Shown here: positions 1 to 64,000 of the stretch, in pieces | Position numbering within the stretch: position 1 is the first letter of the stretch | Layout of the letters: the number at the start of each line of letters is the position of its first letter | Origin: Planctomycetota bacterium | Lineage (GTDB): Bacteria; Planctomycetota; Phycisphaerae; Phycisphaerales; UBA1924 | Assembly (NCBI GenBank): GCA_030950285.1 | Contig: JAUZRR010000033.1 | Span: 1-64,000, forward strand | DNA: 64,000 bases | Reading direction: 5' to 3' | Made by a program: the position numbers and the translations under genes | The notes under the pieces: model-generated | The model's input: the letters and a program-made list of their open reading frames with translations, nothing else | Databases searched by the model: none | Told to the model about the DNA's origin: nothing

Positions 1-462
1 GACCGAGTAGACGGTGCCGTTGGCGGTGGTGCCGTTCCATGTAAGTTTGATGCCGCCGGAGTTGAGGAGCAAGGCCTGCAAGCTGGTCGCGGGCGTCGGC
101 GCGGCCAGCGGGCTGGCGTCGTTATACGGCGAGAGGTTGGCGGCGGTGTAGACATCGGCAAACGCCGCGTCGCCCTCGAGCTGTCCTGTGGCGTCGGCGA
201 AAGCGCGGATGGTGGCGACGAGCGCCGTGCCCAGGCCCATCATAGTGTCGATGGCGGTGTCCTGGGCAAAGATAAGGTTTCGGGTGTCCTGCTTGCTCTG
301 CTGCGCGGCGGTATAGCTGCTGCGGGCGTCGATGACAAGCGACGCGAGTGCCGCGACCTGGTCGGCGGTGAGGCCAACTGCGGCCGGGTCGGCGACTCAC
401 TGGGGGAGCCGTTGCTCGAAGTACTCGATCTTGCCATCTTTGTCGTTCGGAAATGAACTCAT
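1..462 (-). pseudogene. Hypothetical protein, 5' end interrupted by an in-frame TGA (397-399); continues off the left edge
   Basis: ATG at 462 with AGGAG upstream gives MSSFPNDKDGKIEYFEQRLPQ*; the same frame continues after TGA as VADPAAVGLTADQVAALASLVIDARSSYTAAQQSKDTRNLIFAQDTAIDTMMGLGTALVATIRAFADATG... to the window edge. Confidence 0.55.
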
Positions 463-706
463 CGCGATTCTCCTGTCGTGCGGCTGGGGGGCTCCCAGCG
501 GCCGGTTGTCTGCCCGTATCACGGCGGTTCGAGGGCGCGACCGGGCGGGTGTGCCGAGGACATTCCACGGCGTGCGGAGAAGATTTCGGGGCTTTGCCGG
601 GGCGGCTTGAGCGGCTGCACGGATTGTGCGGCAAGATTCCCGGGCTTTCTGCGATTCTGTGACGAGGCACGACGGGCTTCCTCTCAACCGTTCCAGACTT
701 GCCATG

Positions 707-1599
707 CCCTCAACGCGCTCGCAAAGGCGGGCCGGAGCCACCGCCCCGCCGCGTGATGCTCTACGGCACGCACTGTCAACGCGCTCGCAAAGGCGGGCCG
801 GAGCCACCTGCATGCTCAATCTGCCGCGCGATCTTTGCCTGTCAACGCGCTCGCAAAGGCGGGCCGGAGCCACCGCGCATGGCCGACTCCAAGGTCGCCA
901 ACACCTGTCAACGCGCTCGCAAAGGCGGGCCGGAGCCACCTTTGGCACTCTTCGAGACGCTGCTGACCGGCCGTCAACGCGCTCGCAAAGGCGGGCCGGA
1001 GCCACCTCTCGGCACTGGACAAGGGACTCGGCGACGCTGTCAACGCGCTCGCAAAGGCGGGCCGGAGCCACCAACTCCCTCGACCACCCGCACTGCCTAC
1101 CCCTGTCAACGCGCTCTCAAAGGCGGGCCGGAGCCACCCCAACCCTGCTGGTGTCGCGGGTTCAGTTGCTGTCAACGCGCTCGCAAAGGCGGGCCGGAGC
1201 CACCGCCGAGGACGAAATTGAAGACGACGAGCCCTGTCAACGCGCTCGCAAAGGCGGGCCGGAGCCACCCTGCTCGACCGCATGATTTTCTTGCAACAGC
1301 TGTCAACGCGCTCGCAAAGGCGGGCCGGAGCCACCGGGAATGGGGTGGCACTACCGACGGGCATACTGTCAACGCGCTCGCAAAGGCGGGCCGGAGCCAC
1401 CGTCACGAAGAGTGACAAGTCCAAGACCTGCCTGTCAACGCGCTCGCAAAGGCGGGCCGGAGCCACCGCGTGTGGCCACCGGCAACTTGTCGCACGCCTG
1501 TCAACGCGCTCGCAAAGGCGGGCCGGAGCCACCTCAGTTCGTAACCATCCGACGGAGCGCAGACTGTCAACGCGCTCGCAAAGGCGGGCCGGAGCCACC
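707..1599 (-). CRISPR. CRISPR array: 14 repeats of 36 bp (plus strand CTGTCAACGCGCTCGCAAAGGCGGGCCGGAGCCACC), 13 spacers of 30 bp (one of 29 bp)
   Basis: Repeat starts read directly at 707, 773, 839, 905, 971, 1037, 1103, 1169, 1234, 1300, 1366, 1432, 1498, 1564. Spacers are unique. Variants: R1 CCC for CTG, R5 CCG, R7 one G>T. Minus orientation is inferred from co-direction with the effector and the degenerate terminal repeat at the left. Confidence 0.97.
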
Positions 1600-1724
1600 C
1601 CGACAGGTCGTAAACCGTGTTCATTGCACGATTTCCAACGCGTGGCATGCATAAAAACCGACAATGGAACATCAGAACTCCGGTCTTCGGACCATTTTGG
1701 GCCGATTCTGTCCTTGCCCGACAT

Positions 1725-1940
1725 GCCAAAGAGCCCTGGCCACGGGGCCAACACGCCTTTCTGAGTGCGTTCGTCCGGCTGACAGAAAGCCCCACCCGGG
1801 CACAAGGCTCGGGGGGTATTGGGCAGAGATCAGGCACGAGTGCCATTCACCTGCCACGCCGATTCTGACTCGACAGCACCGGACGGTCCGCCGCCGGGCC
1901 TGTAGCCGGGCGGCCGCGCCGGGATGTTCTCCCGGTAGCA
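1725..1940 (-). ncRNA. Candidate tracrRNA containing an anti-repeat at 1754-1771
   Basis: Plus strand CGCCTTTCTGAGTGCGTT (1754-1771) matches 15/18 of the minus-orientation repeat core CGCCTTTGCGAGCGCGTT. A minus transcript would therefore carry AACGCACTCAGAAAGGCG, complementary to the crRNA repeat. Hairpins nearby: CCGGGA-gatg.. (1919-1935), GGCAC-GA-GTGCC (~1832-1843). Boundaries approximate. Confidence 0.6.
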
Positions 1941-1945
1941 TCACA

Positions 1946-1974
1946 AGCATACTGCAAAGCGGTGGTTCCGGCAA
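1946..1974 (-). promoter_or_regulatory. Candidate sigma70-type promoter for the tracrRNA
   Basis: Minus strand TTGCCG (1974-1969), 17-bp spacer, TATGCT (1951-1946), just downstream of the effector stop and upstream of the anti-repeat. Confidence 0.35.
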
Positions 1975-2019
1975 GAGGGGCGGGCGAGGTGCCCACCCCA
2001 CGGGTGCCAGATACCTGCC

Positions 2020-4233
2020 TCAGAAAGGCGTCTCGGGCATAGGCTCGCCGGCCGGGTCAAGACCCAGCACCCGCTGCGCCCCAGTCTCGATGGTGTCCTT
2101 GTCGACCTCATGCCCATTGACCCTCCACACATAGGCCCGGCCGTTGCGGTTCTTGCTCTTGACCGTGGCTGTCTTGGGGAACAGCCCGAGCAGCACGCGG
2201 TGCAGGTTCTCGCTGGCGTTGATGTCGGCGTGGACCTGTCGCTCACAGGCCGGGCAAACGAACCAGTGGCCAAGGTGATGCAGGTGCGGGGTGTTTCGCA
2301 GGGCGTCTCCAGACTTGCCTTCGAGTACCTTGGCCCGCTTGGCCCGCCACTTGGGGGCACCCCGATCAAACCGGATGCCCATCGCGTCACACGCGGCGCA
2401 GATTCGGCTCGTGAAGTACGAAGGCACCTTGAAGACACGCAACCCATAGGTCTCGGCGGCCTGCTCGGCAAAGCCCACGATCGCGCCGCGGTTCCAGCTC
2501 GAAAGAGCCGCGTTGATTCCGCGATCGTTGGCCGAGTCGGGGTTGAGCATCTTGAGGTCCTCGAAGATGACCGCAGCGGCCCCGTAGTGGCGGGCATAGC
2601 AGAAGATCGCCGCGACGCCCTTCTTGAACCGGTCCTCCTGCATGTTGCGGTAGTGGGCGGCCATGCGGGCGCAGGATTCCTTTCCCGGGGCCATTTTGCC
2701 GGTAGCGCGGCGCATGCGGCGGAGTTGCTTCTTCACGCGGGCGACCTCGGACAGCGAGGGAATGTTGATCGCCCGCTCGCGGCCCTCGCCGAGGAAGAAC
2801 CGGTTGTGGAGGACGCGGCGGGCGATGATCTCGCTCGTCCAATCCTTTGTCTCGGGGTCGAGCACGCTGCGGGCGATGCTGGCTGCGCCAAGATCGCGGA
2901 TGCCCAGATCGACGGCGCAGGTCAGCAGCGGCTCATCGGGCGTCCAGTCCTGCTTGGCGAGTTCCTTCTGCTGCCAGGAGACGGCGTACTTGCCGGCGGA
3001 CTTCTGGGCGATTCCGATCGCGCAGGGCGGGGGGGCGATCTCGAAGGACACGAGCAGATGCCACCCCCCACCCGACCCGTCACGTTTGACGAGTTTCAGG
3101 CCCTGCGGCTGGGCGGGGACGGTGTCACCGGCAGGTGTCTGCCACTCGTAGTTGAGAGTCTTCCTCTTGCCCTCGGTGATCTTGATCGGCTCGGCCAGTC
3201 GTCGCAACGCCCGGATGCGGCGGTCGGCGACAAACGAGACCCGTGTCCACTTGCCCTTACCTTCCTCGTATAACGCAAGCTCGACAGTCCCGGCATCAAG
3301 GCAGAGGTTCTGCCAACCCTCGCCCCCCTTGAAGCGCGGCCAGTCGGGGTGTTTCTCGATGCTTGGCAGCGTGAAACTCGGTCGGTGGCGGAAGCCGTCG
3401 GGGTGGCGGCGCTTGGCGCGGCGACGCACATACTCCCGCTCGTAGGAGTTGTGCTCGCGGTCGAACGCCGCCAGCTCGGGATTGAGCTTGAAGACCAATC
3501 CGTTGAGCGCGCCGGCCACCTTCTTCCTCGGCTTCTTTTGGATGATCTCGTCGATCTGCTCCTGTGTCGGATGGACAGCCCGCGTGCCCGGTGTCTGCCA
3601 CGACACTATCTCGGGCGAACCGAGCAGGAAGTCACACCACGCCGTCCAACGCACACGCGACCCACGGGCCGCGCCCCGCTCACGCTCGAATGCCTCAACC
3701 AGCGGGCGGACCTTCATGTAGTCCGGGTGCTCGTCTTCCCACTTCTGCTTCGCCTTGATCCACTCGGCGTGCTCTGATTGCCAGAGTTTGTGCAGTTCTT
3801 CGTACGACTTGATGTACTCGATCGACCGGCGGTGCATCTGGCCCCACATCCCGTTGGGGATCGAGTCACGCACGGCCGACAACTGCGAGTGGCCCCCGTC
3901 GTTGTCATGGTTTTTGGTCTCCGCGTGCTCGACACGGTATTGTTGTGACAAACTGAACTTGTCGGTGTCCTTAGGCGGATCTGGCAACGGCTTGGTCAGC
4001 CAGGTGAGCGGGTCGGACTGGACATTCTTCGCGCAGTACGCCCACATGGCCCGCCCGCTCGGCCCCAGCCGCCCCGCCCGCATGTCCATCAGCACCGCGA
4101 CAGTTCCCGCCACCGCTTCGTTCCACTGGGCCAGCCGCCGGTCGAGCAGTTCGGCCAGTTCCGGCCTGTCCACATGCACCTTCATCTGCCAAGTCTTCTG
4201 TGCCATGAACCTAAGTGTACGGGGTTCGTTCAC
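2020..4233 (-). CDS. cas12: Cas12-type (class 2 type V) RuvC effector, Cas12g-like (possible starts GTG 4233 or ATG 4206)
   Basis: Three RuvC motifs: CAVDLGIRDLGAASIA (D), AAAVIFEDLKML (E), QVHADINASENLHR (D). Split zinc ribbon CAAC...CPAC. About 730 aa, next to a CRISPR array. The segment EWIKAKQKWEDEHP resembles my recollection of Cas12g1. Confidence 0.88.
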   Translation of the reverse strand: MNEPRTLRFMAQKTWQMKVHVDRPELAELLDRRLAQWNEAVAGTVAVLMDMRAGRLGPSGRAMWAYCAKNVQSDPLTWLTKPLPDPPKDTDKFSLSQQYRVEHAETKNHDNDGGHSQLSAVRDSIPNGMWGQMHRRSIEYIKSYEELHKLWQSEHAEWIKAKQKWEDEHPDYMKVRPLVEAFERERGAARGSRVRWTAWCDFLLGSPEIVSWQTPGTRAVHPTQEQIDEIIQKKPRKKVAGALNGLVFKLNPELAAFDREHNSYEREYVRRRAKRRHPDGFRHRPSFTLPSIEKHPDWPRFKGGEGWQNLCLDAGTVELALYEEGKGKWTRVSFVADRRIRALRRLAEPIKITEGKRKTLNYEWQTPAGDTVPAQPQGLKLVKRDGSGGGWHLLVSFEIAPPPCAIGIAQKSAGKYAVSWQQKELAKQDWTPDEPLLTCAVDLGIRDLGAASIARSVLDPETKDWTSEIIARRVLHNRFFLGEGRERAINIPSLSEVARVKKQLRRMRRATGKMAPGKESCARMAAHYRNMQEDRFKKGVAAIFCYARHYGAAAVIFEDLKMLNPDSANDRGINAALSSWNRGAIVGFAEQAAETYGLRVFKVPSYFTSRICAACDAMGIRFDRGAPKWRAKRAKVLEGKSGDALRNTPHLHHLGHWFVCPACERQVHADINASENLHRVLLGLFPKTATVKSKNRNGRAYVWRVNGHEVDKDTIETGAQRVLGLDPAGEPMPETPF

Positions 4234-4391
4234 GCGACGAGGCAGACGAATCTGCTCTCGGATGCAGTGTCAAGGCGGAATGAAGCTCGGGGAGTTGAAT
4301 ATGGAAACCGAACGCCCGCCAACTACGCCCTACGTTCTCGGACGAGCCCATAAAAACGGCCGTTGGAGGCCGCTCGTGCATGGTGCCTCGC

Positions 4392-4620
4392 GAATCGTCG
4401 CACGATTCGGCCGAATCGTCCCACGAAACGCGCGGATCGTTCCACGAAACCGGCGGATCGTTCCGCGATTCGGGCGGATCGTGCGACGAAACGGCCCAAT
4501 CGTTCCGCGAATCGCCTCCATCGTCCCACGAAGGAGCCTCTCCGCGCCACGAATCGACGCCTTCGTGCCGCGATGGAGCCGCTTCGTGCGACGGATCGAC
4601 GCCTTCGTTTCGGGAATCGG
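4392..4620. repeat. Degenerate 21-bp tandem minisatellite, ~11 copies
   Basis: Units such as GAATCGTCGCACGATTCGGCC, GAATCGTCCCACGAAACGCGC, GGATCGTTCCACGAAACCGGC, GGATCGTTCCGCGATTCGGGC. Open in several frames (RIVPRNRRIVPRFG / RGTIRPNRGTIRRF). Confidence 0.9.
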
Positions 4621-4628
4621 TATGCCGT

Positions 4629-4687
4629 CATGGCCACCCAAAGCTGTGGCCATGGCACCCGCCACCCAAAGCTGTGGCCATGGCACC
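4629..4687. repeat. Two copies of the dispersed repeat (CATGG)CCACCCAAAGCTGTGGCCATGGCACC
   Basis: Copies at 4629-4659 and 4661-4687; a third copy at 61213-61243. Confidence 0.85.
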
Positions 4688-4864
4688 CGGCACCCGGCAC
4701 CCGGCAGAGCCATGGTCATGGCACCCTGCCCCCTCGGCCGAGCAGTGCATGCTGACGACCCGTTGTGCTGTCCCCGGGGCACCATGGCATCTATACTGCC
4801 TTCCGGGACCGGGACGCTGGCGGCTGTCGCCGGGGCTCACGGTCGCGGCGGAGCCGCTCCCCTG

Positions 4865-5770
4865 ATGTCAACCACCCCATTCCCCATCGAACTCGCAACC
4901 GACGGCCCCTTCGGCGGGATCTGCACCATCCGGCTCGACCAGCCCGGGCGGCCGGTCGTCGTGCTTGATGAGCCGCTGATCCGGCGGCTCGACGCCACGC
5001 TCGACGCCCTGCCCGCCGGGTGTACGGGGCTTGTGCTGGCCTCGGCGAGCCCGAAAGTCTTTGTCGCCGGGGCCGATCTCAAGACCATTGTCGAGCTCGA
5101 CGACGAGCCCCTCGACCGCTACCTCGCCTTCGGCCAGCGGGTGTTCGGCAAGCTCTCGCAGCTGCCCTTCCCCACCGCCGCGGCGATCAACGGGGCGGCG
5201 CTCGGCGGCGGGCTCGAGGTCGCGATGCACTGCGACGCGCTCGTCGCGGCACCCGCAGCCGGCGGCAAGCCCTACCCGGTCGGCCTGCCCGAGGCCGGGC
5301 TCTCGATCTGCCCCGGCTGGGGCGGGACCAACCTGCTGCCCGCACGGATCGAGCCGGGCGAGGCGGTCCGCCGCACCGCGACGGGCAAGCCGATGAAGTT
5401 TGACCAGGCCCGCGAGGCCGGGATGTTTGACGCGGTCGCCGACTCGCCGGACGACCTGCTCGACGAGGCCCGGCGGTGGGTCGCGGCGAGGATCAAGGCC
5501 GGCGCAGTCGTGCGCGACGGGGCGCCTTCCCGGTGGATCGGTCGCAGCGCCTGCGCGGCGGCGTGCCTCAGGGCGTTTGACACGGTGCGGGGCGAGCTGC
5601 CCGCGACCGAAGCCGCGGCGGCCGTCGCCGACGCGGTCAACGCCGGCCTGACCGAAGGCTGGCAGGCGGCGCTGGACTGCGAGCGCCGGCATCTGGTGCG
5701 GTTGCGGCGGACCCCCGATGGGGCGGCCGCGATCCAGACGTTCTTCGAGCGATCGGCGGCCAAGGCTTGA
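4865..5770 (+). CDS. Enoyl-CoA hydratase/isomerase family protein
   Basis: Crotonase-fold signatures ASPKVFVAGADLKTI and AINGAALGGGLEVAMHCD. ATG at 4865 chosen over the longer ORF. Confidence 0.85.
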   Translation: MSTTPFPIELATDGPFGGICTIRLDQPGRPVVVLDEPLIRRLDATLDALPAGCTGLVLASASPKVFVAGADLKTIVELDDEPLDRYLAFGQRVFGKLSQLPFPTAAAINGAALGGGLEVAMHCDALVAAPAAGGKPYPVGLPEAGLSICPGWGGTNLLPARIEPGEAVRRTATGKPMKFDQAREAGMFDAVADSPDDLLDEARRWVAARIKAGAVVRDGAPSRWIGRSACAAACLRAFDTVRGELPATEAAAAVADAVNAGLTEGWQAALDCERRHLVRLRRTPDGAAAIQTFFERSAAKA

Positions 5771-5898
5771 TACAAGCCGGGGCCCGACCCAGGCCGGGAG
5801 CCGATGTTCGTCTCGTCAAGCCCGGTGTTGAGTGACATCGAGCTGGATCGAACAACCTAGACAGTGCCTGCCGCGAGGGTGGGTGAGGAGTGTGAACG

Positions 5899-7824
5899 AT
5901 GGCTGATCTGAAATCGATGAAGGGTGTCTCAGACAAGGACCGCCGGATGATCGAGGAGGCCGAAGACCTGCTCGGCCCGGAACCCGATGCCATGGGGTTT
6001 ATCAAGAACCTCTTCTGGGGGCGATTCCGCGAAGACCTGGTGATGCCCTACCCGCAGGTCAGCCCCGAGGAGACCGCCCGCTGCGACCAGCTTGTCGCCG
6101 AGCTTGAGGACTACCTCAAGAACGAGCACCCGTCGATTCAGATCGACCAGGAGCAGGAGATCCCCCGCTGGGTTGTCGACAAGCTGTTCAAGCTGGGCGT
6201 GCTGGGGATGACCATCACCCAGGAATACGGCGGCGGCGGGTTCGGGATCACCAGCTACAACCGCGCGCTCGAGACCATCGGCAAGTACTGCGGCTCGACC
6301 GCGGTCATGGTCAGCGCCCACCAGTCGATCGGGTGCAAGGCGCTCATGCTCTTTGGCACCGACGAGCAGAAGAAGCTGTGGCTGCCCCGGCTGGCAACCG
6401 ATCAGCTCAGCGCGTTCTGCCTCAGCGAGCCCAACGTCGGCTGCGACGCCGGCGGGCAGGAAACCATGTGCGAGCTGTCCGAAGACGGCGAGCACTACAT
6501 CATCAACGGCGAGAAGAAGTGGGCCACCAGCGGCGCGCTGGCCGGGCTGTTCACCGTGATGAGCAAGCAGAAGATGCCCGACGGCAAGATCAAAGTCACC
6601 GCGCTGGTCTGCACGCCGGACATGGAAGGCATCGATATCTTCGAGAAAAACCGCTCGAAGTGCGGCATCCGCGGCACCTGGCAGGCGCGGATCAGATTCA
6701 CCAACGTCAAGGTTCCGAAGTTCAACCTCATGCACAAAGAGGGACGCGGGCTCAACGTCGCGCTCACGTGCCTCAACTACGGCCGCTGCACCCTCAGCGC
6801 CGGGATGCTCGGCGGGGCCAAGCGGGCGATGGACCAGGCGATCAAGTGGGGACAGACCCGTTACCAGTTCGGCGACCCGCTCGCCGAGAAAGAGCTGGTC
6901 CGTCAGCGGATCGCCAACATGGCGGCGCTGACCTACGCCAGCGACGCGGTGCTCTACATGACCACCGGCATGCTCGACCGCGGCGACAAGGACATTATGG
7001 TCGAGACCGCGGTCTGCAAGGTCTTTTGCTCGGAGATGGGCTGGCGCGTCGTCAACGATGCGCTCCAGATCATGGGCGGCGAAGGGTACATGACCGAGAA
7101 CGAGGTCGAACGCATCTTCCGCGACTCGCGGATCAACCTCGTCGTCGAAGGATCCAACGACCTGATGTGGTCGTTCATCTTTGCCTATGGCGGCAAGCAG
7201 CTCGGGGAGTGGATGCTCGGCGTGCGCGAAGCGCCGATCGGCAAGAAGCTCTCGATGCTGCCGCAGATCCTGCCGCTCGCTGCCGAAGTGTTCCTCGGCA
7301 TCCGCAAGGCGGCGCCCAAAATCACCGGCGTCGATGCGTCGTTGCGTTCTCCCGCCGATCGGCTGGGCAAACTCATCAGCGAGTTCACCTACCAGTTCAA
7401 GCAGGCGAGCAAGCGGTACGACGCGGCGATTGTCAACCGGCAGGTGGTGCAGACCCGGCTCGCGCTGATCGCGATCCAGCTGCACGCCTGGAGTTGCACG
7501 CTCTCGAAACTCAACCGCGATCTCAAGACGCACGGGACCAACGGCGGAGTCGAGTTTGCCCGCGACAAGGCGGCGGCGATGCACTTCTTCGACCTCGCCG
7601 AGCTCGAGATCCAGAAACTGTTCCGCGACCTCTACTACCACGCCGACGACACGATGTTTGCTGCGGCCGACGCGGCGATCGCGTTCAGCGACACCCAGCC
7701 GGCGTCGGACTTTATCATCCCCGAGCGGACCCCGACCGACCTGCGCGGCAAGGGTCGCACCCCGGACCGGTCGGCGGTCAAGCAGTTCCCCGGCGTCGGC
7801 CGCGAGGCGACCAAGACCGAGTAA
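5899..7824 (+). CDS. Acyl-CoA dehydrogenase
   Basis: ITQEYGGGGFG, CLSEPNVGCDAGG, QIMGGEGYMTENEVERIFRDSRI motifs. Confidence 0.93.
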   Translation: MADLKSMKGVSDKDRRMIEEAEDLLGPEPDAMGFIKNLFWGRFREDLVMPYPQVSPEETARCDQLVAELEDYLKNEHPSIQIDQEQEIPRWVVDKLFKLGVLGMTITQEYGGGGFGITSYNRALETIGKYCGSTAVMVSAHQSIGCKALMLFGTDEQKKLWLPRLATDQLSAFCLSEPNVGCDAGGQETMCELSEDGEHYIINGEKKWATSGALAGLFTVMSKQKMPDGKIKVTALVCTPDMEGIDIFEKNRSKCGIRGTWQARIRFTNVKVPKFNLMHKEGRGLNVALTCLNYGRCTLSAGMLGGAKRAMDQAIKWGQTRYQFGDPLAEKELVRQRIANMAALTYASDAVLYMTTGMLDRGDKDIMVETAVCKVFCSEMGWRVVNDALQIMGGEGYMTENEVERIFRDSRINLVVEGSNDLMWSFIFAYGGKQLGEWMLGVREAPIGKKLSMLPQILPLAAEVFLGIRKAAPKITGVDASLRSPADRLGKLISEFTYQFKQASKRYDAAIVNRQVVQTRLALIAIQLHAWSCTLSKLNRDLKTHGTNGGVEFARDKAAAMHFFDLAELEIQKLFRDLYYHADDTMFAAADAAIAFSDTQPASDFIIPERTPTDLRGKGRTPDRSAVKQFPGVGREATKTE

Positions 7825-7929
7825 AGGGCTGCCAAGCCCGGACCGGCTATGCTGTAGGGCCTAAGGCCCCTTCGGGGGGCCGGGCGGTACTTGCCGAGAG
7901 ACCTCGGACGTGAGCATTCGGAGAGAACG

Positions 7930-9054
7930 ATGCCGAAGAAGACCGTGTACGAAGCCAAGATCGAGTACATGCAGATCCTCAACGAAGAGGGAAAGCTCGA
8001 CGACAAACTCGCCAAGGACACACTCACCGACGAGCAGGTGGTGTATCTCTACGAACAGATGTCGATCGGGCGGCAGTACGACGAAATCGCGTTCAAGCTC
8101 CAGCGGTCCGGCCGCATGGGCACCTACCCCCAGAACAAGGGGCAGGAAGCCAACGCGGTCGGTGCCGGGCTCGCGCTCGAGAAGGGCAAGGACTGGCTCA
8201 TCCCCTGCTACCGCGAAAACGCGGCGCTCTTCATGCACGGGCTGCCCATGCACTACGTCCTGCTGCACTGGATGGGCGACGAGCGCGGCAACCAGATCCC
8301 TGAGGACTGCCGCATGACCCCCCTCTCGATCCCGATCGGGACGCACATGCTCCACGCGATGGGCATCGCCTGGGCCAACAAGCTCCGCGGCGAAGACTCG
8401 GTCGTCACGACGTTCTTCGGCGACGGCGCGACCAGCGAGGGCGACTTCCACGCCGCGATGAATTTCGCGTCGGTCATGCAGGTGCCGGTGATCTTTTACT
8501 GCCAGAACAACCAGTGGGCGATCAGCGTGCCCCGCGAGAGCCAGATGAACTCGGCGACCGTCGCGCAGAAAGCAATCGCCTACGACATGCCCACGATCCA
8601 GATCGACGGCAACGATATCTTCGCGACCTACAAAGCCACCAAGGACGCCGCCAAGCGTGCCCGCGAGGGCGGCGGCCCGAGCTTTATCGAAGCGGTGACC
8701 TACCGCCTGGGTGACCACACCACCGCCGACGACGCCCGCCGCTATCGCGACCAGGCCGAGGTCGACGCGTGGAAAGCAAGAGACCCGCTGATCCGAACGC
8801 GGATCTATATGGAGAAGAAGGGCCTCTGGAGCGACAAGCACCAGACCGAACTCGAGGACCGCGCCAAGCGGATCGTCGACGAGGTTGCCAAGACCGCGTT
8901 CGAGATCGAGGCGCCGGCGGCCGCCGACTTCTTCGACCACATGTTTGCCACACTCCCGGACGCTCTTGCCCGCCAACGCGACACGATGCGGACTTCGAGC
9001 CTCGGGCTTGATCCGGACCAGATCGGGCTCGCAGCCCGCACTCAACGCGCCTAG
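7930..9054 (+). CDS. pdhA: Pyruvate (2-oxo acid) dehydrogenase E1 component, alpha subunit
   Basis: TPP-binding GDGATSEGDFHAAMNFASV...FYCQNNQWAISVPR; followed by E1 beta and E2. Confidence 0.9.
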   Translation: MPKKTVYEAKIEYMQILNEEGKLDDKLAKDTLTDEQVVYLYEQMSIGRQYDEIAFKLQRSGRMGTYPQNKGQEANAVGAGLALEKGKDWLIPCYRENAALFMHGLPMHYVLLHWMGDERGNQIPEDCRMTPLSIPIGTHMLHAMGIAWANKLRGEDSVVTTFFGDGATSEGDFHAAMNFASVMQVPVIFYCQNNQWAISVPRESQMNSATVAQKAIAYDMPTIQIDGNDIFATYKATKDAAKRAREGGGPSFIEAVTYRLGDHTTADDARRYRDQAEVDAWKARDPLIRTRIYMEKKGLWSDKHQTELEDRAKRIVDEVAKTAFEIEAPAAADFFDHMFATLPDALARQRDTMRTSSLGLDPDQIGLAARTQRA

Positions 9055-9090
9055 CCACCACGCGCCCCCCCCCGGGGCAGGAGACGCACC

Positions 9091-9300
9091 ATGTTCGTCC
9101 AGCTGACAACAACCGACGGCATGAACGTCGCGGTCAACCCGATGGCAATTGCGGTCATCATGGAGCGCGACGCCGAGGTCACCGCGATCGAGACCACCGA
9201 CGGCAACGAGTACACCGTCGCGGAAGGCTTCCGCGACGTCAAGGTCAAGCTTGAAAGCGCGCTCAACGAACGCTACCGGCGCCAGCAGATCAATCACTGA
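9091..9300 (+). CDS. Small FlbD-like protein
   Basis: 69 aa: MFVQLTTTDGMNVAVNPMAIAVIMERDAEVTAIETTDGNEYTVAEGF; layout resembles the FlbD family. Encoded between E1 alpha and E1 beta. Confidence 0.65.
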   Translation: MFVQLTTTDGMNVAVNPMAIAVIMERDAEVTAIETTDGNEYTVAEGFRDVKVKLESALNERYRRQQINH

Positions 9301-9310
9301 CGGAGTTCCC

Positions 9311-10285
9311 ATGCCTCAACTTACACTGGTCCAAGCAATCAACACCGCCCTCGCTCAGGAGATGGAACGCGACGACCGCGTCCTTATCCTCGGCGAAGAC
9401 GTCGGCCCCAACGGCGGCGTCTTTCGCGTCACCGAAGGGCTGCAAGACAAGTTCGGGAAAGACCGCGTTGTCGATACCCCGCTCGATGAGTCGGGCATCA
9501 TGGGCAGCGCCATCGGGCTGGCGATCGGCGGGATGCGACCCATCCCCGAGATCCAGTTCGAGGGCTTCCTCGGCCCGGCGTACGACCAGCTCGTCAACCA
9601 CGCCGCCCGGATGCGCACTCGCACACGCAGCGCGATCACCGTCCCGATGACCGTCCGGGTCCCCGTCGGCGGCGGCATCCACGCGCCCGAGTTGCACTCA
9701 GACTCGCCCGAAGCGATCTACACCCACTCGCCTGGGCTCAAGGTGGTCATGCCCTGCACGCCCTACGACGCCAAGGGGCTGCTGCTCAGCGCGATCCGTG
9801 ACCCCGACCCGGTCATCTTCTTCGAGCCCAAACGCGTCTACCGCAGCTACCGCGAGGAGGTGCCCGACGAGGACTACACCATCCCGATCGGCGAGGCCAA
9901 AGTCGTCAGCGAAGGCGACGACATCACCGTCGTGACGTGGGGCGCGCCGGTGTTCCAGTGCCTGGGCGCACTCGACAACCTGCCCGAGGATGTCAGCGTC
10001 GAACTCATCGACCTGCGTTCGATCTACCCGCTCGATGTCGACACGATCGTCGAGAGCGTCAAGAAGACCGGCCGATGTGTGGTCGTCCACGAAGCGCCCA
10101 AGACCGCGGGGATGGGCGCCGAGATCAGCGCACTTATTCAGGAAAACTGTTTCCTGTACCTCGAAGCACCGGTGCAACGGTGTGCCGGGTTTGACACGAT
10201 TATGCCGTACTACAAGCTCGAACTCGAGTACCTCCCCGAGACCCCCCGCATCCAGAACGCGATCGAGGAATGTCTCGCGTACTAA
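9311..10285 (+). CDS. pdhB: Pyruvate (2-oxo acid) dehydrogenase E1 component, beta subunit
   Basis: LGEDVGPNGGVFRVTEGLQDKFGKDRVVDTPLDESGIMGSAIGLAIGG. Confidence 0.92.
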   Translation: MPQLTLVQAINTALAQEMERDDRVLILGEDVGPNGGVFRVTEGLQDKFGKDRVVDTPLDESGIMGSAIGLAIGGMRPIPEIQFEGFLGPAYDQLVNHAARMRTRTRSAITVPMTVRVPVGGGIHAPELHSDSPEAIYTHSPGLKVVMPCTPYDAKGLLLSAIRDPDPVIFFEPKRVYRSYREEVPDEDYTIPIGEAKVVSEGDDITVVTWGAPVFQCLGALDNLPEDVSVELIDLRSIYPLDVDTIVESVKKTGRCVVVHEAPKTAGMGAEISALIQENCFLYLEAPVQRCAGFDTIMPYYKLELEYLPETPRIQNAIEECLAY

Positions 10286-10344
10286 GGCACGCCGCAACCG
10301 GCACAAGATCGCAAAGATGAAGATGGACAAGGACTGAACCAGAC

Positions 10345-11778
10345 ATGGCGAACACAAAGTCAACCAACCCCAACGAGTTCATCCTTCCCGACCTGGGCGA
10401 GGGTGTCCACGAAGCCGAACTCATCAAGTGGCGCGTCAGCGTCGGCGATCAGGTGAATGAGCACGACATCCTCGCCGAGATGGAGACCGACAAAGCGCTC
10501 GTCGAGGTGCCCAGCCCCCGCGCCGGCGTCATCAAAGCACTCAACGGCGAAGAGGGCGAGATCCTCAACGTCGGCAACGTCCTCGTCGAGTATCAGGACA
10601 ACGGCGAGAGTCCGGCCGCCGCGCCGACAGAGCCCGAAGCGCAAGCGAGGAGCCAACCCGAAACCGAATCCACCCCCGAACCCGCCGCAGCCGAAGAACG
10701 CGAAGACGCCGGCACCGTCGTCGGCAAGGTCGGCGGCTCGCTCGCGGGCATCTCGGCCGCGGAAGGCAAAGCCCTCGCAACCCCCGCGGTCCGACGCATC
10801 GCCCGCGACCTGGGCATTGACATCAACACCGTCCCCGGCAGCGGCATCGGCGGCCGGGTGACCGAGAAGGACGTTCGCGCGTTCGCCCAGAGTGGCGGTT
10901 CATCGGCCCAAGCCGCGCCCGCGCAACGCGGGCAAACCACCCCACCGCCGCAGCCGACCGCGCCCCCGGCATCATCCGGCCCCGCCGCGGGTTTCGTCAT
11001 GCCCTCAGCGCCCGCACAGGCCGGCGCGTCGAGCGTCGTCACTCCCAACCAGTCCCCCGCGCTCGCGCCCGGCGCAGACTCGGCGCGGGTGCCTTTCCGG
11101 GGCGTCCGCCGCACCATCGCCAACCGCCTCCGCGAGAGCGTCGATACCTCGGTCCACTTCACCGTCATGGACGAAGCCGATGTCTCCGACCTTGACACGC
11201 TTCGTAAAAAGCTCGCCGCCGCGAGTGGGGAGAAGGTCAGCTTCCTGCCGTTCGTTTGCTCGGCGGTCGCCCGCGCGCTCTCCGAACAGTTCGGCGTCCT
11301 CAACGCGACGGTGGACGACCCCAACTCCGAGATCATTCAGCATCGTTCGGTGCACCTGGGCATCGCGACCGACACCGAGACCGGGCTGATGGTGCCGGTG
11401 ATTCGTGATGCCGACCGGATGGGCGTGCTCGAGATCGGCCGCCAGATCGGCGCGATCGCCGCGGCCGCCCGCAACCGCTCCATCCCCCGCGAGCAACTCA
11501 TGGGCTCCACCTTCACGATCAGCAACGTCGGCAGCTACGCCGGCCGCTTCGCCACGCCGATCATCAACTACCCCGAGGTCGGCATCCTCGCCGCCGGCCG
11601 GGTCCGCGAGGGGATGGTCGTCGGCAAGGGCGGCTGGTTCCGCGTCGGCAAACTGCTGCCGCTGAGCCTGGCGTGCGACCACCGCGTCGTCGATGGCGCA
11701 ACCGGGGCGCTGTGCCTGGCAAGGATCATCGAGCTGTTGCAGGAGCCCGAGCAGCTTTTGGGACCGGCGCGTGCCTGA
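10345..11778 (+). CDS. pdhC: Dihydrolipoamide acyltransferase (E2)
   Basis: Lipoyl domain EMETDKALVEVPSP, E3-binding domain, catalytic DHRVVDGATGA. Confidence 0.92.
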   Translation: MANTKSTNPNEFILPDLGEGVHEAELIKWRVSVGDQVNEHDILAEMETDKALVEVPSPRAGVIKALNGEEGEILNVGNVLVEYQDNGESPAAAPTEPEAQARSQPETESTPEPAAAEEREDAGTVVGKVGGSLAGISAAEGKALATPAVRRIARDLGIDINTVPGSGIGGRVTEKDVRAFAQSGGSSAQAAPAQRGQTTPPPQPTAPPASSGPAAGFVMPSAPAQAGASSVVTPNQSPALAPGADSARVPFRGVRRTIANRLRESVDTSVHFTVMDEADVSDLDTLRKKLAAASGEKVSFLPFVCSAVARALSEQFGVLNATVDDPNSEIIQHRSVHLGIATDTETGLMVPVIRDADRMGVLEIGRQIGAIAAAARNRSIPREQLMGSTFTISNVGSYAGRFATPIINYPEVGILAAGRVREGMVVGKGGWFRVGKLLPLSLACDHRVVDGATGALCLARIIELLQEPEQLLGPARA

Positions 11779-12259
11779 CCAAGCTGACCAGAACCCTGCG
11801 CCCATGCATCTCGCCATCGCCTCCGCCCGCGCCAGCATCGCGGCCGGGCAATCGCCGTTCGGTTCGGTCATCGTGCGCAGCGGCAGTGGCCAAGTCATCG
11901 CGACCGGGCACAACCACGTCTGGGCGTGGACCGACCCGACGGCGCACGCCGAGGTGGTGTGCATCCGCCACGCGGCGCGGATGCTCGGCACGATCGACCT
12001 GCGCGGCTGCGAGCTCTACTCGACCTGCGAGCCCTGCCCGATGTGCGCGTCGGCGATCCACTGGGCCAACCTCGATGCGGTGTATTTCGGCGCTCGGATC
12101 GCCGACGCCGAGGCAGCCGGGTTCCGCGAGCTTTCGCTCCCGATCGAGACGATCTACCGCGAGGGCAAGAGCAGCGTCCGCGTCCACGCCGACGTAATGC
12201 GCAATGAGTGCGCAGCGTTGTTTGCCGAATGGAAACAGGCGAGCGGGCGGGCGTACTGA
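11771..12259 (+). CDS. Nucleoside deaminase (CDA-fold)
   Basis: HAEVVCIRHAAR...STCEPCPMCASAIHWA. GTG 11771 overlaps the pdhC stop; ATG 11804 is an alternative start. Confidence 0.85.
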   Translation: MPDQADQNPAPMHLAIASARASIAAGQSPFGSVIVRSGSGQVIATGHNHVWAWTDPTAHAEVVCIRHAARMLGTIDLRGCELYSTCEPCPMCASAIHWANLDAVYFGARIADAEAAGFRELSLPIETIYREGKSSVRVHADVMRNECAALFAEWKQASGRAY

Positions 12260-12930
12260 AAACGCCGGCGGTGTCCCCTCGCTCGCGCGAGGGGCTCTAT
12301 CTCTTGCCTCGCTTGCGCGAGTCGCGCTACGCCTTGCTCGCTCTCGATCGTCGAGACATCGCACCCGCGTTCCAGGCCGAACGCCATCCGGTGCGCGAGC
12401 ATCGCCTGCTGGAGGCCTCTGCGCCGGAATGGCTCGGCGACAACCGCGCCCCAGAGCGCAGCGGACCGCATCCCGCCGTGCTCAAAGAGCTCCATGCCGC
12501 ACGCACCGGCGGGCTCGCCGTCGATCAACGCGAGAAACCCCGCCCCCCGCGGGTGCACAATCGAGCGAATCCATATCGCGATATGTTCCTCGGGGATCGG
12601 CTCGGGCATGAACCCCTTCATGACGAGGATTGCGTGCTCGCAGCACATCGCGTCATCGTTCGGATCGACCCGGATGATCTTCAGCCCCTCCGCGGGCGGG
12701 CGCGACATGCTGGCGAAGGGGTCTTCGCCCTTGTGCAGCCGACGGAGAAGAACGTTCTCAAACTCTTTGATGACAAAGTGCCGCTTTGCGAGGCTCGCCA
12801 GGAAGGGTTCGGTCGCAAAGTTGGTGATCTCGATCTTCGGGTTCTCGCCGCGCTCGGCAAGAAACGTCGCGAAACGGTCGAGTTCCTCAGGCACGTCCCG
12901 ACCGAACCCGACCATCGTCGCACGGTTCAT
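12154..12930 (-). CDS. GNAT family N-acetyltransferase with aberrant, repeat-derived C-terminus
   Basis: AGACGMELFEHGGMRSAALWGAVVAEPFRRRGLQQAMLAHRM; C-terminus EPLARARGHRRRF comes from a palindromic repeat; upstream frame separated by a G9 tract. Confidence 0.7.
   Translation of the reverse strand: MNRATMVGFGRDVPEELDRFATFLAERGENPKIEITNFATEPFLASLAKRHFVIKEFENVLLRRLHKGEDPFASMSRPPAEGLKIIRVDPNDDAMCCEHAILVMKGFMPEPIPEEHIAIWIRSIVHPRGAGFLALIDGEPAGACGMELFEHGGMRSAALWGAVVAEPFRRRGLQQAMLAHRMAFGLERGCDVSTIESEQGVARLAQARQEIEPLARARGHRRRFQYARPLACFHSANNAAHSLRITSAWTRTLLLPSR
12274..12299. repeat. Dispersed palindromic repeat TCCCCTCGC(T/C)(T/C)GCGCGAGGGGCTCTA
   Basis: Same palindrome at 26354, 26407, 27640, 48123, 48168, 48198, 52038, 52091 and 58063. 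Confidence 0.85.
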
Positions 12931-13131
12931 CCACGCCCCCCCCCTGGAACAGGTGACGACTCTTCGGCGAGATCCTGCGTCACCTGCCGATGACGCAACT
13001 CATTGAACCGGGCGACCAGAAGAGTCTCGAACGGCGTATCGGTGGTCATTCCTGACTCCTGCGCGGCATCGGAAAGAACGACAGACCGCCTCTCAGCCCC
13101 GATCATACACTCTGCCCATGGAGGACCCGCC

Positions 13132-14769
13132 ATGCACCGACCGCCCTTGCTGCTGACCTGCCTTGCACTTGTGCTGACGAACTGCTTGACGAGCGCCGTC
13201 CATGCGCAGCGTGGCCCCGTGCCTCGCGTCGACACGTTCGCCAACCCGCTTGATGTCCAGGCTGCCGATCCGCACGTGCTCTTCGAGGACGGCGTCTATT
13301 ACATGTACGCGACTTCCCGCGCGGGCGTCGGCTTTGTCGTGTGGACCTCGCGCGACCTGGTCCGCTGGCAGCGGCGCCGGCTCGCGTTTCGCAAGACCGA
13401 GCAGAGCTGGGGGCAGAGAGATTTCTGGGCGCCGTGCGTCATCAAGGACGGCTCGCGCTACCTGATGTACTACAACGCCCAGCCCGAATGGGCGGGCGAA
13501 GACGCGTCGGCCCACCGCATCTGCGTTGCCGAGGCGTCGAGCCCGCTCGGCCCGTTCACGGATATCGCGGCCCCCATGTTCGACACCGGTCGTATGGCGA
13601 TCGACGCGCACGTGCTGATCGACAACGACGGGCGCGGCTACCTCTATTACGTCATCGGCAGCGTGATGGGTGTCGCGCTCGACGACACGCTCACCAAAAT
13701 CGTCGGCGACCCCGTCCTCAGCCTCTCCCCGACGCAGCCTTGGGAAGAGAACTGGACCGAGGGGCCGTACGTCCTGCGCCACGACGACAAGTACGTCATG
13801 TTCTACTCCTCTCCCGGGTACAACCTGCCGCAGTACGCGGTCGCCTACGGCATCGCCGACTCGCCGCTCGGGCCGTTCGTCAAGCCGTACGGTGCTCCGG
13901 TCCTTACTCAGTCCCAGCTCGTCTCCGGCCCGGGGCACAACGGCATCACCGTCTCTCCCGACGGGACCGAGATGTTCATCGTCTACCACACCCACCAGCA
14001 ACCCAGCGCCGGAGACCCCAGACAGATCGCGGTCGACCGCATGCGCTTTGTCGATGATCCGGTGTTCGGTTTTCGGATCGAGATCGACGGGCCGACCACA
14101 CTCGCCCAGAAGCTCCCCTCGGGCGCTCCGGCCCCGAGCCCCGCAATCACCGACGAGTTTGACCGCCCGCGCCTGGATCGTTCCCGCTGGACCATCGTCA
14201 GCGAAGACGGCAGCACATGGAAACTCCGCAACGGCAAGCTGGTCATCACCACCCAGCCGGGCAACGTGTGGGGAGAAAAGTACGACCTGCGAAATCTCTT
14301 TCTCCAGCCTACCCGCCCGGGCGATTTCGAGATCATCACCAAGACCGATTTCAAGGTCCGGCAGGGGTACGACCAGGTCTCGCTGGTGGTCTGGCAGGAC
14401 CACAACAACTACATCCGCCTGAGCAATGTCTACGCCGGGGGGCGTCGCTGGCAAGCGGTCCGTGAGCTTGGCGGCAAGCCGGTGCTCAACGAGATCCCCA
14501 ACACCATCGGCGACGACGTCTGGATGAAAATCACCCGGCGGGGTCGCACCTATTCCTGCGAAGTCAGTGTCGATGGCGAGACATGGTGGCTGATCGGTCC
14601 CCCGCTCGCAGCCGACTTCACCGAAGTGCAGGTCGGCCTGTGGGCGGGCTCGCCCGGCAACGGACGCCGCGCCGACGCCGAGTTCGAGTTCTTCCGTGTC
14701 GGTGTACCCGCGCCGCTCGCAACGCCGACACTCGGCACGCCGTCGGTGCCGAATGTGCCGCCTCGATAG
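13132..14769 (+). CDS. Secreted glycoside hydrolase, GH43-like five-bladed propeller with C-terminal concanavalin-like domain
   Basis: Signal peptide; ADPHVLFEDGVYYMYATSRAGVGFVVWTSRDLVRW, FWAPCVIKDGSRYLMYY, IDAHVLIDNDGRGYLYY; C-terminal DFKVRQGYDQVSLVVWQDHNNYIRL. Confidence 0.82.
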   Translation: MHRPPLLLTCLALVLTNCLTSAVHAQRGPVPRVDTFANPLDVQAADPHVLFEDGVYYMYATSRAGVGFVVWTSRDLVRWQRRRLAFRKTEQSWGQRDFWAPCVIKDGSRYLMYYNAQPEWAGEDASAHRICVAEASSPLGPFTDIAAPMFDTGRMAIDAHVLIDNDGRGYLYYVIGSVMGVALDDTLTKIVGDPVLSLSPTQPWEENWTEGPYVLRHDDKYVMFYSSPGYNLPQYAVAYGIADSPLGPFVKPYGAPVLTQSQLVSGPGHNGITVSPDGTEMFIVYHTHQQPSAGDPRQIAVDRMRFVDDPVFGFRIEIDGPTTLAQKLPSGAPAPSPAITDEFDRPRLDRSRWTIVSEDGSTWKLRNGKLVITTQPGNVWGEKYDLRNLFLQPTRPGDFEIITKTDFKVRQGYDQVSLVVWQDHNNYIRLSNVYAGGRRWQAVRELGGKPVLNEIPNTIGDDVWMKITRRGRTYSCEVSVDGETWWLIGPPLAADFTEVQVGLWAGSPGNGRRADAEFEFFRVGVPAPLATPTLGTPSVPNVPPR

Positions 14770-14820
14770 TCGGTGCGAGAGTCGCTGCCCAACCGTGCGC
14801 TCACCGGATACCATCCATCC

Positions 14821-15810
14821 ATGCATGATGTTCGCTACCGCTGGAAACTGCTCAACGCCGGCCGCCTCCTGCTCGACGGCGGCTCGATGTTCGGCGTCGT
14901 GCCCCGCGTCGTCTGGTCGCGGATGGTCACACCCGACGACCAGAACCGCATCAGGGTCAACCACAACTGCCTGCTGCTCGAAAGCGAACACCCCGATCCA
15001 AAGCTCGGCCGGACCAGGCGCATCCTGATCGAGACCGGCACCGGAGACAAGCTCGACGCCAAGATGCGTACGATCTTCGGCCTTGAGGACCGCACGATCG
15101 AGACCGCGGTCAACGAAGCCGGGCTCGACACCGCCGAGATCGACGCGGTGGTCGTCACCCACCTGCACTTTGACCACGCCGGCGGCCTGACCCGGCGCTG
15201 CCGACCCGGCGAAAAGCCGGACTGGACCGCAAGCCCCGGCGAGGCGTCGGGCGACGCGACCGACCTCAAACTCACCTTCCCCAACGCAGCGGTGTGGGTG
15301 CAATCGCGCGAATGGCGCGACGCGATCGCCAACGATTCGGTGATGACGCGGACCTACTACCGCGACCACCTGCTCCCGATCGAGCCAAAGCTGCGGCTGG
15401 TCGAGTCAGTGCCGCCCTTTGCGCCCGGGCACACCCCCCACCGCGACGAGCCGCCTCGGGTCGCCGCTCAGCTCCGCCGCACCGAGACCGAGCCGGGCAT
15501 CTGGGTCATGCTGACACCCGGGCACACCTGGGGGCAGCAGGCGATTGGGTTCACCGATGTCGAAGGTCGCACGATCGTGTTCACGCCCGACGTGCTGCCG
15601 ACGGTCTGGCACGTCGGGTCGGCCTACAGCCTTGCCTACGACGTCGAGCCTTACACCAGCATGGTGACTCGGCGGTGGTATCTTGACGCCGCGGCCCGCC
15701 TGGGGTGGACGCTGATGCTCGACCATGAACCGAACACCCCGGTCGTCACAGCCGTACCGAACACCAAGGGGTGGTACGACCTCGTACCCGAGGCGATCAC
15801 CGGGGCGTAG
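14821..15810 (+). CDS. MBL-fold metallohydrolase
   Basis: VVVTHLHFDHAGG; TPGHTWGQQAIGF. Confidence 0.87.
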   Translation: MHDVRYRWKLLNAGRLLLDGGSMFGVVPRVVWSRMVTPDDQNRIRVNHNCLLLESEHPDPKLGRTRRILIETGTGDKLDAKMRTIFGLEDRTIETAVNEAGLDTAEIDAVVVTHLHFDHAGGLTRRCRPGEKPDWTASPGEASGDATDLKLTFPNAAVWVQSREWRDAIANDSVMTRTYYRDHLLPIEPKLRLVESVPPFAPGHTPHRDEPPRVAAQLRRTETEPGIWVMLTPGHTWGQQAIGFTDVEGRTIVFTPDVLPTVWHVGSAYSLAYDVEPYTSMVTRRWYLDAAARLGWTLMLDHEPNTPVVTAVPNTKGWYDLVPEAITGA

Positions 15811-15903
15811 ACGGGTTGGGGGCCCGCCAAGCGTACTGCCACCTCCCCCGCTGCTCTTCCAGCCCCGGGACCACCGGCGTACCATGCTCAGAGAGATAGC
15901 CCA

Positions 15904-16608
15904 GTGACAACCCCGCACGCCACCATCCCGGAATCGACCAACGGCACCGCCGACCAACCCGACACGGGTTCCGCCGCGCCCAAAGCACCCACCCAGGCTC
16001 CGGCGACCGCCGCGCCCGAAGCGCCTCCCGTCGTCCAGATCACTCCCAAGCCCCAACCCAAGCGTCGCAAAGGACGCAAGCCCAAACGCTCGTTGTTTGT
16101 CAAAGCCGAGGCGTTCGTCAGCAGGCTCAGCACACGCAACACCTTCTGGCACCGCGTCTGCTCGCTGATCTGGCTGCCGTATGCCTTCCACTCCGGCATC
16201 AAAATGAAACGGCTCGACGGGCAGACCTTCCAAGCGGTCCTCCCCTTCCGCCGCTTCAACCGCAACTGGTACAACGCGATGGCCGGTGCCGCCCTCTTGG
16301 GCAACTCCGAGATCGCCGGCGGCAGCTACGTCTTCGGGTTCTGCGGCAGCGACTACACGGTCGTCTGCAAACACCTCGAGTACAAGTTCCTCCGGCCCTG
16401 CCTGGGGCCGGCGGTCTACCGCATCAAACCCCGCGACGACATCGAGGAACAGGTCAGAAGCGGCACTGAGTTCAACGCGGTCCTCGAGATGAATATCTTT
16501 CAGGCGATCACCAAGCCGGGCGCCAAAGAACGCCGCGTCGGACGCTGCACCGCGACGTTCCACATCACGCCCAAGACGCAGCAGCGGAGCAAGGGCCGGC
16601 TCAAGTAG
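15904..16608 (+). CDS. Hotdog-fold/DUF4442-like protein with basic, Pro-rich N-terminus (GTG start)
   Basis: WYNAMAGAALLGNSEIAGGSYVF; KPKPQPKRRKGRKPKRS-type N-terminus. Confidence 0.55.
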   Translation: MTTPHATIPESTNGTADQPDTGSAAPKAPTQAPATAAPEAPPVVQITPKPQPKRRKGRKPKRSLFVKAEAFVSRLSTRNTFWHRVCSLIWLPYAFHSGIKMKRLDGQTFQAVLPFRRFNRNWYNAMAGAALLGNSEIAGGSYVFGFCGSDYTVVCKHLEYKFLRPCLGPAVYRIKPRDDIEEQVRSGTEFNAVLEMNIFQAITKPGAKERRVGRCTATFHITPKTQQRSKGRLK

Positions 16609-16624
16609 CACCCTAGACATCAAC

Positions 16625-16698
16625 GAGCCCCGAGCGCAAGCTCGGGGTCGAAAATGGTTGATTTTTACGGGCAATCAATCCTGTGCTCGCGCACAGGG
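16625..16698. repeat. Two palindromic elements: GAGCCCCGAGCGCAAGCTCGGGG and CCTGTGCTCGCGCACAGGG, flanking TTGATT...AATCAA
   Basis: Self-complementary arms read directly in the intergenic region. Confidence 0.7.
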
Positions 16699-16792
16699 CT
16701 CATAAATACGCACGCAGTTCTTTGGTGAGCCCTACCACAGATCCGCAGCACACCAGACGAGGGAACCGCCGCCGTTCTAGACTTGCACCCCA

Positions 16793-17968
16793 GTGAGCAC
16801 CCCCCCCCACCAGAACCCCGCCACCCTCCGCACAGCACTCGGCTGGGCGCTCTATCTCGGGTGCTCGTGGACCTGGTGCATCGGGATGTTCCTGCCCGTG
16901 CTCCTCCTCGGCGACTACGGCCTGTGGGGGTTCGTCGTCTTTGCGGTGCCCAACGTCGTCGGCGCAGCAGCGATGGGCTGGGTGCTCACCACCTCGGGTG
17001 CCGCCGAACGCATCCTGAAAGAGCACGCATTTGCCTGCGGCCTGTTCGCCGCCGTCACGATCGCGTTCCACCTCTACTTCCTGCAATGGATCGGCACCCG
17101 CCTCACCGGGCTGTGGTGGATCGGCGCTCTGGTCGCCATGCCGATCGTCGGTGCGTTCGCCCTCCGCCTCTCACAGCGCACCGCGCGCACGGTCGCGGCC
17201 CTCGTCTGGCTCGTCTCCATCGCGACACTCGCGTCTGTCCTGCGCGATCGCACCGCTGCCGGTGACTGGTCGCTCGGCAACACCACGCCCCCGATCGACC
17301 TGCTCTGGCTCGCCCCGGTCTGCGTGTTCGGCTTTGCGCTCTGCCCCTACCTCGACCCCACCTTCCTCCGCGCACGCCGTTCCTGCTCGCCCGCGCATGC
17401 CAAGGTCGCGTTCGGCGTGGGTTTCGGGCTCGTCTTTGCCGCGATGATCGTCCTCACACTTCTCTACGCTGCGCTCTTCCCGGTGGACAGCTTCGCGGTC
17501 GGCTTTGCGAGTGCCGCGACACTCGGCCTGCTCGCCGCCCACTTCGGCACCCAAGCCATCTACACCTGCGCCCTGCACTGGAAAGAAGGCCTCCCCCTCG
17601 GCGGCCGCCTCCTCTTTGTCGTGCCGCTCATCGGCCTGCTCCTCGGGCTCCCCGTCTTTCACGGCTGGTCGATCGCGGGGGCCTCCTCCTACGAGGTCAT
17701 CTACTACAGCTTCATGGGGTTCTACGGCCTGGTCTTCCCGGCGTACGTCTGGCTGTGCCTTATCCCCACCGCCGACGGGCACGCCGGCCTCCGCGGCCCG
17801 CGCGGCAAACACAAACTCCGCGTCTGGTGCGCCACCGTCGGCGTTGCTGCCCCACTCTTCGGAATGGGCCTGATCGCGATGGAAGAGCTCTTCCTCGTCC
17901 CCGGCCTCGGAATCGTGCTGCTGGCGAGACTGGCGGTCAGGCCCCGGGCATCGCGTCGAGCCGCCTGA
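16793..17968 (+). CDS. Polytopic membrane protein
   Basis: Multiple hydrophobic helices; GTG start. Confidence 0.7.
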   Translation: MSTPPHQNPATLRTALGWALYLGCSWTWCIGMFLPVLLLGDYGLWGFVVFAVPNVVGAAAMGWVLTTSGAAERILKEHAFACGLFAAVTIAFHLYFLQWIGTRLTGLWWIGALVAMPIVGAFALRLSQRTARTVAALVWLVSIATLASVLRDRTAAGDWSLGNTTPPIDLLWLAPVCVFGFALCPYLDPTFLRARRSCSPAHAKVAFGVGFGLVFAAMIVLTLLYAALFPVDSFAVGFASAATLGLLAAHFGTQAIYTCALHWKEGLPLGGRLLFVVPLIGLLLGLPVFHGWSIAGASSYEVIYYSFMGFYGLVFPAYVWLCLIPTADGHAGLRGPRGKHKLRVWCATVGVAAPLFGMGLIAMEELFLVPGLGIVLLARLAVRPRASRRAA

Positions 17969-19067
17969 GCCCGTCGCGCGCGGTCTTGCGCACAAGCTCG
18001 GGCTCGCCAGCGTCCCATGCAATGTCGACGAGCCGAGTGCGAAACCGATCGCGCAGTTTCATATCCTGCGCCACACGGCCCGGATCGCAACTCTCCATCT
18101 GCCCCACGCCGATGAGGATCGCGTTGCGCTTTATCTGCGACAGTGTGACACGTTTCATCGCGCTGCTGGCAAAGCGAGCGCGACGGGATTCCTCGTCCCA
18201 GCCGAGCACCTCCAGCAGATCAAACCCGTCGCGCCTCGGTGTCAACTCAGGATGGGCCATCCCGGGACCGCTCATTGATTGATGACCGTTTCTGCGCGCC
18301 GAGTTGTGCGGGCACACCTCCTGGCACACATCGCACCCGACCAGCCAGTCGCCCATCCCAGCCGCAAGCGTCGGCTCGATCTCGCGTTCGTGCTCGATCG
18401 TCAGGTAGCTGATGCACCGCGAACCGTCCACGCTGTAGGGCGTGATGGCGTTCGTCGGGCAGGCGTCGATGCACCGCGTGCAGCTGCCGCAGTGGTCGGG
18501 CTCGAGGCGTTGGCTCGCGGGCGCGTCGAGTTCCAGCGTCGTAAAAAACCCGCCGAGCACCATCCAGCTGCCGTGCGTCGGGTGGATGAGCAGCGTGTGC
18601 TTGCCGATCCACCCCAGCCCGCACCGCAGCGCCATCTCGCGCTCGAGCACAGGTGCCGAATCGCAGAACGCCCGCGTCGCTGCGCCCGGAAACGTCTCCC
18701 GCACCCGATCGCAGACCCGGTGCAGCCTGCGCTTGAGCACGGTGTGGTAGTCCCGTCCGCGGGCGTACCGCGCGATGCGACCACTCCCCAGTCGGGACTC
18801 CTCCGCCGCCACGCCCCGCCCCGCGTAGTACTCTGCCACCATCACGACAGACCTTGCCCCGGGCAAGAGCCGTGTCGGGTCGAGACGTTCTTCGACAGTG
18901 TCAGCGAGCCACGCCATCTCGCCGTGCTTGCCGGCATCGAGCCATTCGCGGAGCGCCTCGGCGTGCTCGATCGGCTCGATCGGCGCAGCCCCCACCAGAG
19001 CAAAGCCCTCGTGCCCGCACATCTCCAGCACCAGGCTGAAAACTCCGCCTCGGTCGTTTGTGCTCAT
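17937..19067 (-). CDS. queG: Epoxyqueuosine reductase
   Basis: Fe-S motif CGSCTRCIDACPTNAI, CDVCQEVCPHN; GLGWIGKHTLLIHPTHGSW. Confidence 0.93.
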   Translation of the reverse strand: MSTNDRGGVFSLVLEMCGHEGFALVGAAPIEPIEHAEALREWLDAGKHGEMAWLADTVEERLDPTRLLPGARSVVMVAEYYAGRGVAAEESRLGSGRIARYARGRDYHTVLKRRLHRVCDRVRETFPGAATRAFCDSAPVLEREMALRCGLGWIGKHTLLIHPTHGSWMVLGGFFTTLELDAPASQRLEPDHCGSCTRCIDACPTNAITPYSVDGSRCISYLTIEHEREIEPTLAAGMGDWLVGCDVCQEVCPHNSARRNGHQSMSGPGMAHPELTPRRDGFDLLEVLGWDEESRRARFASSAMKRVTLSQIKRNAILIGVGQMESCDPGRVAQDMKLRDRFRTRLVDIAWDAGEPELVRKTARDGLRRLDAMPGA

Positions 19068-19095
19068 ATCCAGCTGCGCCCCGGAGGGGTGAGCC

Positions 19096-19995
19096 TCACG
19101 CGCCCGCCGCAGCAGGGGCCGCCGCGTCGGTCGATGCCCCGCTGTTGCAGCACGCGCCGCTTCCACAGCCTGCTTCGAGAACCCACGTTTCAACAGTTTC
19201 GAGCGCCCGCCGCAGCACACCCTCGGGCTCGGCGAGTTCCGGACGCCAGTGCTTCATCCACTCGACCACGAGCCATCCCGGATAGTCGAGCCGCGCGAGG
19301 TGCTTGACCCCCCGTTCGAGCGGCATCTCGCCGTGCCCGATCTCGACCGGCTGGGTGCCTTGCATGTCCTTGAGCTTGACGGTCACCAGGCGCTCGCCGA
19401 GCAGGTCGATCGCCTCTTCGACATGGTCGCCGTCGCGCGCACCGACGGTGATGTTGTACGCCGCGCCCAGCCACGGGCTGTCGCACTCGTCCAGCACTTC
19501 TGCGACCTGCGCCGCGTGGCTGAACGCGCCGCCGTTCTCGAGTGCGAGCGTCACCCGGTGCTTGCTCGCGACGGCCAGCAGCTCCTGCAGCCGCTCGACG
19601 ACGCGGGCCACCGTCCGGCTGCGCTTCTCGCCCTTGGGTGAGTCAAAGCCGAACACGCGCAGGTGCGGACACTCCATGTCGTTGGCCAACGCGATGAACC
19701 GCTTGGCGTCTTCGAGGTTGCGGTCGTGCCCGGGCATCGCCCGCCCCATGACCGGCGGCCAGACCGGCGCATCAAACCGCAACGAAGTGCCCAAGCACAT
19801 CACGTGCGTGCCCGACTCGATCGCAAGACGACGCACTTTCGTCGAATCGGTCAACGCCGGGTCGCACGCAAAGTCCGTGCAGCTCCATCCAAACGTACGG
19901 AGCTCAACGCCCTGATATTCCGCGTCGTCAGCGAAACTCATCACGCGCTCGAGCGTCCAATCAGGACAGGCGACGGTGCTGAAAGCAATCTTCAT
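19096..19995 (-). CDS. Sugar phosphate isomerase/epimerase (xylose isomerase-like TIM barrel)
   Basis: MKIAFSTVACPDWTLERVMSFADDAEYQGVELRT...TLALENGGAFSHAAQVAEVLDE...VTVKLKDMQG. Confidence 0.85.
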   Translation of the reverse strand: MKIAFSTVACPDWTLERVMSFADDAEYQGVELRTFGWSCTDFACDPALTDSTKVRRLAIESGTHVMCLGTSLRFDAPVWPPVMGRAMPGHDRNLEDAKRFIALANDMECPHLRVFGFDSPKGEKRSRTVARVVERLQELLAVASKHRVTLALENGGAFSHAAQVAEVLDECDSPWLGAAYNITVGARDGDHVEEAIDLLGERLVTVKLKDMQGTQPVEIGHGEMPLERGVKHLARLDYPGWLVVEWMKHWRPELAEPEGVLRRALETVETWVLEAGCGSGACCNSGASTDAAAPAAAGA

Positions 19996-20284
19996 GGCAA
20001 GGATCTCACAACCAAACTCATCGACTATGCAAGGGAACCGATCGCATCGTAGCGGCGCACAGTCTGGCCCGCCCGCAGGGTTCTCGGCCCCACGCCCCGT
20101 GCCCCCACACCCCGCACGACCCCCCCAAACCGTACAAACCGCGGCACACCCGGCCGAACCCGAGCAAATCCAACCAGACACACTCGCACAGCGATGCTTT
20201 CGCTGGGCGAACCCCGGTTCTGAATCCGATTATCAACCAGTGCGGGGCGGGCATCAACGTGTCCGAAGCCTGAAGGGATTGTCT

Positions 20285-20536
20285 ATGGCCATTCGTCAGT
20301 CACTCAAGACGGCGGGGCAGGGGACCGTGGTTGTTGTTGTCGTGCTTGCTGCGAACGGGTGCGCCACCGGCTCGGCGCGGACCGACTATTTCGTCGCACG
20401 CAGCGCTGCCCACCAGGCAACCCAGGGCGACGGCTCGCTCGTCGAGTTCACACCAGACGCGACCAACCCGACGTGGTCGGCCTCCCTCACCTACGTCCCG
20501 ATTCTCGATGCGGGTGATCTTGCCGACATCAGGTAA
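20285..20536 (+). CDS. Small putative lipoprotein
   Basis: VVVVVLAANGCATGS lipobox-like N-terminus; 83 aa. Confidence 0.55.
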   Translation: MAIRQSLKTAGQGTVVVVVVLAANGCATGSARTDYFVARSAAHQATQGDGSLVEFTPDATNPTWSASLTYVPILDAGDLADIR

Positions 20537-20554
20537 CTCGAACGCCCATGAGCA

Positions 20555-21496
20555 TCACGCCTCGGGACCCTCGGCCAGCGGTGCAACACCCGGCAGCGTG
20601 ATCTGAAAGTCCGTCCCCCGCCCCGGTTCGGTGTGCAGTTCGATCCGTCCGCCGTGGGCCTCGATAATCCGCCGCGCGGTGGAAAGCCCGAGCCCGGTGC
20701 CGCCGGACTTGGTCGTAAAGTACGGCTCGAAGATCCGCTGCGCCGCGTCGGCCTCAATGCCAGGACCGGTGTCGATGACGTGCAGCACCGCTGTGGGCCG
20801 ACGTTGCTCGTCCTCGCTGCGGTTTGTCCGCAGGATCATCTCGCGGGGCTTGCCCTCGGGCTGCCCGGCCATCGCCTGCACCGCGTTGAGCACGAGGTTC
20901 AGCACCGCCTGCTTGATGAGGTGCGGATCGCACCAGGCGATCAACTCACCCGGCGACAGGTCACTCCGCACGCGCACCCCCTGCTGCTCGGCCTGAGGCA
21001 GGAAGAAATCGATCAGCTCGTCGACAGCCGCGTTCAGGTCCGCCCCGCGAGGCTCAAACCGCAACTCGTCGGCGTACTCAAGGAAATCCGTAAGAATCCC
21101 CCGCAAGCGCTCGGCCTCACGCCCGAGTGAGCCCAACCGACGCAACAACGGCGCACGCGACTCATCATCAATCGGCAGGTCTTCCACACCCTCAGCCAGC
21201 AGCTGCACATTCAGCCCGATCGTCGAGAGCGGGTTCTTGATCTCGTGTGCGAGCCCGCGTGTCATCGAACCGAGCTCGGCAAGCCGTTCGGCACGACGGG
21301 CCCGGGCGTCGGCTGCGCGAACCCGACGGACGTACCGCCGCACGAGGTGCGTCACCACCGCAGCGGTCAGGAGCGTTCCGATCGCAAACCCGACCAGCAC
21401 GCCACCAACCCAGGGCGACACCGCCCCCGTCGGCTGCGCACCAACGCGCAGCAGCCAGCTCACCTCACCCGGGAAACCTGCACAAAGCCACGGCAT
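20555..21496 (-). CDS. Two-component sensor histidine kinase
   Basis: GLAHEIKNPLSTIGLNVQLLAE H-box, NLVLNAVQAM N-box, GTGLGLSTARRIIEAHGG G-box; N-terminal TM. Confidence 0.92.
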   Translation of the reverse strand: MPWLCAGFPGEVSWLLRVGAQPTGAVSPWVGGVLVGFAIGTLLTAAVVTHLVRRYVRRVRAADARARRAERLAELGSMTRGLAHEIKNPLSTIGLNVQLLAEGVEDLPIDDESRAPLLRRLGSLGREAERLRGILTDFLEYADELRFEPRGADLNAAVDELIDFFLPQAEQQGVRVRSDLSPGELIAWCDPHLIKQAVLNLVLNAVQAMAGQPEGKPREMILRTNRSEDEQRRPTAVLHVIDTGPGIEADAAQRIFEPYFTTKSGGTGLGLSTARRIIEAHGGRIELHTEPGRGTDFQITLPGVAPLAEGPEA

Positions 21497-21548
21497 GGAC
21501 AAGTCTACGGACCCCACGCCGCGACGCGCGATGCTCCCGGCTCGCACC

Positions 21549-21833
21549 TCACCGCCGGGGCGTCCGCGTGTACTGCCGCTTGGGCACAACGACCGTCGGC
21601 TCGGTCAGCTGCACCCGCGTGGCTTTCCACCCCTTGTCGGTTTCCTCGGCGTCGTAGTTCACGTGGGCGTCGTCGTTGAGCACCCGGAACCCATCGCCCA
21701 CGATGCACGAGAAATGCACGAAGATGTCCTGCCCATCCGGCCCGACAAGAAAACCGAACCCCTTGCGCGGGTCGAACCACTTGACCTGACCATCAACACC
21801 ATCAAGCCGGCCCGGCGTTTCCTGGCTGCTCAT
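21549..21833 (-). CDS. Cold-shock domain protein
   Basis: [30 protein letters not shown]. Confidence 0.88.
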
Positions 21834-22044
21834 GGATCACCCCCAAACCTTTGCCCCACGCCAGCACAGGACGGAGGCCGGCACAAACCCGGCAACCCGC
21901 GACCGCGTGGAAAGCTCGCCCGAACACCCAGAACGGGCGGCAGAATCCGCGACCCGACCGGGATGCGACACGAGAACGCGAATCCGGCCGGACACCGCAG
22001 ATTACCAGAATGCGCGCCCACGTCAACAAAGGTCCGAAAAGCAA

Positions 22045-22072
22045 AGCCGGGTGCCCACGTGGACACCCGGCT
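22045..22072 (-). terminator. Rho-independent terminator-like hairpin after pnp
   Basis: AGCCGGGTG...CACCCGGCT stem, then TTTGCTTTT on the minus strand. Confidence 0.7.
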
Positions 22073-22125
22073 GTTCGGAGTTTGTATTGTCGAACTCTCA
22101 GCCCATCAGGCCGAGTGATGCGGGG

Positions 22126-24294
22126 TTACGCCTCGACGGTCTCGGCCTTTTTGTCCATCTCGACAGCCTTGCGGCTGAGCTTGATGCGGCCTTGCTCGTC
22201 CACCATGATGACCTTGACCTTGACGATATCGCCGATCTTGACCACCTCATCGACGCTCTTGACAAAGCCGTCGGCGAGTTCGGAGATGTGGCACATGCCG
22301 TCGGTGCCCGGGGCGAGCTCGATGAACGCGCCGAAGTCTTTGACAGAGACGACTTTACCGTCGTAGACGGTCCCGACCTTGATCTCTTCGCAGAGCGCCT
22401 GGACCTCGGCGAGCGCCGCCTCGACCGCCGGGCCGTTGGAGCTGGAGATCATCACGGTACCGTCGTCCTCGACGTCGATGTTGACCTCGTGCTTGTCCTG
22501 GAGGGCGCGGATGACCTTGCCCCCCGGGCCGATGAGCTTGCCGATCTTCTCGACCGAGATTTTGAGGGTGACCATCATCGGGGCATAGGGCGAAATCTTC
22601 GCCCGCGGCTCGGCGATGCACTTCTCCATGGTCTCGATGATCTCGAGCCGCCCTTCACGGGCCTGAGCAAAGATGACCTTGATCTGGTCGAGATTGAGCC
22701 CGCGGGCCTTGAGATCGAGCTGGATGCCGGTGATTCCTTCGCGGGTGCCGGAGACCTTGAAGTCCATGTCGCCGAAGAAGTCCTCTTCGCCGAGGATGTC
22801 GGTGACGAAGACCTCGCTGCCGCCGTTCTCATCGGTGAAGCGTCCGACGGAGATGCCGGCACAGGTCCCGGTGATGGGCACGCCGGCGTCCATGAGCGCG
22901 AGGCACCCGCCGCAGACCGACGCCATCGACGAGGAGCCGTTGCTCTCGGTGATGTCGCTGACCAGGCGGACGGTGTAGGGGAAGTCTTCGGGGTTGGGCA
23001 GGATCGCCATGAGCGACCGCTCGGCGAGGGCACCGTGGCCGACCTCGCGGCGGCCGGGACCCATGATCCGCTTTGCTTCACCCGTGCAGAACGGCGGGAA
23101 GTTGTAGTGGAGGGTGAACTTCTTGGAGTACTCGGGCAGCAGACCGTCGACGATCTGCTCGTCGCGTGCGGTACCGAGCGTGCAGGTCACCAGGCTCTGA
23201 GTCTCGCCGCGCTGGAAGAACGCCGAGCCGTGGGTGCGGTGGAAGACACCGACCTCGGCCTCGATCGCCCGGATTTCCTTGAGCGCGCGCCCGTCGGCGC
23301 GGCGGTGCTTCTCGGCGATCAGCTTTCGGGTGGTCTTTTTCTCAAGCGTGCGGAACGCCTCTTTGGCTTCGCTGCGGAGCTTGACGCTCTTGGCGTACTC
23401 GGCGTAGGTGCCCGACTCGTTGATCGGGAAGTGCTCGTCGAGCAGCTTGGTGCGCAGCTCGTTGACGCGGTTGTGGCGTTCCTGCTTGCCGCTGATCTGA
23501 CGGGCTTCGAGCATGTCCTCGCCACAGACCTCGCGGACCTTGGCCACCACCTCATCACTCGGCAACGCGAGAGAGTTGATGATCTTCTCCTGCCCGACCT
23601 TGCCGACCAGCTCTTCGATCAGGCCGAGGATCTGCTTGATGTACTCGTACCCGAACTCGATCGCGGCGTGGACATCATCATCAGGCACCTCGGCGGCACC
23701 GACCTCGATCATGTTGATCCCGTCGGCGTGCCCGGCGAGGACCAGGTCCAGGTCGGAGAAGTCCATCTGCGACACCGTCGGGTTGATGACAAAGACCGGC
23801 CCGTCGTCGGTGTGGATGCGGCCCACGCGAACGGTCGCGGTCGGGCCGTCAAACGGCGCATTGCTGATCGCCAGCGCCGCCGAGGCAGCCGTCGCCGCGA
23901 GGACATCGGTGTCGTTCTCGGCGTCGTGGCTCATCACCCAGCACTGGATCTGCACCTCGTCGATAAACCCGTCGGGGAAGAGCGGGCGGATCGGGCGGTC
24001 GATCATCCGCATCGTGAGAACTTCCTTCTCGTTGGGCGGCCCCTCACGCTTGCGGAACCCGCCGGGGAACTTGCCGCCCGCGGAGAGTTTCTCGCGGTAA
24101 TCGACTTGCATGGGGAAGAAGTCGAGCCCTTCGCGGGGCTTGTCGCGGACGACGGTCGCGAGCACGGTGCTGTCGCCGTAGGTCGCGATCACCGCGGACG
24201 TCGCCTGTCGAGCGACCTTGCCGGTCTGCAGGGTCAGCGTGCGGCCGCCGATTTCGCGCTCGATGGAGACGTTGCCGAGAGGTTTGGCTGTCAT
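22126..24294 (-). CDS. pnp: Polyribonucleotide nucleotidyltransferase
   Basis: [31 protein letters not shown]; RNase PH domains, KH ([11 protein letters not shown]) and S1 domains. Confidence 0.96.
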
Positions 24295-24487
24295 GATGTG
24301 TTCTGCCTTCTGACTGCGCCGCAGCCGATCCTCAGCCACACGCCGAGCGACCAGTCGCGGCTGACCCACGACCCCGCACAGCCCGAGAGGCAGAAGGCAT
24401 GACGCAGTCCCGAAAGGCTGCCCCGTGCCGACTGCCGCGTCGTGCACCCCGCGAGGGCCGCGGATCCCGTTGTGGATCCAAAACGAA

Positions 24488-24513
24488 CACCGCCGACGTT
24501 TCCGTCGGCGGTG
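24488..24513 (-). terminator. Terminator/attenuator hairpin between rpsO and pnp
   Basis: Perfect 11-bp stem CACCGCCGACG-TTTC-CGTCGGCGGTG, then TTCGTTTTG on the minus strand. Confidence 0.7.
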
Positions 24514-24522
24514 CGTGATGCG

Positions 24523-24792
24523 TTACTTGCGCAAACCGAGCTTTGCGATCGTCGCCAGATACGCCGGGCGGTCTTTCCGAGCCAGGTACCGAAGCAACCG
24601 ATTGCGACGGCTGACCATCGCCAGCAGCCCGCGCCGCGAGTGGAAGTCTTTGCGGTGCTCGCGCAGGTGCCCGGACAGCTCGGCGATCCGCCGCGTGAGC
24701 AGCGCGATCTGGACCTGCGGCGAACCGACGTCGCCGTCGTGGGTCGCAAACTCGGAGATGATTTCGGAACGAACTTCAGGAGCCGTCGGCAT
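24523..24792 (-). CDS. rpsO: 30S ribosomal protein S15
   Basis: [51 protein letters not shown]. Confidence 0.97.
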
Positions 24793-25032
24793 CAGCAATC
24801 CTCTGCCTGGTCGAGGGGGAAACTCTCGATGGGATAGACAAAAATGACAAGAACGAAACGCCCGGCAGCCCCGCGAGAGCGGCTTGGAACCACCCACGGT
24901 TCGGAACCGGGTCGGACGACCAATACTAGCCGCCCCCAAACCCCGATCAATCGCCAGCCGTCACCGGACCAACCCCGAACCGGTCGCATTCGCGCATCCC
25001 CCCCCCCGCTCCCGGCGGATATCGTTCAGCCT

Positions 25033-26304
25033 ATGAGCGCCACCACCAACGGACTTTCGGTCTCAGCACGGGTCGGGTCGATCAAACCCTCGGTCACCGT
25101 TGCCTTTGGTGGCAGGGCCAAGGCGATGAAGGAGGCCGGGATCGACGTCCTGAGCTTTTCCCTCGGCGAGCCCGACTTTGACACCCCCCAGCCGATCAAA
25201 CAGGCCGCGATCGACGCCCTGCTGGCCGGGCAGACCAAGTACATGCCGACCCTCGGCGACGCCCGCACCCGGGCCGCGATCGCTGAGAAGCTCACCCGCG
25301 ACAACCACATCCCCGGCCTGACCGCCGACCACATCGCCATCTCGGCCGGGGGCAAGCACTCGCTGTTTGTCTGCTGCCACTGCCTGCTCGATCCGCCCAA
25401 GCCCGGCGAGCCCGCCCAGGAGGTCCTGCTCCCCGTGCCCTCGTGGGTGAGTTACGCCCCGATCGCCCGGCTCGCCGGGGGGCGGGTCGTCGAGCTGCCC
25501 ACCGGGCCGGAGGTTGACTTCAAGATTTCGCCCGAACAGCTCCGCGCCGCGATCACGCCCCGCTCGCGGCTGCTGATTCTCAACAGCCCCAGCAACCCCT
25601 GCGGCACGATGTACTCGCCCGCCGAGCTGCGTGCCCTGGCGGCGGTGGTTGCCGAGGCGGCCGCGACTGTCGCGCCGGGCCTCATCGTCATCTCCGACGA
25701 GATTTACGAGCGCATTGTCTACGGCGGGATCGAGCACTTCTCGATCGGGTCGGTGCCCGAGCTCGCCGACCGGGTGGTCACGCTCAACGGCATGAGCAAG
25801 GCCTACTCCATGACCGGGTGGCGGATCGGGTACGCGGCGATGCCGGGCGATTTCGGCCGCACGCTCATCAAGGCGTTCGGCACGCTGCAGGGGCAGATGA
25901 CCACCTGCATCACTTCGTTTCTCTACCCTGCGATCCGCACGGCGCTTGCCGAGTGTGACGCGGAGGTCGAGCGGATGCGCCGGGCGTTTGCCTCCAGAGC
26001 CGAGGTGATCTTCCAGCGCCTCAACGCCATCGACGGCATCCACTGCCCCAGGCCCACCGGCGCGTTCTATGTCTTTCCCGATATCTCGAAGTTCTTCGGC
26101 ACCACCTCGGGCAACGGCCGGGCGATCAACTCGGCGCTCGACTTTGCCGAGGCGTTGCTCGAGGAGGCCCGCGTCGCGCTGGTCCCCGGCGAAGACTTCG
26201 GCGGCTGCGGCGAGCGCTGCGTGCGGATCTCGTTTGCGTGCAGCGAGGAGCAGATCAACGTCGGGATGGATCGGCTCGAAGCGTTCTTGGGCAAGCTGCG
26301 GTAG
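25033..26304 (+). CDS. PLP-dependent aminotransferase class I/II (aspartate aminotransferase-like)
   Basis: SLGEPDFDTPQPIKQAA, NSPSNPCGTMYS, SDEIYERIVYGG, NGMSKAYSMTGWRIGYAA. Confidence 0.93.
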   Translation: MSATTNGLSVSARVGSIKPSVTVAFGGRAKAMKEAGIDVLSFSLGEPDFDTPQPIKQAAIDALLAGQTKYMPTLGDARTRAAIAEKLTRDNHIPGLTADHIAISAGGKHSLFVCCHCLLDPPKPGEPAQEVLLPVPSWVSYAPIARLAGGRVVELPTGPEVDFKISPEQLRAAITPRSRLLILNSPSNPCGTMYSPAELRALAAVVAEAAATVAPGLIVISDEIYERIVYGGIEHFSIGSVPELADRVVTLNGMSKAYSMTGWRIGYAAMPGDFGRTLIKAFGTLQGQMTTCITSFLYPAIRTALAECDAEVERMRRAFASRAEVIFQRLNAIDGIHCPRPTGAFYVFPDISKFFGTTSGNGRAINSALDFAEALLEEARVALVPGEDFGGCGERCVRISFACSEEQINVGMDRLEAFLGKLR

Positions 26305-26353
26305 CGCGAGCCGGTCGGTGTCGGACCGGTGGGGCGGGTGCTGCGGGTGGTTG

Positions 26354-26433
26354 TCCCCTCGCTTGCGCGAGGGGCTCTAGTAGAAAACGCACGCACACGG
26401 AACGTCGAGCCCCTCGCGCAAGCGAGGGGACAA
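26354..26433. repeat. Inverted pair of the palindromic repeat (26354-26379 and 26407-26433)
   Basis: TCCCCTCGCTTGCGCGAGGGGCTCTA and its reverse complement separated by ~27 bp. Confidence 0.85.
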
Positions 26434-26473
26434 TCGACATCGCCAAGAAAAGCCCAAGACCCGGCGCTGCCGC

Positions 26474-27313
26474 TTAGGGCTCCTGGGTTGTGGAGTCTGC
26501 TTCGTCTGGCCGGGAATCCGCGTCTTCCCGCAGCTCCAGCACGATCTCGCCTGATTCCTTCTCCTGCCTGACCCGCACTCGCCGGTTGCGCACCAGTTCG
26601 AGCAGGGCCAGGAAGAGTCCGAGCATTTCGTGCCTTGGGCGTCCCTCGAAGACCCGCCGCAGCGTGAGGGTTGCGTCGTCTTGGCCCGGGTTTGCTGCGC
26701 CGCGTCGGAGTGTGTCGAGCATGTCCTCGGCGTAGAGCTCGATGGGCGTCTCGTCGGAGATGACTTCGTGCTCGCCGAGCCGGTCGAAGTTGATGGTTTC
26801 GCAGATATTCGAGAACGCCTCGAACAAATCGCCGACCGACAGGTCTTCGATGTCCAGTTCGCGGTCTTCGGCGATGATGGCGCGGGTCAGTTCGGTGTCG
26901 TAGCCGGTGCGGCCGGAGGGATGCCGCTTGCCCCACTCCTCGAACCGTCGTTCGAGCGCGTCGGCGGCGTCTCGGAACTGCTTGTATTCGAGCAGTTGGG
27001 CGACGAGTTCGGCCAGCGGGTCGGGCTCGTCGGAATCGTTCTCGGTGTCCTGGTTTGTTTCCCGTTCGCCGGCGGCCTCGGCGCCGAGGATGCGCGACTT
27101 GATCTCGGTGAGCGTCGCGGCCATGACGAGAAACTCTCCGGCGCGGTCGATATCGACCCGTTCGATCCCGTCGAGATAGTGCATGTACTGGTCGGCGATG
27201 GTGGCGATGGGGATGTCGGTGATGTCCACCTCGGCCTTGCGGATGAGAAAGTAGAGCAGGTCGATCGGCCCCTCGAAGGCGTCCAGCCGAACGGTGTACT
27301 CGGTCGCGGTCAT
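26474..27313 (-). CDS. scpA: Segregation and condensation protein A
   Basis: VRLDAFEGPIDLLYFLIRKAEVDITDIPIATIADQYMHYL; C-terminal winged-helix region. Confidence 0.92.
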   Translation of the reverse strand: MTATEYTVRLDAFEGPIDLLYFLIRKAEVDITDIPIATIADQYMHYLDGIERVDIDRAGEFLVMAATLTEIKSRILGAEAAGERETNQDTENDSDEPDPLAELVAQLLEYKQFRDAADALERRFEEWGKRHPSGRTGYDTELTRAIIAEDRELDIEDLSVGDLFEAFSNICETINFDRLGEHEVISDETPIELYAEDMLDTLRRGAANPGQDDATLTLRRVFEGRPRHEMLGLFLALLELVRNRRVRVRQEKESGEIVLELREDADSRPDEADSTTQEP

Positions 27314-27367
27314 CGGGAGCTCCGGGGGAAAAGGAGAGTATACGCGGAGGGGCCTCGCCCCAGAGCC

Positions 27368-27666
27368 GAGCCCGACGCGTCAGCGAGGCGCCTCCCGCCA
27401 TCAGAACCATGCACCACGCACCGGCGTGCCGGGCCGCGCGGCCCGTGGCTGCGCGAGGCCGGGGGCGGGGCGCAGGCCCGCCTTCCCCTGCCGCGGGACC
27501 GCTTTCCAGGCGGTGCGCACCGGGTGGAAGCCGGTCCCACCTTCCAGAACCCAAGCCCGCGCCGGCGGGTTGGGCCTTTTTCCTCGGCGCGCGGTGCCGC
27601 CGGGGGCCGCGGTCGTGCCGCCGGGGGCGGACGGCCCTTCTCCCCCCGCTCGCGCGGGGGGCTCTA
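27368..27666. repeat. Repeat island: at least three dispersed repeat families between scpA and kpsF
   Basis: GAGCCCGACGCGTCAGCGAGGC (27368); GGGACCGCTTTCCAGGCGGTGCGCACCGGGTGGAAGCCGGTCCCACC (~27495-27541, GTAFQAVRTGWKPVP in frame); TCCCCCCGCTCGCGCGGGGGGCTCTA (~27640). Confidence 0.7.
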
Positions 27667-27676
27667 CCCTCTATTC

Positions 27677-28912
27677 ATGCCCGCGACCCCCCACCAGCAA
27701 AGCCAAACCCCCGACCAGCAACGCCCCACCACCACCCGTGGCACCGGCTTCCACCCGGTGGACCCCGCAAACCCCACCAGTGGCCCCGCCACCGACGAAC
27801 TCGACTACGCCCGCGGCGTCTGCCACGCCGAGATGCGGGCGATCGGGGCCACCGCCGACCTGCTCGGCTCTCCCTTCCTTGAGGCCGTCTCCCTCATCGT
27901 CCGTTGCGCCGAGGCCGGGGGCACGGTCCTCGTCACCGGGCTGGGCAAGAGCGGCCTGATCGGGGCGAAAGTCTCCGCGACGCTCGCCTCCCTGGGCATC
28001 CCCAGCCACCCGGTCCACCCCGCCGAGGCCGCCCACGGCGACCTGGGCCGTTTCCGCTCGACCGACACCGTCATCTGCCTGAGCCGCTCGGGAGAGACCG
28101 ACGAAGTGGTCAACCTCGCGGCGATCCTGCGGCAGGACGGGCTCCCGATCATCAGCATCACGGGCGGAACCCCCACGAGCCAAGACAGCAACCCCACCAA
28201 AAAAGACAACCCCGGCCGCGCCCCCAGCAGCCTCGAACGCCTCGCGAGCGTCTCCCTCCACCTCGGCGACTTCGACGAAGCGGGCACGAGCGAAACGTCC
28301 CCGACGCAGGGAGCGACCGCCCCGACCCAGGCCCCCACCGCCTCGACCGCCGCCACACTCGCCCTCGGCGACGCCCTCGCCCTCACCGCCGCACGCCGAC
28401 GCCGCTTCACCGACGCCGACTTCGCCCGTCGCCACCCCGGAGGCACCCTCGGCGGCCTGCTCCGCCCGGTGGTCGACATCCTCCGCGTCCGAACCGGGCA
28501 CAACTGCCCGACCGTCCGCGAGACCACCCCCATCCTCGACGCCATCGCCGCCGGGGACGGTCGCCGCGCGGGGGCGGTCCTCGTCGTCGCCGCCGACGGC
28601 ACGCTCGCGGGCATCTTCACCGACGCCGACCTGCGGCGGAAACTCTCGGAACTGGGGCCGGGCGACGACCGTGCCGCCCGTGGCGGATGGATGCGCGAAC
28701 CCATCGAATCGGTCATGACCAGAAACCCCGTCTCGCTGCCCGACTCGGCTCTCGTCCGCGACGCGGTGCTCCTCACCCGCGAGCGAAGACTCGACGAAAT
28801 CCCCATCGTGGACAGCCAGGGCAGGCCGATCGGCGTCCTCGATGTCCAGGACCTCATCGCGATGCGGCTGGTCCGCGACGAAACCGACGGCCCCCAAGAC
28901 CCCCACGCCTGA
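27677..28912 (+). CDS. kpsF: KpsF/GutQ family sugar-phosphate isomerase (SIS + CBS domains)
   Basis: GTVLVTGLGKSGLIGAKVSATLASLGIPSHPVHPAEAAHGDLG, HPGGTLG, two CBS repeats. Confidence 0.9.
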   Translation: MPATPHQQSQTPDQQRPTTTRGTGFHPVDPANPTSGPATDELDYARGVCHAEMRAIGATADLLGSPFLEAVSLIVRCAEAGGTVLVTGLGKSGLIGAKVSATLASLGIPSHPVHPAEAAHGDLGRFRSTDTVICLSRSGETDEVVNLAAILRQDGLPIISITGGTPTSQDSNPTKKDNPGRAPSSLERLASVSLHLGDFDEAGTSETSPTQGATAPTQAPTASTAATLALGDALALTAARRRRFTDADFARRHPGGTLGGLLRPVVDILRVRTGHNCPTVRETTPILDAIAAGDGRRAGAVLVVAADGTLAGIFTDADLRRKLSELGPGDDRAARGGWMREPIESVMTRNPVSLPDSALVRDAVLLTRERRLDEIPIVDSQGRPIGVLDVQDLIAMRLVRDETDGPQDPHA

Positions 28913-28983
28913 CCAGCCCCCCCGCCGACCCGATCCGAACCCAGAACCCGCCCGGCAGCGAACACGGGTACCATCCCTGCGCC

Positions 28984-31900
28984 ATGCCCCCCCCGCCGCC
29001 AGCAACGCCCCGACCACCCAAGCCGCCGCGCCCGCTGAGCTTCCATCTCGCGGTCGGGGCCGCGGCCCTGTGCCTGCTCGCGGTGGGGTTCATCCTCGTC
29101 CGCGCCCTCACCACCGCCCCCGCCACCAGCCGCACCGACGCCGAAGGGGCGTTCGCCAGCGGGACCGACTCGACGCTCCTCGGACAAGACTCAGGGGCCC
29201 GGGGCCTGCAGATCCAGGTCATGGACCGCACCGACCCCAACCGCCTCTCGGCCGAGTTCCGCTCCGAGACCATCACCCCGCTGCAGGCCCAACGCTACGA
29301 AGTCACCCAGCCCCGGGCGACCTTCTACCTCGACGACGGCCGGATCGCCCACATCCGCGCCGACGGCGGCACCATGGTCATGCCCGACCGAACCCAAACC
29401 CCAGAAACCGGGACGCTCCGCGAGCACGTCGTCGTGCGGCTGTTCAACGTCCCCCACGGCGGCGGATCGCCCGACCCCGACCGAGACGAGCCCGCGATGG
29501 TCTGGACCGGCAAGTCGCTCACCTTTGACACGACCCTCGGCGAAGTTTCGACCACCGAACCCTTTGTCCTCACCTCGCCGGGGTATGAGTTCAGCGCCCA
29601 GGACGCCAAGCTGCTCATCAACCAGGCGCTCCAACGCCTCGAGCTGCTCACCGTCCGCCGGGGCGGGAGACTCGTCGCCTACGCGATCGAGGACGCCCCC
29701 GACCCAGAGCCCGAGCCGGAAACCCAACCCGCGACCGAACCCGAGCCCGACGATCCCTCAGCCAACCCCGACACCGACGGCCCCGACGCGGTGCTCAGCC
29801 CGCCCCCGCCGCCGATCGAGACGCTCTATCAGGCCGTCATGCGAGACGAGGTCCGGCTCGACCGGGCGGGGCAGTTCATCGCCAGCGATCGGCTGGATAT
29901 GTTCGCCCGGACCATCGACAACGCACTGCCCGAGGGCGCGATCACCAGCGTGGATTTCAAGCCGCCAGAACACACCGAAGAACCCCAGCCGCCCACCGAC
30001 CCCGAGAGCCCGGACGACGAGAACGCTGCCGACCAGCCGCCCGCCACCGACAGCCCATCGCGCTCGAACACCTCCGACCCCTCGGGCACCCCGCCCGCCA
30101 ACGCCGACCAGCCCGAGCTCCCCACCGCCGACGCGGTGCTGAGTTGGGCCGGCGTGCTCGAGATCCGCCCGCTGGCCTCGCCCCCGGCCGAACTCGACAC
30201 CAACGACCTGGTCGCCCGCTTCACCGCCGAACGGACCGGGGTGGTCACCTTCGCCGACCAGCCGTCCGAAGCCCACGGCCAGGCCGCGACCGTCGAGTAC
30301 GGCTTTACCACCCAGGACCTCATCCTCAGCGGACCCTCGCAAGAAAGCAGCGTCTTCCTGACCTCGCCGGCGATCGGCGAAGCCACCATGGGCCGGCTCG
30401 AACTCAACCTCGGCACCGGCAGCGGCGTCGTCCCCGGGCCCTTCAGTGTCGTCGCCGGCGACGGGGTCAGCCGCCTCGACGCCCGCGAACGCACCACGCT
30501 CCTCTTCGCCGCCCGCGACGGCCGCGTCACCGGCGAGCTGCGCGAGGCGATCTGCGAAGGAAGCGTCGTCGCGTCGGACGCTGACTCCTCGCTCAAAGCC
30601 AACTTCCTCCACGCCTACTTCGATGTCGGCGAGACCGGCGGCTCCAACCTCCGCCGCCTCATCGCCCGTGACTCGGTCCGCCTCGACGACGGGCAGGGAA
30701 ACGGCGGCACCTGCGACACCCTCGACGTCGCGTTCGCCCTCAACACCGACGAACCCACGCCGACGTCCTTCGATGCCCAGGGCCGCGCCGGCTTCCGCGA
30801 CCGCACCGCAAAGATCGACGCCGAACACCTCTACGCGACACTCCGCACCCCCGAGAACGGCAGCCTCGAAGTCGTCAAAGCCTGGGCCGACGGCGAGGTC
30901 CGCTTCCGCCGCTACACCGACCAGATCGATATCCAGGGCGAGCGGCTGTTTGCCGACCTCGACGCCGAACTCCTCGAAGTCGAGCACGAGGGAGGCATGG
31001 CGCGAGTCGCACGCGGGGCCACCATCATCGACGGCGAATCGGTCACACTCCACGGCCTCGAAGGCACCGCGATCGTCACCGGGCCGGGCCGGTTCGACCA
31101 CCGCGCAGGCAAGGGCAACACCGCCTCCCGCGTCACCGCGCACTGGACCGAGGGCATGGCGTTTGACGATGCCAGCGGCCTGCTCGAAGCTGCCGGCGAG
31201 GTCAACGCCGTCAACCGCCCCGATCCGTGGACCCGCGAGACGATCACCGCCGCCCAGCTCCGTGTGCAACTCGAACCCGCAGCCGAAGCGACCGAACCTC
31301 TCGCGGTTGATGAGGATTCCGATTCCCCGCTCGATTCACTCGGCAACGAGGACCGCGCGATCCGCACCGTCTACGCCGCGAGTGATGCGTTCCTCGGGCT
31401 GGGTGACGGGCTTGCCACGATCGAGTCCGCCCGCTTCACCGCCCCCCTGCCCGAGCCCCGTGAACCCTCTGAAGCGGTCGAGGGCGAGCCCACCGAAGCG
31501 CAATCCGAGCCTCCGCTCGAACGCGCCTTCCGGCTCAGTGGTGTCGAGATTCTCTCCGACAACCAGGCGGGCACGCTCGATGTGCCCGGCCGCGGGCGGC
31601 TCTTTCTTGCCGACCTCCGTGTCGAAGAGGCGGACACCCCCGACAGCGGAGACACACCCGAGGATGCCGCACCAGCCTCCGGCAACGACAACCAACGCGG
31701 CGCAGCCCTCTTTGACTGGGTCGGCTCGTTCCACGCCGACCGCGCGCTCGGCACCGCCGAGATGCTCGACAGCGTCCAGATGAGCCACTTCAACGCCAAC
31801 GACGGGTCCAAAGCCGTCCTCGAATCCAACCGCCTCCGCATCAACTTCGCGCCCGGAGAAAGCGACAACCCCGAAGACCTCTTCGGCGGCCTCCGCTCGG

Positions 31901-32133
31901 CGATCGCGCAGGAGAACGTCTACCTCCGCTCCGACACCCGCGAACTCAGCGCGGACATCATCGAGTACGACCCCGACGCCGGGATCGCCCGTGCGCTCGC
32001 GGAGGGGTTCGGCGTGGTCCGAATCCTCGACCGCCTCACCGGCTCACCAACGACAGCCTCGGCGATCGTCTGGAACCTGACCACCGACCGCGTGGACGTG
32101 GTCGATCCGAGCACGATTGTTATCCCACGCTGA
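28984..32133 (+). CDS. Large (~1050 aa) LptC/LptA (OstA)-like envelope protein
   Basis: N-terminal TM; LptC-like QRYEVTQPRATFYLDDGRIAHIRADGGTM; repeated OstA-like beta segments (GQFIASDRLDMFA, LEVEHEGGMARVARGATIIDGESVTLHG); downstream of kpsF. Confidence 0.65.
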   Translation: MPPPPPATPRPPKPPRPLSFHLAVGAAALCLLAVGFILVRALTTAPATSRTDAEGAFASGTDSTLLGQDSGARGLQIQVMDRTDPNRLSAEFRSETITPLQAQRYEVTQPRATFYLDDGRIAHIRADGGTMVMPDRTQTPETGTLREHVVVRLFNVPHGGGSPDPDRDEPAMVWTGKSLTFDTTLGEVSTTEPFVLTSPGYEFSAQDAKLLINQALQRLELLTVRRGGRLVAYAIEDAPDPEPEPETQPATEPEPDDPSANPDTDGPDAVLSPPPPPIETLYQAVMRDEVRLDRAGQFIASDRLDMFARTIDNALPEGAITSVDFKPPEHTEEPQPPTDPESPDDENAADQPPATDSPSRSNTSDPSGTPPANADQPELPTADAVLSWAGVLEIRPLASPPAELDTNDLVARFTAERTGVVTFADQPSEAHGQAATVEYGFTTQDLILSGPSQESSVFLTSPAIGEATMGRLELNLGTGSGVVPGPFSVVAGDGVSRLDARERTTLLFAARDGRVTGELREAICEGSVVASDADSSLKANFLHAYFDVGETGGSNLRRLIARDSVRLDDGQGNGGTCDTLDVAFALNTDEPTPTSFDAQGRAGFRDRTAKIDAEHLYATLRTPENGSLEVVKAWADGEVRFRRYTDQIDIQGERLFADLDAELLEVEHEGGMARVARGATIIDGESVTLHGLEGTAIVTGPGRFDHRAGKGNTASRVTAHWTEGMAFDDASGLLEAAGEVNAVNRPDPWTRETITAAQLRVQLEPAAEATEPLAVDEDSDSPLDSLGNEDRAIRTVYAASDAFLGLGDGLATIESARFTAPLPEPREPSEAVEGEPTEAQSEPPLERAFRLSGVEILSDNQAGTLDVPGRGRLFLADLRVEEADTPDSGDTPEDAAPASGNDNQRGAALFDWVGSFHADRALGTAEMLDSVQMSHFNANDGSKAVLESNRLRINFAPGESDNPEDLFGGLRSAIAQENVYLRSDTRELSADIIEYDPDAGIARALAEGFGVVRILDRLTGSPTTASAIVWNLTTDRVDVVDPSTIVIPR

Positions 32134-32160
32134 CACGTCATGATGTGAGACAACAACAAA

Positions 32161-32187
32161 ACCGCCCGGCCATGAAGACCGGGCGGT
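32161..32187. terminator. Terminator hairpin between convergent genes
   Basis: ACCGCCCGG-N9-CCGGGCGGT, then TTTTGTTGTTG on the minus strand. Confidence 0.75.
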
Positions 32188-32224
32188 CTGATTACAGATC
32201 AACAACCGATCGCAAGATCAGCGA

Positions 32225-32824
32225 TCAGGCGCGACGACGACGCACAACAACGAGGCCGCCCATCGCAAGCAGCGCCGCCCCGGCCGGCGCCGGGATGGTG
32301 TAGCCGATGTCCACGACGCCGTACTGGAAGCCGTCGAGGGTGCTGGTCGGATAGCTCTCGAACCCGTTGTTGTGGAACCGCATAGTGGTGTACTCGATGT
32401 CACCGGTCGGGTACCACTCGTCGCCGAGGTCCCACGAGAAGAAGTAGTCTGCGGTGCCGACAACGCGCATCCCGACGACGTAGGTGCCGCCGTTGGCGAG
32501 TGCGACATTGGGAATGTCGTAGTACATCCACGAGTTGCCGTGAGTCGTCGCGGCGGTGGAGGACAGCAGCGTCTGGGTGTTGCTGTCCCAAAGCTCGAGC
32601 GTCGCGGCCTGCCCGGTGGCCGGGGTACGCATTCCGATCTCCACCGCGGTGATGCCGTCGGCGTTGACGTTGAACTCGTACCCACGGAACCAGTCGGTCG
32701 GATTGTTGGTGTGGAAGCCCGAAGGATCGAGACCCTCGAGCGGGTGAATCTGGGCGGTCGCAGCCTGACCAGCCAACAGAACGGAAACCGCACAGATCGT
32801 GGCTTTGATAAGCAAACTCTTCAT
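32225..32824 (-). CDS. Secreted protein with PEP-CTERM-like sorting tail
   Basis: Signal peptide; C-terminus IPAPAGAALLAMGGLVVVRRRRA; AAGGAGAT RBS. Confidence 0.82.
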   Translation of the reverse strand: MKSLLIKATICAVSVLLAGQAATAQIHPLEGLDPSGFHTNNPTDWFRGYEFNVNADGITAVEIGMRTPATGQAATLELWDSNTQTLLSSTAATTHGNSWMYYDIPNVALANGGTYVVGMRVVGTADYFFSWDLGDEWYPTGDIEYTTMRFHNNGFESYPTSTLDGFQYGVVDIGYTIPAPAGAALLAMGGLVVVRRRRA

Positions 32825-33047
32825 ATGATCTCCTTTCTTCTTATGGCGCAAACATTCCCACGCGACACCGGGCGGACCGGTGGGCCCCGTAGAGATACCC
32901 AGTTTGCGACATACCAACACAGAACGCAAGGAATATTTTGTAAAATTGCTCCGATATCTCTTTTCCCGTACTAACCCGCGAGAGTCTCTCTCTATCCACA
33001 GTCTCTGTGGGCGGAGACGGACACAAGCAAATAGCGAACAAAGAGGT

Positions 33048-33617
33048 TCAGGAGGATGTTCGATCCAGCACCCGGTAGCTCTCCCGCTCGCCTCGGCCCC
33101 GCAGCGGATAGTCCTTCCGCAGCGGGTGGGCGGGGTAGTCTTCCCACGTCAGGATCCGCCGCAGGTCCGGGTGGTTGCGGAAGCGGATGCCGAACATGTC
33201 GAACACTTCGCGTTCGGTCCACTCTGCACCCGGCCAGATGTCGGTCACCGAATCAACGAACAGCGCCGGGTCGGCCTCGGTGCCGTCGGTCGGGATCGAG
33301 GGGTCGAGGAAGGTTTTGACGATCAGTCGATCGTCGCGGTCGTGGCTCAGCAGGTTGTAGACCACCGCGAATCGGCCGGGCATCTCCTGGGGATAGTGCA
33401 GATAGTCCACCGCGGTCACGTCGGAGAGGAAGTTGTACGTGCACGCGGCGTCGTCCCGCAGGAACTGCATGATCGGGTGCAGGTCGGCCGGCTCGACGAT
33501 CAGCGTCACCTGCCCGCGGAACTGTGTCGCCCGCAGGCGGCGGTCGCGGAACGCCTCCTTGACCCGTGCGAGGGCGGGGTGGTCGATCGGGGCGGTGGCG
33601 TCGGTCGGTGCTGCCAT
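33048..33617 (-). CDS. nuoC: NADH-quinone oxidoreductase subunit C
   Basis: WTEREVFDMFGIRFRNHPDLRRILTWEDYPAHPLRKDYPL. Confidence 0.92.
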   Translation of the reverse strand: MAAPTDATAPIDHPALARVKEAFRDRRLRATQFRGQVTLIVEPADLHPIMQFLRDDAACTYNFLSDVTAVDYLHYPQEMPGRFAVVYNLLSHDRDDRLIVKTFLDPSIPTDGTEADPALFVDSVTDIWPGAEWTEREVFDMFGIRFRNHPDLRRILTWEDYPAHPLRKDYPLRGRGERESYRVLDRTSS

Positions 33618-33920
33618 CGTGTACGGCTCCTTCCAGAGAGAGACACAGGATAGGGCAGGAAGAGGCGCAAGACTCGCCAGCCGGACGACACGAATGCCAT
33701 ACCCGGAATAGCGGCAAAAAAACTTTCGCCCGCGACCCACTACCACGAGTCGAGTCCGGGCCGTTCCGACTCCCCATCCCTTGTGGCATGCGCAAGAATG
33801 CGTAGCCCAAACACCCTCGGTGCGCAAGGTCCGCCGATGTTACAGGGTGTGCGCATCCGCGGCTGCGCGTCGATCGGTCTGGTGCACCACGACCGAGAAC
33901 CCGCCGAGGAGGACGACCCC

Positions 33921-34217
33921 GTGCAACTGCTGCTCCGCCGATCCAACCCGCAAGCCTCCTCGACGACCCCGACCATCCCGAAGACATCCCCCCCTCCGAC
34001 TGAGACCGGCGAACGCCCGCCGCTCGACAGAATCGGCCTGGTCAACGGCATCATGGCGCTCAACCCCACCGCGAGCGAGGCGTACCTCGGGTCGTTCACC
34101 GACCGCTCGCTGACGATGTACCTCGCCCACCTTGAATCGGCGGGCACACCGCGAGGCACCCGGTGGGAGCGTCCCTGCGACTCGCCCGCGATCATCGGCC
34201 GCGAATCGGCCGAGTAG
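33921..34217 (+). CDS. Small hypothetical protein (GTG start, GAGGAGG upstream)
   Basis: MQLLLRRSNPQASSTTPTIPKTSPPPTETGERPPLDRIGLVNGIMALNPTASEAYLGSFTDRSL. Confidence 0.5.
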   Translation: MQLLLRRSNPQASSTTPTIPKTSPPPTETGERPPLDRIGLVNGIMALNPTASEAYLGSFTDRSLTMYLAHLESAGTPRGTRWERPCDSPAIIGRESAE

Positions 34218-34380
34218 AGCCCGCGCCGGGGCATACTCGAATGCCCGGCCCCCGAGAACTTCGCAGGTTTCCGGTTACTGGACTCAACACGCCGTGCTGC
34301 CGGGCCGATGTGGACCCAAGCACGGGAAGATTCGGCCGGCACGGCCTCTCCCGAGCCCAACCTGCTCTCGGGAGGTAACC

Positions 34381-35574
34381 ATGCACGCCGACGCGATCTC
34401 ACACCGCACACGTACCGCCGTTCTCGTTCTGACCGCCGGGCTCGGCGCAGGACTGCTGGCCGGGTGCCACACCCACGACTCCACGATCTACGCCGAGGCA
34501 CAGCCCCCGGCCGAGACCGAAACTGCCGACGCGCCCCAGGTGACCGCCGACCTGATGCTCTTCGGCGAAGAGGAAGGTGCATGGGCTTCGCCCTCGGCGC
34601 TCCCGGCCGATCCGGTCCCGCTCACGGCGTCCCCCGACTCGGCCGACGTGTCGCGGGTGACCACCGCCGAGCAGGGTGCAGACTTTGACCCGACCATCTC
34701 TGCCGACGGCCGCTACATGGTCTTTGCAAGCACCCAGCACAATCTCAACGCCGACATCTATCTCAAACGCACCGGCAGCAAGGTCATCACCCAGCTCACC
34801 AGCGACCCCGCCCGCGACGTGATGCCCTCGATCAGCGCCGACGGCGAGTGGATCGCGTTCGCCAGCGACCGCGTCGCCAACTGGAACATCTACGTCATCC
34901 CCACCACCGGCGGCCGCCCGGTCCAGATCACCTCCAGCCCCACCGCCGAGCTGCACCCGACATGGTCGCCCGACGGCTCCCGCCTCGCATACTCCAAGCT
35001 CGGCAGCAGCTCGGGCAAGTGGGAAATCTGGGTCACCGAGGTCTCCAACACCGCGACCCCCCACTTCATCGGGTACGGGCTCTTCCCCGAGTGGTGCCCC
35101 AAACCCGGCACCGGACCGACCGGCGGCGATCTGCTCCTCTACCAGCGCTCGGCCGAACGCGGCGACCGCGCCTTCGGCATCTGGACTCTCGAATACAAAG
35201 ACGGCGACGTGGGCAACCCCAGCCAGATGGCCGGCAGCGCCACCACCGCGTACATCAACCCCACCTGGTCGCCCGACGGCTCGTATATCGTCTTTGCCTC
35301 GGTCGAACAGCCGCAGGCGGTGCAGTCGATCAACTCGCTCCGCTTCAGCGACAGCGACCTCTGGATGATGTCGGCTGACGGGGCGACCCGGGTCAGCCTG
35401 ACCACCGGCGGGGCGTCGGACCTGATGCCCGCCTGGGGGAGCAACGGCAAGATCTACTTCGTCTCGACCCGTACAGGCAACGACAATATCTGGTCGATGG
35501 ACGCGAGGGAGGCAATGTTCGCCGCCGGGCTGAGTCCATCGCAGCCGTACGCCACCGTGCCCGAAGGCGAGTAG
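34381..35574 (+). CDS. TolB-like beta-propeller lipoprotein
   Basis: LLAGC lipobox; DFDPTISADGRYMVFAS, HPTWSPDGSRLAYS, INPTWSPDGSYIVFAS PD40 repeats. Confidence 0.88.
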   Translation: MHADAISHRTRTAVLVLTAGLGAGLLAGCHTHDSTIYAEAQPPAETETADAPQVTADLMLFGEEEGAWASPSALPADPVPLTASPDSADVSRVTTAEQGADFDPTISADGRYMVFASTQHNLNADIYLKRTGSKVITQLTSDPARDVMPSISADGEWIAFASDRVANWNIYVIPTTGGRPVQITSSPTAELHPTWSPDGSRLAYSKLGSSSGKWEIWVTEVSNTATPHFIGYGLFPEWCPKPGTGPTGGDLLLYQRSAERGDRAFGIWTLEYKDGDVGNPSQMAGSATTAYINPTWSPDGSYIVFASVEQPQAVQSINSLRFSDSDLWMMSADGATRVSLTTGGASDLMPAWGSNGKIYFVSTRTGNDNIWSMDAREAMFAAGLSPSQPYATVPEGE

Positions 35575-35708
35575 ACGAAACCTCGCTGCGGTGTGTAGCC
35601 CGAAGGGGCCGACCGCCGATCAATACATGCCGCGCCGGGTGAAAGAGACCGGCCCGGAACTTGCTTCGCGATGGTGGAATCCTCGCGTATAACCCCCGGC
35701 AGGACGCC

Positions 35709-36524
35709 ATGACAAGTGTACAGACCATGCTCGCAAATACCACACCCGTGCGGTGCGCCGTTCTTGCGCTCGCGGTTTCCCTCGTTTCCTTTCTCGGGTG
35801 CGAGCGTTTCCAGAAGCCCGACGAACTCACGCAGCCTCGGGTGACCCAGGCGCCGTACGACGCCTCTTTGGGTGAGGTGCTCTGGGCGGTCATCCCGCTC
35901 GCGAATGAATCGGGCACCGAACTGGTCGACCCTCTCGTCGTCAGCGACAAACTCGTCGCGGCTGCTGAGGAGGTCCGGGGGGTTCGGGCCGTGCCTCTCA
36001 ACCGCACCCTGCAAGCGATGAACGCGCTCGGGCTCAAGGGTGTACGGACACCGGCCGAGGTCAGGCAACTGGCCGCGGCGATGGGTGTTGACGGGATCAT
36101 CCTCGGCAGCATCACCGCGTACGACCCGTACGACCCGCCGACGATCGGCCTCTCCCTTGCGCTCTATGCAAGGACATCGGCGATGGAATCGTCCGACGCC
36201 GGCTCATCGCTCGATCCGAGAACCCTGACCGCCTCGCCGACCGAGACCCGGCCACCGCCGGCGAGCCTCGGCGATCGGCCCGCCGCGGTCGTGAGCGCCA
36301 ACCTCGACGCCAACGACCACAGCGTGCTGATCGCACTCCGCGAATACGCCGAGGGTCGGCACGACCCGGTCTCGGCCCTGGGCTGGAGACGCTACACCGC
36401 GAGCATGGACCTGTACACGCAGTTTGCAGCCCAGCACCTCGTGGCGGCCCTTGTGGAACAAGAGCACCAACGCCTCGCCCCACCACCGCTGGCCGAAGAC
36501 GACGAAGACCCCCCCGCGCCTTAG
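35709..36524 (+). CDS. Putative lipoprotein
   Basis: LVSFLGCERFQ lipobox; LWAVIPLANESGTELVDPLVVSDKLVAAAEE. Confidence 0.65.
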   Translation: MTSVQTMLANTTPVRCAVLALAVSLVSFLGCERFQKPDELTQPRVTQAPYDASLGEVLWAVIPLANESGTELVDPLVVSDKLVAAAEEVRGVRAVPLNRTLQAMNALGLKGVRTPAEVRQLAAAMGVDGIILGSITAYDPYDPPTIGLSLALYARTSAMESSDAGSSLDPRTLTASPTETRPPPASLGDRPAAVVSANLDANDHSVLIALREYAEGRHDPVSALGWRRYTASMDLYTQFAAQHLVAALVEQEHQRLAPPPLAEDDEDPPAP

Positions 36525-36573
36525 AGACCGGCTCTGCCCGGCCTCACCAGAAAGGCCGGATCGGAGCAGAAAA

Positions 36574-36870
36574 GTGGCACGGACGCCAGAACACGACACC
36601 CCCAACGAGCACAAGCCGGGAGCGCCCGAGGCGCTGCGAGTCGTCACGCTCATGCACGGGCGGCACCGCTGGCGGTTCAGTTGCCACCACGGCGAAGAAC
36701 GTTCGCTCGTCGCGGCGGTCGCAAGAGCTGCGCTCCGCGGGCAGGGCGGCCTGGACCTCGCCGACGCGGCGATCCTGGCCCGCCGGCTCGACGCGTGGCC
36801 GGCCTCGAACCGCCCGAACGGCCCGAGCCCAGACCCACGACCAGACACCGGACCCACCACCCAGTACTAG
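36574..36870 (+). CDS. Small hypothetical protein (GTG start)
   Basis: ALRVVTLMHGRHRWRFSCHHGEERSLVAAVARAALRGQGGLDLADAAILARRL. Confidence 0.5.
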   Translation: MARTPEHDTPNEHKPGAPEALRVVTLMHGRHRWRFSCHHGEERSLVAAVARAALRGQGGLDLADAAILARRLDAWPASNRPNGPSPDPRPDTGPTTQY

Positions 36871-36907
36871 AAACCCCGCCCCTGCGCGGGCTGCGAACCG
36901 GAGACCG

Positions 36908-37942
36908 ATGATGTCCACTCTGCCGATCACCAAAGCGTTTGCCTCGTACCTCACCGACGAACGCCACTTCAGCCCCTACACCGCACGCTGCTACGGCGCG
37001 GACCTCCGGCAGTACGTCGAGTTCCTGTGCGATGACACCGGGATCGAACTCAACGACGAAGCCGAGCAAGATGCTCTTGCCCGGCGTGAGGCAGCCTCGG
37101 ACAGCACCGGTACCGAGGTCGTCGGATCGATCGGCCCCAAGACCATCACCGAGATCGTCTGCAACGCCGACGCCGACCTGATCCGGCAGTTTCTTGCCCG
37201 CCTGGCTGAGGAGCAATACTCCCCCGCCACCCTGGCCCGCAAGATCGCCACGCTGCGGTCGTTTTACAAGTGGAGCGAACGCCGCGGGCTGGCTTCGACC
37301 AACCCGATGACGCTGATCCGCACGCCGCGCCAGAGCAAGAGACTTCCCAAGGCGATCACCGTCGAACAGGTCGAGAAGTTGCTCTCGGCCCCGAGCCAGG
37401 GCGACGTGCTCGGGCGTCGCGACCGCGCCATGCTCGAGACGCTCTACTCCACCGGCATCCGCGTAAGCGAGCTGGTCGGGCTCAATGTCACCGACCTCGA
37501 CGTGCCGGGCGAGGCGCTCCGGGTCCGGGGCAAGGGCAAGAAGGAACGGCTCGTCCCGCTGGGCACGCACGCCCTCGCGGCGATCGCGTCCTACATCGAG
37601 ATGGTCAACGCCGACAGCAAGCACTCGCAGGCCTGGCAGGGCGACAACCGCCACGAGGCGGCGCTCTTCATCAACAAGCACAGCGGCCGGCTCAGTTCGC
37701 GGTCGGTCCGCCGCAAGCTCGACAAGTATCTCCGCGAGGCCGGGCTCGACTCGACCATCAGCCCGCACACCCTCCGCCACAGCTTTGCGACCCACCTGCT
37801 CGACAACGGTGCCGACCTGCGCAGCGTGCAGGAGTTGCTCGGGCACCAGTCGCTGAGCACCACACAGGTCTACACGCACCTCTCGAGCCAGCGTTTGCAG
37901 GACGCCTACAAGGATGCGCACCCGCGGGCCGAGGCCGGGTGA
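36908..37942 (+). CDS. xerC: Site-specific tyrosine recombinase XerC/XerD
   Basis: TLYSTGIRVSELVGLNV, SPHTLRHSFATHLLDNGADLRSVQELLGHQSLSTTQVYTHLS. Confidence 0.93.
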   Translation: MMSTLPITKAFASYLTDERHFSPYTARCYGADLRQYVEFLCDDTGIELNDEAEQDALARREAASDSTGTEVVGSIGPKTITEIVCNADADLIRQFLARLAEEQYSPATLARKIATLRSFYKWSERRGLASTNPMTLIRTPRQSKRLPKAITVEQVEKLLSAPSQGDVLGRRDRAMLETLYSTGIRVSELVGLNVTDLDVPGEALRVRGKGKKERLVPLGTHALAAIASYIEMVNADSKHSQAWQGDNRHEAALFINKHSGRLSSRSVRRKLDKYLREAGLDSTISPHTLRHSFATHLLDNGADLRSVQELLGHQSLSTTQVYTHLSSQRLQDAYKDAHPRAEAG

Positions 37943-37946
37943 GTGC

Positions 37947-39722
37947 TCAGTCGAAGAGCATGACCTGCGGCATCACCGCCTGGACGGGCTCGTCGCGGAA
38001 GTTGAGCAGCGCCCGCCCGGCGTTGGAGACCTGCCGCCAGGCGCGATCGCCGAGCAGCTCGCGCACCGCCGACGCGATCGCGAGTTCCGACCGCACGGGC
38101 GAGTGCATAAACCCGCCGAGCATCTCGCCGATGATCTCGTCAAAGCCCTTGGGGCCGGGGTAGTTCATCACGTCGTACCGGGTCATGTCGAGCGAGGCGG
38201 CGAGATCGGTGACGGCGTCGTCGAGTGAGCCGAGCTCGTCGATCATGCCCAAGCCGATCGCTCGATCGCCCGTGAACAGTCGGCCCTCGGCGGTGCTGGA
38301 AATGTCGATCCCGGGGCGTCCGGCTTTGACACGGGACACGAAGAGGTCGTAGGTCTCGGTCATCTTTGCCCGGACGAACGCGCGATCGCTTTCGTTCCAC
38401 GGCGTAACGGTCGAGAACAGCCCCGAACGCGGCCCGCGCGAGCGCGACACGATGTTCACGTGCAGCTTCTCGTAGAGCTCGCCCATCGAGAACTTGCCCC
38501 CCACCACGCCGATCGACCCGACGATGCTCGAAGGGTTGGCGTAGATCTTCTCGCCGCCGACCGCGGTGTAGTACCCGCCGGACGCGGCCATCGACCCGAT
38601 GCTGACCCAGACGGGTTTCTCAGCCGCGACCCGCTGCATGCCTTGCCACATGACTTCGCTGGCGATCGCCGACCCGCCGGGTGAATCGATGCGGACGACG
38701 ACACCCTTGATGAGGTCCTCGGCGAGGATGTCCTCGAGCGCACGGCGGATGGTGCGGCTGCCGACCGACTCGCCGCCGAGCAGGCCGCCCGAGGTCGAAT
38801 CGCCGTCGATGATCGTACCAACGATGTGCAACACCGCGATCGTTTCGCCCTTGGGCGAGTGGTCGGGCGGCGTGGTGAGCATGCGGAGCATGGCGAACGG
38901 GTTGGCCGGATCGAGCGCCGTCGAGGTGCTGGGCTCGACATCCGACCACGCGATCTCGTCACCGTAGACCTCTTCAAGGTGTTCGGTGAGCATCGGGAGA
39001 TCGACCACCGCGTCGATGAGGCCGGACTCGATCGCGTCCTCGCCGCCGGAGAGCCACCCGGCTTCCATCGCGGCGTCGAGCTGGGCGTCGCTGAGCGAGA
39101 GATTGTCTTTGAGCGTCGAGCGCATGCCGTCGTAGATGCTGTCGAGCAGTTGATTGATGTTCTGGTCCCAGGGCTCGCTCGGCCCGCTGTTCATGTACAT
39201 CTCGTTGGCGCCCTTGTAGTCGCCGATCTGCACAAAGTCTGCCTTGATGCCGATCCAGTTGAGGGCGTCTTTGAGGAACATCTCCTGCATGTACAATCCG
39301 CTGAGCGACACCATCCCGCCGGCTTGCAGGATCGCTTCGTCGGCGTACGACCCGAGCATGAGTTCGCCGTTGCCGTAGTTTTCGGCAAAGACGTGGACCC
39401 GCTTCCCGGCGGCGCGAATCTCCGCGAGCGCTGCGCCGATCTCCTGAATCTGGCTCGTCGTGAGCGCAGCATCTTTGAGGCGGATGACCAGCGCGTCGGT
39501 CTGCGAATCCTCCGCGACCTCGTGCAGCGCCGCGACGACATCCGCGAGAGTGCCGAAAGAGCCGGAGGCTTCGAGCCACGCCATCGGGCTTGGTTGCTCG
39601 GCGAGGCTGCCTTCGATCTCCATCATCGCCACGTCGGTCTGGGCGTGTGCGGTGCCGCACGCCATCACCGCCGCGACAACTCCAACCGCCATCCCCGCGA
39701 GGGTCCGTGTTCTGCTCTGCAT
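37947..39722 (-). CDS. sppA: Signal peptide peptidase SppA (protease IV)
   Basis: KGVVVRIDSPGGSAIASEVMWQGM, VSIGSMAASGGYYTAVGGEKIYANPSSIVGSIGVV. Confidence 0.92.
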   Translation of the reverse strand: MQSRTRTLAGMAVGVVAAVMACGTAHAQTDVAMMEIEGSLAEQPSPMAWLEASGSFGTLADVVAALHEVAEDSQTDALVIRLKDAALTTSQIQEIGAALAEIRAAGKRVHVFAENYGNGELMLGSYADEAILQAGGMVSLSGLYMQEMFLKDALNWIGIKADFVQIGDYKGANEMYMNSGPSEPWDQNINQLLDSIYDGMRSTLKDNLSLSDAQLDAAMEAGWLSGGEDAIESGLIDAVVDLPMLTEHLEEVYGDEIAWSDVEPSTSTALDPANPFAMLRMLTTPPDHSPKGETIAVLHIVGTIIDGDSTSGGLLGGESVGSRTIRRALEDILAEDLIKGVVVRIDSPGGSAIASEVMWQGMQRVAAEKPVWVSIGSMAASGGYYTAVGGEKIYANPSSIVGSIGVVGGKFSMGELYEKLHVNIVSRSRGPRSGLFSTVTPWNESDRAFVRAKMTETYDLFVSRVKAGRPGIDISSTAEGRLFTGDRAIGLGMIDELGSLDDAVTDLAASLDMTRYDVMNYPGPKGFDEIIGEMLGGFMHSPVRSELAIASAVRELLGDRAWRQVSNAGRALLNFRDEPVQAVMPQVMLFD

Positions 39723-39741
39723 CGTGTGCTCCTTGGTCGCA

Positions 39742-40146
39742 TCAGCCGTAGCCGAGGCGTTCGAGGTCTTCCTCGTCGAGCCCGAAGTGATGTCCGATCT
39801 CGTGGAGGACCGTGATTCGTATTTCGTCGGCGAGCGCACGCTCGTCGAGCCAACCGCCCGCGGCGCGGACTGTGCCGCGCCGGAAGAGGTGTATCTGCTC
39901 GGGCAACTCGCCCGAGGCTTCGACGCTGCGTTCGAGCACCGAATGCCCGGAATACAGCCCGCACAGCGTACGCGCCTCGGTCGCCCACTGTTCGGGCGGC
40001 ACGTCGAGCGAGCGGAGCAGGCCCGGGGTGGGCTCATCCATGACGATCAGCGGCACCTCGTCAAGCAGCGCCACCACTCGCGCGGGGAGCTCGGCGAGCA
40101 CCGCTTCGAGAAGAGTGTCAAACCTCGCGCGCTCGGCATCGGTCAT
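39742..40146 (-). CDS. Zincin-like metallopeptidase
   Basis: ADEIRITVLHEIGHHFGLDEEDLERLGYG. Confidence 0.85.
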   Translation of the reverse strand: MTDAERARFDTLLEAVLAELPARVVALLDEVPLIVMDEPTPGLLRSLDVPPEQWATEARTLCGLYSGHSVLERSVEASGELPEQIHLFRRGTVRAAGGWLDERALADEIRITVLHEIGHHFGLDEEDLERLGYG

Positions 40147-41144
40147 GGGCCGACCCCGTCTGCGCCCGTGTCGATCACATCGCCGATTGCTAACGGGCGA
40201 TAGAGCACCGCCGGGAGCAGCCGAATCGTGTCCACCACCGTGCCGAGCACCCCGAGCGTCAGCAGCACCACGCCCAGGCCGACCAGCACCGCCGAGAGCA
40301 ACCCCAGGGGGGCCGCCCAATCCCCCATCAGCCCGACCGCCAGCCCGAGCGCGTCGCCCGTCGCGGCGATGAGCATCGCCGCGATCGTTGCGGCGATGGT
40401 CTGGCGATCCACACGCTTTGAGCGCAGCACGAGCGAACGCAACGCGAGCAACCTCAGGTTTGGTCGCAAGAGCCACGCCCCAAGCGCAAGTGTGAGCCAG
40501 AGGCAGAGACGCTCGACCCGCCACCGAGAGACCGCCGCCTCTTCAACCCACACCGCCAGAAGCGACGAGCCCCACCCCGGAGAGGCGTACAGCCCCACGT
40601 CGGCGTAGAGCTTGACCGAGATCGGGTAGAGGAGCGCGGCGAAGACCGAGGCCGCGATCCGCCGACGCGAGATCCCGCCGTGCGGCCGCACAATCGCCAA
40701 CGCCCCGAGACCCGACGCCCCCAGCGCACCTGCGCCGACCAGCACCAGCGTCACCCGCGCCCCTGCGTCGAGAAAGCCTCCGATGGTGATCCCGGTCCAG
40801 ACCACAAGCCCGATCGCGACTGCCAGCAACGACCCGAGCGACCAGAGCAGCACCCCCGCCGCCACGAGCTTCGGACGCTTGACCGGCTGCAACTCGATCG
40901 CCTGCGGGTCAACCGTCCGCAGCAGCGTCGCCCGAACCGGGAGCCCGCACTCGGGGCAGTTGCCTTTGATACTCAGCCCCTGAAGCTCGTACCGGCATGA
41001 GACGCATCGCAGCGGGCCGGTGAGTTCGTGCGCGATGGGCAGCTCAGAGCCCGAGCCCCAATCATCCCCCGCACCCACCGGCGCGGGGACAGTTCCTCCC
41101 GCGGGTGTGGCTGGGGGTTCGGCTTGGTCTCTGTGCTCCGACAC
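40143..41144 (-). CDS. Membrane protein with N-terminal zinc ribbon
   Basis: CVSCRYELQGLSIKGNCPECGLPV plus several TM segments; ATGA overlap with the next gene. Confidence 0.65.
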   Translation of the reverse strand: MSEHRDQAEPPATPAGGTVPAPVGAGDDWGSGSELPIAHELTGPLRCVSCRYELQGLSIKGNCPECGLPVRATLLRTVDPQAIELQPVKRPKLVAAGVLLWSLGSLLAVAIGLVVWTGITIGGFLDAGARVTLVLVGAGALGASGLGALAIVRPHGGISRRRIAASVFAALLYPISVKLYADVGLYASPGWGSSLLAVWVEEAAVSRWRVERLCLWLTLALGAWLLRPNLRLLALRSLVLRSKRVDRQTIAATIAAMLIAATGDALGLAVGLMGDWAAPLGLLSAVLVGLGVVLLTLGVLGTVVDTIRLLPAVLYRPLAIGDVIDTGADGVGP

Positions 41145-41268
41145 CGGGACAACTCTCCTCTGCCCGCGGGCTTCCCTGTTCGCTCAGACGATCATATCGT
41201 CCCCGGGCAACCCGCCATCGGTATACTCCGCGTCCCCACGCCATCGCCGAGCGTGCCCTCCACACACC

Positions 41269-42204
41269 ATGAAGATCAACCCGCAAATCGGACGCCTCAA
41301 AGAGTCTATCGCCAGCGTCTTTGTCGGCAACGATGCGGCGATCGACCGCGTCATCTGTTGCATTCTCGCCCGCGGACACATCCTCATCGAGGACGTCCCC
41401 GGTGTCGGCAAGACCATCCTCGCCGCCTCGATCGCCAAGAGCGTCCGCTGCTCCTTCAGCCGCGTACAACTCACCCCCGACATGCTCCCGGCTGACCTCC
41501 TGGGGGTCACCGTCTACAACCGCGACACCGGCGAGTTCGTCTTCCGCCGCGGGCCGATTTTCGCCAATATCGTCCTCGCCGACGAGATCAACCGCACCAC
41601 CCCCCGCACCCAGACCGCGCTGCTCGAAGCGATGAACGAATCCAGCGTCTCGATCGACGGCACGCCCCACCGGCTCGACCAGCCATTCATGGTCATCGCG
41701 ACGCAGAACCCCTACGACTTCGAGGGCACCTACCCCCTGCCCGAGAACCAGCTCGACCGGTTTCTCATGCGGCTCAGCCTCGGCTACCCCAAGCCCGAGG
41801 ACGAGCGGCAGATCCTCAACACCCGCCCGGCGACCACTGTGCTCGATCAAGTCGAGCCGGTCATCTGCGGCGCTGAACTCGTCGAACTGCAAGCCAAGAC
41901 CGACGAGGTAAAGATCGATTCGGCGATCCTCGACTACATCGTCGGGTTTGCCGCGACCACGCGCGACGACGACCGCCTACGGCTCGGGCTCTCGCCCCGT
42001 GGCTCTCTCGCGCTGGCGCAAGCCGCCCGCGCCACCGCGTTCTTTCACGCCCGCGAGTTCGTCATTCCCGAGGACGTGCTGGACAACATCCACGCGGTGT
42101 GCTCACACCGGATCGTCCCTCGCGCGACCCCCGAGGGCGCAGAGCTTGCCGCCGCCGAGCACATCCTGACGAGCATCGTGCAATCGCTCGAAAGCCCTGT
42201 CTGA
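41269..42204 (+). CDS. MoxR-family AAA+ ATPase
   Basis: GHILIEDVPGVGKT, LADEINRTTPRTQTALLEAMNE, ATQNPYDFEGTYPLPENQLDRFL. Confidence 0.93.
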   Translation: MKINPQIGRLKESIASVFVGNDAAIDRVICCILARGHILIEDVPGVGKTILAASIAKSVRCSFSRVQLTPDMLPADLLGVTVYNRDTGEFVFRRGPIFANIVLADEINRTTPRTQTALLEAMNESSVSIDGTPHRLDQPFMVIATQNPYDFEGTYPLPENQLDRFLMRLSLGYPKPEDERQILNTRPATTVLDQVEPVICGAELVELQAKTDEVKIDSAILDYIVGFAATTRDDDRLRLGLSPRGSLALAQAARATAFFHAREFVIPEDVLDNIHAVCSHRIVPRATPEGAELAAAEHILTSIVQSLESPV

Positions 42205-42246
42205 GCCCCACACTTCACCCGCACCCAAACCGAAAGACCAACACCT

Positions 42247-42456
42247 ATGGCCCGCCTTATCCGCAACGAACACACCGGCCCCTACCGCATCGAGCCCGAA
42301 GACTTTCCTGTCGGAAAGCCGATGTTTATCTGCGCGTGTGGACTCTCGAAAAACATGCCCCGTTGTGACGGCTCGCACAAAGCTTGCAAGTCTGAAGAAA
42401 GCGGCAAGGTGTACACCTACGAGGGTGACGATCGCAAGGAAGTCACGGGAATCTGA
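42247..42456 (+). CDS. CDGSH iron-sulfur domain protein
   Basis: FICACGLSKNMPRCDGSHKAC. Confidence 0.92.
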   Translation: MARLIRNEHTGPYRIEPEDFPVGKPMFICACGLSKNMPRCDGSHKACKSEESGKVYTYEGDDRKEVTGI

Positions 42457-42485
42457 ATCGCGTTGTGGCCGGGGTGCAGTTCGCT

Positions 42486-45400
42486 TCACGCCAACCGTGA
42501 TGCGAGCCACTCGACCGGATGCAGCGCACGCTCGCCCGTGCCGTCGGCGATCTGGTGCCGACAGGACGTGCCCGCGGCGAGAACAACCGATCCCTCGCCA
42601 CGTTCCCGCACCGCCCGCACCGCGGGCAGTAGCGTCATTTCTCCGATCCGCATCGACAGGTCGTAGCGTTTTGCCGCGTACCCGAATGCGCCGGCCATGC
42701 CGCAACAGCCCGAGTCGAGCACGCGCAGCCCATCGCCCGCGACCCTTTGCAAGACCCCCGTGTGCGCATCGTTGCCCCAGAGCGCTTTGGCGTGGCAGTG
42801 CCCGTGGTAGAGCATCTCGCGCTTTTTGTCTTGTTTTTCCAGGTCTTCACGCCACTCCGGCGTTTGCGGGTGCGCCTGCCACCCCGATTCCAGGAACGCC
42901 TCGACGCTTGTGGTCTTTGCTGCGATTGCGCGCACGTCGGCCGCGGGTGTCGATGAGCGCAGGTCCAACCAGTCGTCGCAGATCGCCGACTGGCACGAGG
43001 GCTCGGCGACCACGATCGCTTGCACCCGCTCGTCCCGCACCCATGGCATCAGCCGCTCGACCGTGTGCGGCATCGAGCGTGATGCCTCACCGAGCAACCC
43101 GAGCGAGATCATCGACCGCCCGCAACACCCGGCGTCGGCGAGCCCCACGCTGTACCCGAATGCTCGCAGCAGCCGCACCGCCGCCATCCCGATGCCCGGC
43201 TCGTTGTACATCGTAAAGCAGTCGCCGAAGAGGACAACCGCCGGCGCTCCCTCGGGCAAGTCCGTCGGCTGCCGCGCGACGTGGCGATCGACCCGGCGCG
43301 CGAGCGAACGCTCGAACGCGGGCAGGTTCCGTCTTGTGTCGATCCCCAGCAGCCGCAGCGCGAGGGCCTTGCCCATCGGCGAACGCGCCATCGCGTTGGC
43401 AACACCCGGCATGAGCGAACCGAGCCGATTCAGCGTGCGCACGTTGCCCATCAGACGTGCGCCCAGCGGCGCGCCGCCTCTTGCTGCATAGCTCTGCGCG
43501 GTGTACTCGGCCTTGAGCTTTGCAACGTCCACGTTGCTCGGGCACTCGGCTTTGCACGCCTTGCAACTGAGGCAGAGATCGAGCGTGTCGAGGGTGTCGG
43601 GGTCGTTCCAGTTGGGTGGCGCGAGCACTGGGCTGTGCCCAGTGGCACCCGGGTGTTGCCCTCGTCGTTTCGGCGAAATGTCCAGCTGCCCGGTAATCGC
43701 CAGCCGCAGCGCGTTGCCCCGGCCGCGGGTTGAGTGCCGCTCGTCGAGCGTGGCCTGATAAGACGGGCACATCGTCCCGCCGCGGCGCTTTCGGCAGACG
43801 CCCGCGCCGTTGCACATCTCGACCGCACCGCCGAACCCATGCGAGTCCGCGAACGCGAAATGCGTCCATATCTTTGGCACCCCGCGTTCCCTGTCCTCGG
43901 GGATGAGCCTTGTTTTCTCGCTGATTGACTCGATCCGCCGGGGCAAAGGCTCGCCCTCCAGCGGCGCAACGATGTTGCCGGGGTTCATCAATCCGTGCGG
44001 GTCAAAGAGCGACTTGACCTCGCGCATCGCGCCGATCAGTTCCGGGCCGTAGAACCGCTCGAGCAACGGCGACCGCAGTTTCCCGTCGCCGTGCTCGCCG
44101 GACATCACGCCGCCGAGCTCTTTGGCAAGATCCGCGACCTCGACCGCGATCGCGTGCATGACCTTGCGATCGCGCGGCGAGTGCGGATCAATCAACGGCC
44201 GCACATGCAGCACGCCTACTGACGCGTGGGCATAGAACGCCGCTTCGGTCCCGTGCCGCCGCACGATCTTGCGGAACCTTCGGACAAACTCGCCAAGCCG
44301 CTCGACCGGGACCGCGTTGTCCTCGACAAACGTGATCGGCTTGCGTTCGCCCGCGATGCCGTGCAACAACGGCTCGCCCGCTTTGCGCAGCGCCCACGCC
44401 CGCTGCATCGAGTGCGCGTCGGTGTGGACTGACATGCCGGAGGACCGAACAACACCCCGCAGCGCCTCGAACCGTTCGGCCAGCTCCGCACCATCCCGCT
44501 CGGCGAAGTACTCGACATACAGCACCGCCCGCACCTCGCCCCTCGGCAAGCCGGGCAGGAGCGCGACGTCGCGGCGATACTCACGGTTGGCCCGCGCCAG
44601 CCCGATCACCATGTCGTCGAGCAGCTCGACCGCGCTGGGCTGGGTTTCGAGGATCGCGGGCACCGCGTCGATCGCGGCATCGACACTCTCGAACGCGACC
44701 ACCGCCAGGCCCCGCGCCGTCGGAAGGCGGTGCAGCTTCAACTCGGCACCGAGCGTGAAGGCCAGCGTGCCTTCGCTGCCGCAGAGGAGCGGCGTGAGGT
44801 CGAGCCCCTCTGCCGGGACGCCCGCGTCGAGCTGAGCGAGGATCATGTCCAGGGCATAGCCGGCGTTACGGCGGAGGGTCCTGGGAAATCGCTCGCGGAT
44901 GAGGCGTTCGTGGCGGCGGACGATGTCGGCAACGGCGAGGCTGAGGTGTCGCGGGCTGGAAAGCCCGCCCCCCTGTGCGCGCAGCGAGTTGGAAAGCCCG
45001 CCCTCCCCATGCGCAGCAGATGAGCGGGCCGAGACATCGCCGAAGCGCACCCGCGAGCCATCCGCGAGACACACCTCGATCCCGTGAAGGTTCTCGCTTG
45101 TCCTGCCGTAGCGGATCGACCGCGCCCCGGCCGCGTTGTTGCCGATGCACCCGCCGATGCAGGCGTGCCGACTCGTCGCGGGGTCGGGCGCAAAGAACCA
45201 GCCGGTCGGCGCGAGTTCGGCGTTGAGGTCGTCGATGGTGACGCCCGGCTCGACGACACACCGGCCTCGCTCGGCGTCGATACTCCGCACCGCGCAGCAA
45301 TGCCGCGACGTGTCGATCACCACCGCCCGGTTGGTGCACTGCCCCGCGAGGCTCGTCCCCCCGCCGCGGGGCAGGATCGGCACCCCCCGCTCGGCGCACA

Positions 45401-45680
45401 CCGCGACCGCGCTCGCTGCGTCGTCGATCGTCTCGGGGATCACCACGCCCAGCGGCTCGACCTGATACATCGAGGCATCCGTCGCGTAGAGCATCCGATC
45501 ATGCCGGCCGAAACGGATATCACCCCGCACCCGGCTGCGCAGCGCGGCTTCCAACCCGGCAGGCGTGCCCACCGCATCGGGTGCGCCGCCCGCGCCGGTT
45601 CGCTGGTCGAGCACCGGAAGCGAGACTTTGTTGGCGTCTCGAGTCACCATCCCGCGTTCGTCTGTGTCCGGTCTGCTCAC
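42486..45680 (-). CDS. FAD-linked oxidase fused to a CCG/Fe-S domain (D-lactate/glycolate dehydrogenase-like)
   Basis: RGGGTSLAGQ, GGCIGNNAAGARSIRYG; CLSCKACKAECPSNVD; CCGMAGAFGY. Starts GTG 45680 or ATG 45650. Confidence 0.88.
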   Translation of the reverse strand: MSRPDTDERGMVTRDANKVSLPVLDQRTGAGGAPDAVGTPAGLEAALRSRVRGDIRFGRHDRMLYATDASMYQVEPLGVVIPETIDDAASAVAVCAERGVPILPRGGGTSLAGQCTNRAVVIDTSRHCCAVRSIDAERGRCVVEPGVTIDDLNAELAPTGWFFAPDPATSRHACIGGCIGNNAAGARSIRYGRTSENLHGIEVCLADGSRVRFGDVSARSSAAHGEGGLSNSLRAQGGGLSSPRHLSLAVADIVRRHERLIRERFPRTLRRNAGYALDMILAQLDAGVPAEGLDLTPLLCGSEGTLAFTLGAELKLHRLPTARGLAVVAFESVDAAIDAVPAILETQPSAVELLDDMVIGLARANREYRRDVALLPGLPRGEVRAVLYVEYFAERDGAELAERFEALRGVVRSSGMSVHTDAHSMQRAWALRKAGEPLLHGIAGERKPITFVEDNAVPVERLGEFVRRFRKIVRRHGTEAAFYAHASVGVLHVRPLIDPHSPRDRKVMHAIAVEVADLAKELGGVMSGEHGDGKLRSPLLERFYGPELIGAMREVKSLFDPHGLMNPGNIVAPLEGEPLPRRIESISEKTRLIPEDRERGVPKIWTHFAFADSHGFGGAVEMCNGAGVCRKRRGGTMCPSYQATLDERHSTRGRGNALRLAITGQLDISPKRRGQHPGATGHSPVLAPPNWNDPDTLDTLDLCLSCKACKAECPSNVDVAKLKAEYTAQSYAARGGAPLGARLMGNVRTLNRLGSLMPGVANAMARSPMGKALALRLLGIDTRRNLPAFERSLARRVDRHVARQPTDLPEGAPAVVLFGDCFTMYNEPGIGMAAVRLLRAFGYSVGLADAGCCGRSMISLGLLGEASRSMPHTVERLMPWVRDERVQAIVVAEPSCQSAICDDWLDLRSSTPAADVRAIAAKTTSVEAFLESGWQAHPQTPEWREDLEKQDKKREMLYHGHCHAKALWGNDAHTGVLQRVAGDGLRVLDSGCCGMAGAFGYAAKRYDLSMRIGEMTLLPAVRAVRERGEGSVVLAAGTSCRHQIADGTGERALHPVEWLASRLA
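44951..45005. repeat. Two copies of a GGGCTTTCCAGCCCGC-type repeat inside the FAD-oxidase CDS
   Basis: gcgggctggaaagcccgccc (44951-44970) and gagttggaaagcccgccc (44986-45003). Confidence 0.7.
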
Positions 45681-45936
45681 GTTCGGACTATAAAGCAATC
45701 GCGGGTACTTCGCCTCGCGTGCCACGGCCATCCTGGCTGTGCGATCGCCCCGGATGCCTGCCCGCACGGCTTACAGAGCCGTGGCACACAGCACACCCAT
45801 CCACCATCCCTCCACACACACCGCACGCCACCACGCCCCGCTCTGTCACGGCTGTGTCACAGCCCCTCTCCATCGCGGCACTTTTGGCAAGCCCGCCGGT
45901 CTATCTAACCGAGCTAACACCCAAGGAGTCCACCAC

Positions 45937-48096
45937 ATGCCCCGCACGCAGAACACCACCCCGAGCCGCCAGCCCCGCCACCTCACCACCACCACCGCTC
46001 TGGCCCTCGCGGCCGGGCTGTGCGCCAGCCTCGCGTCGCCAGTTGTCGCGGCTTCCCCCACCATCAACACAGCCGTCAACCCCGCTGCCGACCCGGGCGA
46101 CCTGCCCGTCAGCCGCATCACCCTCTACCGCTCCGGCGTGGGGTCGTTCGTGCGCGAGGGCGTCGTCGAGGGCAACGCCAACGTCCAACTCCGCTTCCGC
46201 ACCGACCAGATCAACGACATTCTCAAGTCGATGATCGTGCTCGACCTCGACGGCGGACGGGTCGAGGGCGCGACCTACGGCTCAAAGGAACCCCTCAGCC
46301 GCCGCCTTGCCAGCTTCGCGGTGGATATCTCCGACAACCCCAGCCGCGCCGAGCTGCTCGGCCGCCTTCGTGGCGCTCGCGTCTCGATCCGCACCTCCGA
46401 AGGCACGCACGAAGGCTCGGTCCTCGGCGTCGAACAGCAGAATGTCGTCTATCCAGAAGGGCAGGAGCAACGCCGCTCTACCGTCAGCCTGGTCACCGCC
46501 GAGGGCATCTGGTCGGCCGACGTTGACAACATCCTCAGCTTCCGCATCCTCGATGAAGAACTCGCAGCCGAACTGAACAAGGCGCTGGTCGCGCTGGCCG
46601 AGCACCGGGCCGACAACGTGAAGACGCTCGACCTCAACTTCCAGGGCACCGGCTCGCGCGACGTGATGGTCGGCTATGTCCACGAGACGCCCGTGTGGAA
46701 GACCAGCTACCGGCTGGTGATGCCCGAAGAGGCCGGCGATCGGCTCCTGCTGCAAGGCTGGGCGATCGTCGAGAACACGACCGACGAGGACTGGGAGGGC
46801 GTCAGGCTGTCGCTGGTCGCCGGGCAGCCGGTGAGCTTTACGATGGACCTGTACGAGCCGGTCTACATCACCCGGCCGAATGTCCCGGTCCCGACCGCAA
46901 CCGGGGCGAAGCCGCGGTCGTACAGCGGCGGCGGCAGCCCGTTCAACAACATGCAGAGGGAAGATCGTGAGGAGGGGTTTGCCGATAGCGGGCGTGCTGC
47001 TGCTCCTCGCTCTCGAGCAGAGGCACGTCCTCTCGTAGCCGCAGACTCGTGGGAAACCAGCGCGGGAGCCGCGGAAAAGGCTGTCGCATTCGGTGCAGCA
47101 ATGCGCAACTCCGTCGCCGCCGCGGCCTCCGGCGAATCCGTCGGTGAGGTCTTCCAGTTCACGCTCGATGCCCCCGTCACCGTCGGGCGTCAGCAGTCGG
47201 CGATGCTCCCCATCATCGCCGGCGATATCGAGGGACGCCGCGTCAGCATCTTCAACCAGAGCGACGGCCTGACCCACCCCATGCGCGGCGTCGAGATCAC
47301 CAACGATACCGGCCTCCAGCTCATGCCCGGCCCGATCGCGGTCTACGACGGCGAGGCCTACGCCGGCGACGCACAGATCAACCACGTCTCCCGCAGCGAC
47401 GAACGCCTGCTTGCCTACGCGGTTGATCTCGCGGTCGATGCCCGCGTCGAGCCCGCCAGCACCAGCACCGTGCAGAAGCTCAGCATCGTCCGAGGATTGC
47501 TCCGCCAGCAGATGATCGAAGAAACCCGCGCGACCTACTTCTTCGAGAGCAACGACCAGTTCCGCGACCGCACCATCATCGTCGAACACCCCAGGCTCAT
47601 CGGCTGGGACCTTGTCGACTCGCCCAAACCCGAAGAGATCGCCGGCGAGCTCTACCGCTTCGAGGTCGAACTCGACCCCGGCGCCAAGACCAAGCTCGGC
47701 ATCACCCAACGCCGCACCCGCTACGACCAGGTCGCGCTGCTCAGCTACGACACCAACACACTCCTGCGGTACTCCCGCGACGGGAAGGCGTCCAAGGCGG
47801 TCATCGACGCCTTCCGCGAGGCGCACCGGCTCCAGACCCGCGTCCGCGACGCCGAGCGCACGCTCGCCGAACTCGCGACCGAACGCAACGAGATCGGGAA
47901 GGACCAGAGCCGCATCCGCTCGAACATGGGCTCGATCGACCGCAACAGCGACCTCTACGCCCGCTACATGCAGAAGCTCGCCGAGCAGGAGACCCGGCTC
48001 GAACAGATCGTCGAGTTGATCCAGTCAACCACCGCCGAGCGCGATGCGCGAAGGCAGGAACTCCAGGAATATCTCAACAACCTCAACGTGGAGTGA
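45937..48096 (+). CDS. Secreted DUF4139-like protein with coiled-coil C-terminus
   Basis: ITLYRSGVGSFVREGVVEGNANVQLRF; VHETPVWKTSYRLVM; SIFNQSDGLTHPMRGVEITNDTGL. Confidence 0.75.
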   Translation: MPRTQNTTPSRQPRHLTTTTALALAAGLCASLASPVVAASPTINTAVNPAADPGDLPVSRITLYRSGVGSFVREGVVEGNANVQLRFRTDQINDILKSMIVLDLDGGRVEGATYGSKEPLSRRLASFAVDISDNPSRAELLGRLRGARVSIRTSEGTHEGSVLGVEQQNVVYPEGQEQRRSTVSLVTAEGIWSADVDNILSFRILDEELAAELNKALVALAEHRADNVKTLDLNFQGTGSRDVMVGYVHETPVWKTSYRLVMPEEAGDRLLLQGWAIVENTTDEDWEGVRLSLVAGQPVSFTMDLYEPVYITRPNVPVPTATGAKPRSYSGGGSPFNNMQREDREEGFADSGRAAAPRSRAEARPLVAADSWETSAGAAEKAVAFGAAMRNSVAAAASGESVGEVFQFTLDAPVTVGRQQSAMLPIIAGDIEGRRVSIFNQSDGLTHPMRGVEITNDTGLQLMPGPIAVYDGEAYAGDAQINHVSRSDERLLAYAVDLAVDARVEPASTSTVQKLSIVRGLLRQQMIEETRATYFFESNDQFRDRTIIVEHPRLIGWDLVDSPKPEEIAGELYRFEVELDPGAKTKLGITQRRTRYDQVALLSYDTNTLLRYSRDGKASKAVIDAFREAHRLQTRVRDAERTLAELATERNEIGKDQSRIRSNMGSIDRNSDLYARYMQKLAEQETRLEQIVELIQSTTAERDARRQELQEYLNNLNVE

Positions 48097-48122
48097 TACC
48101 GACCACCCAGCACTCGCGGTTT

Positions 48123-48224
48123 TCCCCTCGCTTGCGCGAGGGGCTCTATGGGGACAAGACATGCCCGTAGAGCCCCTCGCGCAAGCGAGGGGACGGGATA
48201 GAGCCCCTCGCGCAAGCGAGGGGA
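48123..48224. repeat. Three copies of the palindromic repeat (one direct, two inverted)
   Basis: 48123-48148, 48168-48193, 48198-48224. Confidence 0.88.
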
Positions 48225-48273
48225 CATCGGTTCGTCGATCAAGCCGGGCACGCGAGAAACACCCGCGTCCGTA

Positions 48274-49266
48274 TCAGTCCCAAAAAAGCGCCACCCGCGG
48301 GTCGTCGACATCGCTGTCGATCGTCACGTTGCCCCACGGCCGCAGGTAGGCGTTGGTCCACCGGCCCGGGCGGTCCTGATCGCCCGCAGCGTTGGCGGTC
48401 GCGTCGTTGTCGTTCTCGTTATAGAACACATTGTCGGCGAACGACGACGTATTCGACCCCGTGCCGAATGACATTTTGAGCCCCACCGGGTCGGGCTGTT
48501 TGGTGAACTCGACCCGCCCGTCGCCGTACGCGAGATGCCCGTTCCATTCGTTGTCGGCACCGTAGAACCGCAGCGTGTTCGAGTTGACGCCGAGTGTCAG
48601 GTGCAGCCTCCAGTTGCCCGGCGTGCCCTGATAGATCGGCCCGCGGTTGCCGGCGACCACGGAGTTGCCCGCAAAGTCGCTGTTCCATGCTGCCGAGCGC
48701 TCGCCGAAGGGGAACGCGGTCGCGTAGCTGGTGTGCCCGACGGCTTCGCCTGATTCGCCCTTCCGCCTCCCGTTGCTGGGCACGCCGGAGAACGAGTCCT
48801 GCTCGCCGGGGAAGCCCGCGAATCCGGGGTCCCAGAGAGCGAGTTCGGGTCGGTTTGCCAGCGACGCCTCGTCCTTTTCGTATTCGGTGTCGCGCACGAT
48901 CAGTTCGTTGGTCTCGGCGGGGCTGATGGCTTGCTGGGCTTCGAGCATGCCGTTGAAGATCAACACCGACAGGATGTTGCCGGTGTTGTCTTTGACGAGC
49001 CCGGGGTTGCTGCCCGAGTCGATCGTGTTGCCCGCAAGGTCGATCGAGCTGGGGCGTGGGAAGTCCCCGTCGTGCTGGCCGGCCCAGACGATCATGCCCT
49101 GCACGATCGAGCGGACGTGCGTCGAGTCCTTGGCTTGCAACGCGTAGCGGCGAGCCGCCCCGAGCGCCGGCACCAAGATCGCGATGAGGATCGCGATGAT
49201 CGCGATCACCACGAGCAGTTCGATGAGTGTGAAACCCCAACGACGCCGCGACTGTCCTAGCAACAT
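48274..49266 (-). CDS. Type II secretion/pilin-like protein (prepilin-type N-terminus)
   Basis: [31 protein letters not shown]. Confidence 0.88.
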   Translation of the reverse strand: MLLGQSRRRWGFTLIELLVVIAIIAILIAILVPALGAARRYALQAKDSTHVRSIVQGMIVWAGQHDGDFPRPSSIDLAGNTIDSGSNPGLVKDNTGNILSVLIFNGMLEAQQAISPAETNELIVRDTEYEKDEASLANRPELALWDPGFAGFPGEQDSFSGVPSNGRRKGESGEAVGHTSYATAFPFGERSAAWNSDFAGNSVVAGNRGPIYQGTPGNWRLHLTLGVNSNTLRFYGADNEWNGHLAYGDGRVEFTKQPDPVGLKMSFGTGSNTSSFADNVFYNENDNDATANAAGDQDRPGRWTNAYLRPWGNVTIDSDVDDPRVALFWD

Positions 49267-49349
49267 GACGCTTCCCTCCGGCCCCGCTTGCGAGCCCTCG
49301 CTGCCCTCGGTGAGTACTTCTCGAATCTGATACGTCCCAGAATCAAAGC

Positions 49350-49377
49350 GGGTCCGCCGCCGTGAGGCGACGGACCC
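49350..49377 (-). terminator. Terminator-like hairpin
   Basis: GGGTCCGCCGCC-GTGA-GGCGACGGACCC downstream of the 49427-50425 gene. Confidence 0.55.
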
Positions 49378-49426
49378 GTGCGTGTGCGATGTCCGGGAAT
49401 CTGCTCCCGGCAGATTTCGCGTGGAA

Positions 49427-50425
49427 TCAGTCGTAGAAGACGTCGATGTTGGCGCCCGAGTTGTTGCCCGTGCTGTAGTTCCTCACGAAGAACGAGCGGA
49501 GGTAGGCGTTGGCGTTGTTGGCGTTGCCGGTCAGGTTCTCGCCGTCCTGCTTGGTGCGATCGCTGTCCTTTTCATTGACGAAGAGGTTGTCACGCTGCGA
49601 GCGGCTCTGCGGGGCAAGCATAGAAAACGTGTAGACGATGCCCTCGGGGTCGGGCGACTTCTCAAAGCTGACGTGGCTGTCGTTGTAGCCGATGTTGCCT
49701 TCCCACTTGGTGCGGGTGCCGTGGATGAGGAGGGTGTTGGAGGTAAGGCCGACCTCGGTGTCGTAGGTGTTGTTGTTGCCGCTGTCCTGAATGAGCTGCC
49801 ATGTGCCTGTCTCGGCACCGCCAATCAGCTCGTAGCTCGGGCCACGGTTGCCCAGCGCGGCTTCGGTCGAGGTGAAGGTGTTGGCCCAGCGAGCGCGGCG
49901 CTTGCTGAAGGGCATGGAGTGGGCGTACGAGAAGCCGCCAGCGCCGGGCAGCCCGGTGAAGCGGCTGTCGTCCTCGTCCTCGGGAGTGGCGCGGAAACCG
50001 GGGTCCCAGAGCGCCAGCTTCTTGTCGCTGCCGGCGGCGGCCTGGGGCTCGTCGAACTCGTACTCGTCGTACTCACGGATATCGCCGTTGACCTCGGCGG
50101 GGCTCACGAGCATCTGGGTCGGGAAGAACGCGTTCCAGATGAGCACGGAGATGATGTTGCGGGTGTTGTCCTTCAGCTGGGTCTCACCACCGTCAGCAAC
50201 GGTGTAGTGAGATTTGTCCAGCTTGCCGGGCAGGGGGTAGTTGTCGTCGTTGTTCTGGGCGAACAACGCCATGCCCTGCATCATGCCACGGATCTGGCTG
50301 GAGTCCTTGAGCTGGCGGGCGGTGGCGCGAGCCTTGCCGAGCGCGGGCAGAAGGATGCCGATGAGCAGCGCGATAATCGCGATGACCACCAAGAGTTCGA
50401 TAAGGGTAAATGCACGATTCTTCAT
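49427..50425 (-). CDS. Type II secretion/pilin-like protein, paralogue of the 48274 gene
   Basis: [34 protein letters not shown]; shared layout (ALWDPGF, NTL...G..W.G...Y.D). Confidence 0.88.
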
Positions 50426-50848
50426 GTGATGCACTCCTGTGCGTTGCGTCCCGTCGGCACACCCCGAGGGAACAGATACAACTCAGACTCTTCACAGGGT
50501 GCCTCAATCACCTCTCGGACACACCGCCCGAGATCGCGGAGACAACCCACCAACGACCATTTCGGCAAACCCCTCAACACGACGAAGGACACGGTGTGGG
50601 TGCCCATGCGGCGAGCGAGAAAGCTGCCCGAGTTGTCGGCAGGCTGTCAATCCCCGGTCGGGACGAGAATGGCGGCCGATGAAATCAGCCGCGAAAAAGG
50701 ACGTTTGGAAACAACGCCGACCGAGACTTGCACACGCCTGCCTTCGCACGTGCGACATGCGATACGCTATCAACTGATATCCGGCTGTCAAGCCCTCTAT
50801 GTTCCCATAGCGCTGCGATGTTCCCGAAGTTCTCAGGAAAACCAAACA

Positions 50849-51334
50849 ATGACCGATCAAACGTCAGCCGAAAGCCGAGTCAAAGAGCTCGGCATCAAAC
50901 TTCCAGCCCCCCCGACACCAGTCGCAGCCTATGTCCCGGCCCGTCACGTCGGGGGGCTCCTCTTCGTCAGCGGCCAGATCCCCATCGCCGATGGCACCCT
51001 GCTCGCCACCGGGCGCGTCCCCGATCAAGTCGGCGAAGAGCTCGCCCGGGCCTGCGCCCGCCAGTGCGCGCTCAACGGCCTGGCGGTCGTCAAAGCCGCG
51101 CTCGGCTCGCTCGATCGCGTCAAGAGCGTCGTCCGTGTCGGGTGCTTTGTCGCGTCCGAGCCCGGGTTCGGCGGCCAACCCGGGATCGCCAACGCGGCCA
51201 GTGAGTTGCTCGTCGAGGTCTTCGGCGACGTCGGCCGCCACGCCCGGGCGGCGATCGGGGCGGCCTCGCTGCCCTTGAACGTACCGGTGGAGATCGAGTT
51301 CGTCTTTGAGGTTGACGCTGTTGCTGGCGAATAG
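50849..51334 (+). CDS. RidA family protein
   Basis: GGLLFVSGQIPIADGTLLATGRV; VEIEFVFEV. Confidence 0.88.
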   Translation: MTDQTSAESRVKELGIKLPAPPTPVAAYVPARHVGGLLFVSGQIPIADGTLLATGRVPDQVGEELARACARQCALNGLAVVKAALGSLDRVKSVVRVGCFVASEPGFGGQPGIANAASELLVEVFGDVGRHARAAIGAASLPLNVPVEIEFVFEVDAVAGE

Positions 51335-51364
51335 TGGCTCAAGCACGACCGCTACGCTCTGCGT

Positions 51365-51994
51365 ATGAGTACCGAAGAACCAAAGCCCGGCAAGAAACGT
51401 GCCTCGGGGCCGCCCAACGTGATGGCCGACCTCTTGAGCAAGTCCAAGGTCGCCGACGCCACCCCCTGCCCGAACTGCAAGAGCTACATGACCGGCGAGA
51501 GCGTGATTTGCACGCACTGCGGCTACAACTCGCAAACCGGCAAGAACATCAACACCCGAGTCATCGACGCGCCGAAACAGAAAAAAGTCAAAGCGCAGCG
51601 CGGCTCCTCCTTCAACTTTGACCCGATGCTCACGGTCTGGGCCATGGCGCTCTTCTACGGTGCGATGAGCGTTGGTATCTTTCTGTTGCCCGACCTCTTC
51701 ATAGCACTCGTGCTCATCGTCGCGGTCGCCGGCCTGATCGTCGGCATCACCGTGCTGGTCACGACCTTTCTCGACGGCGATATCTTCTGGGGCATCGTCA
51801 TGCTGATCCCTGTCATCAACATCGCCTCGATCTACTACGTGCTCGTGATCTACCAGCGCCCCGTACTCAGAGCCCACTGGATTCTCGCGGTCGGCGCCAA
51901 CATACTCGTCGCCGTGCTGGCGACGTCGTACGGCCCGGAAGTTGCCGAGACTGCAAAGGCGGTTTCCGCTGTGTTTTTCAGCCACTTGGCGTAG
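51365..51994 (+). CDS. Membrane protein with zinc-ribbon N-terminus
   Basis: CPNCKSYMTGESVICTHCGYNSQTGKN plus TM helices. Confidence 0.65.
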   Translation: MSTEEPKPGKKRASGPPNVMADLLSKSKVADATPCPNCKSYMTGESVICTHCGYNSQTGKNINTRVIDAPKQKKVKAQRGSSFNFDPMLTVWAMALFYGAMSVGIFLLPDLFIALVLIVAVAGLIVGITVLVTTFLDGDIFWGIVMLIPVINIASIYYVLVIYQRPVLRAHWILAVGANILVAVLATSYGPEVAETAKAVSAVFFSHLA

Positions 51995-52037
51995 AGCGAT
52001 TGACGTGCTTTGTTTCTCTGGATTTGGATAGTAGTTG

Positions 52038-52115
52038 TCCCCTCGCTCGCGCGAGGGGCTCTGCTTAAGGTGTCGCGCGTACGGAGAAAGGAGTCTCTCG
52101 CGCGAGCGAGGGGAC
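52038..52115. repeat. Inverted pair of the palindromic repeat
   Basis: tcccctcgctcgcgcgaggggctct (52038) and gagtctctcgcgcgagcgaggggac (52091). Confidence 0.8.
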
Positions 52116-52178
52116 GTGCGATTTTTCTGAAAGCCAGAAATGACAAGGGGCGTGTCTTCAATACACGTGCAAGACGCC

Positions 52179-53453
52179 CTACAACGGCCGCCTCGGGCTC
52201 AGCGCCGCGTTGGCCAGCAGCAGCCCGGTCACCAGCCCGACCGCGACCAGCACCATCGCAAACGCCGCTTCCACGCCGCCGATGGTGTCGTTGTGGACGA
52301 ACGAATCGACGCTGCGAAACCCGAGTGATCCGGGCACGAGCAGCATGATGCCCGGGACCGACAGCACCGCCGAGGGGCGGTCGGCGATCCGCGCCCAGCC
52401 GTTGGCGGCGAGCCCGACCACAAACGCACCGAGGCACGCCCCGATCTCCGGGCCAAGCCACTCTGCGCCGAGGCGGGCGCCAGCAAACCCCAACGCGCCC
52501 GCGGGCAAGATCACCGGCAAGTCGCGCGGCTTGGCCCGGAACAGCACCCCGAGCGCCAGCGGCGCCACGAGCAGCGCCCCGGCCAACGCGACACCCGGCA
52601 GCGGCACCACCGGGTCGCTCGCCACGCCGTAGAGCCCGATCGCCGCCCGCTGCCCGATCGCCACCCCAAAGCCCAACGCCACGAAGATGGTGAGCGCGCC
52701 CATGAGCCGCGCGGTCCCGGCCGCCAGGTGCCGGGTTGCGAGTTCGGCGACCGCGGTGGTCAGCGTCAGCCCCGGCACCAGCGCGATCACCGCGGCCAGC
52801 GCGACCAGCGACGCCGACATCGGCGTCATCGCGGTCGCCAGCGCCCCAGCCAGGAACGCCGCGACGAACCCCACCACGAAGTCCATCAGCCGCGCCAGGT
52901 GCCGGTGCCGCGCGACAGCCTGCAGCACAACCCCCACGACAAACCCGACCAGCGCCGCCCCGACCACGTCGCGCCACCCGCCGCCGAAGAAGACCCCCGC
53001 GGTCGCCGACGCCGCTGCCTGGGCCATCACCATCGCCAGCGGGCCGTACCGGGAAGGCTCGACAACAACCGCGTCGAGCCGGGCCAGCCCCTCGGCAGCC
53101 GTCGCCTTGTCGTCCAGCACGTCCCGCAGCACCGCGTCGATCTGCGATTGCTTTTCGAGGTTGACCTCACCGGATTCGAGCCGCAGCAGGTGGGTGCGTT
53201 GCTCGCCGTCGGACCCGATCGCGGCAAAGACCGCGGTCGGGGTGGCAAAGAACTGGGCTTCCATGCCGAGGTGTTTGGCGCAGCTCATCGCGGCGTCTTC
53301 GAGCCGGTGGGCGGGGATGCCGAACGCCGCCATGAGCAACGCCAGCCGCAGCACGAACCGCTCGGAGACCGCCGCGTCCGGCGTGGGGGGCGTGGGGGGC
53401 GTGGGGGGCGGTGCGTGGGGTGGCCGAGATTGCGGGGCTGGTGTGTGCATCAC
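52179..53453 (-). CDS. Threonine/serine exporter family protein
   Basis: ThrE-like layout: RLALLMAAFGIPAHRLEDAAMSCAKHLG; multiple TM; VPGLTLTTAVAELATRHLAAGTARLMGA. Confidence 0.85.
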   Translation of the reverse strand: MMHTPAPQSRPPHAPPPTPPTPPTPDAAVSERFVLRLALLMAAFGIPAHRLEDAAMSCAKHLGMEAQFFATPTAVFAAIGSDGEQRTHLLRLESGEVNLEKQSQIDAVLRDVLDDKATAAEGLARLDAVVVEPSRYGPLAMVMAQAAASATAGVFFGGGWRDVVGAALVGFVVGVVLQAVARHRHLARLMDFVVGFVAAFLAGALATAMTPMSASLVALAAVIALVPGLTLTTAVAELATRHLAAGTARLMGALTIFVALGFGVAIGQRAAIGLYGVASDPVVPLPGVALAGALLVAPLALGVLFRAKPRDLPVILPAGALGFAGARLGAEWLGPEIGACLGAFVVGLAANGWARIADRPSAVLSVPGIMLLVPGSLGFRSVDSFVHNDTIGGVEAAFAMVLVAVGLVTGLLLANAALSPRRPL

Positions 53454-53829
53454 GAGCCCTGATGCTAGAGCACCCGCATGGCAGGTATCGCGCTCGGGTG
53501 GGTTGGAAGTTGGGTGCCACTGGGCGCGAGCCCAATGGCGCCCTGCCTGCCCCGCGAGGTGTGTTCAGGATGCCGCCCGCACCAAAACAACCAGCAGAAA
53601 CGCGACCACGCCGAGCAGGACGAAACCACCGACGAAGAAACCGAGGGCCGCCGCACCCAACCGGCCACTGGGACTCTTTGTACGCGGCTGCTTGTCCCCG
53701 CGCCGAGGATCAGATCATGCGTGCCTGGCATCACGGGCAATCTCCCTCCCGCGTGCTGCGATGTAGCCGGATCGTCTGAAATCAGGCCCCCGATTGCACT
53801 GCATGCAGACACCCGCGGCGCGCCGCCCG

Positions 53830-54937
53830 TCACGCCTTGACTGACCGCCGCCGCTGCAACTCGGCACTCACGAACGGCTCGATGTGCCCTTGCAACACCT
53901 TCTCGTAGTTCGATTCCTCGTGCCCGGTGCGGTGGTCTTTCACCCGGTTGTCGTAAAAGACGTAGCTGCGGATCTGCGTCCCCCAGCCGCGCCCGACGTC
54001 GCCGCCCTTGGCTTCCATCAGCTCGGCCGCCCGCTTGTCCTCTTCCAACTGTTCGAGCTTGGCTTGCAGGAGCGTCATTGCCTGGCGTTTGTTCTGGGAC
54101 TGTTCGCGGTGGGTGCTGGCGACCACCATAAACCCCGTCGGCTTGTGCACAATGCGGCACGCCGACGCGACCTTGTTGACGTTCTGCCCGCCCGGCCCAG
54201 ACGACCGCGCAAAGAACGTGAAATCAAGCTCGGTCTCGGGGATCTCGAGCTTTGATTCTTCAAACTCGGGCGTCACATCAACCGTCGCAAAGCTCGTCTG
54301 CCGCTTGCCCTGCGCATTGAACGGCGACACCCGCGCCAGCCGGTGCGTCCCGTGCTCGCACGCCAGGTTCCCGTACGCATACGGCCCCTTGATATGCAGC
54401 GTCACGTGGTCCACCCCGACCTCGGTGCCGTAGGTCTTGGACAGCTCCTCGACCTTGAACCGCATCCGCTCGCAGTAATAGAGGTACATGCGGAAGAGCA
54501 TCTCGGCCCAGTCGTTGGCCTCGGTCCCGCCGTCCCCGGCCGAGATGGTCACGAAGCAGTTGCGGTGGTCGTGCTTGCCCGAGAGCAAAGACTGCAACTC
54601 GACCCGCTCCATCAGGCCGCGGAGCGAGAACAGCGCCTCGTCGGCCTCGACCAGGAGGTCCTTGTCGCCCGACTCCTTCGCCATCTCGTAGGCGACCTGC
54701 GCATCGTCAAACTGCTCGATCACCGCCTTGAGCGGCTCGATCTGGGCCTTGGTCAGCTTGAGCTTTGCGACGGTCTCCTGCGCCTTGTCGGGGTTGTCCC
54801 AGAAGTCCATCGCCGACATCTGCTCTTCGAGATCGGCGAGGGTCGAGAGTTTGGTGTCGTAGTTAAAGAGAGTCGCGGATCGTGACAATCCGCGCCTCAA
54901 GATCGTCGATCACCGGCTGGTGTGCGTCGAAATGCAT
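53830..54937 (-). CDS. prfB: Peptide chain release factor 2, predicted +1 programmed frameshift at CTT-TAA-C (54868-54862)
   Basis: GGQ motif SSGPGGQNVNKVAS. ORF1 MHFDAHQPVIDDLEARIVTIRDSL* (54937-54863) fuses +1 to NYDTKLSTLADLEEQMSAMDFWDNPDKAQ.... Confidence 0.88.
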
Positions 54938-55126
54938 GGGCGAGCCTCCTGAAACGTGCAGGCAGTCTAGGCGAGAGGCCAATCCGGGCGGCTTGCCAGC
55001 GGGCTTTTTCCGATCAATGCGCCGAAACCAGAACCCGGCGGCGTTGTACACAGACAAGGGCCGTCCGCCCGCACCATCAACGCCCCCACCGGCTCACCCC
55101 CGCTCACCCCGCTCAGGAGATCACCC

Positions 55127-56332
55127 ATGCGTATGAACCGCCTCTTCGTGCTGCTCGCTGTTGCCAGCTGCTCTGCTGCGATCGCTTCGTCCGCCTGGGC
55201 GCAGGACTCACGCCGGTCCGAACTCGCACAACGCGTCGCATTGGAACGGCTCGCTGCCGAGCAGGCCAATCAAGACAAAGTACTCGTCTCGCTCGACTTC
55301 CCCGGCGGCACGCTCACCGAGTGGGTCGTCGCCCTCACCCAGGCCGCCAAACCGGACCCCGCAAACATCATCCTCCGTGGCGATGCCGACCGTATCCCCA
55401 TTGAGCCAACGAAGCTCGACAACGTGCCTCTCTCCGCGGCGATCGACGTTGTTTCGGGTGACTACCAGGTCGGCGACGCCAGCTACATCGTCTCGAACAG
55501 GGAATACCAAGAAGCCGCTGGGCGTTCTGTCTTTGCGCTGCAGGTGATCAATGCCGGCCGCCGGACACCGAGAGGCACCCAACAACCCAACTCCCGCGAC
55601 ATCATCGTCCTCCAAATCAAGGAGCTCACCACCGCGCTGCCGGGCGATCCACCCGAGGCCGTCGTTCCTGCCGAAACCATCCTGACCGCGATCGAGACCG
55701 TCCTCGAAGTCGCCGCCGACGACGGCAAAACCGACATGAAGTACCACGCCCCCTCCGGTCTCATCATGCTCGCCGGCCCGGTCCCCTCACTCCGGGCTGC
55801 GCAGGAAGTCGTCGATCAGATGGCAAGTGACATGAGCTTCCGTCGCGACCGGTCCCGCGAGTTGCAGAACAGCCAGGGGCTCGGCCGGCCCGAGTTGCTC
55901 GAACGCGACCTTGCCGAAGCCGTCGCCGATCTGGAAATGGCCCGCGTCCAGTTGCAGATGGCGACCAAGCGGTACGAAGTCGTTGCCCAAAGCCTCAAAG
56001 AGGCCGAGAGGCTCAAGGCCGGGGGGTTCGTTTCCGACGGTGAGGTCAGCACCAACCAGCTCCGGCTGATCGAATCCCAAGCCGAGATCGAGAAAGGCCG
56101 TATCCAGGCCGAGCTCAAGCAGCAGATCGTCGAACAGCTCCAACGCTTGCTCGAACGCTCCCGCACCATCGCGACCGGTGGCAACACCTCCGACGAAATC
56201 CACGCACTCCGTGCCGAGAACACCATGCTTCGTGATAGACTCGCCGCGATGGAGGCCGAACTCGGCAAGCTCAGGGATCTCTTCGCCGCACCGCCCGCCA
56301 GCCGTAACCGCTCGGGCGGTGGCAGCCGCTAA
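55127..56332 (+). CDS. Secreted protein with coiled-coil C-terminus
   Basis: Signal peptide AAIASSAWAQ; LDFPGGTLTEWVVAL; heptad-rich C-terminus. Confidence 0.6.
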   Translation: MRMNRLFVLLAVASCSAAIASSAWAQDSRRSELAQRVALERLAAEQANQDKVLVSLDFPGGTLTEWVVALTQAAKPDPANIILRGDADRIPIEPTKLDNVPLSAAIDVVSGDYQVGDASYIVSNREYQEAAGRSVFALQVINAGRRTPRGTQQPNSRDIIVLQIKELTTALPGDPPEAVVPAETILTAIETVLEVAADDGKTDMKYHAPSGLIMLAGPVPSLRAAQEVVDQMASDMSFRRDRSRELQNSQGLGRPELLERDLAEAVADLEMARVQLQMATKRYEVVAQSLKEAERLKAGGFVSDGEVSTNQLRLIESQAEIEKGRIQAELKQQIVEQLQRLLERSRTIATGGNTSDEIHALRAENTMLRDRLAAMEAELGKLRDLFAAPPASRNRSGGGSR

Positions 56333-56367
56333 ACCCCAACCCCCCACCCCCCCACCCCCCACCCCGC

Positions 56368-57087
56368 GTGCCCGACGCACCACCACACCACGAGACCGGG
56401 CAGAAAGAGCAGCAGCACGTGAGCGGCACCCCCGGCACCCCCGCCATCCCACTCACCACGCTCCCTGCATCGCTCCCCAGCCACGGGTCCGCGGCCGACG
56501 ACACGGCCGCGTTGACCCGTGCTGCGGCGCGCGGCGATGCCGCCTCGTTCGCCACGATCTACGAACGCTGGTTCGGCCGCGCGCTCACCGCCGCCCACCG
56601 ACTCACCGGCCGCGACGAGGCGTTCTGCCTCGACGTCGTGCAGGACGCGATGCTCCGCGCCGCCCGCCGCATCCCCCCGCTGCCCAGCGAGGCAGCACTG
56701 GGCGCGTGGCTCTGCCGGGTTGTCCACCGCGCCGCCCTCGACCGGCTCCGTGCCGAGCGCCGCCGCGCCGCCCGCGAACGGGCCACAGCACCACACTCAC
56801 GCGCCCCAGCCCACGCCCCAACCCACGCCCCGGACGCCACGCCATCTGACTCCCTCGACGACGAGATCGCCTGGCTGCGAGCGCGGTTGCGAGAGTTGCC
56901 ACCCGACGAGAGCCGCCTGCTCGGCGCCCGCTTCGCCCACGGCCACACACTCGCGCAGGTCGGTGCGGCGCTGGGCATCACCGGCGACGCCGCCCACGGG
57001 CGTCTCCGCCGGGTGCTCAAACGGCTCGCCCGCCAAAGCCCGACCGACCCCCGCCCGCCCGCAGACCGACAGGACCATCAGCCATGA
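56368..57087 (+). CDS. ECF-type RNA polymerase sigma factor
   Basis: DAASFATIYERWFGRALTAAHRLTGRDEAFCLDVVQDAMLRAAR; LPPDESRLLGARFAHGHTLAQVGAALGITGDAAHGRLRRVLKRL. Confidence 0.87.
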   Translation: MPDAPPHHETGQKEQQHVSGTPGTPAIPLTTLPASLPSHGSAADDTAALTRAAARGDAASFATIYERWFGRALTAAHRLTGRDEAFCLDVVQDAMLRAARRIPPLPSEAALGAWLCRVVHRAALDRLRAERRRAARERATAPHSRAPAHAPTHAPDATPSDSLDDEIAWLRARLRELPPDESRLLGARFAHGHTLAQVGAALGITGDAAHGRLRRVLKRLARQSPTDPRPPADRQDHQP

Positions 57088-57722
57088 CCAACACCCCGCA
57101 CACAACGCCCCCTCGCATCGACTCGCTCGACGGGCTCGGCTCCGACCTGCTCTCGCCCGCCGCCCGCGCCCGCCGGGACGCGCTCCGCCCCGATGTCGAG
57201 GCTGTGGTCCGTGCCCGAGGCATCCGCCGCGTGGTTGTTCGGTCTGTCGCGGCGGTCGTGCTGCTCACGTCCGCGACCACACTCGCGGTCGTCGCCAACC
57301 GGGGCACACCGCCCCTGTCCACTCCACAAGGCACGCCCGCCAACCCGGGGCCGTCAAGCCCTCTCGCGCAGGGAGACCAGCTCCCCCACCCGGCAGCATC
57401 TCCCAACAACACCCCAACCCCCACCCTCTCCCCCACCATGTCCCCCGCTGTCCGCTCCCCCACCCTCGTCGGCTACGTCGTTGACGACCCCTCGGTGCTT
57501 GATCGGTTCGCAGCGAGTGACACCCCCTCGCGGGTCACGACGCTGGACGACCGCGAGCTGCTCGAGGAACTGCGGGCGGCCGGCCTGCCCGCGGGGCTGA
57601 TCCGCACCAACGGCCGCACCCGCCTGGCGTTCCACAACGCCCGACCCGCCCCCACCGCCGTCCCCACCGCTCCCCCCACCGCTCCCCCCACCGCCGTCCC
57701 CGGGGCCGACCCCATACCATGA
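57084..57722 (+). CDS. Single-pass membrane protein, candidate anti-sigma factor
   Basis: ATGA overlap with the sigma gene; RRVVVRSVAAVVLLTSATTLAVVANRG TM; Pro/Thr-rich linker. Confidence 0.55.
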   Translation: MTNTPHTTPPRIDSLDGLGSDLLSPAARARRDALRPDVEAVVRARGIRRVVVRSVAAVVLLTSATTLAVVANRGTPPLSTPQGTPANPGPSSPLAQGDQLPHPAASPNNTPTPTLSPTMSPAVRSPTLVGYVVDDPSVLDRFAASDTPSRVTTLDDRELLEELRAAGLPAGLIRTNGRTRLAFHNARPAPTAVPTAPPTAPPTAVPGADPIP

Positions 57723-57726
57723 CCGC

Positions 57727-58029
57727 GTGCCGACCCAGACCACCGAACCCCCGCCCGCTGCCACCACGACCACCGCCCCGGCCCCGGCTCCCGGGCTGGA
57801 CCCGACCACCAAGCAGGCGGTGAGCCAGGTCTCGGCGACCGCGATGGTCTCGTTGCTCCTGGTGCTCGTGGTCACCTGCGTGCTGGTTCTGCTCATGCTG
57901 CGACGCCGCAGCCGCGCCGGGCGAAAGGGCCGCAAGACCGACCTCCGCACCGACGCCTGGGCCGAGGCCGCCCGCCGGGTTGATCTCGAAGACCACCCCG
58001 ACATCCCCCGCGAGCCCGGCACCGAATGA
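57727..58029 (+). CDS. Small single-pass membrane protein (GTG start)
   Basis: ATAMVSLLLVLVVTCVLVLLMLRRRSRAGRKGRK. Confidence 0.55.
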   Translation: MPTQTTEPPPAATTTTAPAPAPGLDPTTKQAVSQVSATAMVSLLLVLVVTCVLVLLMLRRRSRAGRKGRKTDLRTDAWAEAARRVDLEDHPDIPREPGTE

Positions 58030-58919
58030 GCACCCCCCCCACCCCCGCCACCTCGCCCCGCATAGAGCCCCTCGCGCAAGCGAGGGGACACCCGCACCCC
58101 GCGCTCGGCCCGCTCCCTTTCGCCGGCAAGCGCCCGATCGCGTGCGTCACCGGCGGGGCCCGCCGCGTCGGCCGGGCGATCGCGCTCGAGCTGGCGGCCC
58201 GCGGGCTCGACGTGCTGCTCACGTTCAACACTTCCGAACACGACGCCCGCGCCACCTGCGACGCGATCCGCGGGCTCGGGGTGGACGCCGCGGCGGTCGC
58301 CTTCGATCTGGCCGACCCGCCCGCGACACTCGCCCGCGCCCACCAGCTCGCCGCCGCGTTGCCCCGGCTCGATGTCCTCGTGCATAACGCCTCGACCTAC
58401 GAGCCCTCGCCGCTGGTGCCTGTGGAATCGCTCGACCTCGACGCCGCCGCCCGGCAGCACGCGGTCAACGCGCTCTCGCCCTTAGCGCTCAGCGCCGCGT
58501 TGGCTCCGCTGCTCGGTGCCGCCGGCACCGGCGCGATCGTCGCGATGCTCGACATCCACACCGAGCCCGCCCCCCCACTCCCCCCACCCGTGGCACCGGC
58601 TTCCAGCCGGTGTGCCCCCCGCCGCGACCACGCCGCCTACGCGATGTCCAAGGCGGCGCTCGGGGCGATGGTCCGCGCGCTGGCGGTTGATCTGGCTCCC
58701 CGCGTCCGTGTCAACGGCATCGCCCCGGGCGTGATCGCCTGGCCGGAGTCCGGCCCCGAGGCCGACCCCGAGATGCAGGCCCGCTACCTGTCGCGGGTCC
58801 CGCTCAGGCGGACGGGCACGCCCGAGGACGCGGCCAAAGCCGTGGCGTTTCTCGCCCTCGACGCGGCATACACGACCGGGCAGGTGCTGGCGGTAGACGG
58901 CGGGCGGGCGCTGCGGTAG
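58026..58919 (+). CDS. Short-chain dehydrogenase/reductase
   Basis: ACVTGGARRVGRAIALELAARG, DVLVHNAS, YAMSKAALGAMVRALAVDLAPRVRVNGIAPG. Confidence 0.9.
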   Translation: MSTPPTPATSPRIEPLAQARGHPHPALGPLPFAGKRPIACVTGGARRVGRAIALELAARGLDVLLTFNTSEHDARATCDAIRGLGVDAAAVAFDLADPPATLARAHQLAAALPRLDVLVHNASTYEPSPLVPVESLDLDAAARQHAVNALSPLALSAALAPLLGAAGTGAIVAMLDIHTEPAPPLPPPVAPASSRCAPRRDHAAYAMSKAALGAMVRALAVDLAPRVRVNGIAPGVIAWPESGPEADPEMQARYLSRVPLRRTGTPEDAAKAVAFLALDAAYTTGQVLAVDGGRALR

Positions 58920-58943
58920 ATGCCTCTGGTGGGTTGCCCGCGC

Positions 58944-59762
58944 CTACGCCTTCACGTCTGCAACCGCTTCCACCGCCGCCTTGAACATCGCCAGCCCCGG
59001 CGTCTCTCCCCGCTTCACCCCCGCGGGCAGCCGGGTCCACCACGGGTGCCGATTCCAGTCGAGGTACCGCTCGGGGTGGGGCATCAGCCCGAAGATTCGC
59101 CCCGTGGTGTCGCAGACGCCCGCGACCGCGCCCTGCGAGCCGTTGATGTCGGTGCGGGAGCGGAGCGCCACCTGCCCGTCGGCTTCGAGTGCCGCCAGCG
59201 TGGCTTGGTCTTTGGCGACAAACCGCCCCTCGCCGTGGGCGACCGGCAGGATCAGCACCTCGTCGGCCCCGTGCTGCTGCGCCATCTCGACCAGCGGCGC
59301 GGTCCAGATGCAGGGCGACCCCTCGACCGCCTCGACCCCGACCCAGTCGTCGACAAATCTCGCCGAGGCGTTGTCGGTCAGCGTGAGCGTGGGCTCTGGT
59401 GCGACCTCCGGCCAGGCCTCCCCGGCCCCCGGCCCGGGCAAGAGCCCGGCCTGCACCAGCACCTGGAACCCGTTGCACACCCCGAGGATCGGGCACCCTC
59501 GCTCGGCCGCCGCCCGCAGCCTGGGGTAGACCCGCTCGCGGAGTTTGACCGCGAGGATGCGGCCGGACGCGATATCGTCGCCGTAGCTGAACCCCCCGGG
59601 CAGCGCGATGAGGTCGGCGGCGTCAAGCACCGCCGGGTCGGCGAGCACCGCGTCGACGTGGACCAGCTCGGGCGTCGCCCCCGCCAGGGCAAACGCCCGC
59701 AGCAGTTCGACCTCGCAGTTGGTCCCGGCGGTGCGTACAACAAGAGCCTTTGGCATGGGCAT
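58944..59762 (-). CDS. purQ: Phosphoribosylformylglycinamidine synthase, glutaminase subunit
   Basis: ALVVRTAGTNCEVELLRAFALAGATPELVHVD, LPGGFSYGDDIASGRILA, GVCNGFQVLVQAGLLPG, GLMPHPER. Confidence 0.92.
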   Translation of the reverse strand: MPMPKALVVRTAGTNCEVELLRAFALAGATPELVHVDAVLADPAVLDAADLIALPGGFSYGDDIASGRILAVKLRERVYPRLRAAAERGCPILGVCNGFQVLVQAGLLPGPGAGEAWPEVAPEPTLTLTDNASARFVDDWVGVEAVEGSPCIWTAPLVEMAQQHGADEVLILPVAHGEGRFVAKDQATLAALEADGQVALRSRTDINGSQGAVAGVCDTTGRIFGLMPHPERYLDWNRHPWWTRLPAGVKRGETPGLAMFKAAVEAVADVKA

Positions 59763-59810
59763 AGCCTATCCCCGACCGCACGCATCCGCTTATCGAAAGG
59801 GGTTCTGCCC

Positions 59811-61154
59811 ATGCCTCAGATCTTTCCGTTCTCGCCGTTCCAGTACGCCCACGGCCGGGGCGATGTCTCGGCCGTGATCGCCCCGCCCTACGACGTGCTC
59901 GGCGAGCCGGACAAGGCCGCCCTGCTCGAGCGTGACGGACACAACGTCGTCGCGGTTGATCTGCCGCACGTGCCGCCCAAGGAGCTGGGGCCGAAGGAAT
60001 GCTACGGAACGGCCGCCGCGACGCTCGAGCGGTGGATTTCGACGGGCGTGCTGGCGCGGCAGGAGCCCCCGGCGATCTTCGCCTACCGCCAGTCGTTCGA
60101 GTTTCTCGGCAGGGCGTACCAGCGCTGCGGGATGGCGTGTACGGTCGAGACGATGCCATTTGGCCCGCGCAAGGGGGGCGGGGTTCTGCCTCACGAGCAG
60201 ACGTTCAGCGGCCCGAAGGAGGACCGCTTCGCGCTGATGACCGCGACCAGGGCCCAGCTCTCGCCGATCTTCGGGCTGCACGCCGACGACTCGGGCGACG
60301 CGACCGCGCTGACACGCAGGCTCATGGACGCCAGCGACCCGGACATGACCGGCACCACCAGTGACGGCGTGCGGCATGAGGTCTGGACGATCACCGCCCC
60401 CGATTCGATCGCGGCCTACCGGGAGGCGCTGGCCGGCGAGGATGTCTTTATCGCCGACGGGCACCACCGCTACACGACGGGGCTGAACTATCTGGCGGCG
60501 CTGGAGAAAGAAGGCCCGGTGCCGGCCGACCACCCGGCCCGGCGGTGCATGATGGTGCTGGTGAGCATGTCCGATCCCGGGCTTGCGATCGGGCCGACGC
60601 ATCGGGTGCTGGGGGGGATGGCTGACTACTCGATCGAGCGGTTCATCGAAGCGGCAACGCACGACCTGGCGATCAGGGAGGTCGCAGCAAACCCGTCAGC
60701 GCTCGAGCACGCGATCGAGCAGGCGGCCGTTGGGGTCGGGCACAACGCGCTGGGCCTGATCGACTTTGCCAGCGGGCGGTGTTTCGTCGCCACGACGCAC
60801 GAGCCCGACGCCCTCGCGGTGATGTTCCCCAAGAAGCCGCCCGCCTGGCGGACGCTGGATGTCGCGGTGATCCAGCACCTGATCGTCGAGAAGATATGCC
60901 AGCCCAAACTCAACGCGGGCGAGCCGGTCAAGTGGGCGTTCCCGCATTCGGTCGAGGAGGTCATGGCGATCGGGACCGGCAAGGAGACGGGGGCCGGCGG
61001 GGGCCGCGGCTTTGCGCAGCTGGCGGTGATCGTGCGGCCGACGCCGCTGGACGCGGTCCGCGAGATCAGCCGGGCCAACGAGTTGATGCCGCAGAAGTCG
61101 ACCTACTTCTACCCCAAGCTGGCGACGGGGCTTTTCGTAAACCCGCTGGCGTAG
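59811..61154 (+). CDS. DUF1015 family protein
   Basis: FQYAHGRGDVSAVIAPPYDVLGEPDKAALLERDGHNVVAVDLP; FIADGHHRYTTGLNY. Confidence 0.87.
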   Translation: MPQIFPFSPFQYAHGRGDVSAVIAPPYDVLGEPDKAALLERDGHNVVAVDLPHVPPKELGPKECYGTAAATLERWISTGVLARQEPPAIFAYRQSFEFLGRAYQRCGMACTVETMPFGPRKGGGVLPHEQTFSGPKEDRFALMTATRAQLSPIFGLHADDSGDATALTRRLMDASDPDMTGTTSDGVRHEVWTITAPDSIAAYREALAGEDVFIADGHHRYTTGLNYLAALEKEGPVPADHPARRCMMVLVSMSDPGLAIGPTHRVLGGMADYSIERFIEAATHDLAIREVAANPSALEHAIEQAAVGVGHNALGLIDFASGRCFVATTHEPDALAVMFPKKPPAWRTLDVAVIQHLIVEKICQPKLNAGEPVKWAFPHSVEEVMAIGTGKETGAGGGRGFAQLAVIVRPTPLDAVREISRANELMPQKSTYFYPKLATGLFVNPLA

Positions 61155-61183
61155 AGGCAGAGCGACCGACCGCCGAGACAACC

Positions 61184-61244
61184 AAGCCCGACGCGCCAGC
61201 GTGAGCCTCCGTCATGGCCACCCAAAGCTGTGGCCATGGCACCC
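61184..61244. repeat. Composite dispersed repeat: AGCCCGACGCGCCAGCGTGAGCC followed by CATGGCCACCCAAAGCTGTGGCCATGGCACC
   Basis: First part resembles 27368-27389; second part identical to 4629-4659. Confidence 0.85.
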
Positions 61245-61291
61245 GGCGTTTGGTGTCGGACCCGGAAGACCATGTCCCCCGCGCCGGACCA

Positions 61292-61747
61292 TCAGCCGCC
61301 GGAGTCTTCCAGCCAAGTCAGCAGCTTGCCGGCCGAGAGGGCACCGGTGCGCCTTGAGACCTCGACGCCCTTGCTGTCGAGGAGGACGAGCGTGGGGAAG
61401 ACCTCGATCCGGAGCAGCCGCAGATCGTGCTGGGTCTGTTCGAGCTCGGCGTCGGTGCCGTCGACGTAGGCGGGGACGACGTGCGCACCGATCCAGTCGG
61501 TCACCCGCGGGTCGGCGAGCGCGCCGCGCTTGAGCGACTGGCACGGGCCGCACCAGTCGGCGGTCACCAGCGCCAGCACCGGCTTGCCGGTCTCGGCCGA
61601 CTCGGTGAGCGCAGCGTCGAGGGTCGTGTGCGCCGCAAACGACGCGGGGGTCTCGGCCACGCCGCCGAAGCGGGAGCGAAGCACGCCCAGAATCGCCACC
61701 ACGACCACCAACATCACGATCGGCCCGAACCAGTTGCGTTTCTTCAT
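61292..61747 (-). CDS. Thioredoxin-fold membrane-anchored protein
   Basis: VLALVTADWCGPCQSLKRGALADPRV; N-terminal TM. Confidence 0.88.
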   Translation of the reverse strand: MKKRNWFGPIVMLVVVVAILGVLRSRFGGVAETPASFAAHTTLDAALTESAETGKPVLALVTADWCGPCQSLKRGALADPRVTDWIGAHVVPAYVDGTDAELEQTQHDLRLLRIEVFPTLVLLDSKGVEVSRRTGALSAGKLLTWLEDSGG

Positions 61748-61837
61748 CGCGGCCGTCTCCTGTCGGCGTGTGGGGGGCGGGACACGCCGGGGCCCGGCGT
61801 CGGGTGCCTCCCCAATCTCTCCCAGATGCCCACGTTC

Positions 61838-62470
61838 CTAGGCACCGATTTGTTCCAGCATCCGCTCGATGTACCGCCAGGCGTTGAGCTGCCGTTGAAT
61901 CTCGGCGAGATTCTCGGGCGGTACCGATGCTCCCCCCACTCCCTCTTTCACCCCCACATCCCCCACCTCCACCACATCCCCCATCTCCACCACCTCTCCC
62001 ATCTCCCCCACATCCCCCACCTCCTGCACCTCCTGCACCTCCTGCACCGCAGCAAACAGCCCCCCCAGCCGCTCGATATACCGCTCCCGCTCGGCCGCCA
62101 CCCAGTCACGCCAGCGGGCCATCTCGGCAGCATCGCCCGAATCGGCCGCCTCCTCGACCGCCATGCGGGTTTCCATGATCTCCATGAGAAAGCCGTCGGG
62201 CAGCTCCCGCCCGTCGCCCAACCCACCCCCACCACCCCCACCGAGCCGCTCGAGCAAGGCCCGGGCCCGGGTTTCGGGGTCCAGGAGGGTGGCCTTTGCC
62301 GTGTTCAAGGCCGCCGAGCGTCGGTCGGCCTCGGCCACCCGCTCCGGATCGGCACCCACCAGGTCCGGGTGGCAGGCCGCCGCCCGCAGCAGGTAGGCCC
62401 GCTGGATATCCGCCGGATCGAGATCGAACCTCGCCTCGAACCCTAGTGTGTCGAAAGGATCGCTCGCCAT
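61838..62470 (-). CDS. HscB-like co-chaperone (J-domain plus C-terminal helices)
   Basis: DPFDTLGFEARFDLDPADIQRAYLLRAAACHPDL...LLDPETRARALLERLGG...ELPDGFLMEIMETRMAVEEA. Confidence 0.82.
   Translation of the reverse strand: MASDPFDTLGFEARFDLDPADIQRAYLLRAAACHPDLVGADPERVAEADRRSAALNTAKATLLDPETRARALLERLGGGGGGGLGDGRELPDGFLMEIMETRMAVEEAADSGDAAEMARWRDWVAAERERYIERLGGLFAAVQEVQEVQEVGDVGEMGEVVEMGDVVEVGDVGVKEGVGGASVPPENLAEIQRQLNAWRYIERMLEQIGA
61941..62048. repeat. In-frame degenerate 9-bp-unit tandem repeat inside the HscB-like CDS
   Basis: Plus strand (C/T)CCCCCA(C/T)(C/A)T / CTCCTGCAC units; protein EVQEVQEVGDVGEMGEVVEMGDVVEVGDVG. Confidence 0.85.
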
Positions 62471-62572
62471 GCCAAACTCTATCGCTGCCATTGACACCGA
62501 CCCGGTCTTGCCCGACGATGGGCGGGAAGGCTTCTGCTTCTGTGGCTCTCGCCGGCAGGAAAGGATTTCGCC

Positions 62573-63265
62573 ATGAGCGGACACATCGGGATCGCCGGCG
62601 TCAGCCCCGAGGGCGCGGCCCTGTTCTTCCAATCGGCCAACCGCCACCTGGCCGAGACCGGGCGGGACTCGCGGCACTGGCCGCGGATCACGCTGCACAA
62701 CGAGCCCTTCGGCATCTATCTCGACGCGGTCCGCGACCGCGACTGGATGCGGGTCGGAGCGCTGCTCCGACGCTCGGCCGACAAGCTCGCGGGGTGCGGG
62801 GCGACGTTCTGCCTCACCCCCGACAACGCGGTCCAGCACGGGATCCACGTCGCCGAGGTGGGCTCGCCCATCCCTTGGATCAGCATGCCCGAGCTCATCG
62901 CCGACGCGCTGGTCGAGGCCGGGTGCAAGACCGTCGGCATCATCGGGACCAAACTGGTCACCACCGGCTCGACCTACCAGACGATGCTCGGGCTCCGCGG
63001 CATCCACCTGCTGGCCCCGGAAGACGACGAGATCGAGGACCTCGATTCGATCATCTACCAGGAGCTGATCTTCGGCCGCTGCTCCTCCAGATCCCGCGAC
63101 CGGGTGATCGGCGTGGTCGAGCAGTTCCAGAAACGAGGCTGCGAGGGGGTGATCCTGGGGTGCTCCGAAGCCCCTCTGGTGATTACGCCTGACATCTCGC
63201 CGATCGCGGTGTTTGACGCTGCCCAGATCCTCGCGGTGGGGGCTGTCGAGCGGGCGGCGGGGTGA
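62573..63265 (+). CDS. Aspartate/glutamate racemase family protein
   Basis: GIAGVSPEGAALFFQ, TVGIIGTKLVTTGSTYQTML, GCEGVILGCSEAPLVI. Confidence 0.87.
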   Translation: MSGHIGIAGVSPEGAALFFQSANRHLAETGRDSRHWPRITLHNEPFGIYLDAVRDRDWMRVGALLRRSADKLAGCGATFCLTPDNAVQHGIHVAEVGSPIPWISMPELIADALVEAGCKTVGIIGTKLVTTGSTYQTMLGLRGIHLLAPEDDEIEDLDSIIYQELIFGRCSSRSRDRVIGVVEQFQKRGCEGVILGCSEAPLVITPDISPIAVFDAAQILAVGAVERAAG

Positions 63266-63662
63266 TTGTGCTGCAAGAATCTTGATCTTTTGGCAGATTG
63301 GGGCATCAAGACGGGGCGATTCCGTGTATATTGAGCAAAGGATCGGGCTCCCGGGCCCCAGCCGAGTATGTCTCGGCCAGGTGCCGCGGCCTGGGAAAGA
63401 CCCGACCCGCGTCCGGCCGAGCAGGCCGAACGTGACCAAGCACTGTTCATCCACATAGGCTGGACGAACAGACGAGCCATATGGTAAGCTAGTACCCGGC
63501 GGTGATCGGTGCCCAAGATGGGGGAGGCCCCAGAGTTGGAACACCAGAGCCGGGGAGTGAGAGCCGGGTGCGGATGCCGTCGCGAGCGGGCCGTGCCTCC
63601 AGATGGTGGGCCGTGTGATCGGCCCACAGAACGCCGCCTTCGCCGACCCCGTGTCGGCGGGA

Positions 63663-63774
63663 CCATGCCGACCCGGGTCGGCGAGACCGACCATGCCGAC
63701 CTGGGTCGGCGAGACCGACCATGCCGACCTGGGTCGGCGAGACCGACCATGCCGACCTGGGTCGGCGAGACCAA
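63663..63774. repeat. Four tandem 28-bp repeats each carrying the hairpin GCCGACC-TG-GGTCGGC
   Basis: Unit CCATGCCGACCTGGGTCGGCGAGACCGA at 63663, 63691, 63719, 63747. Confidence 0.93.
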
Positions 63775-63814
63775 GGAACAGCCGCCCCGAGGACCGGGGC
63801 TTGGGAGCAGAGCA

Positions 63815-64000
63815 ATGAGCATCACCGACCGTCGCTCGTGGTGGAATCGTCGTCGCAACACACGGACCGCTGCCGTCCTCCTCAAGGACGCAGGACGCGC
63901 CCAGCTCTCGAGCCTCGAAGAGCTCGAAAGCCGCGTGCTGCTCAGCGACCCCGGCTCGACCTTCTCCGACGCCCAGGAGCTGATCCTCGACGGCAACGGG
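63815..64000 (+). CDS. N-terminus of a large LEPR-XLL-type surface/secreted protein (truncated by window edge)
   Basis: MSITDRRSWWNRRRNTRTAAVLLKDAGRAQLSSLEELESRVLLSDPGSTFSDAQELILDGNG; LEELESRVLLS motif. Confidence 0.75.
   Translation, partial: MSITDRRSWWNRRRNTRTAAVLLKDAGRAQLSSLEELESRVLLSDPGSTFSDAQELILDGNG

Follow-up and report, generated by a model that had tools for sequence, protein, structure and literature searches.

A predicted tracrRNA with long and short anti-repeats in the effector-array interval of a compact type V-B2 CRISPR locus

Does the 419-nt interval between the effector gene and the CRISPR array of this planctomycete locus (1601-2019) encode a tracrRNA, and how would such an RNA pair with the crRNA? 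The question was raised by an initial annotation of the window, the 64,000-nucleotide stretch of DNA analyzed here, which took an imperfect inverted copy of the repeat core in this interval for the anti-repeat of a tracrRNA. We found that the system is a fresh instance of an already known kind, type V-B2. The interval very probably carries a tracrRNA gene, and we are confident in reading the locus as a minimal V-B2 CRISPR system with dual (long and short) anti-repeats. In silico, effector, tracrRNA, and array follow one another in this order, all read leftward (Table 1).

The effector comprises 728 amino acids from its probable start (ATG 4206), and its open reading frame reaches upstream to GTG 4233 (737 amino acids). 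The PADLOC Cas12b model PDLC01654 matched residues 10 to 693 of the 737-residue frame (E = 4e-88), and the NCBIfam Cas12b model as well as the Cas12g and Cas12f models matched mainly over the RuvC part. The RuvC residues D433, E549, and D661 were invariant in alignments with relatives, and the zinc-finger cysteines, with two CxxC pairs, are retained. Relatives of the effector came from profile searches of planctomycete genomes; scanning genome contigs with a single protein returned none, so that profile search and alignment were required. With the family alignment, a scan of named genomes recovered (E = 3e-66) the locus of Planctomycetes bacterium RBG_13_46_10 (L037; A2167_01675-01685), the published V-B2 exemplar (PMC8036902). 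A search of plasmids found nothing, and a search of viral contigs gave one match, confined to a short RuvC stretch. In a tree of the RuvC region, all V-B2 rows, including the window, lay to the same side of a weakly supported branch (72/72). The AlphaFold model of the effector was poor (mean pLDDT of 52). Refining the initial account of this protein, we assign it from its sequence to V-B2, the compact Cas12b family with a single RuvC site. Upstream of the effector gene, positions 4374-4619 hold a series of tandem-like 21-bp repeats (TCGTNCCACGAATCG type) that is open in several frames. Directly upstream of the V-B2 effector of another locus (L026, 2016-8570) lie two open reading frames of 755 and 759 amino acids with similar N termini and, between them, one of 620 amino acids.

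Adjacent to the effector gene is the array of 14 repeats, whose repeat sequence in leftward reading is GGTGGCTCCGGCCCGCCTTTGCGAGCGCGTTGACAG. The leftmost copy is degenerate, with GAGGG in place of GACAG; since this decayed copy marks the trailer end, the direction of the array is fixed as leftward. The leftward polarity that had been proposed for array and tracrRNA is thus supported, and the identical gene order of the relatives points the same way.

We next consider the proposed anti-repeat itself. Plus-strand positions 1754-1771 read CGCCTTTCTGAGTGCGTT and are, exactly as the initial annotation had it, identical at 15 of 18 positions to CGCCTTTGCGAGCGCGTT, the opposite orientation of the repeat. 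The blocks of 7, 3, and 5 bp in which minus-strand 1771-1754 was said to pair with the leftward-read repeat are correct, and both peptides that had been cited from the list of reading frames, TNALRKAC (minus strand) and VNALAKAG (plus strand, in the array), are present. Cofolding of 1940-1725 (minus strand) with the repeat, a check proposed in the same place, extended the pairing past 1754. The long repeat:anti-repeat duplex of dual-RNA V-B systems is found in the window, and the window's own repeat formed it best (-29.8 kcal/mol versus -9.6 to -26.3 kcal/mol for the repeats of seven relatives). Outside the array, 1754-1771 is the sole site with at most three mismatches to the 18-mer on either strand of the 64 kb.

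A GC-rich region could nonetheless match a GC-rich repeat imperfectly over 18 nt by accident. The match is modest when taken alone, the window has three further places with 15/18 to some part of the repeat, and the local-alignment score of the window anti-repeat was equaled in 1 of 100 shuffles. Against this, a match this close, in register and on the same strand, arose in just 6 of 20,000 dinucleotide-preserving shuffles of the 419-nt interval. A match by chance alone is unlikely, yet not extreme, and the case for an anti-repeat thus rests on comparison with relatives.

Eight V-B2 loci, namely the window, L024, L026, L037, L038, L067, L068, and L069, had both an effector and an array, and the effector-array interval of each was searched on both strands for its best pairing with the repeat. 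The best match on the effector strand had the same start in all eight loci, position 6 of the reverse-complemented repeat. It lay between 179 and 249 nt past the effector stop and always left the final five repeat bases unpaired. The strand opposite the effector gave no consistent repeat match across the eight. The long anti-repeat was matched by at most 1 of 100 shuffles in six loci, the window among them; it was weak in L038 (8/100; not significant alone) and just 7 nt long in L024 (69/100; not above chance alone), and both of these share the register. Conservation in related loci, which the initial annotation had named as a check, therefore holds in register, strand, and position and supports the prediction of a tracrRNA anti-repeat. 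That the same register, strand, order, and distance recur in seven relatives also argues against an accidental match.

To the 5' side of the anti-repeat, the V-B2 loci have a common architecture. Because MAFFT alignments of the more divergent tracrRNAs misplaced the stem that we call P3, the model of this body was started from three close loci and then enlarged through covariance search. Covariance model R1, made from three relatives with the window and every anti-repeat left out, found two held-out relatives at E values of about 1e-12 and a further two with values of 7e-4 and 3e-3; in L024 it reached only 10.8 bits, but its match ended exactly where the anti-repeat starts. In a seven-row alignment, both partners had changed in 26 of 39 pairs, and the paired share of cells was 90.6%, compared with 70.0% after shuffling and 30 to 48% with the strands slid, although these pair counts lean towards the structure, to which the alignment was fitted. 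Covariance model R2 (built on seven relatives, with the window and all anti-repeats excluded) was run unfiltered on 1601-2019 and gave one clear match, at 1915-1773 on the minus strand, that covered all model positions and ended one base before the anti-repeat (E = 9e-4 in the 419-nt interval, 12.9 bits). Since R2 did not single out the predicted site when run over the whole 64-kb window, this match is a test of the predicted place and not a discovery; R1 gave the window site an E value of 1.9 over 247 kb. No Rfam family matched positions 1-5000 of the window.

The tracrRNA would be recognizable in that its relatives keep the pairings while the letters differ. The variation is plain in P3, which reads CGTCCGG/CCGGACG in the window, TTTTCGG/CCGAGAA in L024, ATGGGGT/ACCCCGT in L026, CGATGTGT/ACATATCG in L037, CGTCGGGC/GCCCGGCG in L025, CCTTCG/CGAAGG in L038, and CCGTCG/CGACGG in L067 and L068. 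The loop of stem 2, GGCTACAGGC in the window, is GGCTATAGGC in the relatives. Hairpin 4 of the model (UUGA-GUG-UCAA) has little covariation and overlaps the short anti-repeat; it is probably no stable part of the RNA.

Guides of Cas12b contain, besides the long duplex, a short duplex of 5 to 7 bp between the long duplex and the guide (PMC11246509). The repeats of the relatives end in GACAC, and GTGTC sits 91, 92, or 99 nt before their long anti-repeats; in L026, the exact GTGTC is absent and GTGTT stands in its place. The window repeat ends in GACAG, and here CTGTC lies 105 nt before the long anti-repeat, directly after the 5' strand of P3, so that the short duplex beside the guide is found in the window as well. 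A second CTGTC occurs at -14; thus, the assignment of the short anti-repeat rests on position. On the predicted pairing, GACAG/CTGTC versus GACAC/GTGTC amounts to a compensatory change that spans two separate RNAs. In 20,000 shuffles, with limits that were set after the data had been seen, the long anti-repeat, P3, and CTGTC never occurred together in place. An origin of the 18-mer match by chance is extremely unlikely in light of this covariation with the repeat end and of the independent body model, which ends at the anti-repeat.

The 18-mer could also be a degenerate copy of the repeat, inverted and located in the leader, that does something else, for instance as a crRNA-like regulator, with an effector that, like Cas12 enzymes of several other subtypes, uses crRNA alone; Cas12 itself processes crRNA in at least half of the characterized type V subtypes (PMC12669027). 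What is conserved, however, is the anti-repeat and not a full inverted repeat, with the final five repeat bases always free, and the conserved structured 5' body and two-duplex arrangement fit tracrRNA-dependent V-B systems (PMC11246509). We regard this reading as very improbable. The tracrRNA is predicted to span about 1940 to 1730 on the minus strand with the 18-mer near its 3' side, which refines the initial annotation.

Table 1. Annotated and predicted features of the locus (window coordinates)
Feature	Position	Strand	Basis or remark
CRISPR array	707..1599	-	14 repeats of 36 nt, mostly 30-nt spacers
Predicted long anti-repeat, AACGCACTCAGAAAGGCG	1754..1771	-	Pairing with repeat; local alignment prolongs it to 1748
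Predicted stem P3, 3' strand, CCGGACG	1772..1778	-	Adjoins anti-repeat; covaries across loci
Predicted 3'-proximal hairpin of tracrRNA body	1790..1816	-	Cofold and R2 alignment
Predicted central tracrRNA hairpin, GGCACTCGTGCCT	1832..1844	-	R1 submatch and R2 alignment
Predicted short anti-repeat, CTGTC	1872..1876	-	Complements final five bases of window repeat, GACAG
Predicted stem P3, 5' strand, CGTCCGG	1879..1885	-	Pairs with 1778-1772; covaries across loci
Predicted stem 2 hairpin, GCCGCC..GGCGGC, conserved loop GGCTACAGGC	1890..1914	-	Covariance-model matches; stem covaries in seven relatives
Predicted 5' hairpin of tracrRNA, CCGGGAGAACATCCCGG	1919..1935	-	Minimum-energy cofold
Possible tracrRNA promoter, TTGCCG-17 nt-TATGCT	1946..1974	-	8/12 consensus; below promoter-scan threshold; weak
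Effector, compact Cas12b-like (V-B2) nuclease	2020..4206	-	PADLOC match and alignments with relatives

In the working that we propose, the 5' end of the tracrRNA would form a hairpin, followed by a stem-loop whose loop is GGCUAYAGGC and by a multibranched body that P3 closes. P3 adjoins the long anti-repeat (1771-1754). The long anti-repeat would pair inwards along the crRNA repeat, starting at the sixth base from the repeat end, and the short anti-repeat CUGUC (1876-1872) would pair with the repeat end GACAG beside the guide. Transcription may start at a weak promoter after the effector stop. RNase III, which is encoded in the window's genome, would trim the duplex, and the dual RNA would load into the effector, which would then cut spacer-matching DNA with its single RuvC site. 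A scan of the window locus for promoters and terminators gave none above threshold; L067, L068, and L069 have TATACT boxes, similar to the box of the candidate promoter, directly behind their effector stops. Shortly 3' of the long anti-repeat, five loci (L067, L068, L069, L038, and L037) share a conserved motif, CTTTGACAAG, whose window counterpart is CTTTGGCATG at about 1730; this motif could be the 3' end of the tracrRNA or the -35 box of an array promoter.

Whether the locus still works is a separate matter. Cas1 (PF01867), an adaptation gene and as such an accessory, non-defining feature of these systems, was not found in the window's genome, which is 94.6% complete. The window copy may no longer acquire spacers, or its adaptation genes may sit in the missing part of the assembly. 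A Cas4-Cas1 fusion gene stands beside the V-B2 effector in L026, and a 610-amino-acid open reading frame whose start resembles such a fusion occupies the corresponding place in L069; no adaptation gene was noticed among the open reading frames of L037. Comparison of the array with a phage collection gave marginal matches and no convincing spacer target. Both RNA and nuclease are predictions from sequence, and because of this, the missing spacer matches, and the missing Cas1, present activity of the locus is unproven. The tracrRNA might accordingly be a decayed relic that once worked and is now unused, in a locus stripped of adaptation genes; the lack of a strong promoter and the divergent body, with its R2 score of 12.9 bits, would also fit. 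However, the effector reading frame is intact with all RuvC residues kept, the repeats are nearly identical along the array, and P3 and both anti-repeats form pairs whose letters suit the window repeat. We consider a relic distinctly unlikely.

The 3' end of the effector gene, including its stop codon (2019-2031), is a perfect 13-nt complement of anti-repeat positions 1765-1753 (16/18 overall) and exceeds the longest run of the crRNA:anti-repeat pairing, which is 7. Such a complement reaches at most 10 nt in the seven relatives; it was found in the window alone, and we rejected it as a general V-B2 feature. It may reflect chance or local regulatory pairing. One speculation, which we hold to be doubtful, is that V-B2 traded protein for RNA: its effectors are about half as long as the large planctomycete Cas12b proteins and would have in common a structured tracrRNA body of about 140 nt, with 91-105 nt instead of about 32 nt between the short and long anti-repeats. 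On this view, in the window, read-through from the effector gene could also mask the tracrRNA via 2019-2031, coupling effector and guide levels.

Among known systems, the window most directly invites comparison with the V-B2 exemplar, L037. The two share the effector family and size (743 amino acids in L037), the order effector-tracrRNA-array, the register of the long anti-repeat, the place of the short one, and a similar RNA body. They differ in the repeat end (GACAG, not GACAC, in the window) and its complement (CTGTC, not GTGTC), and their effectors are about 32% identical. Studies of a V-B2 tracrRNA, guide, or activity, experimental or predicted, were not found in the open-access literature, with subscription papers mostly outside the scope of the search, and we do not claim priority. 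Type V-G effectors (Cas12g) resemble that of the window in size, dependence on a tracrRNA, and RuvC similarity. The window effector nevertheless has a full-length PADLOC match to Cas12b, whereas the best stretch for the Cas12g model PDLC01702 covers only residues 497-683 (E = 1.7e-11, versus 4e-88) and a full-length Cas12g match is absent; the V-B2 body model likewise had no match in two Cas12g loci (L030 and L034). Type V-L (Cas12l) has an intergenic tracrRNA next to the effector, with a 12- to 13-bp anti-repeat after a nexus-like hairpin (PMC9724661). By description, it is like the window in the placement of this RNA and is set apart by an effector of about 860 amino acids followed by Cas1, Cas2, and Cas4.

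V-B1 Cas12b systems (e.g., BhCas12b and AacCas12b) share with the window a dual RNA in which repeat and anti-repeat form a long and a short duplex (PMC11246509). Five loci, L072-L076 (G063, G046, G495, G067, and G327), encode very large planctomycete Cas12b proteins, some from the window's own family, and their repeats differ hardly at all from those of V-B2 loci (e.g., L072 versus L069). As in V-B2, repeat position 6 is where their long anti-repeat starts, and their short anti-repeat is complementary to the final five repeat bases; the locus whose repeat ends in GGCAC carries GTGCC. Their effectors, however, have 1468 to 1701 amino acids (1468 to 1676 in the four that were scanned), compared with 728 in the window. 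The spacing between the anti-repeats is 32 to 41 nt in four of the five (L072, with 91 nt, is the exception), compared with 91 to 105 nt in V-B2. The V-B2 body model found no match in these loci, and the extra V-B2 spacing is made up by the conserved structured body. For the compact Cas12b branch V-B2, the window locus offers a dual-RNA design that can be tested; covariation among nine loci points to the RNA parts that matter, and a 728-amino-acid nuclease with a defined guide would be of practical interest. Comparing V-B1 with V-B2 would be useful in asking whether the scaffold of the guide RNA takes the place of protein domains in small Cas12 enzymes.
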